IMG/VR virus record: IMGVR_UViG_3300037826_000130
Location: 1 to 26,095 of that record
Source: a virus
Length of the DNA stretch: 26,095 nt
Strand: one strand, 5' to 3'
Of the stretch, positions 1-26,095 are shown piece after piece. Positions within the stretch are counted from its first letter, which is position 1. Each line of letters opens with the position of its first letter. Below the pieces are notes generated by a model. That model had not been told where the DNA came from. It saw only the letters and a list, made by a program, of their open reading frames with translations, and searched no databases. Position numbers and translations under genes: made by a program.

Positions 1-3000
1 GTAATCGTTTGCCGCAGCCGTCCCCTCCTCGTACTGCTGCTTTAGATATTCCTCGGCCTCGGTGCGCTGCCGGGTGAGACGGTTCAGCTCCTCCTGGGAA
101 GCGTTCGATTCGACGAGCTGCTCGCGGTAGCCGTCAAAGCGATCGTTCAGATCCCGGAGCGCCCGCTCCTCCTCGGTGGTCTTTCCGGTCAGGTCCGCGA
201 CGTACTCCCCGGATGTCTCGAGGACGTCCTTCACGTTTTCCGCGAAGTGCTCCTTTATGGCCCGGCCGAGATCCTCCGCGCCGTCGATGGCCTCCTCGTA
301 CATCGAAAGAACCTCCGGGTCGATCCCCGGAATTTTGGAAAGCCGCTCATACTCGGCGGACAAAGACCCGAACTGCTCCTCGTACCGGAGCATGGCCCGG
401 TCCGCCTCGGTGACGCCCTCGTGCCAGGTGGAGATGCTCCCCGCCCAGGAGCCAAGCGGCCCCAGGGCGTCGTTCGCGGACTGGGCGGTTTTTGCCGCCG
501 CGTTTTCGATCTCCGCGAACATGGACTCCATCTCGGCAACCACGGTCCGGGCGACCTCGCGGTTTCTCTTTAAATCGGCCCCTTCCGTAAACTCGGCCAT
601 GACAGCGCCCATGTCGCCCTCGCCGATACCGGCAATGCCAGAGACGCGGCCGATAAAGTCGCCCATGTCGCCAGCGGCCACCTGCTGCATGAGGCCGAAA
701 AACTCGCCGATGCCGGTGCTTTCGAAAAGCTCGCCCATGACGTCGCCGGAATGCCCGGCGGAGCTTTTCAGCACAGCTTTTCCCCCGGCGTATTCTGAAA
801 CGCCCGAAGGGAGCATGAAATTTTCAAAAAGGGAGCGGTCCCGGATCACGGACTCCATGGCGAGCGGACCGGAGAGATCCCGCCGCAGGCTCTCCTCGCT
901 CCAGCGATCGCCGCCGGAAAGAAGCGCCCGGGTATGTTCCTTGGTTGCAAGGATATCCCGCTCCGTCGTCTCTCGTAATTTCCGGAGCTCTTTGCCGAGC
1001 ATTTCACCGTAGGAAGGCCCCCTGTCGCCCAGGGCGCTGGATAGAAGCGACGTCCCGATGGCAGCCGCGCCCATGGCCAGGTTCCCGGAAGAAAGCCCGG
1101 ATGTCACCCCGCCCATGAGCGCCTCCATGAACCCGCCGCCGCCTTCTCCCATATTCTTCTTGAAGGAGTCCGCGAAACCGGCCATGACCGAGTCCCCGAA
1201 AACCCCGGAGAAAACGTCCGCAAACTCGCCCACCAGGGACTCCACTCTGTCGACCTCGAGGCGAACAAGCCGTTCCAGAAACCCGGAGCCCACCTCCTGG
1301 ATATCTTCGAACGCGTTTTTCCAGCTCTCCGTAAACTCTCGCGCACCTTCCTCGGCCGCATCGTTTGCCTGGTTGTTGGCGGCCTCGATGGCCTCAACCG
1401 AATCAGCACCGGCTTGCTGGATTGCACGGAGATAAGTCTCCTGATCGATCAGGCCTGCTTTATAGAGCTTGTCGATATCGGAGAGCCTGTCTTCAAGGGT
1501 TTCAAGAGGAGTTTGCATTTCATCGATAAGCTGCGCGGCGTCCCTTAGCATTTGAGGAATTACAGCTGCATCAACGCCATCCGGCTTACCGAATAGAGGG
1601 GATTTTATAAGAACTTCGTTGGCTTCGCTGGTGCTTTTGGCAATGTCATCTATGGAGCTCGGCAGGTCGCCAAGCAGTCCATTTATGGTGAACAAGTTTT
1701 CGAAGGCATTATCAGCGTTCCTGCCATACAGCTTTACTGCATCAGCAGCCTCAAACATTGTGTCTGCGACTTTACCCGTAAGGCGCGCAATGGCCTCAAA
1801 GGTTCCTTCCGAAGCACGTTGGTTAAAGAAGGCTTCCAGTTGATCCTGATCATAGGAATTTAGCGCTTCCCCAAAGGCTTTATAGCGCTCAATTTCAGCA
1901 TCAGTTGGTGGTTCAAGGGTGCTGATGCCACCGCCTTCGCCTTTATTGTCATAGACCTTTTCATATTCCTGACGAAAATCCTCAAACACCCCCAGAAGAT
2001 TCTGAGTCTGGGTGACAAGCAAGGCCAAGCCACCGGCAAGGAGTCCAAGCTTTGGACCATAAACCGAACCGCCTATCATTCTAGCGACAAGACCGACCCC
2101 AGCAGACCCAACAACGCCGTCAGGGAGCGCTTCGAATGTCGTATTGATCTTCCCAAGGCCGGTGGCGACACTCTCGATGTGCCCGGGAAGCTCTTTGGCT
2201 CCCTCGGTTATTTTTTTGATCTTGTTCGGAAGATCCTGCTTGATTAGCTCGTCGTTCTCACCCACCCAGTCCCGGAAGTCTTCAGCAATGCTTAGGATGG
2301 CCGGGGAAAGGCCTCTTCCGATTTCGGCCGCGACCTGATCAACGGCGTTCCAGGTAAGCCTCATCTGGGAAGAAAATGATTTTGAGGCCTTCAGGGCCTC
2401 TTCGGTCAGGGCAGTAGCATCTCTTTGCTCGTCTGCAGCTATGCCGAGCGCCTGGCCGAGAAGCTGGCTGTTTTTCGCCATTGAGGGAAGAACTTTGAGG
2501 ACCTCCTCGCCCTTAAGGTTGAATCGGTCAAGGACTTCTTCTGCGCTCTCCCCACCTTCTACAACCCTGCCAATGCCTTCCACCCATGCACGAAATACGG
2601 CCGTTGCGTCCGTTTCAAAGGTCTGGCTGAGCTGTTCCCCGGTCATGCCGGTAAGCTCTTGCAGATAGAGCATTGCCTCGCCGCCTTCGCGGATTGCAGA
2701 ATCGATTTCGCGCATGGCGCGACCGACGACGGAACCCCCGAGTTCCGCCCGAACACCCATGGAGCGCATGGCCGCCCCGAGTGCCGCGGCATCAGCCGAA
2801 GATACAGCGAATACCGATGTTGCCTGACCGACTTCGGTTGCGAGGCTGGCAATTTCAGATTCAGTAGCTGCCATGTTATTGCCGAGGGCCACGATGACTG
2901 AACCAAGGGTATCAACTTCTGAGATGGCCTCCCCGGTGACATTGAGCAGCCGGGCAAGTTGAGTGGCTGCCTGGTCACCAGAAAGGTCCGAGGCTGTTCC

Positions 3001-3516
3001 GAGCATGGCTATGGTCTCAGTGAACACCCGAATATCATTGCGACCCTTCACACCGAGTTGGCCTGCAGCCTGTGCGATCTCGAGCAAATTTTCAGTAGCC
3101 ACAGGAATTCGAAGGGCCATTTCCTGAATGTCTTTGGAAATCTGCTTGATTTCTTCGTCCGTGGCATTCGTTGTCTTTTGAACCCCAATCAGTCCGGCAT
3201 CCAGAGTGGAAAACTCGTTGAGAGCCTTATATGCAGCCCCGCCGACACCAAGGCCCACAATCGCTGTTTTTAAAGAGAGGACGCTTCCAGCAAGGGTTTT
3301 GACCTGTCCTCCAAAACCCTTGATGTACCGCCCGCCTCGCATGAGATTGCTATTCATGGCCCGGACCTCGCGGTCCAGCCCCATAGCTTTGCCAAGGCCG
3401 TCTACCTTCCGCTCCGTGTGTTCAGCACTATTGCCTATGTCGCGGAAACCCTCCCGGGCTTTCTGTTTGGCCTGGTCTATCTGGGAGGCGTCGACTTTGA
3501 TTCTTATGCCTGGCAA
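1..3516 (-). CDS. Tail tape measure protein, C-terminus beyond window
   Basis: This minus-strand frame is open for 1,172 codons, from a TTG at 3516 to position 1, without a stop. The TTG follows AGAAGGAA by 8 nt and lies 5 nt past the stop of the preceding chaperone frame; there is no nearer ATG. The N-terminal quarter looks like the TP901/lambda-type tape measure core: after a short basic coiled segment comes a region with TTNATDEEIKQISKDIQEMA, AAGQLGVKGRNDI and ATEVGQATSVF, typical of that family. A glycine/alanine-rich hydrophobic stretch (SAGVGLVARMIGG) follows near residue 480, and the rest is helical and rich in Glu and Ala. Tape measure proteins set tail length and sit inside the tail tube, so this length implies a long tail. 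Position after the tail tube and chaperone genes is the usual one. Function is confident; the exact start is less so. Confidence 0.93.
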   Translation of the reverse strand, partial: MPGIRIKVDASQIDQAKQKAREGFRDIGNSAEHTERKVDGLGKAMGLDREVRAMNSNLMRGGRYIKGFGGQVKTLAGSVLSLKTAIVGLGVGGAAYKALNEFSTLDAGLIGVQKTTNATDEEIKQISKDIQEMALRIPVATENLLEIAQAAGQLGVKGRNDIRVFTETIAMLGTASDLSGDQAATQLARLLNVTGEAISEVDTLGSVIVALGNNMAATESEIASLATEVGQATSVFAVSSADAAALGAAMRSMGVRAELGGSVVGRAMREIDSAIREGGEAMLYLQELTGMTGEQLSQTFETDATAVFRAWVEGIGRVVEGGESAEEVLDRFNLKGEEVLKVLPSMAKNSQLLGQALGIAADEQRDATALTEEALKASKSFSSQMRLTWNAVDQVAAEIGRGLSPAILSIAEDFRDWVGENDELIKQDLPNKIKKITEGAKELPGHIESVATGLGKINTTFEALPDGVVGSAGVGLVARMIGGSVYGPKLGLLAGGLALLVTQTQNLLGVFEDFRQEYEKVYDNKGEGGGISTLEPPTDAEIERYKAFGEALNSYDQDQLEAFFNQRASEGTFEAIARLTGKVADTMFEAADAVKLYGRNADNAFENLFTINGLLGDLPSSIDDIAKSTSEANEVLIKSPLFGKPDGVDAAVIPQMLRDAAQLIDEMQTPLETLEDRLSDIDKLYKAGLIDQETYLRAIQQAGADSVEAIEAANNQANDAAEEGAREFTESWKNAFEDIQEVGSGFLERLVRLEVDRVESLVGEFADVFSGVFGDSVMAGFADSFKKNMGEGGGGFMEALMGGVTSGLSSGNLAMGAAAIGTSLLSSALGDRGPSYGEMLGKELRKLRETTERDILATKEHTRALLSGGDRWSEESLRRDLSGPLAMESVIRDRSLFENFMLPSGVSEYAGGKAVLKSSAGHSGDVMGELFESTGIGEFFGLMQQVAAGDMGDFIGRVSGIAGIGEGDMGAVMAEFTEGADLKRNREVARTVVAEMESMFAEIENAAAKTAQSANDALGPLGSWAGSISTWHEGVTEADRAMLRYEEQFGSLSAEYERLSKIPGIDPEVLSMYEEAIDGAEDLGRAIKEHFAENVKDVLETSGEYVADLTGKTTEEERALRDLNDRFDGYREQLVESNASQEELNRLTRQRTEAEEYLKQQYEEGTAAANDY

Positions 3517-3521
3517 CGGGC

Positions 3522-3830
3522 TTATTCCTTCTCTTTGAGACTCTCTCGAATCTTCGGCAAGGCAATACGGTCAATGTAAAGCACCTTCCGCCAGTCGGTT
3601 TCATTGCCCCCAAGCTCGCGGACCAGCTTAAGAGCTGAAACGGAGCTTATCGACATGATTCCCCCAAAGGAGGCGGGGCGTTCGTGCAGGTTGCAAATCT
3701 GCCAAACGTCCATGGCAAAGAGGTTCGTTGGCAAAAGCTCCGGGCGGCGGCATTCATCACAGGGAGGCTCCCCATCATATGCCTTTTGACATGCTTCGCA
3801 GTCCGCGGCGCCGGAGTATTGCCACTCAAT
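3522..3830 (-). CDS. T-like tail assembly chaperone frame with CxxC zinc ribbon
   Basis: This frame follows the G-like chaperone and ends in TAA just before the tape measure start, the place of lambda gpT. It lies in the -1 frame relative to the G-like gene. Read upstream of the first TTG (3734) it is still protein-like: it starts IEWQYSGAADCEACQKAYDG and contains two Cys pairs (codons at 3800/3791 and 3761/3752) spaced like a zinc ribbon, then a helical part ending IRESLKEKE. No ATG, GTG or TTG exists in this frame between 3830 and 3737, so the ribbon can only be made by a -1 frameshift out of the G-like gene, or from the ATT at 3830. A TTG start at 3734 would give 70 residues lacking the ribbon. 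Start and mode of expression are inference. Confidence 0.65.
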   Translation of the reverse strand: MEWQYSGAADCEACQKAYDGEPPCDECRRPELLPTNLFAMDVWQICNLHERPASFGGIMSISSVSALKLVRELGGNETDWRKVLYIDRIALPKIRESLKEKE

Positions 3831-4201
3831 TACTCCCCCAGGTTTTCGTAATCCACCCGGCTTTCTTTTTCTGCCTTCTCATCAAGCAGATTGAGGACGG
3901 TCACGGCGTCGTTGAAGTTGTTCTCGACGAACTCTTTTCGTCGCTCCGGAGTGCAGTCGACCTCGAGCAGATCGCCATTGTCGCCCTCCTCCACCACGCC
4001 GGACCAGGCCCGGAAGGTTTTGACGAAGCGCTCTTTCAGGACCTCGATGTTGTCGGTTTCCGGCCGCCCACCACCGCGATAGGTAGTGTGCTTCTCCGCA
4101 AGCTTCTTGCGGGCAGTCGTTCCGAAAGGAACTCCGGTAAAAGTTGCTCCCTGGTGCTCCACCGTGTACGCCTTGTCTTTCTTCGCCAGTTTGATCGCCA
4201 T
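3830..4201 (-). CDS. G-like tail assembly chaperone
   Basis: This 123-residue protein starts at the ATG at 4201, preceded by GGGGAAAGGAATTGAGAAG, and ends in TAA at 3830. It is highly charged, begins MAIKLAKKDKAYTVEHQG and has an acidic, helical C-terminal half ending DYENLGE. It lies between the tail tube gene and the tape measure gene, the conserved place of the first tail assembly chaperone (lambda gpG), which binds the tape measure protein and recruits tube subunits. The next frame overlaps its stop codon, the usual G/GT arrangement. The assignment rests on position and character more than on a distinctive motif. Confidence 0.7.
   Translation of the reverse strand: MAIKLAKKDKAYTVEHQGATFTGVPFGTTARKKLAEKHTTYRGGGRPETDNIEVLKERFVKTFRAWSGVVEEGDNGDLLEVDCTPERRKEFVENNFNDAVTVLNLLDEKAEKESRVDYENLGE
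3833..3841 (-). promoter_or_regulatory. Candidate -1 ribosomal frameshift site at end of the G-like gene
   Basis: Just before the TAA of the G-like gene the minus strand reads CTG GGG GAG TAA. The run of five G (3835-3839) lets the glycyl-tRNA on GGG re-pair perfectly after a one-base backward slip, which would move the ribosome into the open T-like frame. It is not a perfect lambda-type XXXYYYZ heptamer, since the GAG codon re-pairs poorly. The site is proposed because the downstream zinc-ribbon coding sequence has no ordinary start codon. Confidence 0.4.
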
Positions 4202-4213
4202 CTTCTCAATTCC

Positions 4214-4239
4214 TTTCCCCGTTTTGAGTTTTCCCCGTT
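4214..4239 (-). repeat. Short direct repeat upstream of the chaperone start
   Basis: On the minus strand AACGGGGAAAA and AACGGGGAAA occur twice, 15 bp apart, directly before the G-like gene. The second copy probably contributes to the ribosome binding region. No function is known; it may be incidental. Confidence 0.4.
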
Positions 4240-4244
4240 ATTGC

Positions 4245-4300
4245 TCACCGTGGAAGGGGGACGGGGTGGCCCCGGTTCGCTCAAGAGCTATCCACGGTGA
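4245..4300 (-). other. Nested inverted repeat between tail tube and chaperone genes
   Basis: A perfect 10-bp inverted repeat (TCACCGTGGA, 4245-4254, with its complement at 4291-4300) encloses a second perfect stem (CGGGG/CCCCG, 4262-4274, loop of 3). As RNA this would form a stable branched hairpin in the 104-nt gap between the tail tube stop and the chaperone start. No U-run follows on either strand, so it does not look like an intrinsic terminator. An RNA-processing or stability element lowering chaperone mRNA relative to the abundant tube protein is a reasonable guess. Confidence 0.6.
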
Positions 4301-4305
4301 TTGGA

Positions 4306-5463
4306 TCAGACAAAAGTAGCGGTGGCTGAGTCCTCCCCTAATGATCCGATAGCTTTGCCGCTCAGATTGATTGTAATTGCCGGCGCATTGGCCGAGCTCT
4401 CAGGCACGTTCAAGGCAAAATACGGAAGGGCCAGGTCCAACTTCGAGCCATCCGTATCGCCGAAGTGGACGGTAACGGCAACCGTCGAATCGTTATAGGC
4501 ATTGTAGATGTAGGGCACATCGGCCTTACGGAAGACGCAGCCGAAAGTCGCCTCAATACCGCGCTTGTCAGGGAGGAAAGCTTCCGGGTGATCCCCGAAT
4601 TCATCCAGGTACGAGACAGGGGTGTTCATTGTGAGGTTGATTGTCTCGACTGCTTTGTCTGTTTCGCTTCCAAAATCTAAGGTCATGTCTTTCGCAGCAA
4701 CAGGAGAGCCCACGACGGTGCCGGCCGGCATAAAAGGCTCGATCACGTCATCGACCTCCCACCCTCCGGATTCGACAACACCGGTGCCGATGGTGATGAC
4801 ATTGGTGGAGACATTGCGGTCGGTCACTTCATATCCGCTCCCGCTATTGTCATCCCCCTTCGTGGAGTTCTTGATCCGGGAGCCGATGTCAAACCGCTTT
4901 GCGTCTGCAACCGTGATCTCGGTATCGCTGGCCGCGGCCGCTGACGCAACCGTGGATTCCCCGCAGATCCCTTTCCACATAAAGGACCCCTGCCAGGACA
5001 GAGCAACGCCGCCATCTTTTCCCGGGTTGATCCCGAGTTGCGTGACCGTGCACCCCTTGGCGAACTCAACGGCATGATCCCTCTTGATCCAGATCGAAAA
5101 TGCAGGCTTCGTCTTGGAGAGGGAATAGACCACTGAGGTTGATGCATTGACCGCCTCTGCCCCGAACAGGCTTTTCCAGAGGACCGCAGCCTGGGGAACC
5201 ACCCCGAGGGAGCCGGAGGGCCTGAGGAGGGTCGTCAGGGAAAGATTTCCCGCCGGCCGCTTGCCGGTAAGACGATCGGTCACATCCAGGGTGTCTTTGA
5301 TTTCCGGGTTGTCGGTGATATTTGCACCCTGGGTAAGAGTTACAAAGTCGGTTGCCAGAATCTCGACCGCGCTACCGTCAGTCGCGGGGAAAACAAGCGT
5401 GCCGGCTGCAGTCTCAGCAACCACAAATACTTTTTGAGCTCTCATTAAAGCTTCGTTGGCCAT
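4306..5463 (-). CDS. Major tail (tube) protein
   Basis: This 385-residue protein starts at the ATG at 5463, preceded by AAAGGAGAATAG. It is beta-rich, with many Thr, Val, Gly and Asp, and has the features of a siphovirus tube subunit: an N-terminal segment that reads from a data-like opening (AQKVFVVAETAAGTLVFPATD) through PEIKDTLDVTDRLTGKR, then long alternating beta stretches. It sits between the tail terminator-like gene and the chaperone pair, the standard position of the tube protein. At 385 residues it is long for the family; the middle (SSG-rich, NSTKGDDNSGSGYEVTD) may be an inserted beta domain exposed on the tube surface. Tube subunits stack as hexamers around the tape measure. The call relies on gene order and beta character. 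Confidence 0.8.
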   Translation of the reverse strand: MANEALMRAQKVFVVAETAAGTLVFPATDGSAVEILATDFVTLTQGANITDNPEIKDTLDVTDRLTGKRPAGNLSLTTLLRPSGSLGVVPQAAVLWKSLFGAEAVNASTSVVYSLSKTKPAFSIWIKRDHAVEFAKGCTVTQLGINPGKDGGVALSWQGSFMWKGICGESTVASAAAASDTEITVADAKRFDIGSRIKNSTKGDDNSGSGYEVTDRNVSTNVITIGTGVVESGGWEVDDVIEPFMPAGTVVGSPVAAKDMTLDFGSETDKAVETINLTMNTPVSYLDEFGDHPEAFLPDKRGIEATFGCVFRKADVPYIYNAYNDSTVAVTVHFGDTDGSKLDLALPYFALNVPESSANAPAITINLSGKAIGSLGEDSATATFV

Positions 5464-5475
5464 CTCTATTCTCCT

Positions 5476-5889
5476 TTACTCGTTGACCCAGGCCCACCAG
5501 GGGGCCGTCACCGTATGCTGATAAAGCGTTCCCGCCGCATTCAGGCCATTATCATTGGTATAGGCGGACTTGAACCTGACCTCTCCCACGTCTTTCAGGT
5601 GAAAAAGAGCCTCCACATCGCCGGCCAGAGCCGCCCCGCTCCGGCTTCCAATGTTTGGCCCTGTAAAAACCTGAATTTTGACCACGCCCCTGCGTATCCC
5701 TACCCCCGAAGACCCAACCTCCCTATTGTTTGTCTCATCCGGCAAAACGGTGCACCGCACCCACGGCAAGGGTTTACCGTCATTGTCTTTCGGTGAATTG
5801 AAAGGAACATTTGGCCATGCAATAGGCGTACTGCTCCAATTGGCCGAAAAGTGTGTCTCAATGTCCTGGAGAACCTCGGTGAGCGTCAT
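5476..5889 (-). CDS. Tail terminator-like protein
   Basis: This 137-residue protein starts at the ATG at 5889 and overlaps the end of the preceding connector gene by 4 nt. Its N-terminus (MTLTEVLQDIETHF) is a helix, followed by IAWPNVPFNSP and a short beta domain with VRCTVLPDE and GVVKIQVFTG. This pattern, a leading helix then a mention of an input coordinate-like proline loop and a small alpha/beta fold, matches lambda gpU/DUF4128-type tail terminators, which cap the growing tube and join it to the head. Its place directly before the tube gene supports this. It ends in ATVTAPWWAWVNE-like aromatic residues. Family assignment is from memory of the pattern. Confidence 0.65.
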   Translation of the reverse strand: MTLTEVLQDIETHFSANWSSTPIAWPNVPFNSPKDNDGKPLPWVRCTVLPDETNNREVGSSGVGIRRGVVKIQVFTGPNIGSRSGAALAGDVEALFHLKDVGEVRFKSAYTNDNGLNAAGTLYQHTVTAPWWAWVNE

Positions 5890-6317
5890 TCTATGGTCTC
5901 CATGCCATCGAGCTGATTGTTGAGGTGGTCGGCGAAAGCGTTCAGGGCGTTAGCCACCATGCCCGTCCCTGCTTGCTTGCTGTGCCCATCTTCAAGGGCT
6001 TCTATGTATTCGAGATTGTTTACCAACCAGTATTCACCGGTCTCGGCCCGGCCTGGATCAGTTGCGGGAGGAGGGTTGTTTCCCTGGTACTCTGGATGCT
6101 TTTTTTCTTCTGCCACCTCTTCGCCTGGCTGATCAGTCGTTAAAAGCCATGAGGCACGGGCTCTTCCGGTATCATGGGGAGTGTCTTTTATGACTTTCGA
6201 GGCAAAATCGATCACGGTTTTCCTGACTGTCGTCTCCGTCTCGATGCCTACCCTTTCGGCATACCGATCGAGTGCCCTCGCAAAGCCTTCAGCGCTGTCA
6301 TACATTTCGTCGAGCAT
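5886..6317 (-). CDS. HK97 gp10-like head-tail component
   Basis: This 143-residue protein starts at the ATG at 6317 and ends at 5886 with a 4-nt overlap into the next gene. The sequence has the HK97-gp10 family signature: a long N-terminal helix (AEGFARALDRYAERVG), then TVIDFASKVIKDTPHDTGRA, where the TP.DTGRAR motif is characteristic, then NLEYIEALEDGHSKQAGTGMV, matching the family's Y...LE.G.S.QA.. motif. The family is placed at the head-tail joint or as a minor tail component. An acidic, proline-rich insertion (EEKKHPEYQGNNPPP) separates the two motifs. Confidence 0.85.
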   Translation of the reverse strand: MLDEMYDSAEGFARALDRYAERVGIETETTVRKTVIDFASKVIKDTPHDTGRARASWLLTTDQPGEEVAEEKKHPEYQGNNPPPATDPGRAETGEYWLVNNLEYIEALEDGHSKQAGTGMVANALNAFADHLNNQLDGMETIE

Positions 6318-6682
6318 TACGCCCTCAGCCTGATCACATAAGTTGCGCCCGCCGGATCCGGAGAGAACTCCTTGATCTGGTAGACGGCGCCGGCAATGGT
6401 CACCCGGTCGATCACTGAAAGGTCAAAGCCGATGTCATCTGCCTGGACCACGAACCGGATATCACCCGCTTGGGCTATCCCGGCCTCCATTTCCCGGAGG
6501 GTGTAGCTCCGCCGAAAACCTTCGATGCCGGCATAGTTGACGGCCGTCTCAGTCGGGTTGCCGGTCTCGGGGTCATAATTCGTGCCGGTTACCTGGGTGA
6601 ATGTGGCCGAGACTTTCAAATCACCTCCCGCCTCGAACCCGGCGGCAGTGGCGGCCTTTATCGCTTCGGTAAGGCTCATCAT
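6317..6682 (-). CDS. Head-closure/stopper-like protein
   Basis: This 121-residue protein starts at 6682 (ATGATG) and overlaps both neighbours by 1 to 4 nt, showing tight translational coupling. It begins with a helix (LTEAIKAATAAGFEAGG) and continues as a small beta barrel: KVSATFTQVTGTNYDPETG, GDIRFVVQADDIGF, DRVTIAGAVYQIKEFSPDPAG. This resembles the SPP1 gp16/lambda FII-type head-completion fold, in which an SH3-like barrel closes the portal channel. Gene order (adaptor, stopper, gp10-like, terminator, tube) agrees. No diagnostic motif was recognised, so the call is by position and fold impression. Confidence 0.6.
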   Translation of the reverse strand: MMSLTEAIKAATAAGFEAGGDLKVSATFTQVTGTNYDPETGNPTETAVNYAGIEGFRRSYTLREMEAGIAQAGDIRFVVQADDIGFDLSVIDRVTIAGAVYQIKEFSPDPAGATYVIRLRA

Positions 6683-7236
6683 CCCCTCATCAGCTGGACA
6701 GTTGCGCCGCCCTTCCGGGCGCCCAGGTGAGAGATCATTTTCCAGACATGCACCGGCAGTTCCTTCACTCGATCGTGCTTGTCGATGTCAAGGTCAACCG
6801 CGCCGGCCACGGAAATGGATTTAAAGCCTGCGGTGCTCGGAAGGGCTTGGGTATCCTTGGAGATGAGAACGAGGGCAAGCTCGCACTGGGCGTCTTTCAG
6901 TTCCTGGGGGATCTCGTCATCGTCGATCGAGTAGACCGAGTCAGCCAGGTCGATGTCCCATGACGCGTAATAATTGCCGTACCCATCATAATAGATACCG
7001 GCCCTGGGCCACTGCATGACGTTGTCGTCATCGGTCTTCCACCCAATCCAGTTCACGTACCGATCGAGGACTCGGGCTGCCTGAACGAGCGCACGGTTCT
7101 TTTCGTCGTCAGTTGCGCTACCCCAAGCGGAAACGGCCACGCGAGCATCAGCATAGGTGTCAGCATTCGCCAGACTGATGTACGTGTTTGCACCAGTTAT
7201 GCCCGCCCCGGTTTCAACGGTGAGGGAGACCGCCAT
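6679..7236 (-). CDS. Head-tail adaptor-like protein (DnaT-like family)
   Basis: This 185-residue protein starts at the ATG at 7236. It opens MAVSLTVETGAGITGANTYI, then SLANADTYADAR and a helical domain with DDEKNRALVQAARVLDRY and WIGWKTDDDNVMQWPRAG. The pattern 'ANTY.s...A..Y......W......K..AL..A...lD....W.G......Q...WPR.g' is shared by phage proteins that databases often label putative DnaT-like; their genomic position (after capsid, before connectors) points to a head-tail adaptor of the HK97 gp6 type. The DnaT label should not be read as a replication role. It overlaps the next gene by 4 nt. Confidence 0.75.
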   Translation of the reverse strand: MAVSLTVETGAGITGANTYISLANADTYADARVAVSAWGSATDDEKNRALVQAARVLDRYVNWIGWKTDDDNVMQWPRAGIYYDGYGNYYASWDIDLADSVYSIDDDEIPQELKDAQCELALVLISKDTQALPSTAGFKSISVAGAVDLDIDKHDRVKELPVHVWKMISHLGARKGGATVQLMRG

Positions 7237-7239
7237 CGG

Positions 7240-7452
7240 CTACTTCTCCGCCGATTCTGATTTCTTAGGGCCGCGCTTCGGCTTTTCCTCGGGCGGTTCA
7301 TAGGACCAATCACCAGCTGCAATACGCTCCTTGGCGTCAATCGCATGGCAGCGAGACCCTTCGCCGGTTTTCAGGTTGTAGACCGTGACCCTTCCATCTT
7401 TCAGCGGCGCCTTCTTGATCGGTTCGCCTTGTGCCGTAATCACCTGTGGCAT
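7240..7452 (-). CDS. Small basic hypothetical protein
   Basis: I chose the ATG at 7452, which has AAGGGGATGGGAAT just upstream, rather than an earlier in-frame codon; the product is 70 residues (MPQVITAQGEPIKKAPLKDG). It contains GRVTVYNLKTGEG, a short beta segment, HAIDAKERIAAGDWSYEPP, and a lysine-rich tail ending KKSESAEK. Similar small proteins occur between capsid and connector genes in many siphoviruses; their function is not known to me. It lies 3 nt upstream of the adaptor gene. Confidence 0.75.
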   Translation of the reverse strand: MPQVITAQGEPIKKAPLKDGRVTVYNLKTGEGSRCHAIDAKERIAAGDWSYEPPEEKPKRGPKKSESAEK

Positions 7453-7510
7453 ATTCCCATCCCCTTGTTGGAGCCGGGAGGGAACCCGCAGGTTCGCTCC
7501 CGGCAATCGG

Positions 7511-7969
7511 TTATGACATCGTTACGCCCTGCTCCTTAAGCACGACCCACTTTGTGGACATGCTCATCAGGACGAGGGTTTCCCCGGCGGCGTCAAATGA
7601 GGCGGAAGCGCCTGCCGTTCCCCCGACAACATTCGTAAGCGCCAGGGTGACGGCGTTGCTTCCGGTGGTGCCGGTCATTTCGATGACAAGGACCTGACCA
7701 CCCCGGGACGGCGCTGCCAAGGTGACAGCATAGGTGCCGCTATCAGGACCGGCGATCTTGGCGTGATTGGTGTTCAGGCTGATGGCGCCGGCCTCGATAA
7801 TGGTCTGCACCGCACCGGCCAAGGTTGCGCCGATAATCGTTCCGCCAGTGACAGCAACAGCAGACGCCTCCTGCTTGGACATATTCCCGAGTGTAAGATC
7901 GCTATATTGCTTGACGCCAGTTGCCGGCTCGGTCCACCTCTGGACCTTTCCAGTGTCAGTTGCGCTCAT
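7511..7969 (-). CDS. Beta-rich virion protein, head fibre/decoration-like
   Basis: This 152-residue protein starts at the ATG at 7969 (MSATDTGKVQRWTEPATG). After a short head (YSDLTLGNMSKQEASAVAVTGG) it is a run of hydrophobic beta strands: TIIGATLAGAVQTIIEAGAI, TYAVTLAAPSRGGQVLVIEM, SNAVTLALTNVVGGTAG and GETLVLMSMSTKWVVLKEQG. Repeated beta strands of this type occur in phage head fibres and surface decoration proteins, and the gene lies in the capsid block downstream of the cement-like gene. It has almost no charged clusters and no Cys. The role is inferred from context. Confidence 0.6.
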   Translation of the reverse strand: MSATDTGKVQRWTEPATGVKQYSDLTLGNMSKQEASAVAVTGGTIIGATLAGAVQTIIEAGAISLNTNHAKIAGPDSGTYAVTLAAPSRGGQVLVIEMTGTTGSNAVTLALTNVVGGTAGASASFDAAGETLVLMSMSTKWVVLKEQGVTMS

Positions 7970-7984
7970 GGTTGCAGCCCTCCC

Positions 7985-8446
7985 TTACTGGATCGGCACG
8001 CAATAGGCCGAGTAGTTAATGCCAGTGGCCACAGTACCAGAAACGGCCGTGTAAAGCCGTGCATACTGGTAATAGGTGCCATCGTGCTCGTTGTCGAAAT
8101 ACAACTTGTAGCGACCGGTTGAATCGTCGGCGTCGCAATCGGTGCGCTTCACCTCCTTGGCCGATAGGTTCAACTGCGCGGCCTCGACTATGTTGCCGGC
8201 CGTGCCGAAATCGCTATCACTCGACAGCTGCAAAACAATGTCATAGATCTCGTCGTCGCTGGCAATCTCCAGGGCAGAAACGTCGATAATCATCATCCCC
8301 CTGAAAAGGCCGGTCCCGAGATCCACGATCTGGTTCTCGCTGTCCACCTGAGCGGCGGCGCTTGATGCGACAAGCCCTGCGTCCTTGAACTCGAGATCAG
8401 CATCGAAGGTGCCCTGCGGCCGTGCTTTATCTCCCAAAACAGACAT
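7985..8446 (-). CDS. Capsid cement-like protein (Bbp16-like)
   Basis: This 153-residue protein starts at the ATG at 8446, with AAAGGAGAAAAAT directly before it. It opens MSVLGDKARPQGTFDADLEF, then a Gln/Asp-rich linker and strands such as FRGMMIIDVSALEIASDDE and YDIVLQLSSDSDFG, ending YARLYTAVSGTVATG. The spacing (D..Y.i.lQgS.d..F) and its place right after the major capsid gene match the Bbp16 cement protein of Bordetella phage BPP-1 and its relatives, which bind capsid surfaces and stabilise the shell. Family membership is from pattern memory. Confidence 0.65.
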   Translation of the reverse strand: MSVLGDKARPQGTFDADLEFKDAGLVASSAAAQVDSENQIVDLGTGLFRGMMIIDVSALEIASDDEIYDIVLQLSSDSDFGTAGNIVEAAQLNLSAKEVKRTDCDADDSTGRYKLYFDNEHDGTYYQYARLYTAVSGTVATGINYSAYCVPIQ

Positions 8447-8473
8447 TATTTTTCTCCTTTGCTGGTTACTTGG

Positions 8474-9400
8474 TTACGCGGTTACTGCGGCGTTGGAAAT
8501 ACCGCGCAGGCGGGCAGCGGCACGACCGTGAAAACACGCAATGCCGGAGAACCACTCGACCCGGGTCCGCATGGCCGGCTTGGTTTGCAGTTCGCCAAGA
8601 TCCCGCGCATCGAGGACGCCGTTCTGAATACCCTGGAGCATCCCCTCACTGAAACTCACGCAGTAGATGCTGGTGGCCGATGCCGTGGACCCGCCGGACC
8701 CGACTTCATCAAAGGCCAGAATGGAGTCTCCGTTGTTGTCGTAGTCGGCGATAAGGATGGGCAGGTCGTTGTACTGCGCGATCTGGCGGCCGAAGGCATC
8801 CTGGGTGTAGGTGATGTACCCGCCAACGGTATAGAGCCGGGAGGCGGCCGTAAGAAGGCGCCTCATTCCCTTGCTCATGATCAGGTGCGTGGGGTTCTCC
8901 ACAGAGTCAATGAGCTCGTCAAGTTTCTTAAGGGAAAGGGCGTCCCCGCCATCGGTGGACCCGGCATTGACCAGCTGGTTATTGGTGAGCCGGGTCTGCA
9001 GGCCATCAAATCCGCGAGGGTCACTATCGGCATCGCCCTTAATGAACTGTTTGGTCCAGGCAAGTGCGAGGGCCTTTACCTTCATGTTCTCCTGCACGGA
9101 TCGCTGATCCATGCCCATGGTGGAAAGTATGAACGTGTCAACGTCCAGATCCCCGCCGGCAATCACCAGGGGCTCGGTCATGGGGTTCAGAACACCGGTG
9201 GACTCGGTATAAGCCTCGTTCACGCCACGGAAGCCGATGCCGGGCAGCGTATCTTCCCGGTTGTAGCGAAGGGCGTTCCCAGGAATGGTTTGAAAAGGAA
9301 GGTTCATGAGGATGTCGGAGTTTCGTGCGTACATCTCGATCACTGCCGACTGAACCGGGTTGTTGCTCTGTTTTGCGGCTTCTACAAGGGTAAGAGCCAT
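8474..9400 (-). CDS. Major capsid protein
   Basis: This 308-residue protein starts at the ATG at 9400, preceded by AAGGAGTAAAGCAA. It belongs to the HK97-fold type that starts ALTLVEAAKQSNNPVQSAVI and targets the middle of the shell: an N-terminal helix, then NLPFQTIPGNALRYNRED, the GGDLDVDTFI segment, the P-domain-like helix RSVQENMKVKALALAWTKQF, and the A-domain-like end with ARDLGELQTKPAMRTRVEW. Residues near 165-215 (THLIMSKGMRRLLTAASRL, then ITYTQDAFGRQIAQYNDLPI) are the typical 'surface-loop then conserved platform' region. It follows the scaffold gene and precedes the cement-like gene. It is short and has no N-terminal delta domain, consistent with a separate scaffold protein. Confidence 0.9.
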   Translation of the reverse strand: MALTLVEAAKQSNNPVQSAVIEMYARNSDILMNLPFQTIPGNALRYNREDTLPGIGFRGVNEAYTESTGVLNPMTEPLVIAGGDLDVDTFILSTMGMDQRSVQENMKVKALALAWTKQFIKGDADSDPRGFDGLQTRLTNNQLVNAGSTDGGDALSLKKLDELIDSVENPTHLIMSKGMRRLLTAASRLYTVGGYITYTQDAFGRQIAQYNDLPILIADYDNNGDSILAFDEVGSGGSTASATSIYCVSFSEGMLQGIQNGVLDARDLGELQTKPAMRTRVEWFSGIACFHGRAAARLRGISNAAVTA

Positions 9401-9412
9401 TTGCTTTACTCC

Positions 9413-10162
9413 TTACTTGATTTTACCCGACCGGGCCGCATTCAACCGCTCGGTAGGGGAAAGTTTGTGCCAATCGCCGCTTACAGGAGCCCCACCCCCG
9501 CCAGAAGGGGAGCCGGACCCGCCAGGAGCGGCCTTCAGGATTTTTTCTTTCATCGGGTACTTGTCGATGATTTCGGAAAGCGCCTCATCGAAACCGGCCA
9601 ACTGACCCGGACTCTCCTTGGAGTAAATCTTGTCGTCTCCGAGGTATCCGATGACCTGGCCATCTTCGATTTTGAAGTTCTTGCCGAAATACGCCTCTGC
9701 AATATCCGGAGTGAGAACGGTTTTTTCGAGGGCCTGCGACTTGGCAAATTGGCTGGAAACCATGAGATTGTAGATGATGTCGTCTTTCTGCTTAACGCTC
9801 TCGCTTGCCTCGTCGAGCTTTTTCTGGTAGCTGTCGGCGATCGATTTCTTGAGGTTCTCAACCTCGCCGGCATCGACCAGCTTTTTGTCATCCAGGTTCT
9901 TCACCGTCTCGAGTGCCTTGTTCGCCTCCTTGAAATACTTCTCGGGATCCTCGATTCCCTCAAGGTGTTTCAGTTGCGTTTCGGCATCGCGGAGTTTGTG
10001 CTTCCGCTCGGTGGCCTCCCTTGTGGCCTTTGACAAATTCGACAGCGTGCTATCCAGGGCGTCATCGCCGAAGGGATACTCCTTGCCGTCGGCATCCACC
10101 CGAATGGGATTGTTGCTGTCGTCCATGGCCAGTGTTCCGTCCTCATTCCGTTTGAAAGGCAT
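9413..10162 (-). CDS. Scaffold protein
   Basis: I chose the ATG at 10162, which has AAAGGAGACAAG in front, over an upstream in-frame codon; the product is 249 residues. Residues 1-35 form a short beta-like head (MPFKRNEDGTLAMDDSNNPI), followed by a long coiled coil from about 40 to 130 with heptads rich in Lys, Glu and Leu (ATREATERKHKLRDAETQLK). A Gly/Pro/Ser linker (GGSGSPSGGGGAPVSG) leads to a basic C-terminus (SPTERLNAARSGKIK), the usual capsid-binding tail of internal scaffolds. It lies 12 nt upstream of the major capsid gene. No protease gene is seen beside it. It is the first gene after the terminator at about 10250, so it begins the structural transcript. Confidence 0.8.
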   Translation of the reverse strand: MPFKRNEDGTLAMDDSNNPIRVDADGKEYPFGDDALDSTLSNLSKATREATERKHKLRDAETQLKHLEGIEDPEKYFKEANKALETVKNLDDKKLVDAGEVENLKKSIADSYQKKLDEASESVKQKDDIIYNLMVSSQFAKSQALEKTVLTPDIAEAYFGKNFKIEDGQVIGYLGDDKIYSKESPGQLAGFDEALSEIIDKYPMKEKILKAAPGGSGSPSGGGGAPVSGDWHKLSPTERLNAARSGKIK

Positions 10163-10245
10163 CTTGTCTCCTTTGGGCTGCTGCCCGTGCTGTGCGCATG
10201 CTGCGCGTGACTGGTTTGAAAGCGCGGTATTTGGGGTGCGGAAAC

Positions 10246-10280
10246 AAAAAAGCCGCAACCCGAAAGATTCGAGTTACGGC
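10246..10280 (-). terminator. Intrinsic terminator before the structural operon
   Basis: On the minus strand, 10280-10252 folds as a hairpin of 13 pairs (GCCG, AAC and CGAA blocks joined by two T-G pairs) with a 3-nt TCT loop, followed at once by six T (10251-10246). This is a complete Rho-independent terminator for transcripts coming from the terminase, portal and MuF genes. It has no T-run in the opposite direction. It lies 84 nt before the scaffold start, so the structural genes must have another promoter or rely on read-through or antitermination. Confidence 0.85.
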
Positions 10281-10303
10281 CATTGTAGGATGAGGCTCTT
10301 TAA

Positions 10304-10350
10304 ACTGTTTTTGCTATATTGGCTTTTTGTGCAATTTTGGCTTTTTTGGC
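10304..10350. other. A-tract-rich, probably curved DNA
   Basis: Four runs of 4 to 6 T on the plus strand start at 10308, 10324, 10335 and 10342, with TTGGCTTTTT-like units repeated between them. The last three are spaced near one helical turn, which tends to bend DNA. The segment lies between the HTH gene stop and the terminator and is far more AT-rich than the flanks. It may be a promoter UP-like or protein-binding region. No clear -35/-10 pair could be fixed. Confidence 0.4.
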
Positions 10351-10357
10351 TATATCG

Positions 10358-10561
10358 TCAGATCATAGACCTTTCCTCGTAGCGTCTAACGCTTTCACTC
10401 TCCACCTGGTAGTATCGCCGCGCACCAGTGCCGATGTCCCGGACCAAATCGAACCGACCTGATTCAATCCAGTTCCTCACCGTCTGGACAGACACTCCGA
10501 GTCGTGTCGCGACCGTTGTTGTCGAAAGCCACCGTCTTCTCTGACGAAACTCACTGCACAT
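10358..10561 (-). CDS. Small MerR/excisionase-like HTH protein
   Basis: This 67-residue protein starts at the ATG at 10561; AGGAGG lies 11 nt upstream, a rather long spacing. Residues 11-35 (WLSTTTVATRLGVSVQTVRNW) are a classic winged helix-turn-helix of the DNA-binding excisionase/MerR type, followed by the wing IESGRFDLVRDIGTGARRYYQ and a terminal helix RRYEER. Such proteins bind DNA as small regulators or recombination directionality factors. Its place between the zinc-finger gene and the terminator suggests it may act on the transition to the structural genes, but that is inference. No integrase is visible in the window. Confidence 0.75.
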   Translation of the reverse strand: MCSEFRQRRRWLSTTTVATRLGVSVQTVRNWIESGRFDLVRDIGTGARRYYQVESESVRRYEERSMI

Positions 10562-10564
10562 AGG

Positions 10565-10855
10565 CTAAAAGCCCTCCTGATATTCCCCGCACATCGGACA
10601 GTAAATTCCATCCGGATTGATCCGAAAAAGAGTGTTCCCGCACCCGCAAAACCAATCGGCTACACCGCGGTCAACGGGATATTTATAAACGAGCTTCTCG
10701 CACCCGCACCTCTCGCATTCATAGAACTGTATCTTGCCAACAGGGGCGACCAACGCGCACTCGTACCCGCAGGCAAGGCATATCCCATATCCGGACAACC
10801 ATTGTTCTTTACCCGCCTCTTCTTTGTGATCCTTGAGCCTGATAATTTCGGCCAA
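10565..10855 (-). CDS. Zinc-ribbon protein with three Cys clusters
   Basis: This 96-residue protein starts at a TTG at 10855 that overlaps the stop of the preceding gene (TAATTG), with GGAGGGGGAG in front. It has Cys pairs CLAC (26-29), CERCGC (48-53), CGC (70-72) and CPMC (86-89), which can form two zinc ribbons (GICLACGYEC, ECERCGCEKLV and FCGCGNTLFRINPDGIYCPMCGEY). Proteins like this are common in phage head modules and may bind nucleic acid or another protein. I do not recognise the family. Confidence 0.7.
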   Translation of the reverse strand: MAEIIRLKDHKEEAGKEQWLSGYGICLACGYECALVAPVGKIQFYECERCGCEKLVYKYPVDRGVADWFCGCGNTLFRINPDGIYCPMCGEYQEGF

Positions 10856-11032
10856 TTACTCCCCCTCCGGCCCGGCCGGCTCAAACTGGATCCCGTTGTC
10901 CCCGGGATACGGCTTCCGATGATCATGCTTGCCGAATAAAATGTCATCCGGGATGCCCTCCGGAAAGGCTTCACACGTGTAATCATCCCGGTAATGCTTG
11001 CATTCAAAACAAATCGGCTCATACAGTGTCAT
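10856..11032 (-). CDS. Short phage protein with ICFECKHY motif
   Basis: This 58-residue protein starts at the ATG at 11032, overlapping the MuF gene stop as ATGA, and ends at TAA (10856-10858). It has a CxxC pair (ICFECKHY) and one further Cys ([13 protein letters not shown]), then [17 protein letters not shown]. The pattern of Cys, AFPxGIP and HxxPYPGDxGIxFEP recurs in small proteins next to the MuF/portal genes of many tailed phages; I know of no established function. The overlaps on both sides place it firmly in the operon. Confidence 0.8.
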
Positions 11033-12792
11033 TTGAGCTTAACCTCCGAGAAAGTGTTAAATAATTCAATGTATTCAATTTTTAATGCTTCGCCGCGCTC
11101 GTTCTTGACAAAGATTTCTGCCAAAGACTCGTTGATGTCTGTTGCAGCATACCTGCTCAGTCCCTCTCGATCTTTTACCGGCGGGTAATCGATATCGAAG
11201 GAACGGCTCTGTTTCTTGGCAAGGACAACGCCCTGCACCGTAAGATTGTGGCCGTATTCGTGAGAGACAATGTCTTTCATATCCTTGGCGGCCCACCAAC
11301 CCTTCTTCTTCACCTCGGCTATTTTCTCGTTGATTTCCTCGAGGCCGGAAAACCTGTCGAAGTAGCCCTGGTTAATGAACAATTGGCGCTCAGTCACCTG
11401 ATTTCCCTTCAGCATAGCTACATTCATCGCAGGCGTTCCACGCCAATTGCCGGACTTCCGGTTCCCCACAGTCACTTTATCGTATTTGACCCCATATTTC
11501 TTCACGAGGGTGTCGAGCTGCTCATTGATGTCATTGGCAAGGTCGACACTCGCAAGCTTTCTGTAATCAACCTTGCCGGCAATCCCTCTCTTGATCGCCC
11601 ATTCCTGGGCCTCGGCAATCGTCTTGGCGGGGACGAATGCTGGAGTTGGAGTGCCGCCGCCAATCGGCCCCAGCCCCTTCTTTTTGGCCAGCTGCGCAAG
11701 AGTCAACTGGTTGCCCCGGGCATCCGCCAGGTCCTGCAACTGGATCCGGCCGTCCTTCCAGAGCTTGTATCTCCAGGGGCCCAAGGTCTGCTGCTGCAGT
11801 TGCTGCGGCAGCTGACGGAAAAACACGTCCATGCCGCCGTCGATCCTGCCGGCATCGAGAAGGGGCTGGCCACCGGTGCCCGTCTTTCCCCTCCGGATCT
11901 CACCGGTGAGCGGATCCACCTTGCCCCTGACCGTGTAAGGGCGTGTGGCGTCTTCGAGGTCATCGAGCGGGATCCCGAGCTCTCGATAAGACTTTGTTAT
12001 CCACCTCTTGATGCAGCGGCAGTTTGGATGAAGGGGAATCGTGGGCCCTCCGTTGACCGGGTACACTTCATCCCTGGCATCCAGAGCGAGACACCGCAGG
12101 CACGTGCCATGGCCATTTGAAAAATCGCCATTTTCCAGAACTGCAGACCACTTCCAACCCTTCATCAGGTCTTCGTTTTCTGCCGCCACCCGATCCTGCG
12201 CTTTCACGTTCGCGCTTTGCACCCAGGACCGGACCAAGGTATCCGCATTGTCCGCGGCCTCTCCCATAAGACCCCGGATCCGTCTCGAAAGCTTCCGGTA
12301 CGACTCCCCGCGGAACAAGCCGGCGCCCAGCTCCTGCTTCAGCTTATCCTGCAGCGGATAATCAAACGTTCGGCTCACCCAGTCTTCGAGATGCATTCCT
12401 CCCACTGGTTCTGCCAGGAAAGCAGCAATCTGCTCGGCCCCGAGCTGCACCATCGAAACGTTCGCCGCCCTTCCCCCTACGCTCATTATCGAGCTGTGAG
12501 CGGCTACCGACTGCTCGTAAGCGATCGAGGCGATCTCGTTGACGTCTTCTCCGAGCTGTGATTTAATCCCTGCAGTGAGCTGGTCGAGCTCGGTCAGAAG
12601 CTGGAAGTTGCGCTCATCGGTCCACGTCAGTTCACCATAGATCTGATCCAGGGCCCCAAGGATCTCGTTTCTGGCCTGATCTACCGATTTCAGCACCTCG
12701 TTTAACGCTTGATCCTCGAACTGGTCCAGCTTATAACGCCAGCGGATGTTCCGGATTGTCATGTACAAATCAATTCGATCGCGAGGCTTCAT
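11029..12792 (-). CDS. MuF-type head protein fused to a C-terminal zincin domain
   Basis: This 587-residue protein starts at the ATG at 12792 and is preceded in frame by a stop. Residues 160-275 carry the MuF/SPP1 gp7 signature: C231 and C234 ([10 protein letters not shown]), then [14 protein letters not shown] with H255, C258 and C260. This domain binds the portal and enters the head. A linker around 320-375 includes [16 protein letters not shown]. The last 180 residues look like a metallopeptidase: [12 protein letters not shown] gives H511, E512 and H515, and a helix with NESLAEIF (E555 or E559) could supply the third zinc ligand. MuF proteins with variable C-terminal toxin domains are a known group; the head is ejected with the DNA, so this domain may act in the newly infected cell or in assembly. 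The zincin reading is strong for the motif, inferred for function. Confidence 0.85.
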
Positions 12793-12987
12793 ATGTCAGG
12801 TCCAAAAATCAAGATCCGCATTACTCCTGAATATCGCCGTTACCTGTGGGAATGGGGAATTCGGACTGGCCAGCTCGCCGGCGCCTTCCAGGACCTTCGG
12901 GAGCACGAGTTGAAAAAAGCCAGAGACCGCGGCATTCCTACTCCTCCGCCCCTAACTGACTCCGCAGACGATCAAAGGCAGGATTAG
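12793..12987 (+). CDS. Possible plus-strand small gene between MuF and portal
   Basis: In the 145-bp gap between the portal stop (12938) and the MuF start (12792), no minus-strand frame looks coding, but the plus strand has a 64-residue frame starting at ATG 12793 with GAGG six bases upstream. It reads as a plausible protein (KIKIRITPEYRRYLWEWG, then GQLAGAFQDLREHELKKARD), helical and basic, and its codon use resembles the neighbours. Its end overlaps the 3' end of the portal gene on the opposite strand. It would be the only plus-strand gene found here. It could also be a chance frame. Confidence 0.45.
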   Translation: MSGPKIKIRITPEYRRYLWEWGIRTGQLAGAFQDLREHELKKARDRGIPTPPPLTDSADDQRQD

Positions 12988-14347
12988 CCCTGCCCTCGGC
13001 CGCTATTCTCGCTGCCTCTTCCACCGGATCAAAGTCCGGCCGCAGGATTCCGTTGTCTTTCAGAATCTGCCAGAGCGTCTCCCTGGACAGATCCCGGCTT
13101 TGCCGCAACGCAATGAACGAGCGGGCCAAATCCCCCGAAATCTTCTCCGTGTCAAACTCATCGTTGTACTGGACTTCAATATCCACATTCTGCAAACCAA
13201 GCCATTTGGCGGCCAACTCCCAGCACCGCGTTTCCCCATCGGCCATGTTCTGAGAAAACCGAGACAGTTGACTGTCCAGCTGCTTCCGGTCTTCCCGCTT
13301 TGAATCGGCGCTTTCCACCTGTTTGGAGTCCGGACGCACCATTCGAAGGGCAATTTCCTTGATGCTCCGCTCATCATCGGAAATGTTCTGCCGGAGGGCT
13401 TCAAACACGCGGCCGGTCGGGGCGGCGTACTCCACGCGAGCATCTGTGTTCTCGGATCGTAGGCCGTTGCTGCTGGACCTGGTAAACGCCTCCAACTCAT
13501 CTTCCTGGAAGCCGAAGAAGCAAGCAATTTCAACCGCAGCATCGAAAAGGGCCTTGTCAAGTTCCGAGTCGCGCATATAGACCCGCTTACAAAGAGAAAG
13601 TACGTCATCCAGGCAGGACACGCCCACCATTCGAGAAGATCCTCTTTCGAAGATGAACGCCGCCAGCGGGATTTCGCCAAGCGGGTTCACCCCCTCATCT
13701 TTCAGTACGGCAACTCTCTCCTGTCCTTCGCCCTCGTCCACCCACACTTGCCATGAATCCGGCCGCCATACCTTGTATCGCTCCTCGGTGGCGTGTTCAT
13801 GAAAGGGTTCTGTCGGCATTTGCACGGACTCATAAATTACGATGTAGGAAAGGCGCCCTTTTTCATCGAAGCCCCAGTCAACCAGGTTGAGCGCCGGCAC
13901 ATCGACGAAGTATGGCCTGACGCCTTGCTCCCTCTGCTCTGCAAGGGTTTGGGCTGCGCTTTTCGGCGAGTCCACCAGAACAAAATGAATGCCGCTGGCT
14001 GCAGCCCTATCGGTGACATGCTTGAAATACTGGTTCGCACTGGTCCGGTTCCTGTCAACATCTTCAAGAAGTTCCGAGAGCGCATCCGGGAAGCTGTTCC
14101 CCCTATCAGGTTCCTTTTCCCACACGGAAGACGAAAACACGGTAACAATCGGAGCGGCATGATTTCGGTACGTCGCCCGTTGCTTACGGATCTTGTGTTG
14201 CTTCTCGGTTTCGTAAGGATGCCGCGGGAGGTATGATTCGTCATCCTCCACGCTCTTGCCGCCCTGATAAAAATCGTTCCACTCTGCATACCTTATGGCC
14301 TGTGCTTTGTAATCCGGGTGTCTTGTCTCAAGATTCGTCTCTGTCAT
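12938..14347 (-). CDS. Portal protein
   Basis: This 469-residue protein starts at the ATG at 14347, with GAAGGAGAGAAGCCA upstream. It has the DUF4055-type portal features: an N-terminal acidic/aromatic region (YAEWNDFYQGGKSVEDDESY), the conserved YLPRHPYETEKQHKIRK, the VFSSSVWEKEP segment, then DRNRTSANQYFKHVTDRAAA. The C-terminal part has the crown-like helices (DKALFDAAVEIACFFGFQED) and the wing-stem turn with LDSQLSRFSQNMADGETRCW. Portals form a dodecameric ring at one capsid vertex through which DNA enters and leaves. It follows the terminase genes directly and precedes the MuF gene, the usual order. Confidence 0.9.
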   Translation of the reverse strand: MTETNLETRHPDYKAQAIRYAEWNDFYQGGKSVEDDESYLPRHPYETEKQHKIRKQRATYRNHAAPIVTVFSSSVWEKEPDRGNSFPDALSELLEDVDRNRTSANQYFKHVTDRAAASGIHFVLVDSPKSAAQTLAEQREQGVRPYFVDVPALNLVDWGFDEKGRLSYIVIYESVQMPTEPFHEHATEERYKVWRPDSWQVWVDEGEGQERVAVLKDEGVNPLGEIPLAAFIFERGSSRMVGVSCLDDVLSLCKRVYMRDSELDKALFDAAVEIACFFGFQEDELEAFTRSSSNGLRSENTDARVEYAAPTGRVFEALRQNISDDERSIKEIALRMVRPDSKQVESADSKREDRKQLDSQLSRFSQNMADGETRCWELAAKWLGLQNVDIEVQYNDEFDTEKISGDLARSFIALRQSRDLSRETLWQILKDNGILRPDFDPVEEAARIAAEGRANPAFDRLRSQLGAEE

Positions 14348-14361
14348 TGGCTTCTCTCCTT

Positions 14362-15768
14362 CTATCCCATCGGTGCGAAAGGTTTGACGGATGTTTTCAC
14401 CTGCATGCAGCGGTAACGGGCCTCGTCATAAACGTGATCCTCAGCATCGGTATCAACGTCATCCGGCTTCTTTGCATCCCTCGGCAGAACAGGAACGGTC
14501 CGGATGAAATGAGTACAAGTGTCGAAGACAAAAAGCCCCGGCTCTTCCATTGGCCTCTTGAGGCCGGCTTTCAGCATCTTCCGAAGGGCCTCGAGGCCAT
14601 TCACCCGGCTGCCGGGTGATTTGTCAGCCTTGGTCCACTTGACGCCCCTCTTTTTCATGTCATCGGCAATGCACACCCCGTTTTCCGCATCGAATATCGA
14701 GCTGTCGGCCGGGCCCGGCTTGACGTTCTTAAAGCCGTTTCGCTTCTCGATCTTTTTAATCTCTTCAGCGATCTCCACCGCCAGCTTTTTGCAGCCCTGG
14801 TTAGGCTCTCCGTTCCAGCCGTAATACTCGTGAATTCTGAAAAGTGTTCCCTTTGGTGGTGACCATGTAGAGCCGTCGGCCAGCGTAACCTCCTCCCCGG
14901 AGGCCTCCGCCCACCAGCCGACGCTGAAAGGCTTGCTCGATCCCCAATCAAACGAGCGGTCAATCCGCCAGTTCTCCGGTATGGCAAAGGGTTTGATCAC
15001 ATGGACGTTCCGATCCCAGACATCATCCACAGCACCGCCGGCCACTATGTCCCAGTCACCATGGAGCCATGCTCTTCGTTTGTTTGGATCTGAGATGTTC
15101 TCAATCGTTTTTATGTATTCAGGATCATTTTCGATTAGGTATTTGTTTTCATAGATATTTCCATGGACTCGCACCCTTGGCTTACCTTTCTCACGAACAA
15201 CTGTCCCAGGTGGACCAATATCGACAAACCTGCTCTTGACCCAGTTATGACCAGCCCCATAAGGATTTGCAGTTGCCCTCAACTTTCTCGGCATGCTCGG
15301 ATGAGAGGATCTGCAGCATGTTTGGATATCAAGGTAAAAACCTGGATCTGGCCAATTTGTAAGCTCTTCAAAGCCAATCCAAGGGTATTCATGGCCATGG
15401 TAGTCCCAATAATCATCTTGCTTTTTTGCTGCTCTGAACAACAACTCTTCGCCCCAAGGAAAAATCCATTTGTAATCTGCCTTTGATTCCAGAAAGCGAG
15501 CCTTTCGAAAGATTTGTTTGAACCATTTTTTTGACTTTTTAACTACGTCTGCGAGCTCTTTGTATTCCTCCCGAAAAAGCACTCCTTGCCAAGCAGGGCC
15601 AAACCCTTGCCCTACGTGTTGAGCAAAATCCATAAGAAGAGCGTCTGTCTTCCCCGGACCTCGGGTCCCCTCATAGAGAACCTCGAAGTAAGGGCAAGAC
15701 AGAAAAAGCTCTTGGCTTCCTGGCTGAGGAGCCCAGACTACATTCTCAATCTTTGTCGCCGCTTCCAC
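14362..15768 (-). CDS. terL: Terminase large subunit
   Basis: This 468-residue protein starts at the ATG at 15768 and overlaps the small subunit gene by 23 nt. Its ATPase domain has Walker A GTRGPGKT (34-41), a Walker B segment PWIGFEE (129-135) with the DE-type catalytic pair, and a coupling-type motif near RATANPYGAGHNW. The C-terminal nuclease domain shows the RNase H-like acidic residues in IDRSFDWGSSKPF and in GPADSSIFD, followed by a late acidic cluster (DDVDTDAEDHVYDEARYR). The enzyme cuts concatemeric DNA and pumps it into the prohead. Length is near the family norm. All motifs are seen directly. Confidence 0.95.
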   Translation of the reverse strand: MEAATKIENVVWAPQPGSQELFLSCPYFEVLYEGTRGPGKTDALLMDFAQHVGQGFGPAWQGVLFREEYKELADVVKKSKKWFKQIFRKARFLESKADYKWIFPWGEELLFRAAKKQDDYWDYHGHEYPWIGFEELTNWPDPGFYLDIQTCCRSSHPSMPRKLRATANPYGAGHNWVKSRFVDIGPPGTVVREKGKPRVRVHGNIYENKYLIENDPEYIKTIENISDPNKRRAWLHGDWDIVAGGAVDDVWDRNVHVIKPFAIPENWRIDRSFDWGSSKPFSVGWWAEASGEEVTLADGSTWSPPKGTLFRIHEYYGWNGEPNQGCKKLAVEIAEEIKKIEKRNGFKNVKPGPADSSIFDAENGVCIADDMKKRGVKWTKADKSPGSRVNGLEALRKMLKAGLKRPMEEPGLFVFDTCTHFIRTVPVLPRDAKKPDDVDTDAEDHVYDEARYRCMQVKTSVKPFAPMG

Positions 15769-16312
15769 TCGCTATCTTGTCCCATGTTTCAGGAGCCAAT
15801 TGGCCAGGCACAACCAGCACTCCCCCGGAGATTTCACCGGAATGTTCATGTTTTTCTGTAAAGAGCTTCAAGTGCTTGCCCAAGAGCTCGAGAGCGCCCT
15901 TCTTGTCCCATGACTTGATCTTGTGAATGTATTCAACCTCGCCATCGCCGAGGGCCCTGGTCACGACCTCAATGGAAGCCATGGCAGCCGCGGTGTCATC
16001 GTCCCACTCTTCCGGTCTCCTGAGGCGGCCGTTTTCATCGAAGGCTTTCCGAAGGTCCGAGAATCCTATCCGAGCGAGCTCTTTGAGCACTTTATCTGCC
16101 GTTATCTGGGTCCGCTCCTGTTGCGCGGCAAGAGCACTTTCCACAGCATCCTGGATATTAGCCTTCGTTAGCAGCCTTGATGCGTTCACACGGGCAGTTT
16201 CGTCCTTCTTGCAGGTCTTGTAAGCCGCCTTGTAAGCCCGGGTGCCATTCCGGTCGATCAAGTATTCATCCACGAAAATCTGCTGATTTCGGGTGAGCTT
16301 TTTCTTTGCCAT
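15746..16312 (-). CDS. terS: Terminase small subunit
   Basis: I chose the ATG at 16312 (MAKKKLTRNQQIF), with GGAG upstream, over a codon 24 nt further; the product is 188 residues. The N-terminal domain has the small-terminase HTH pattern (LTRNQQIFVDEYLIDRNGTR, then AAYKTCKKDETARVNASRLL), followed by an oligomerisation helix region (VESALAAQQERTQITADKVL) and a C-terminal domain that contacts the large subunit (KKGALELLGKHLKLFTEKHE). Small terminases bind pac or cos DNA and regulate the large subunit. A pac or cos site was not identified. It overlaps terL by 23 nt. Confidence 0.9.
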   Translation of the reverse strand: MAKKKLTRNQQIFVDEYLIDRNGTRAYKAAYKTCKKDETARVNASRLLTKANIQDAVESALAAQQERTQITADKVLKELARIGFSDLRKAFDENGRLRRPEEWDDDTAAAMASIEVVTRALGDGEVEYIHKIKSWDKKGALELLGKHLKLFTEKHEHSGEISGGVLVVPGQLAPETWDKIASGSGDKD

Positions 16313-16326
16313 CGTTTCTTTTCTCC

Positions 16327-16749
16327 TCAGCACCAAGCGATCACAATCGCATCCCTGGCATGCTCATTCGTCCGCCCGGTCCACCCGGTGAGCTGCTCGA
16401 TCTGTTTTGCGGAAAGCTTTGTGCCATTGCGGACCGGATTCGTGAAAACCGCAAGAAGTCCGAGGCCATTACAAAACCAGAAGATCATTTCCGCTTTTGC
16501 GCGGTTCTCGCCGACATCGACAGCAATCTTCCGCATGGCGGCTGCAGATTGCCCTGGTCGATCATGTACGTGCTTGTTTGGCGGCCGCTCGATCCTGGCT
16601 TGATCAATGCTGTATTCCTCGGAAAGCCTCCGGATCTTTTCCGTCAACGGCTCTATGCCCTTCTCGCTGCCAGCTGCAATGATTCTGTGGTACATTCCGT
16701 GCTCACAAAGAGCCCATCCCCTATCCGGATCAATCCCGAGCACGATCAC
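16327..16749 (-). CDS. RuvC-like Holliday junction resolvase
   Basis: I chose the GTG at 16749, which has GGAGG five bases upstream, giving 140 residues. The RNase H-like core has the RuvC pattern: VLGIDPDRG (D7), the IERP motif (E54) and a terminal HARDAIVIAW (D133). The last region (NGTKLSAKQIEQLTGWTGRTNEHARDA) matches phage and bacterial RuvC relatives. Encoded next to the terminase, it most likely resolves branched replication intermediates so that packaging motors are not blocked. In the first motif the usual glycine after DP is Asp (D9). The gene starts one base after the stop of the loader-like gene. Confidence 0.85.
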   Translation of the reverse strand: MIVLGIDPDRGWALCEHGMYHRIIAAGSEKGIEPLTEKIRRLSEEYSIDQARIERPPNKHVHDRPGQSAAAMRKIAVDVGENRAKAEMIFWFCNGLGLLAVFTNPVRNGTKLSAKQIEQLTGWTGRTNEHARDAIVIAWC

Positions 16750-16750
16750 A

Positions 16751-17266
16751 TCAACCTCCAATCCCGCAAGCCAACTGCTTCACCTTCTCCCCTGCTTCTA
16801 TCTGCCTGTCAGCAGGGATGGCATCCGGCCGCTTTGCATAGCTCTGGTAGGCTTCGATGAATTCTTTCCTCCACCAGACAACCTCAGCTTCTTTCAGGCT
16901 TGCCGCCCAGGACTTGTATGGCCACCTGTTCTGCATCAGGTAGGCAGTTACCGGATCATCAAACTCCGGTTCTGCCCTGGCGCCGTTTTTTCGCAGAAAG
17001 TCGAGCACGATATCGGATTGCCTCTGAGCCTTGTCTTTTGCGTCGCCGTGTATGTGCTCGATAAATTCTGCATATGTCGGCATCTTGGAAATTTTTCTCG
17101 TGCGCAGTATGCGGCCGGCAGCTTTCCTGATCTGATCGATGTTGATGCCATCCTCGGCAAAAGCCTTGCACCAGATGTTGATCGTATGCTTATCGATTGT
17201 GTCTCCGAAGTTTCCGGCCAAACCGAAAAGGATCGATGCGAGTTGGTTTCTATCTTCCCCGGTCAT
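16751..17266 (-). CDS. Putative phage replication protein, helicase-loader-like
   Basis: This 171-residue protein starts at ATG 17266, overlapping the initiator gene by 4 nt. The N-terminal half is helical (DRNQLASILFGLAGNFG, KHTINIWCKAFAEDGINIDQ) and includes KMPTYAEFIEHIHG; 'MPt.aeF...i.g' is common in small phage replication proteins such as G39P-type helicase loader/inhibitors. The C-terminal part is basic and aromatic (DPVTAYLMQNRWPYKSW, WWRKEFIEAYQSYAKRP). No Walker motif is present, so it is not a DnaC-type ATPase. Position directly after the initiator supports a replication role, but the specific activity is inferred. Confidence 0.5.
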   Translation of the reverse strand: MTGEDRNQLASILFGLAGNFGDTIDKHTINIWCKAFAEDGINIDQIRKAAGRILRTRKISKMPTYAEFIEHIHGDAKDKAQRQSDIVLDFLRKNGARAEPEFDDPVTAYLMQNRWPYKSWAASLKEAEVVWWRKEFIEAYQSYAKRPDAIPADRQIEAGEKVKQLACGIGG

Positions 17267-18141
17267 GCTGTCGCTCCTTCGTTCACGAATTCATGTAACA
17301 CCTGCAGGTTGTGCCGCTGCTTTGGAGTCAGGTGGGGGCCGTCGCGCTTCTGGTTATTCATTTGAGTTGTGATCTTGTTCGCGTGCTTTCTCAGGTTGAC
17401 ACCTGACAGAATCACGCTTGACCAGAAATTGTCTTCAACCGCCCAGGTGATGATCTCCCCTATACGCTCAGGCTCTCGCTTATCGATTCGGATCATGCGG
17501 TCGATCTCAAGCTTCCAGCCGTGAAAGGCTCCGTTTTTCGGTGGAGTGAATTCCGGATTGTTTTCTTTGATCCTGTCGAGAAGGTACGAAGCCAGCTTTT
17601 CAGCCTGTGACCATGTGAGGGGATCGACCGGCTTGAATTCTTCTTGTTCCGGTTTGAAGTCTGGGGGAGGGTTGTCCGAGCCGGGAGGCGAGGTATTATT
17701 TTCTGTTTCTGTTTCTGTTTCTGTTTCTGTTTCTGTTTCGTCGATGGGAATTTCCGAATCCTCGCGAGTCTTTCGCGAGTCTTTCGCGAGTCTTTCGAGA
17801 ATGTCTCCCGGGGGGTCCGGATTTGTTGACCTTGACGGCTTGTCAACTTTTTGATGTTTTTGAAAATTTACAATGTAATAGAACCGCTCTCCATGATGGT
17901 CGTATGGGATGATTGCACCAAGTTTATGCAAGCTCGACAACCACCTCTCGATATCGGCCCGTGTCAAATCTTCGTCATATGGAAAAATATTACTCTTCAG
18001 CCAGAGAGGGTTTCCCTTCACTCGCCCGAAATCGTCGGAACATTTCCACAGCCCCACGAAAAAGAGGCGACAGTCTCGCGAGACACTCGCGAGCTTCTCG
18101 TCATCAAAAAATTCAGGCTTTATCATTCGGCTACGTGCCAT
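17263..18141 (-). CDS. Phage replication initiator (O-like)
   Basis: I chose the ATG at 18141 (MARSRMIKPEFFDDEKLASV), preceded by AGGAGCGAC, over an upstream in-frame codon; the product is 292 residues. The N-terminal 100 residues are a winged-helix DNA-binding domain of the phage initiator type (RLFFVGLWKCSDDFGRVKGN, then PYDEDLTRADIERWLSSLHK and RFYYIVNFQKHQKV). Residues 110-155 form a disordered acidic linker with ETETET repeats. The C-terminal part is a DnaD/O-like domain (WSQAEKLASYLLDRIKENNP, then ITWAVEDNFWSSVILSG). Such proteins bind iterons inside their own gene and recruit the helicase loader; the repeats described separately support this. Confidence 0.8.
   Translation of the reverse strand: MARSRMIKPEFFDDEKLASVSRDCRLFFVGLWKCSDDFGRVKGNPLWLKSNIFPYDEDLTRADIERWLSSLHKLGAIIPYDHHGERFYYIVNFQKHQKVDKPSRSTNPDPPGDILERLAKDSRKTREDSEIPIDETETETETETETENNTSPPGSDNPPPDFKPEQEEFKPVDPLTWSQAEKLASYLLDRIKENNPEFTPPKNGAFHGWKLEIDRMIRIDKREPERIGEIITWAVEDNFWSSVILSGVNLRKHANKITTQMNNQKRDGPHLTPKQRHNLQVLHEFVNEGATA
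17700..17735. repeat. Six tandem TTTCTG hexamers
   Basis: The plus strand has six perfect TTTCTG copies; on the minus strand they encode (Glu-Thr)6 in the linker of the initiator. The hexamer keeps the reading frame, so copy number can change without frameshift. The tract is fully pyrimidine on one strand except for G, and lies close to the iteron-like boxes. It could be a flexible linker, an expansion-prone tract, or part of the origin. Confidence 0.85.
17761..17793. repeat. Iteron-like array, cluster 1 (three boxes, 11-bp period)
   Basis: CTCGCGAGTCT (17761), TTCGCGAGTCT (17772) and TTCGCGAGTCT (17783) are three tandem 11-bp units with an 8-bp palindromic core, followed by a partial fourth. 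Eleven bases do not fit codons, so the initiator reads the three copies in different frames; this suggests the DNA itself is selected. Directly repeated boxes inside an initiator gene are the classic lambda-type origin arrangement. Confidence 0.65.
17825..17880. other. AT-rich segment with inverted repeat, candidate unwinding element
   Basis: GTTGAC at 17825-17830 and GTCAAC at 17842-17847 form a perfect 6-bp inverted repeat, followed by a strongly AT-rich stretch (TTTTTGATGTTTTTGAAAAT and on). It lies between the two clusters of CTCGCGAG-type boxes. In lambda-type origins an AT-rich region next to the iterons is where strands open, so this is the best local candidate. The role is inference. 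Confidence 0.4.
18075..18093. repeat. Iteron-like boxes, cluster 2 (two boxes, 11-bp period)
   Basis: CTCGCGAG occurs at 18075-18082 and again at 18086-18093, so the period is again exactly 11 bp, as in cluster 1 about 290 bp away. These lie near the start of the initiator gene (codons for LASVSRD). The shared core and identical period make chance less likely. Confidence 0.55.
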
Positions 18142-18148
18142 GTCGCTC

Positions 18149-18385
18149 CTATAAAACCATGCTTCCAAGCCACAGCCCGGACAATGCCCCGGCCATGGCC
18201 CCGGATGAATATACAAACCGCTCCGGCCATCCGCCGAAAGCAGCACTTTTGACGTTCATCGTCCAAACAAACGAGATCGCAAAACCACCGACCGCCACGC
18301 CCGGCCAGAATTCTCGCGCGATGAAGTATGTTTGGGCGGAGACAAGAAAAACCTGGAGCCAGCCTCGGAGAAACAGCGATTTCAT
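18149..18385 (-). CDS. Small membrane protein
   Basis: This 78-residue protein starts at the ATG at 18385, overlapping the helicase-methyltransferase stop as ATGA, and its stop sits beside the Shine-Dalgarno of the initiator gene. It has two to three hydrophobic segments (LFLRGWLQVFLVSAQTYFI, WPGVAVGGFAISFVWTM, AMAGALSGLWLGSMVL) and few charges. Similar small, multi-span proteins with an FLVSAxTY.IA start are common in phage early operons; their role is not established. It is not holin-like by context, since no lysin is nearby. Confidence 0.65.
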   Translation of the reverse strand: MKSLFLRGWLQVFLVSAQTYFIAREFWPGVAVGGFAISFVWTMNVKSAAFGGWPERFVYSSGAMAGALSGLWLGSMVL

Positions 18386-20877
18386 GCCGCCACCTCTTCT
18401 TTCTCCAGGTCAAACAACGTCGGCGCCGTCAGGTCCTGCTCCTGGATCTTCAAATACCTGACGCCATCTGCGAAATAATCCGGATTCAGCTCAACCCCTC
18501 GTCCTTTCCTCCCGAGCTTCACCGCCCGGAGCGGAACCGTCATGAGCCCACCGAACGGATCAAAAACGAGATCACCCTCGTTCGAGTACCGGGTGATGAT
18601 GCGGTCCACGATATCGAGCTGCAGGGGGCAGATGTGATTGTTAAGACGCTTTTTTGTCTGCTCGCTGTTGAGCGTGCGCATGCGGTTGACATCGGTCCAG
18701 ACGTCGGGGTGATTAGAGACCGGAGCCAGACTCATGAATGTTGCGGGCAGCGCCCCCTTTGCGTCCAGCTTCTCTCCAAGCTCAACGTGAAGCCCGTAAT
18801 CATAGATGTGCTCCGCATCGTATTTCCGGAAAGCACGATACAGCGTTTCAGCCGAATAGCATGCCATTTCATCCGCGGATAAAAGTCTATCACCGGAGCT
18901 CCGCCAAAAAGCATGGGCGTCAACCTGCCACCTGGCCCGGGTGTACTCGGCCTTGTCTTTGGATACCGGCTCATCGGCGTAGCCCTTAGAGCGGTCCGTC
19001 TGCGGCTTTCGCATGAGCACGATATATTCCGGAGATCCAACCCCCATCTTTGTGCCGTCCTTGCACTGCTCGGACCAGCCAAGCCGATACGTCTGGTTGT
19101 TTTCACGGACGACATCGGTAACCACCGTGATTAAGCCCATGTAATCAAACCCGTGCTTCATGCAGTGGAATATGCACTCGGCATGGAAGGGGGAAACGGT
19201 GGGCGCTCCTTTTCCGGTCACGTTGCCGAACAAGATGCGATCTTTCACATGGCAGGCATAGATCCGGCCGGGCTTTAAAATCCGGTGCAGGTGGGGGGTT
19301 AAGAAGTCCATCTGTTCCCAGAAATGAGCGCTATCGTCCGTGTGGCCGAAGTCGTTGTAGGATGGCGTGTACTCGTAATGGTTTGAAAATGGGATCGAGG
19401 TATGGATCAAGCCGACAGAATTATCTTCCATCGTTTCACATTCAAGCACACAATCGTTATTCGCAACCGTCCAACCCTCGCCGGATTCTTCAACGCGCTC
19501 AATGCCTATCGACCTTCGAAGCTCGCCCTCTCTTTCGATGTGAGAAAGCCCATATTGCTTAATAAGCTCCGTCATTCTTGCGACCATCTTCTCGTGAGCC
19601 GCCCACTTCTCTTTCAGGATTTCCAAAATGCGGCGCTCAGAGTCGGTATAGATCAGGTGGATGTGGCACTCTTTGTCTTGCAGAAAACGGTAGATGCGGT
19701 GAACGGACTGGATGAAATCGTTGAACTTGAATCCGATGCCGAGGAAGATAGCCTTGTGGCAATGACGCTGGAAGTTGCACCCGGATCCGGAAAGGACAGG
19801 CTTTGTGGCAAGGTACTGAAACTTGCCGTTTGAAAAATCAATTATGCGCTGTTCTCGGGTGTCAAGGTCCTGGCTGCCGTATACCTCGCACGCATGCGGA
19901 ATGGCTTTTTTGATAGCATGCCGCTCCGCTTCCTGGTCGTGCCAGAGCAGGTAGTGACTGTCCGGGTCCGCTTGCAGGATTTCCATTGCCTTTTCGATTC
20001 TGGCGGCTATACTTTCCCGCTTCTCCTTCGCCGCCACCTGCAAGCTCGCCGAAGCATCGTTGAAAAGCCCCATCTGGCCATCACGGTCGGGATGAAAGCC
20101 GGTTTCAGACTTCACCTCGTGATAATGAACGTGGAGCTCGGGGAGGAGGTATCCATCATCCGAATAGCCAAGGTCGGACGGCTTCTGCAGGAAAATCGCC
20201 CAGCTGGACACCCAGAGCCAAAACTCGAGCTCTTTGTGTTTGTACAATGTCAAATTGTTCGCCTTCTGGCTGTCCCGCTGAAAAAACCGGGTCAGGGCCT
20301 GGCCGGTATCCATAATGCCGAGAAAACCGGCGTAATGAATCAGTTCTTTATATCGATTCGGCGAAGGCGTTGCCGTAGCCACGAACCGATATTTGACCGA
20401 CTCAAAAAGCGTCAAAAACTCCTGGTACGTCTTCGATCCAAATGACCTGAGCACGGACGCTTCATCGAGCGAAACCGCGTTGAACTCGTTAGGGTCGAGC
20501 CGGCCGTCACGGACCGATTCGTAATTCGTGATGTAGAGGCCGTCACCGGCAATCTCTTCGGTGCGGCGGATGAAGGCCAAGCAGATTTTGAGCTTTTCGG
20601 CATCGGCCCTGAACTCCTGGCGAACACCGAGCGGCATAATGATAAGCTGCCGACCACCTTCACGGGCGCCTATCAGCCTCATCACCTCCAGCTGCATGAA
20701 GGATTTTCCGAGGCCGAACGCCGCAAATATCGCCCTGCGCCCACCGAGGACCGCCCACTGCACTATGTCTTTCTGGTGGGGGAACAAGATCGGGTTGATC
20801 AGGTCCTGTTCGACATGGAAGCCCGTTCGAGTGTCGAGCTTGATTTTTGCTTCGAGGAACTGCTGGTAGGTGCTCAT
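18382..20877 (-). CDS. SNF2-like helicase fused to a DNA methyltransferase
   Basis: This 831-residue protein starts at ATG 20877, overlapping the preceding gene by 4 nt. The N-terminal half is a superfamily 2 ATPase: Walker A-like GLGKS (55-59), LDEAS (137-141) as the DEAH-type motif, TATPSPNRY (168-176), and QSVHRIYRFLQ (390-400) as motif VI. The C-terminal half is a permuted methyltransferase: TSIPF (493-497) in the place of the usual (S/D)PP(Y/F) motif IV, then FDPFGG (772-777) followed by GRKGRGVELNP as motif I and the E of the SAM pocket. Motif I normally continues G.GTT and here reads GLMT, and motif IV has Ile for Pro, so activity may differ. Fused enzymes of this kind may protect phage DNA or couple modification to translocation. 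Confidence 0.85.
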   Translation of the reverse strand: MSTYQQFLEAKIKLDTRTGFHVEQDLINPILFPHQKDIVQWAVLGGRRAIFAAFGLGKSFMQLEVMRLIGAREGGRQLIIMPLGVRQEFRADAEKLKICLAFIRRTEEIAGDGLYITNYESVRDGRLDPNEFNAVSLDEASVLRSFGSKTYQEFLTLFESVKYRFVATATPSPNRYKELIHYAGFLGIMDTGQALTRFFQRDSQKANNLTLYKHKELEFWLWVSSWAIFLQKPSDLGYSDDGYLLPELHVHYHEVKSETGFHPDRDGQMGLFNDASASLQVAAKEKRESIAARIEKAMEILQADPDSHYLLWHDQEAERHAIKKAIPHACEVYGSQDLDTREQRIIDFSNGKFQYLATKPVLSGSGCNFQRHCHKAIFLGIGFKFNDFIQSVHRIYRFLQDKECHIHLIYTDSERRILEILKEKWAAHEKMVARMTELIKQYGLSHIEREGELRRSIGIERVEESGEGWTVANNDCVLECETMEDNSVGLIHTSIPFSNHYEYTPSYNDFGHTDDSAHFWEQMDFLTPHLHRILKPGRIYACHVKDRILFGNVTGKGAPTVSPFHAECIFHCMKHGFDYMGLITVVTDVVRENNQTYRLGWSEQCKDGTKMGVGSPEYIVLMRKPQTDRSKGYADEPVSKDKAEYTRARWQVDAHAFWRSSGDRLLSADEMACYSAETLYRAFRKYDAEHIYDYGLHVELGEKLDAKGALPATFMSLAPVSNHPDVWTDVNRMRTLNSEQTKKRLNNHICPLQLDIVDRIITRYSNEGDLVFDPFGGLMTVPLRAVKLGRKGRGVELNPDYFADGVRYLKIQEQDLTAPTLFDLEKEEVAA

Positions 20878-21686
20878 ATCGCCACCTCCGCAACCAGCAC
20901 ACCGTCAACTTCGCGCACCGGCCACGGCCCCTTGCTGACCGAATACCCTTTCCGGTCCAGAGCCACACTGATGCCGTACCCGCTGCCCCTGTCTTTCTGC
21001 AGCCGGTACTGGCCGGTCATGCCCTTATGGCCAACGAACGCGATCTGGACCGACCCGCCGCCATTTTTTACATACACATCGATCGTTTCACACACGCTCA
21101 GGATCTGCTCGAACTGCCGGCTTGCTTCCGCGTTGAACGCTATGGAGTGCTTTTGGAAATGAACGGAGGGCACGGCGGAACCGCGAGAATTGTTCTTGAT
21201 GAGAGTGAATTCTGACAAGTCGAGATCGGCTTTTTCGACACCTGTGAGGCCGGGCGCCTGGCGGGGAGGAAGGGCGGGGGTGTGTCTTGGTTTTTCCGGT
21301 TTTTCGACAGCCGGAAAGTCACTTGCATCAACGCTTTCCGCCGTTTCTTTGCAATCCGGCCGCTTTTTATTCCACTTTTTATTCCACGGCTCCCCTTCGC
21401 ATTCAATGCAGGTCAGGGCGAAGTGTTTTCGCTTTTTGAAAAATTCCGGAGTGAGCGGTTTTTCATTCTGGCAGACGTTGCACTTCCGAAGAGGGGCAGC
21501 CTCCAGCTCGGCCTTCGTCTGTTTTTTCGCCTCGCTTGAACCCGCAGTGGCCGTGTACAGCCCATACTCCTTCCGAAGCGGACAATCATCCGCACAACCC
21601 TTTGTTCCAGCCGCGACGTTATCCTCGCATTCTTCAGCGGAAACCCGGCGCTTTAATCCGGCACAATAAAACATTCTATTTTTCAT
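20874..21686 (-). CDS. Zinc-ribbon protein of unknown function
   Basis: I chose the ATG at 21686 (MKNRMFYCAGLKRRVSAEEC) with GGAGG upstream; an upstream in-frame TTG runs through the terminator and has no ribosome site. The product has 270 residues. Two Cys clusters are visible: C8, C20, C31, C35, then CNVC (69-72) and CIEC (93-96), spaced as a zinc ribbon like that next to HNH domains, but no HNH is seen. A Pro-rich linker near 130-150 leads to a C-terminal beta domain (IDVYVKNGGGSVQIAFVG, GQYRLQKDRGSGYGISVAL). It ends overlapping the helicase-methyltransferase start, so the two are translationally coupled and may act together. The family is not recognised. Confidence 0.75.
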   Translation of the reverse strand: MKNRMFYCAGLKRRVSAEECEDNVAAGTKGCADDCPLRKEYGLYTATAGSSEAKKQTKAELEAAPLRKCNVCQNEKPLTPEFFKKRKHFALTCIECEGEPWNKKWNKKRPDCKETAESVDASDFPAVEKPEKPRHTPALPPRQAPGLTGVEKADLDLSEFTLIKNNSRGSAVPSVHFQKHSIAFNAEASRQFEQILSVCETIDVYVKNGGGSVQIAFVGHKGMTGQYRLQKDRGSGYGISVALDRKGYSVSKGPWPVREVDGVLVAEVAI

Positions 21687-21692
21687 GGCTTT

Positions 21693-21707
21693 CCTCCAGG
21701 AAGGAGG
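21693..21707 (-). promoter_or_regulatory. Shine-Dalgarno-hiding hairpin
   Basis: The minus strand reads CCTCC TTCCT GGAGG, a perfect 5-bp stem with a 5-nt loop. The GGAGG arm is the ribosome binding site of the zinc-ribbon gene (ATG at 21686). While paired, it would lower initiation. Confidence 0.6.
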
Positions 21708-21708
21708 G

Positions 21709-21865
21709 ATAAGCAAGCGCCGGGCAGGACATAAAAAAAGCCCGAAATCCGCGATTGGTGCGGACTCCGGGCTTTCCAGGAGGAAGACGCAGAAAAAGGG
21801 TTTGACCTGTGCAGTCAATCCCTGATCTGAAATTTACTTCGTATGTCCTGCCCAACGTTGCTTAT
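21709..21865. repeat. Long imperfect inverted repeat around the terminator
   Basis: ATAAGCAA and GGGCAGGACATA at 21709-21733 recur as the reverse complement at 21842-21865, with five and four unmatched bases between blocks. The repeat encloses 108 bp that contain the terminator and a TTGAC/GTCAA dyad (21802-21818). It could be the base of a leader fold or the ends of a tiny mobile element. No flanking target duplication is visible. Confidence 0.75.
21733..21774 (-). terminator. Intrinsic terminator inside the leader
   Basis: On the minus strand, 21774-21760 pairs with 21752-21738 (AGCCCG and GTCCGC blocks with a short mismatch, loop of about 7), followed by seven T (21739-21733). It is a complete Rho-independent terminator 47 nt upstream of the zinc-ribbon start, so this gene can be expressed only by read-through from the promoter at about 21940. 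Confidence 0.85.
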
Positions 21866-21927
21866 TCCCCGCGTTGGGCTTCGGGGAAGGGTTGAGAGCC
21901 AAGGGCTCTCCGGGTGTGGGTGCCTTT

Positions 21928-21957
21928 ACCCTAAAAGATCGATTCCACGACTGTCAA
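21928..21957 (-). promoter_or_regulatory. Sigma70-type promoter
   Basis: The minus strand has a consensus -35 TTGACA (21957-21952) and, after 18 bp, TAGGGT (21933-21928), which keeps the key T, A and final T of a -10 box. An AT-rich stretch (GAAAAATTTCC) lies just upstream of the -35. Transcription would start near 21921 and enter the structured leader. It is the best promoter found in the window. Confidence 0.65.
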
Positions 21958-22050
21958 GGGAAATTTTTCGTTAAGACTTTCGCAGAAAGGGCTTTTACGA
22001 TGCCACCAATACTTCCGAAACCTTGTCAGTGCCGCTATTACCTTTCCCAT
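21931..22050 (-). CDS. Possible 39-residue peptide
   Basis: A minus-strand frame from ATG 22050 to TAG 21931 has a good ribosome site (AAAGGGGGTGTT) directly in front and lies 25 nt after the stop of the HTH-HhH gene. The product is basic and aromatic (MGKVIAALTRFRKYWWHRK) and then acidic. Against it: its 3' end contains the -35 and -10 of the promoter, and it has no recognised family. Confidence 0.4.
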   Translation of the reverse strand: MGKVIAALTRFRKYWWHRKSPFCESLNEKFPLTVVESIF

Positions 22051-22075
22051 AACACCCCCTTTTTCCCGTTTTCGT

Positions 22076-22492
22076 TTAATTCAACCACCTCTTCCCATAC
22101 ATCTCAGCCTTTATCTGCTCCACATCAATAGCCTCATAGCCGGCCTCGATAAGGCCCTGGACGAAGTCTTTCAAGCGCTTGTTCCCTATCCCAGGGAACA
22201 GCATCACCTTTTTCACCACTTCAGGCGCCCGCAGCTTCTCCGGATCTTCAAGGATCTCCTCGCCAAAATTCACAGAGGCTGCTTTCAAGATTTTCTTTGA
22301 GATATACTCGACGATGGGGTAATGGAAGGATAGTTCTCTTAATCGGCACTCCTGCACATAGATTATGCGCACCGTTTGATAGTCCATTCCCATCTCGCGG
22401 GCTATCGCAGCGAAGCTCTTGCCCTGGGACCTGAGCTTGTAGATGGTTTCGGCTTGGCGCCTGGTTTGTTCGGATTGATGAGGTGGTGGCAT
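22076..22492 (-). CDS. DNA-binding protein: HTH plus alpha-CTD-like helix-hairpin-helix
   Basis: This 138-residue protein starts at ATG 22492 with GGAAGG seven bases upstream. Residues 12-48 form a helix-turn-helix (AETIYKLRSQGKSFAAIARE, then MGMDYQTVRIIYVQECR) like resolvase or sigma-type recognition domains. After a helical middle, residues 83-125 resemble the RNA polymerase alpha C-terminal domain or another helix-hairpin-helix: EKLRAPEVVKKVMLFPGIG, KRLKDFVQGLIEAGYEAI. The combination of a specific HTH with an alpha-CTD-like or HhH module is unusual. It is a candidate early regulator of the promoter just downstream. Family not recognised. Confidence 0.65.
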   Translation of the reverse strand: MPPPHQSEQTRRQAETIYKLRSQGKSFAAIAREMGMDYQTVRIIYVQECRLRELSFHYPIVEYISKKILKAASVNFGEEILEDPEKLRAPEVVKKVMLFPGIGNKRLKDFVQGLIEAGYEAIDVEQIKAEMYGKRWLN

Positions 22493-22514
22493 GCAGAAGC
22501 CTTCCGTGGGTGCT

Positions 22515-23270
22515 CTATCTTTGTGGAGATTCCAGCGCTTTTATGTGATTGATAAAGTCGTCCCAAGCTACCTTGCCTTTGAGCGCTTCGGGATAGAGGG
22601 TCAAACACTTCAAATGGACCAGGCAACAGTTATAATATTCCATCCAGGAGGACATCACCAACAGGAATACCCAAAGACCAAAGAAGATACTTCCAGCGTA
22701 TGTACTGCCCATCGTAAAACAGAAATAAAGAGCAAGCAACAAACTGATCAAGGCGAGACTTCTGAAGAGAACATTTAGGCCCCGCACGTGGTCCATGCCT
22801 TCTACGGCTCTTGGGGCATATATTCTCAAGAACTTGTGCAAGAATTCTGATCGCGGGTAGAGATCCCCAATGCGATCGTTTTCTATTGACCCCATGTTGA
22901 AGTGATCATTATTCCCTGTTGGGCAGAAAGACCGATTGGTCCCGGAGAATTTGAATAGCCATCGGTATCTATCACACAACTCAACGGCATTGGTAGTGAT
23001 AAATCCAAAGAAAAACCAGCCCAGAGCATTTAATAGCAATCCTAAAGGTGTCGCGACGATAAAAAGCAATAAAAAAACAAACACTCGAGCTTCGGTCGAA
23101 ACCTCATTCACGGGAGACAACCAAGAACAACCAATAAGAGGTAGCGGGGCATTATGGCTATAGGCGATAAATAGCAATATCACTATGACATAGCCAGGCG
23201 TGCTATCTGAGATGAAGCGCAGATAGGAAAACTTGATTCCGGATCTGGATATTTCGATGGTTTCAGGCAT
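22515..23270 (-). CDS. Four-span integral membrane protein, unknown function
   Basis: This 251-residue protein starts at ATG 23270; its ribosome site is weak (TTGGGAA). Hydrophobic segments at about 25-42 (PGYVIVILLFIAYS), 65-95 (VFVFLLLFIVATPLGLLLNA, then WFFFGFITT), 170-187 and 190-208 (YAGSIFFGLWVFLLVMSSWM) indicate four or five membrane spans. A soluble loop of some 70 residues (NRSFCPTGNNDHFNMGSIEN and on) lies between the second and third. The gene is visibly more AT-rich than the phage core. No motif was recognised; a membrane effector of a defence or exclusion system is one possibility. Confidence 0.7.
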   Translation of the reverse strand: MPETIEISRSGIKFSYLRFISDSTPGYVIVILLFIAYSHNAPLPLIGCSWLSPVNEVSTEARVFVFLLLFIVATPLGLLLNALGWFFFGFITTNAVELCDRYRWLFKFSGTNRSFCPTGNNDHFNMGSIENDRIGDLYPRSEFLHKFLRIYAPRAVEGMDHVRGLNVLFRSLALISLLLALYFCFTMGSTYAGSIFFGLWVFLLVMSSWMEYYNCCLVHLKCLTLYPEALKGKVAWDDFINHIKALESPQR

Positions 23271-23339
23271 CTGAAAATTCCCAAATTCAACAACTTCAAG
23301 TCAACTTTGTAATCCCTCTCCGAACAGGATGTAGAGACC

Positions 23340-23354
23340 GAGTCAGATTGACTC
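23340..23354. repeat. Small perfect inverted repeat
   Basis: GAGTCA, a 3-nt spacer and TGACTC at 23340-23354 overlap the end of the GIY-YIG-type gene. No U-run follows on the minus strand, so it is not a terminator; an operator or RNA stability role is possible. Confidence 0.4.
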
Positions 23355-23958
23355 AAAGGCTCTCTTCATATTCGAAATCAATTGCATCATCTTCAAAATC
23401 ATCAGGGAATACTTGACTTCCTTCATCTATCAATCGATAAACCTCTACTGCCCCATCAATGCGGCTTTCTTCTAAATTAAAAAACTCCCTGGCGATTCGA
23501 AAGTCCTTGAAATATGTGTGTAGCTCTTTCTCAATCAAATCATAATATCTGCTACGCAGCCACCTATAGACCTCAAACTTGCCCTTTTCCCTGGCTTCAA
23601 CTGAAGGCAAATATTGTTCTGGGTGCGTTGAAGTTCGGCCTATCTTAAAGATTGACGGTTCATTAATTAATCGAAAAAAATATACATACCCTGTATTAGG
23701 TTCCGAATACCTCAACCCTATATGCTTATAGGCAACCCACTCTTCCCAAAGCTCACAAAGAGCTTTCAAGAGTTGAGCTTTATTTTGCATAGAGGGCGAG
23801 AGGAAATCGAAGTGTCCCAACAAGGTTTCTGATTCTATTTCGTCAGTTCCTCTGAATTGAGGGTAATATGGCAGAGCATCTACGATGCATCGAAAATCTA
23901 TGGCGAAATCATTATCTTTTTGATTTTTGATGAAGGATGTGAACTTCAATTTGCTCAT
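23353..23958 (-). CDS. GIY-YIG/T5orf172-type protein
   Basis: I chose the ATG at 23958 (MSKLKFTSFI), preceded by AAAAAGGAGCGTAAGT, over one 24 nt upstream; the product has 201 residues. Residues 89-165 carry the T5orf172/MUG113 form of the GIY-YIG nuclease: GYVYFFRLINEPSIFKIGRT as the paired GIY-YIG strands, an Arg/Glu helix (YYDLIEKELHTYFKDFR) and REFFNL at the end. The first 75 residues are a helical domain (QNKAQLLKALCELWEEW) of unknown type. These proteins are common in phages, plasmids and islands; activity ranges from homing or nicking nuclease to unknown. The C-terminus is very acidic (FPDDFEDDAIDFEYEE). Confidence 0.8.
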   Translation of the reverse strand: MSKLKFTSFIKNQKDNDFAIDFRCIVDALPYYPQFRGTDEIESETLLGHFDFLSPSMQNKAQLLKALCELWEEWVAYKHIGLRYSEPNTGYVYFFRLINEPSIFKIGRTSTHPEQYLPSVEAREKGKFEVYRWLRSRYYDLIEKELHTYFKDFRIAREFFNLEESRIDGAVEVYRLIDEGSQVFPDDFEDDAIDFEYEESL

Positions 23959-24089
23959 ATACTTACGCTCCTTTTTACCCACTCCAAACCCACAAGCTAT
24001 CCCTTCCGGTTTTTGAGACTACCACAAACAAATTTTGCATCGAATCCTTTTGGTTCGCTGAGACGGTAAAAGGGCATAAAGCAGTATTC

Positions 24090-24794
24090 CTATATGATCT
24101 TCTTCCCTAATTCTTTCCAAAACTCTGTAATTGTATTAGCATATGCCACAATATCTCCCTTCTGAACGTAAATGTCATCCCCCAATAATGGTGTGAATAC
24201 CGAATGAGAAGGCTTGCTTTCAAAAATACCGCATAGTTCTTTTATCGATGGGGACTGAAAAAGGTCTGGTCTCTTTTTGAAGAGCTTCGCCGATGATACA
24301 CCCTGCCCATGTTTTATTGTATTCACTAAGCAGCGCAGCTCTTCTATTTTGTTCCAAATTGGGAACTTTTCTATATCAATGCCATGCTTTTGCAGTCTTT
24401 TTTTGATCTCCAGTAAGCATAAAAGATTCTTCTCATTTTCCTCCTGTGGGCTCAACAACTCCTTCCGGTGGAAAAGCATCAAATGCTGTTCAAAGCAATG
24501 GTAGAGCATGACAACGGCTACGTTGCAAAGGCCCTGCTTAAATTCGATCATTGAAGAAAAATAATTAATGCCAGCCTCGTGCGCATTTTCAGCAAAAATA
24601 GAGGGGTCAGCATCGCCTTCGGGATCAGCACGGGAGCAAAACTCATTGTAGATTTTCTTAGCATACTTTTCTGCTTCCTCATCAATCGAATTAAATGAGG
24701 GCAGCAATCGATTTAAGAATGTAGAAGCAATCCTCTCATTAGCGGGTATAAACTCTATCTCGAATTGATTCTGCCAAAACAAACCATTATGCAT
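24090..24794 (-). CDS. HEPN-like protein
   Basis: This protein of about 234 residues starts at ATG 24794, which shares one base with the nuclease stop (TGATG); a GTG at 24797 is the alternative. GAGGGG lies just upstream. It is almost fully helical: IFAENAHEAGINYFSSMIEF, VVMLYHCFEQHLMLFHRKEL, LLEIKKRLQKHGIDIEKF, and RCLVNTIKHGQGVSSAKL. The last stretch, Arg, six or seven residues, then KHG with a preceding Asn, is like the catalytic motif in HEPN-type ribonucleases or their structural relatives; the FEQHLMLFHR helix fits the first HEPN helix. It has no Cys-rich or membrane segment. The HEPN reading is suggestive, not proven. Confidence 0.65.
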   Translation of the reverse strand: MHNGLFWQNQFEIEFIPANERIASTFLNRLLPSFNSIDEEAEKYAKKIYNEFCSRADPEGDADPSIFAENAHEAGINYFSSMIEFKQGLCNVAVVMLYHCFEQHLMLFHRKELLSPQEENEKNLLCLLEIKKRLQKHGIDIEKFPIWNKIEELRCLVNTIKHGQGVSSAKLFKKRPDLFQSPSIKELCGIFESKPSHSVFTPLLGDDIYVQKGDIVAYANTITEFWKELGKKII

Positions 24795-25450
24795 CACGGC
24801 AACCCCTCACAAGCCACCCCATCACCATCACCATCCAACCGATGAGGATCCCCGGGCCCTTGCGAATCAAAAAACCGCTGAGCCTCTGCCTGCGTACTGA
24901 AATCGCTGCAGTCTTTGTCGGCGATCTTGGTTGAGCTGGCTGAGCGCCCTCCCCTCTTCTTTCCTCCTCCATGGCGCCAGTCCCAGGGTGGTATCGGATT
25001 GGATGATTCCCATAAGCCGGCGCCGGCTTGCTTGGCCTGGCGCTCCAGCCGCCGCCATTTACCGCATATCCGCTTATGGCAGTACCGATCATATACCCAA
25101 GCATAGCCGTTCATGATCAATGCCTCATTCAGGATCTTGCCATCCACATATATCAACCCGATCACACGGCCGTACCGATCCTGGCCAGCTGGCTCCACAT
25201 TGATGGTTTTGCCGCGGCACATTCGCTGGACAAAGCGCTTGGCTTTTATGCCGTATGGTTGGTCTTTCTCGGGGCAATCGATGCCGTAAAAGCGGATGTC
25301 GAGTTCTCGGCCTTTGCGGTTAACTTCGATTGTGTCGCCATCGTGGACGCGGTCGACGGTGGTTTGGAAGGCGAAGGAAAGAGAGGGGAAAAGAAGGAAA
25401 GCAATGAAGAAAAATAAACAACAGTACTTAATGGGGGATGATCTTGGCAT
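24794..25450 (-). CDS. Secreted SNase-like nuclease with C-terminal Excalibur domain
   Basis: This 218-residue protein starts at ATG 25450. Residues 1-28 are a signal peptide ([20 protein letters not shown]). The thermonuclease core follows: [22 protein letters not shown] (R53 and E61) and DRYGR (R95), corresponding to the R-E-R catalytic set and the calcium Asp residues of staphylococcal nuclease. [18 protein letters not shown] and [20 protein letters not shown] are also typical. Residues 180-218 are an Excalibur calcium-binding domain ([16 protein letters not shown], then [13 protein letters not shown]). Its end overlaps the HEPN-like gene, so the two are likely co-translated. Its proposed place is the periplasm or outside. 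Confidence 0.93.
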
Positions 25451-25486
25451 TGAATAAAATAGCGAACACTTCTGAACATGAAAGGT

Positions 25487-26095
25487 TCAAGATAACTTCT
25501 TGGACTCGATAGAAACCGATGTGATTTGATACTGGAAGGCTTCTACCGCTTTTAGCCTCTTATCATCAAATATAACATAGTTATTGCCATCAGAGATTGA
25601 GCTTTTAAATATTATTCCATGGTATCCTGTGTGCTTTAACAGTTCACAGAGGTATTGAGTTGGCAAATATTCAATGTTTGCTTCTCGTGGGATTACTGGT
25701 TTCGACAGTTCATTCCCGAGCAAGGTTAGATAGGGCATGTTTTTGTATAATAACTCTATCTCATTTTCATCGTTCAATGCAAAAGGACTAATAGTATTAA
25801 TCGGCTCTCGCAAATCCACTAATTCAAGTTTTCTGCTTATTTGAAATTCAGCAACCGTAACACTCTCACCCTTATGCCCCCTTATTTCTGAAATGGCCGT
25901 TTCAATCGTAGAAGCGACATAAAGATAAGGAATTCCATGGGGATTAGCCCGTCCGTTTGTTGCCACTTTCTGAGGAGGTTTTTTCATTTTTGAAAGTGGG
26001 TATGGTTTATCAGAAGCATTAATCCTTGCCCTATAAAACTTTTGCGTTCGGGGATGCAAAATCGTACCTAAATGTTTCCCGAAAGGTTCTATGCT
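25487..26095 (-). CDS. RES-domain protein, N-terminus beyond window
   Basis: The frame is open to the end of the window (203 codons), so the start is not seen; the first Met-like codon (TTG at 26059) is probably internal. The sequence shows the RES family pattern: FYRARI, PPQKVATNGRANPHGIPYLY, ASTIETAISEIRGHKGESVT as the conserved Arg/Tyr/Glu core, and YLPTQYLCELLKHTGYHGII toward the end, where 'YlpTQ...e....gydGi.y.Ss' is characteristic. RES proteins degrade NAD+ and often act as toxins with an Xre-type antitoxin gene upstream; that region is outside the window. It is 36 bp from the nuclease gene. AT-rich composition points to acquired DNA. Confidence 0.85.
   Translation of the reverse strand, partial: SIEPFGKHLGTILHPRTQKFYRARINASDKPYPLSKMKKPPQKVATNGRANPHGIPYLYVASTIETAISEIRGHKGESVTVAEFQISRKLELVDLREPINTISPFALNDENEIELLYKNMPYLTLLGNELSKPVIPREANIEYLPTQYLCELLKHTGYHGIIFKSSISDGNNYVIFDDKRLKAVEAFQYQITSVSIESKKLS

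Follow-up and report, generated by a model that had tools for sequence, protein, structure and literature searches.

A probable lambda-type G/GT tail-assembly chaperone pair with a five-G candidate slip site next to the G stop codon

The DNA analysed here (the window, 26,095 nucleotides) covers positions 1 to 26,095 of the IMG/VR virus record IMGVR_UViG_3300037826_000130, and in it tail genes follow each other in the order tail terminator, probable major tail protein, G, T (in the -1 frame) and tape measure (Table 1). Two overlapping frames separate the tail protein genes from the tape measure gene, the major tail protein being recognised from its position only, and the G/GT pair of phage lambda likewise precedes its tape measure gene. 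The tape measure frame matches PHROG tape measure families (best 7.2e-69), and the probable major tail protein matches nothing in Pfam or PHROG up to E 1. Beyond the tail terminator gene, further upstream of G, Neck1, head closure and adaptor genes are found. Near the head genes, a small protein with several Cys pairs, possibly zinc-binding, is encoded at 10565-10855 (minus strand; nothing in Pfam or PHROG at E <= 0.001). The frame at 11029-12792 (minus strand) encodes a Head morphogenesis / Mu F-like protein (phrog_241, 2.9e-41; Pfam Phage_Mu_F below the cut-off), with a long C-terminal extension containing HEYGH that looks metalloprotease-like by eye.

Table 1. Features of the tail region of the window, with positions counted from its first letter
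Feature	Positions	Strand	Remarks
Tape measure protein, 1172 aa	1..3516	minus	open at window end; TTG start as listed
T, -1 open frame	3522..3878	minus	without ATG/GTG/TTG before 3734
Two Cys pairs, CxxC-x9-CxxC, possible zinc ribbon	3750..3800	minus	start of T
G, predicted tail assembly chaperone, 123 aa	3830..4201	minus	ATG start, TAA stop, zero frame
Candidate slip site G_GGG_GAG (five G plus AG)	3833..3839	minus	directly 5' of G stop TAA
Shine-Dalgarno-like stretch CGGGTGGA	3852..3859	minus	12 nt upstream of slip site; possible stimulator
Probable major tail protein, 385 aa	4306..5463	minus	named by position only
Tail terminator gene	5476-5889		phrog_179

G of the window has no PHROG match up to E 1 and none above the curated cut-off in Pfam or NCBIfam. 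Its homologue at locus L005 (E 8e-11 with the G profile) matches phrog_313, Tail assembly chaperone, at 5.2e-8, and the homologue of contig L025 does so at 5e-4, while no phrog_313 match was obtained for the one of L003. An AlphaFold2 model of the window G, built from a six-sequence alignment (pLDDT 81), has five BFVD matches at E <= 0.001, four of them annotated as tail assembly or tape measure chaperone and the fifth uncharacterised; the fold search of this model against PDB gave none at E <= 0.001. On the fold match and the PHROG match of the L005 homologue, the G product is assigned as a predicted tail assembly chaperone. In the PDB sequence searches, G had a single weak hit (0.012) and T had three (0.32 and worse). 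Against phage GenBank records, tblastn gave four matches for T (E 7-9) and one for G (E 7), judged to be chance, and no match for the probable major tail protein, L011 T or L025 T.

On the minus strand, G ends with CTG (3841-3839), GGG (3838-3836), GAG (3835-3833) and TAA (3832-3830), so that five G occupy 3839-3835, and a -1 slip at this run leads into the T frame. The T frame opens at 3878, right after TGA (3881-3879), and closes with TAA at 3524-3522. Its four Cys codons begin at 3800, 3791, 3761 and 3752, and the TTG at 3734, downstream of all of them, is the earliest ATG, GTG or TTG in the frame; an ATT of this frame starts at 3830, sharing its A with the G stop. An earlier note, made from the letters of this DNA, had placed two Cys pairs ahead of any such start and had proposed that the five G before the G stop permit a -1 slip into T; frame, coordinates and codons are all as it described. 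It had also predicted a fusion of about 225 residues, and G joined to T by the slip has 226. Translation of T most likely covers 3833-3525, giving 103 residues fused to G. According to passages of PMC10885494, the second part of a frameshifted gene is expected to lack a start codon. Gene finders that depend on start codons would miss or shorten T, which is otherwise a routine annotation point.

With a -1 shift at G_GGG_GAG, the GGG in the P site re-pairs with GGG perfectly; in the A site the re-pairing from GAG to GGA is imperfect, and the Glu-tRNA can re-pair if G.U is allowed. Among 18 codon pairs in the overlap and just before it, GGG-GAG is one of four tied for the highest score, with 4 of 6 strict matches. 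As the earlier note said, the site is not a classic heptamer, since it departs from X_XXY_YYZ, with GGA where YYY is expected. Elsewhere in the window, G_GGG_GAR occurs in frame zero times in 5253 codons of the 14 other minus-strand ORFs.

To find relatives, the first 500 tape measure residues were used as query, which yielded 16 loci. The T profile matched L005 at 2.2e-31 (together with G), matched L010-L012 (0.0034) and L006 (0.023) weakly, and gave no match better than E 1 in the other 11. The closest contig, IMGVR_UViG_3300028822_000081 (L002, L003 and L024 in our numbering), has a G protein 85% identical and a T protein 75-76% identical to those of the window in protein searches. A search with a DNA pattern derived from the sequences found so far retrieved six contigs, namely the closest contig, the L005 contig and four more, and the G/T pair is present in 6 of 6; the pattern contained the slip site itself, and the L003 and L005 contigs had first been found by protein searches. 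A protein-alignment search gave the same six contigs and none lacking the site, a result only partly independent of the slip site because the junction Gly-Gly opens one of the two patterns used. Scans of genome contigs for relatives found none.

All seven contigs, window included, have CTG GGG GAR immediately ahead of the G stop. Exactly GGGGGAA is found in the four contigs of the L005 clade (L005, for instance, reads AAT CTG GGG GAA TGA), and GGGGGAG in the window, the L003 contig and L025. The seven contigs represent about four independent lineages, because L021 equals L022 over 1843 aligned bases and L005/L023 agree with L026 at 775 of 800. In the codon alignment of six sequences, from which L022 was omitted as a duplicate of L021, the residues N-L-G-E before the stop are common to all, and the preceding residues differ widely between the window clade and the L005/L025 clade. 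The shared T homology begins at the G run, with GG[VM]IEW; the window T is 75% identical to that of L002, 41-44% to those of L005, L025 and L021, and 23-25% to those of L011 and L006.

Compared with the closest contig, the overlap appears conserved more than chance would give. The best 60-base window is identical at 59 of 60 positions (regional median 44), and codons that encode the same residue differ at 1 of 15 in the last 15 G codons against 54 of 105 in the whole gene. The hypergeometric P for so few codon changes at the G end (last 15 codons, stop included) is 1.3e-4, to be read with the fact that five cut points were tried and picked after the data had been seen, with P from 1.3e-4 to 2.3e-3.

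The earlier note regarded the recoding signal as atypical in kind, which the comparison does not support: the signal is of a known type, since GGGGGAA has been published for SEA-PHAGES genes and for Corynebacterium phage phi16. SEA-PHAGES phages infect actinobacteria. In the parts of PMC10885494 consulted, GGGGGAA is the form that the 'fivetwo' motif of PRFect takes in 'the thousand motifs' of the SEA-PHAGES data; tail assembly chaperones make up 2397 of the 2476 joined genes there. The PRFect sites are presented there as annotated, without experimental testing. As in the window, the 'fivetwo' sites act in the -1 direction and consist of five G followed by the remainder of a Glu codon, with GAA in place of the GAG of the window; the L005 clade has GAA. 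For GGGGGAA, the authors suggest G.U re-pairing of the second tRNA (a passage of PMC10885494). As GAA and GAG both become GGA after the slip, GGGGGAG should behave like GGGGGAA.

For phi16, the relevant passages of PMC5506516 propose GGGGGAA together with an internal Shine-Dalgarno sequence and a downstream pseudoknot. Its gp14/gp14A pair (KY250482) has G_GGG_GAA in the same phase and near the G stop, like the window, and reads GTG GGG GAA GAC TAA where the window has GAG TAA. The phi16 T frame, unlike that of the window, carries no Cys pairs; counted from the slip site it has TTG at residue 7, GTG at residue 17 (the annotated start of ORF15) and its first ATG at residue 41. The overlap of TM4 contains GGGAAA, and a five-G run was absent among the motifs looked for. 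Among the literature matches listed, no description of GGGGGAG as a slip site of a tail gene was found; in passages of the one paper that combines these letters with frameshifting and tail assembly, they stand in a table of ribosome-binding sites, and its slip sites are GGGAAAC and AAAAAAG.

More distant relatives use another site. L011 with its relative L050, and L006, resemble the window in that a T-like -1 frame bearing Cys pairs follows a G-like ORF and precedes the tape measure gene (L011 2370-2801; L006 2283-2747), and differ in carrying the classic A_AAA_AAC in the overlap. This heptamer is found in L006, L010-L012 and L050; for L010 and L012 it is deduced from their T profile coordinates, which equal those of L011. 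L050 T is 81% identical to L011 T and keeps both the Cys pairs and A_AAA_AAC.

Two kinds of stimulator were considered. All six sequences tested have a Shine-Dalgarno-like stretch 8-16 nt upstream of the slip site, with a duplex energy of -7.0 kcal/mol in the window and the closest contig (L024) and about -10 in the other four. Among 883 positions in the window ORFs used as background, 7% are at <= -7.0 kcal/mol and 2% at <= -10; because 7% of positions reach its value, the stretch of the window is weak and suggestive only. Downstream RNA structure in the window family is no stronger than in shuffles (z from -1.1 to +0.9, three stretches each), so that a downstream stem-loop was set aside as a stimulator there, and a GAGTG...TACTC hairpin, present in the window and the L003 contig, is too weak to build on. 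Stems in the classic-heptamer relatives differ in this respect, beating shuffles in L011 (z -2.2 to -3.3) and in two of the three stretches of L006 (z -1.0, -4.7 and -2.7).

The absence of an ordinary start in T leaves the question of how the frame is entered. An improbable route, yet the best of the alternatives to slippage, is that T is made as a separate protein by termination-reinitiation at a codon overlapping the G stop, with the G run serving as Shine-Dalgarno sequence. TAATT in the window would supply such an overlap through a non-standard ATT, in L005, L021, L022 and L026 an ATG overlaps the TGA, and the G run could pair with the anti-Shine-Dalgarno. However, the candidate start varies (ATT, ATA or GTA, ATG) where the slip run is constant: the T codons at the G stop are GTA-ATT in the window and L003, GTA-ATA in L025 and ATG-ATA in L005, L021, L022 and L026. 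The ATT at 3830, which the earlier note offered as an alternative start, is weakened by the ATA that L025 has at that codon, and is rejected as the main reading since the codon varies between lineages. The gap between the end of the G run and the candidate start is also short, from 1 nt in L005 to 4 nt in the window, under the usual Shine-Dalgarno spacing. L011, L050 and L006 have no start before their first Cys pair and carry a classic heptamer, and in a passage of PMC5009743 the T part of lambda is described as reached by -1 frameshifting.

The earlier note had proposed comparing the overlap in homologues, separate ATG starts before the ribbon being evidence against it. An ATG in the T frame before the ribbon is present in four of the seven contigs and absent from the other three. 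Of these, the window and the closest contig (L024) have no ATG, GTG or TTG in T ahead of the Cys pairs, and the only one in L025 is a TTG that lies within G, 24 codons upstream of the slip site in the open -1 frame. This upstream TTG makes slippage slightly less and reinitiation slightly more credible. The ATG of the L005 clade is a by-product, because any codon ending in A followed by TGA yields ATG in the -1 frame; arising automatically from GAA TGA and overlapping the G stop, it is no proof of a separate T gene, though it could still be used for reinitiation there.

If ribosomes do slip, they might instead do so upstream, at the GAA AAA GAA run (3871-3863), which we consider very unlikely. 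There the P-site AAA would re-pair with AAA, the strict match count ties with that of the G site, and the stretch is conserved in the closest relative too; but the run is missing from L025 and the L005 clade, for which it was rejected, and the shared T homology starts at the G run. That the T frame is a pseudogene fragment, or one gene split by a sequencing error, is hardly credible: T lacks a start codon and a one-base change would join the frames, but the identical split and junction recur in seven contigs that, judging by their names, come from several metagenomes, and T is conserved as a protein at the identities given above for L002, L005, L025 and L021.

The locus is therefore best read as a lambda-type G/GT tail-assembly chaperone pair in which T would be reached by a -1 slip at G_GGG_GAG, a reading to which we give a probability of about 85% on sequence comparison. 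Lambda itself has a different slip sequence, GGGAAAG, and its T, to our knowledge, has no Cys pairs at the start. As proposed for the window, the -1 T frame of lambda is reached near the end of G, and the fusion is described as linking the tape measure and the tail subunit, with the two products at a molar ratio of 30:1 (passages of PMC5009743).

For the window, we infer that most ribosomes would translate G to its TAA and that a minority, at a rate likewise inferred, would slip back one base on G_GGG_GAG beside the stop. The Gly-tRNA would move from GGG to GGG, and the Glu-tRNA from GAG to GGA, where its middle pair would be G.U; both the Shine-Dalgarno-like stretch upstream and the neighbouring stop codon may assist. 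The slipped ribosomes would continue through the T frame and produce the GT fusion. If lambda is a guide, binding of the tape measure protein would fall to the G part and recruitment of the major tail protein to the T part. Between these parts, the Cys pairs with which T begins may fold into a small ribbon stabilised by zinc.

The earlier note had considered a zinc ribbon in T worth noting, and the Cys pairs are indeed conserved, CxxC...CxxC being found in 6 of 7 aligned T sequences, including the window and L011 (23% identity); in L006 the second pair is wider, and two ATG lie between the pairs. Every zinc profile, on the other hand, stays below its curated cut-off (Zn_ribbon_6 with 18 against 25 bits in the window, DZR_2 with 18.4 against 27 in L005), and no zinc family is among the profile matches listed for L011 and L006 T. 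The structure model of T (pLDDT 54.5, with residues 1-32 under 50) is too poor to use. In L011, T residues 61-142 match phrog_680 (labelled tape measure, 98 positions) at 9.1e-7, only past the ribbon, which fits a candidate ribbon placed ahead of a known phage tail domain. The zinc passages of PMC5313236 and PMC9030533 describe no such ribbon in T. Overall, the Cys pairs are a modest variant, a less usual and modestly interesting detail of the G/GT pair.

A tentative and on balance doubtful view is that these contigs make up a distinct tail-chaperone clade. Its zinc ribbon, just after the junction, would be present in GT only, and G_GGG_GAR would act with help from the Shine-Dalgarno-like stretch, independent of downstream structure. 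If so, only the rarer GT would carry the ribbon, and the slip site would be unlike the classic heptamer of the distant relatives. The small natural series from A_AAA_AAC (distant) to G_GGG_GAA and G_GGG_GAG (close) offers a test of how chaperone frameshift sites change, and could show whether the five-G motif, derived from annotation in PRFect, works with GAG. Besides, the conserved Cys pairs could be used to ask whether a metal site in GT has a role in tail assembly.

Several other genes were observed elsewhere in the window, all on the minus strand. The protein of 831 residues at 18382-20877 has a DNA methylase domain at residues 489-803 (PF01555), and its N-terminal half looks helicase-like by eye only. 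At 24794-25450 lies a Staphylococcal-nuclease homologue with an Excalibur domain, and at 25487-26059 a RES-domain protein (PF08808, 3.4e-16), a kind of protein that is the toxin in some toxin-antitoxin pairs.

Follow-up and report, generated by a model that had tools for sequence, protein, structure and literature searches.

In phage lambda, the pR'-6S RNA-tR' unit gives a constitutive short transcript of about 190 nt that ends at a terminator before an operon, and the unit is read by protein Q bound to DNA. 6S RNA is not known to need a conserved fold, whereas in the leader described here the RNA fold is what is conserved. A prophage module consisting of promoter, small RNA (sRNA), terminator and read-through, with mutually exclusive folds and with short and long RNA forms, is found at the IsrK locus of Gifsy-1, where some transcripts continue past the sRNA terminator and the central part of the sRNA either folds into a local hairpin or base-pairs with what follows the terminator (PMC4825925). 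In P4, pairing of the CI RNA with an upstream sequence, seqA, and a downstream one, seqC, halts transcription into the replication genes (PMC4825925). In HK022, early transcripts begin with the structured RNA put, which acts in cis on terminators (PMC9378689), as the leader may also do.

We regard the leader as a new family whose way of working resembles that of known prophage leader RNAs but which is a member of none of them, because it has no Rfam match, the IsrK and C4 models are negative, the architecture of put is different, and the probe sequences are all absent from the literature searched. The Rfam search found no family for the window (defined below) or for the homologous copy in a second phage, L114. 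The model of IsrK from the Salmonella prophage Gifsy-1 (RF01394) had no match in the window and reached 12.7 bits in L114, against a cut-off of 50, and the C4 model (RF01695) had no match at an E-value of 10 in either record. The leader resembles IsrK in that a strand can pair either locally or behind its own terminator, as found here in computed folds. It differs in lacking a sequence match to RF01394 beyond chance, in containing a pseudoknot, in holding its Shine-Dalgarno sequence in the same state in both folds, and in preceding replication genes, whereas the targets of the IsrK locus are orf45/anrP translation and a Q-like antiterminator. As in the immunity leaders P4 CI RNA and the C4 RNA of P1 and P7, a middle strand is complementary to sequences both upstream and downstream, and a terminator stands before replication genes; the complementary strands around the leader terminator are GCCCAACG, CGUUGGGC and GCCCGGCG. 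In contrast to these RNAs, the leader is not matched by RF01695 in either record and its strands lie in one compact fold, and the L114 phage also has protein repressor genes. The element put has about 70 nt and two stem-loops and binds RNA polymerase, whereas the leader is composed of a hairpin, a pseudoknot and a closing helix that is absent from put.

The leader lies on the minus strand (21957-21687) of a 26,095-base virus record that belongs to a tailed phage according to its annotated genes; the whole record is referred to here as the window. The minus strand carries genes for the tape measure, capsid, portal, terminase, Holliday junction resolvase, O-like initiator and helicase-methyltransferase. 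The leader is flanked by an HTH gene (22076-22492) and by the gene of a Cys-rich protein, which is followed in order by the helicase-methyltransferase, O-like initiator, phrog_10105, resolvase and terminase genes. The features are collected in Table 1.

Table 1. Positions of the leader elements and of the genes downstream in the window.
Feature	Position	Strand	Remarks
Putative promoter TTGACA-N18-TAGGGT	21928..21957	-	TTGACA and the preceding TTTCC kept in L114
Predicted terminated RNA, about 189 nt	21734..21922	-	Start inferred from the promoter and from the onset of conservation
Hairpin 1, 7 bp	21894..21910	-	Three compensatory pairs relative to L114
Pseudoknot stem 1, UUCCCCG (21888-21882) with CGGGGAA (21871-21865)	21865..21888	-	
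Pseudoknot stem 2, GCCCAACG (21879-21872) with CGUUGGGC (21857-21850)	21850..21879	-	Identical in L114
5' arm of the read-through closing helix	21842..21865	-	Overlaps pseudoknot loop 3 and stem 2
Hairpin 2 (AGGGAUUGAC...GUCAAACCCU)	21797..21823	-	Loop 12 nt larger in L114
12-nt block TTTTCTGCGTCT	21785..21796	-	Identical in both members
Intrinsic terminator, 14-17 bp hairpin and U run	21733..21776	-	
3' arm of the closing helix, behind the terminator	21709..21733	-	Conserved in L114, bulge lost there
CCUCC/GGAGG hairpin over the Shine-Dalgarno sequence	21693..21707	-	Not conserved in L114
Downstream (zinc-ribbon) gene, 270-aa Cys-rich protein	20874..21686	-	Close relatives looked for, none found
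Helicase-methyltransferase gene	18382..20877	-	
O-like replication initiation gene	17263..18246	-	L114 likewise has one downstream of the element
phrog_10105 gene	16751..17266	-	In L114, a copy with 56% identity lies downstream of the element

The leader (21926-21680) folds at -120.6 kcal/mol, with a z-score of -9.0 (none of 200 shuffled sequences was as low), and ranks first in stability relative to GC content among 518 minus-strand windows; with the terminator masked, its z-score is still -7.3. The fold includes an H-type pseudoknot made of stem 1 (UUCCCCG/CGGGGAA), the loop AA, stem 2 (GCCCAACG/CGUUGGGC) and the third loop UAAGCAA, with 15 Watson-Crick pairs in total. No better pseudoknot of this geometry exists on either strand of the window, and none of 100 Markov genomes reaches 15 pairs, the best being 14, which occurred once. 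A sequence-only reading of the window had noticed two mutually exclusive stems that share GCCC at 21850-21853; these are real, and one of them is stem 2, that is, half of the pseudoknot. The same reading had described a 7-bp hairpin, which is located at 21910-21894 (-), and a complete intrinsic terminator, which at 21776-21733 has a stem of -28.9 kcal/mol followed by a U run and is the strongest intrinsic terminator of the window. Its proposal of CCTCC/GGAGG pairing over the ribosome site stands as far as the pairing is concerned, and the Shine-Dalgarno sequence is hidden in every computed fold when CCTCC is free to pair. Switching of the Shine-Dalgarno sequence was nevertheless dropped as a candidate, because it is sequestered in both folds and the pairing is absent from L114.

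The long inverted repeat around the terminator, for which 20 matched pairs had been counted, is larger than proposed: the closing helix joins 21865-21842 with 21709-21733 in 24 pairs, two of them G-U, with one bulge (21717). The case does not rest on this helix, because neither its longest unbroken run (16), which by itself is not rare genome-wide, nor its duplex energy is rare in the window; at the local level it does stand out, as the z-score of -7.3 with the terminator masked shows. The presence elsewhere in the window of long helices with similar duplex energy would suit a plain strong terminator surrounded by chance pairing, with no regulatory RNA. That explanation is barely credible, since it is contradicted by the homologue in L114, with its conservation, its compensatory changes and its position in an unrelated phage, and by the fold z-scores of both copies (-9.0 in the window and -10.3 in L114).

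The putative promoter, read from the sequence as TTGACA, 18 bp and TAGGGT, is present at 21957-21928 (-) and is backed by its conservation in L114, not by its rarity. It is the sole TTGACA-N16-18-TANNNT in the window, where 0.31 are expected by chance, and such a box is present in 26 of 100 shuffled sequences; on its own, the promoter box is within chance. Its -10 box matches the consensus at only three of six positions. Sequence comparison places TTGACA and the preceding TTTCC in L114 likewise 29 nt before CACCC, and this equal distance supports the promoter.

The homologue was found by scanning IMG/VR with the pattern GAAGCCCAACGCGGGGAAT, which was derived from the pseudoknot; one contig matched, the 63.8-kb record of the unrelated phage L114. 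Its element has the same order of parts and the same predicted fold as the leader of the window. A covariance model made from the window alone, and built before L114 was known, scores it at an E-value of 1.7e-22. When the whole window was compared with the L114 record by blastn, the only match was 21707-21922 (72.6% identity, E 2e-30), whose limits coincide with the base at which transcription is predicted to begin (21922) and with the outermost pairs of the closing helix (21707). In hairpin 1, three of the seven pairs are changed on both sides and the stem is retained; thus, compensatory pairs are present in the sole homologue found, where the sequence-only reading had asked for covariation. 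The pseudoknot core and most of the 5' arm give no covariation because they are identical in the two members. In L114, the arm behind the terminator shows a C-to-U change that turns G-C into G-U, the loss of the bulged base and changes at its ends, and one pair of the terminator stem is disrupted. A coding function is disfavoured by the one-base indels and by the stop codons in the reading frames.

The two copies occupy the same slot at the head of the replication operon. In L114, the element is placed between a divergent gene pair, one of which encodes an XRE-type regulator, and an operon with an 82-aa ORF, an O-like initiator, phrog_10105, a Holliday junction resolvase and an epsilon15-like terminase; a second repressor gene, of the S24 type, lies farther off in the record. 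Besides the slot, the phages have in common the phrog_10105 protein (56% identity) and an HTH protein (37%, encoded at another place in the L114 record), and their virion genes and the first gene after the RNA differ. The phrog_10105 protein (16751-17266, -), which is of unknown function and is encoded 3' of the RNA in both phages, is a candidate partner. Because the next genes differ between the copies, the leader is not specific to the zinc-ribbon gene, and the proposal of a switch dedicated to the zinc-ribbon/helicase-methyltransferase operon fails on the L114 copy, which precedes a different gene.

We regard it as almost certain that the leader RNA forms a family. Since the RNA recurs at the corresponding place in an unrelated phage, the element is probably an undescribed family of phage gene-control RNAs that is absent from Rfam, although it is known from two members only, both of them uncultivated phages. 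A structured RNA family would thus be added to the control region of phage replication genes, and an exact pseudoknot, along with an alternative fold that depends on read-through, can be preserved in a leader shared by two phages whose DNA is otherwise unrelated. The near-perfect inverted repeats of the arms, in two phages whose DNA is otherwise unrelated, might instead be the terminal repeats of a DNA element such as a miniature inverted-repeat insertion (MITE). This origin is highly improbable, because conservation is not confined to the arms and reaches well past them, taking in hairpin 1, position 21922 and the TTGACA box, each record holds one copy, and the wobble pairs suit an RNA of the minus strand. 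Searches with terminal-repeat patterns of the arms gave no repeated copies, although these patterns were narrow, all requiring GGACAT or GGACATA, and would also miss L114; the arm pattern had 7 matches in 84,980 genomes, which is near chance.

The arm behind the terminator is conserved despite lying outside the terminated RNA, and computation indicates that it can pair with the second strand of the pseudoknot. This exclusive partner exists only after read-through because it is encoded downstream of the terminator, and its conservation suggests that read-through RNA, or pairing with read-through RNA, matters. The computed energies, in which the pseudoknot penalty is fixed at 9.6 and is rough, favour the pseudoknot in terminated RNA (-84.1 versus -78.2 kcal/mol in the window; -93.9 versus -90.2 kcal/mol in L114) and the closing helix in read-through RNA (-115.7 versus -103.8 and -132.6 versus -120.8 kcal/mol, respectively). 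The expectation of a structured transcript from promoter to terminator with mutually exclusive folds is supported, and refolding that depends on read-through is fairly likely.

In the best explanation as a whole, which in our judgement has about as much for it as against it, the locus is a promoter-sRNA-terminator module whose terminated RNA retains the pseudoknot and whose read-through RNA refolds into the long helix, so that the two RNA forms differ in fold. Most transcripts from the dedicated promoter would stop at the terminator, giving an RNA of about 189 nt whose pseudoknot is intact. When the polymerase reads through, the arm behind the terminator would emerge and displace a strand of the pseudoknot, and the 24-bp helix would lock around the terminator. 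The terminator would gate entry into the replication operon, and such gating is the best functional reading, although we put it at an even chance. The pseudoknot RNA would influence this gate in one of two ways: in cis, through the polymerase during elongation, or in trans, by base-pairing to read-through leaders, for which IsrK of Gifsy-1 and P4 CI RNA are precedents. The 24-bp helix of the read-through RNA may also be a natural RNase III site. If true, this mechanism would be a compact case of an RNA fold decided by terminator read-through. More tentatively, and with less probability than the gating itself, the leader might represent a new class in which passing the terminator is the switch and the nascent pseudoknot is the working form, destroyed by strand displacement from the arm behind the terminator; the RNA would then record whether the polymerase terminated or entered the replication operon.

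The terminator could also be handled in other ways. Neither exclusive stem competes with the terminator hairpin, and the leader is therefore not an attenuator in the usual sense; the attenuation switch that had been suggested finds no support, as the candidate antiterminator pairings (about -15.7 and -15.2 kcal/mol) are far weaker than the terminator arms (-28.0 kcal/mol). The structure starts at the predicted transcription start and precedes a long co-oriented operon with weaker terminator-like sites farther down (10281-10251 and 12957-12918). The nascent pseudoknot might thus bind RNA polymerase and make it resist the leader terminator and later terminators of the replication and late operons, as the ~70-nt put element of HK022 overcomes intrinsic terminators in cis (PMC9378689). 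Such processive antitermination is unlikely, because put has two stem-loops and not a pseudoknot with a strong terminator right after it, the Rfam search gave no match, and the conserved arm behind the terminator would be left unexplained.

An identical pseudoknot core with an A-rich third loop in two phages could also be expected of a ligand-binding riboswitch whose H-type pseudoknot aptamer controls the terminator. We consider this very unlikely: no pairing was found in which aptamer and terminator exclude each other, and riboswitches are, to our knowledge, not expected before phage replication genes. The known riboswitch aptamer models of Rfam match neither copy, in agreement with the impression from sequence that the leader does not look like a common riboswitch class. 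The promoter-like box and strong terminator of the leader, its conserved single-stranded ACCCACACCC and TTTTCTGCGTCT blocks and the difference in downstream genes would all fit a stand-alone phage sRNA that acts in trans on targets elsewhere, in host or phage, and whose place before replication genes is incidental. That possibility is unlikely, since what follows the terminator shows conservation and complementarity as well, and since both copies head the replication operon. Retron and self-splicing readings were dropped because the annotated neighbours include no reverse transcriptase and the known models do not match.

Searches for further relatives were carried out at several levels. None was found through the zinc-ribbon, HTH and 251-aa proteins, and the relatives found through the helicase and capsid, which were checked by DNA, zinc-ribbon homologues, inverted repeats and RNA models, are phages without the leader. 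Comparison by blastn with phages, plasmids and E. coli genomes gave nothing above chance. The core model had no match in 398 Bacillota, 50 Atribacterota, 392 Planctomycetota and 395 Bacteroidota genomes, and these empty samples say little, as the host may belong to another phylum. The A4 pair count was left out, four of its six rows being reverse-strand or chance matches.

Several other features of the two records were observed. In the window, a 39-aa ORF (21931-22050, -), which has a GGGGG box resembling a Shine-Dalgarno sequence (MGKVIAALTRFRKYWWHRKSPFCESLNEKFPLTVVESIF), runs over the TTGACA box and stops just 5' of the RNA; no such ORF was seen upstream of the L114 element. The L114 phage record contains a DUF3800-VIII RNA (RF03075) above the gathering score (L120, 7152-7218, +) and a 2449-aa ORF (L117, 12438-19787, -). 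Within the O-like initiator gene of the window, tandem repeats at 17700-17805 (TCGCGAGTCTT four times, and TTTCTG repeats) could be origin iterons as in lambda. More terminator-like hairpins with U runs lie in the late operon (10251-10281 and 12918-12957, -) and are possible targets of antitermination. The accessory genes at 23353-26059 (-) include one of GIY-YIG type (MUG113/T5orf172), a staphylococcal nuclease gene with an Excalibur domain and a RES-domain gene.
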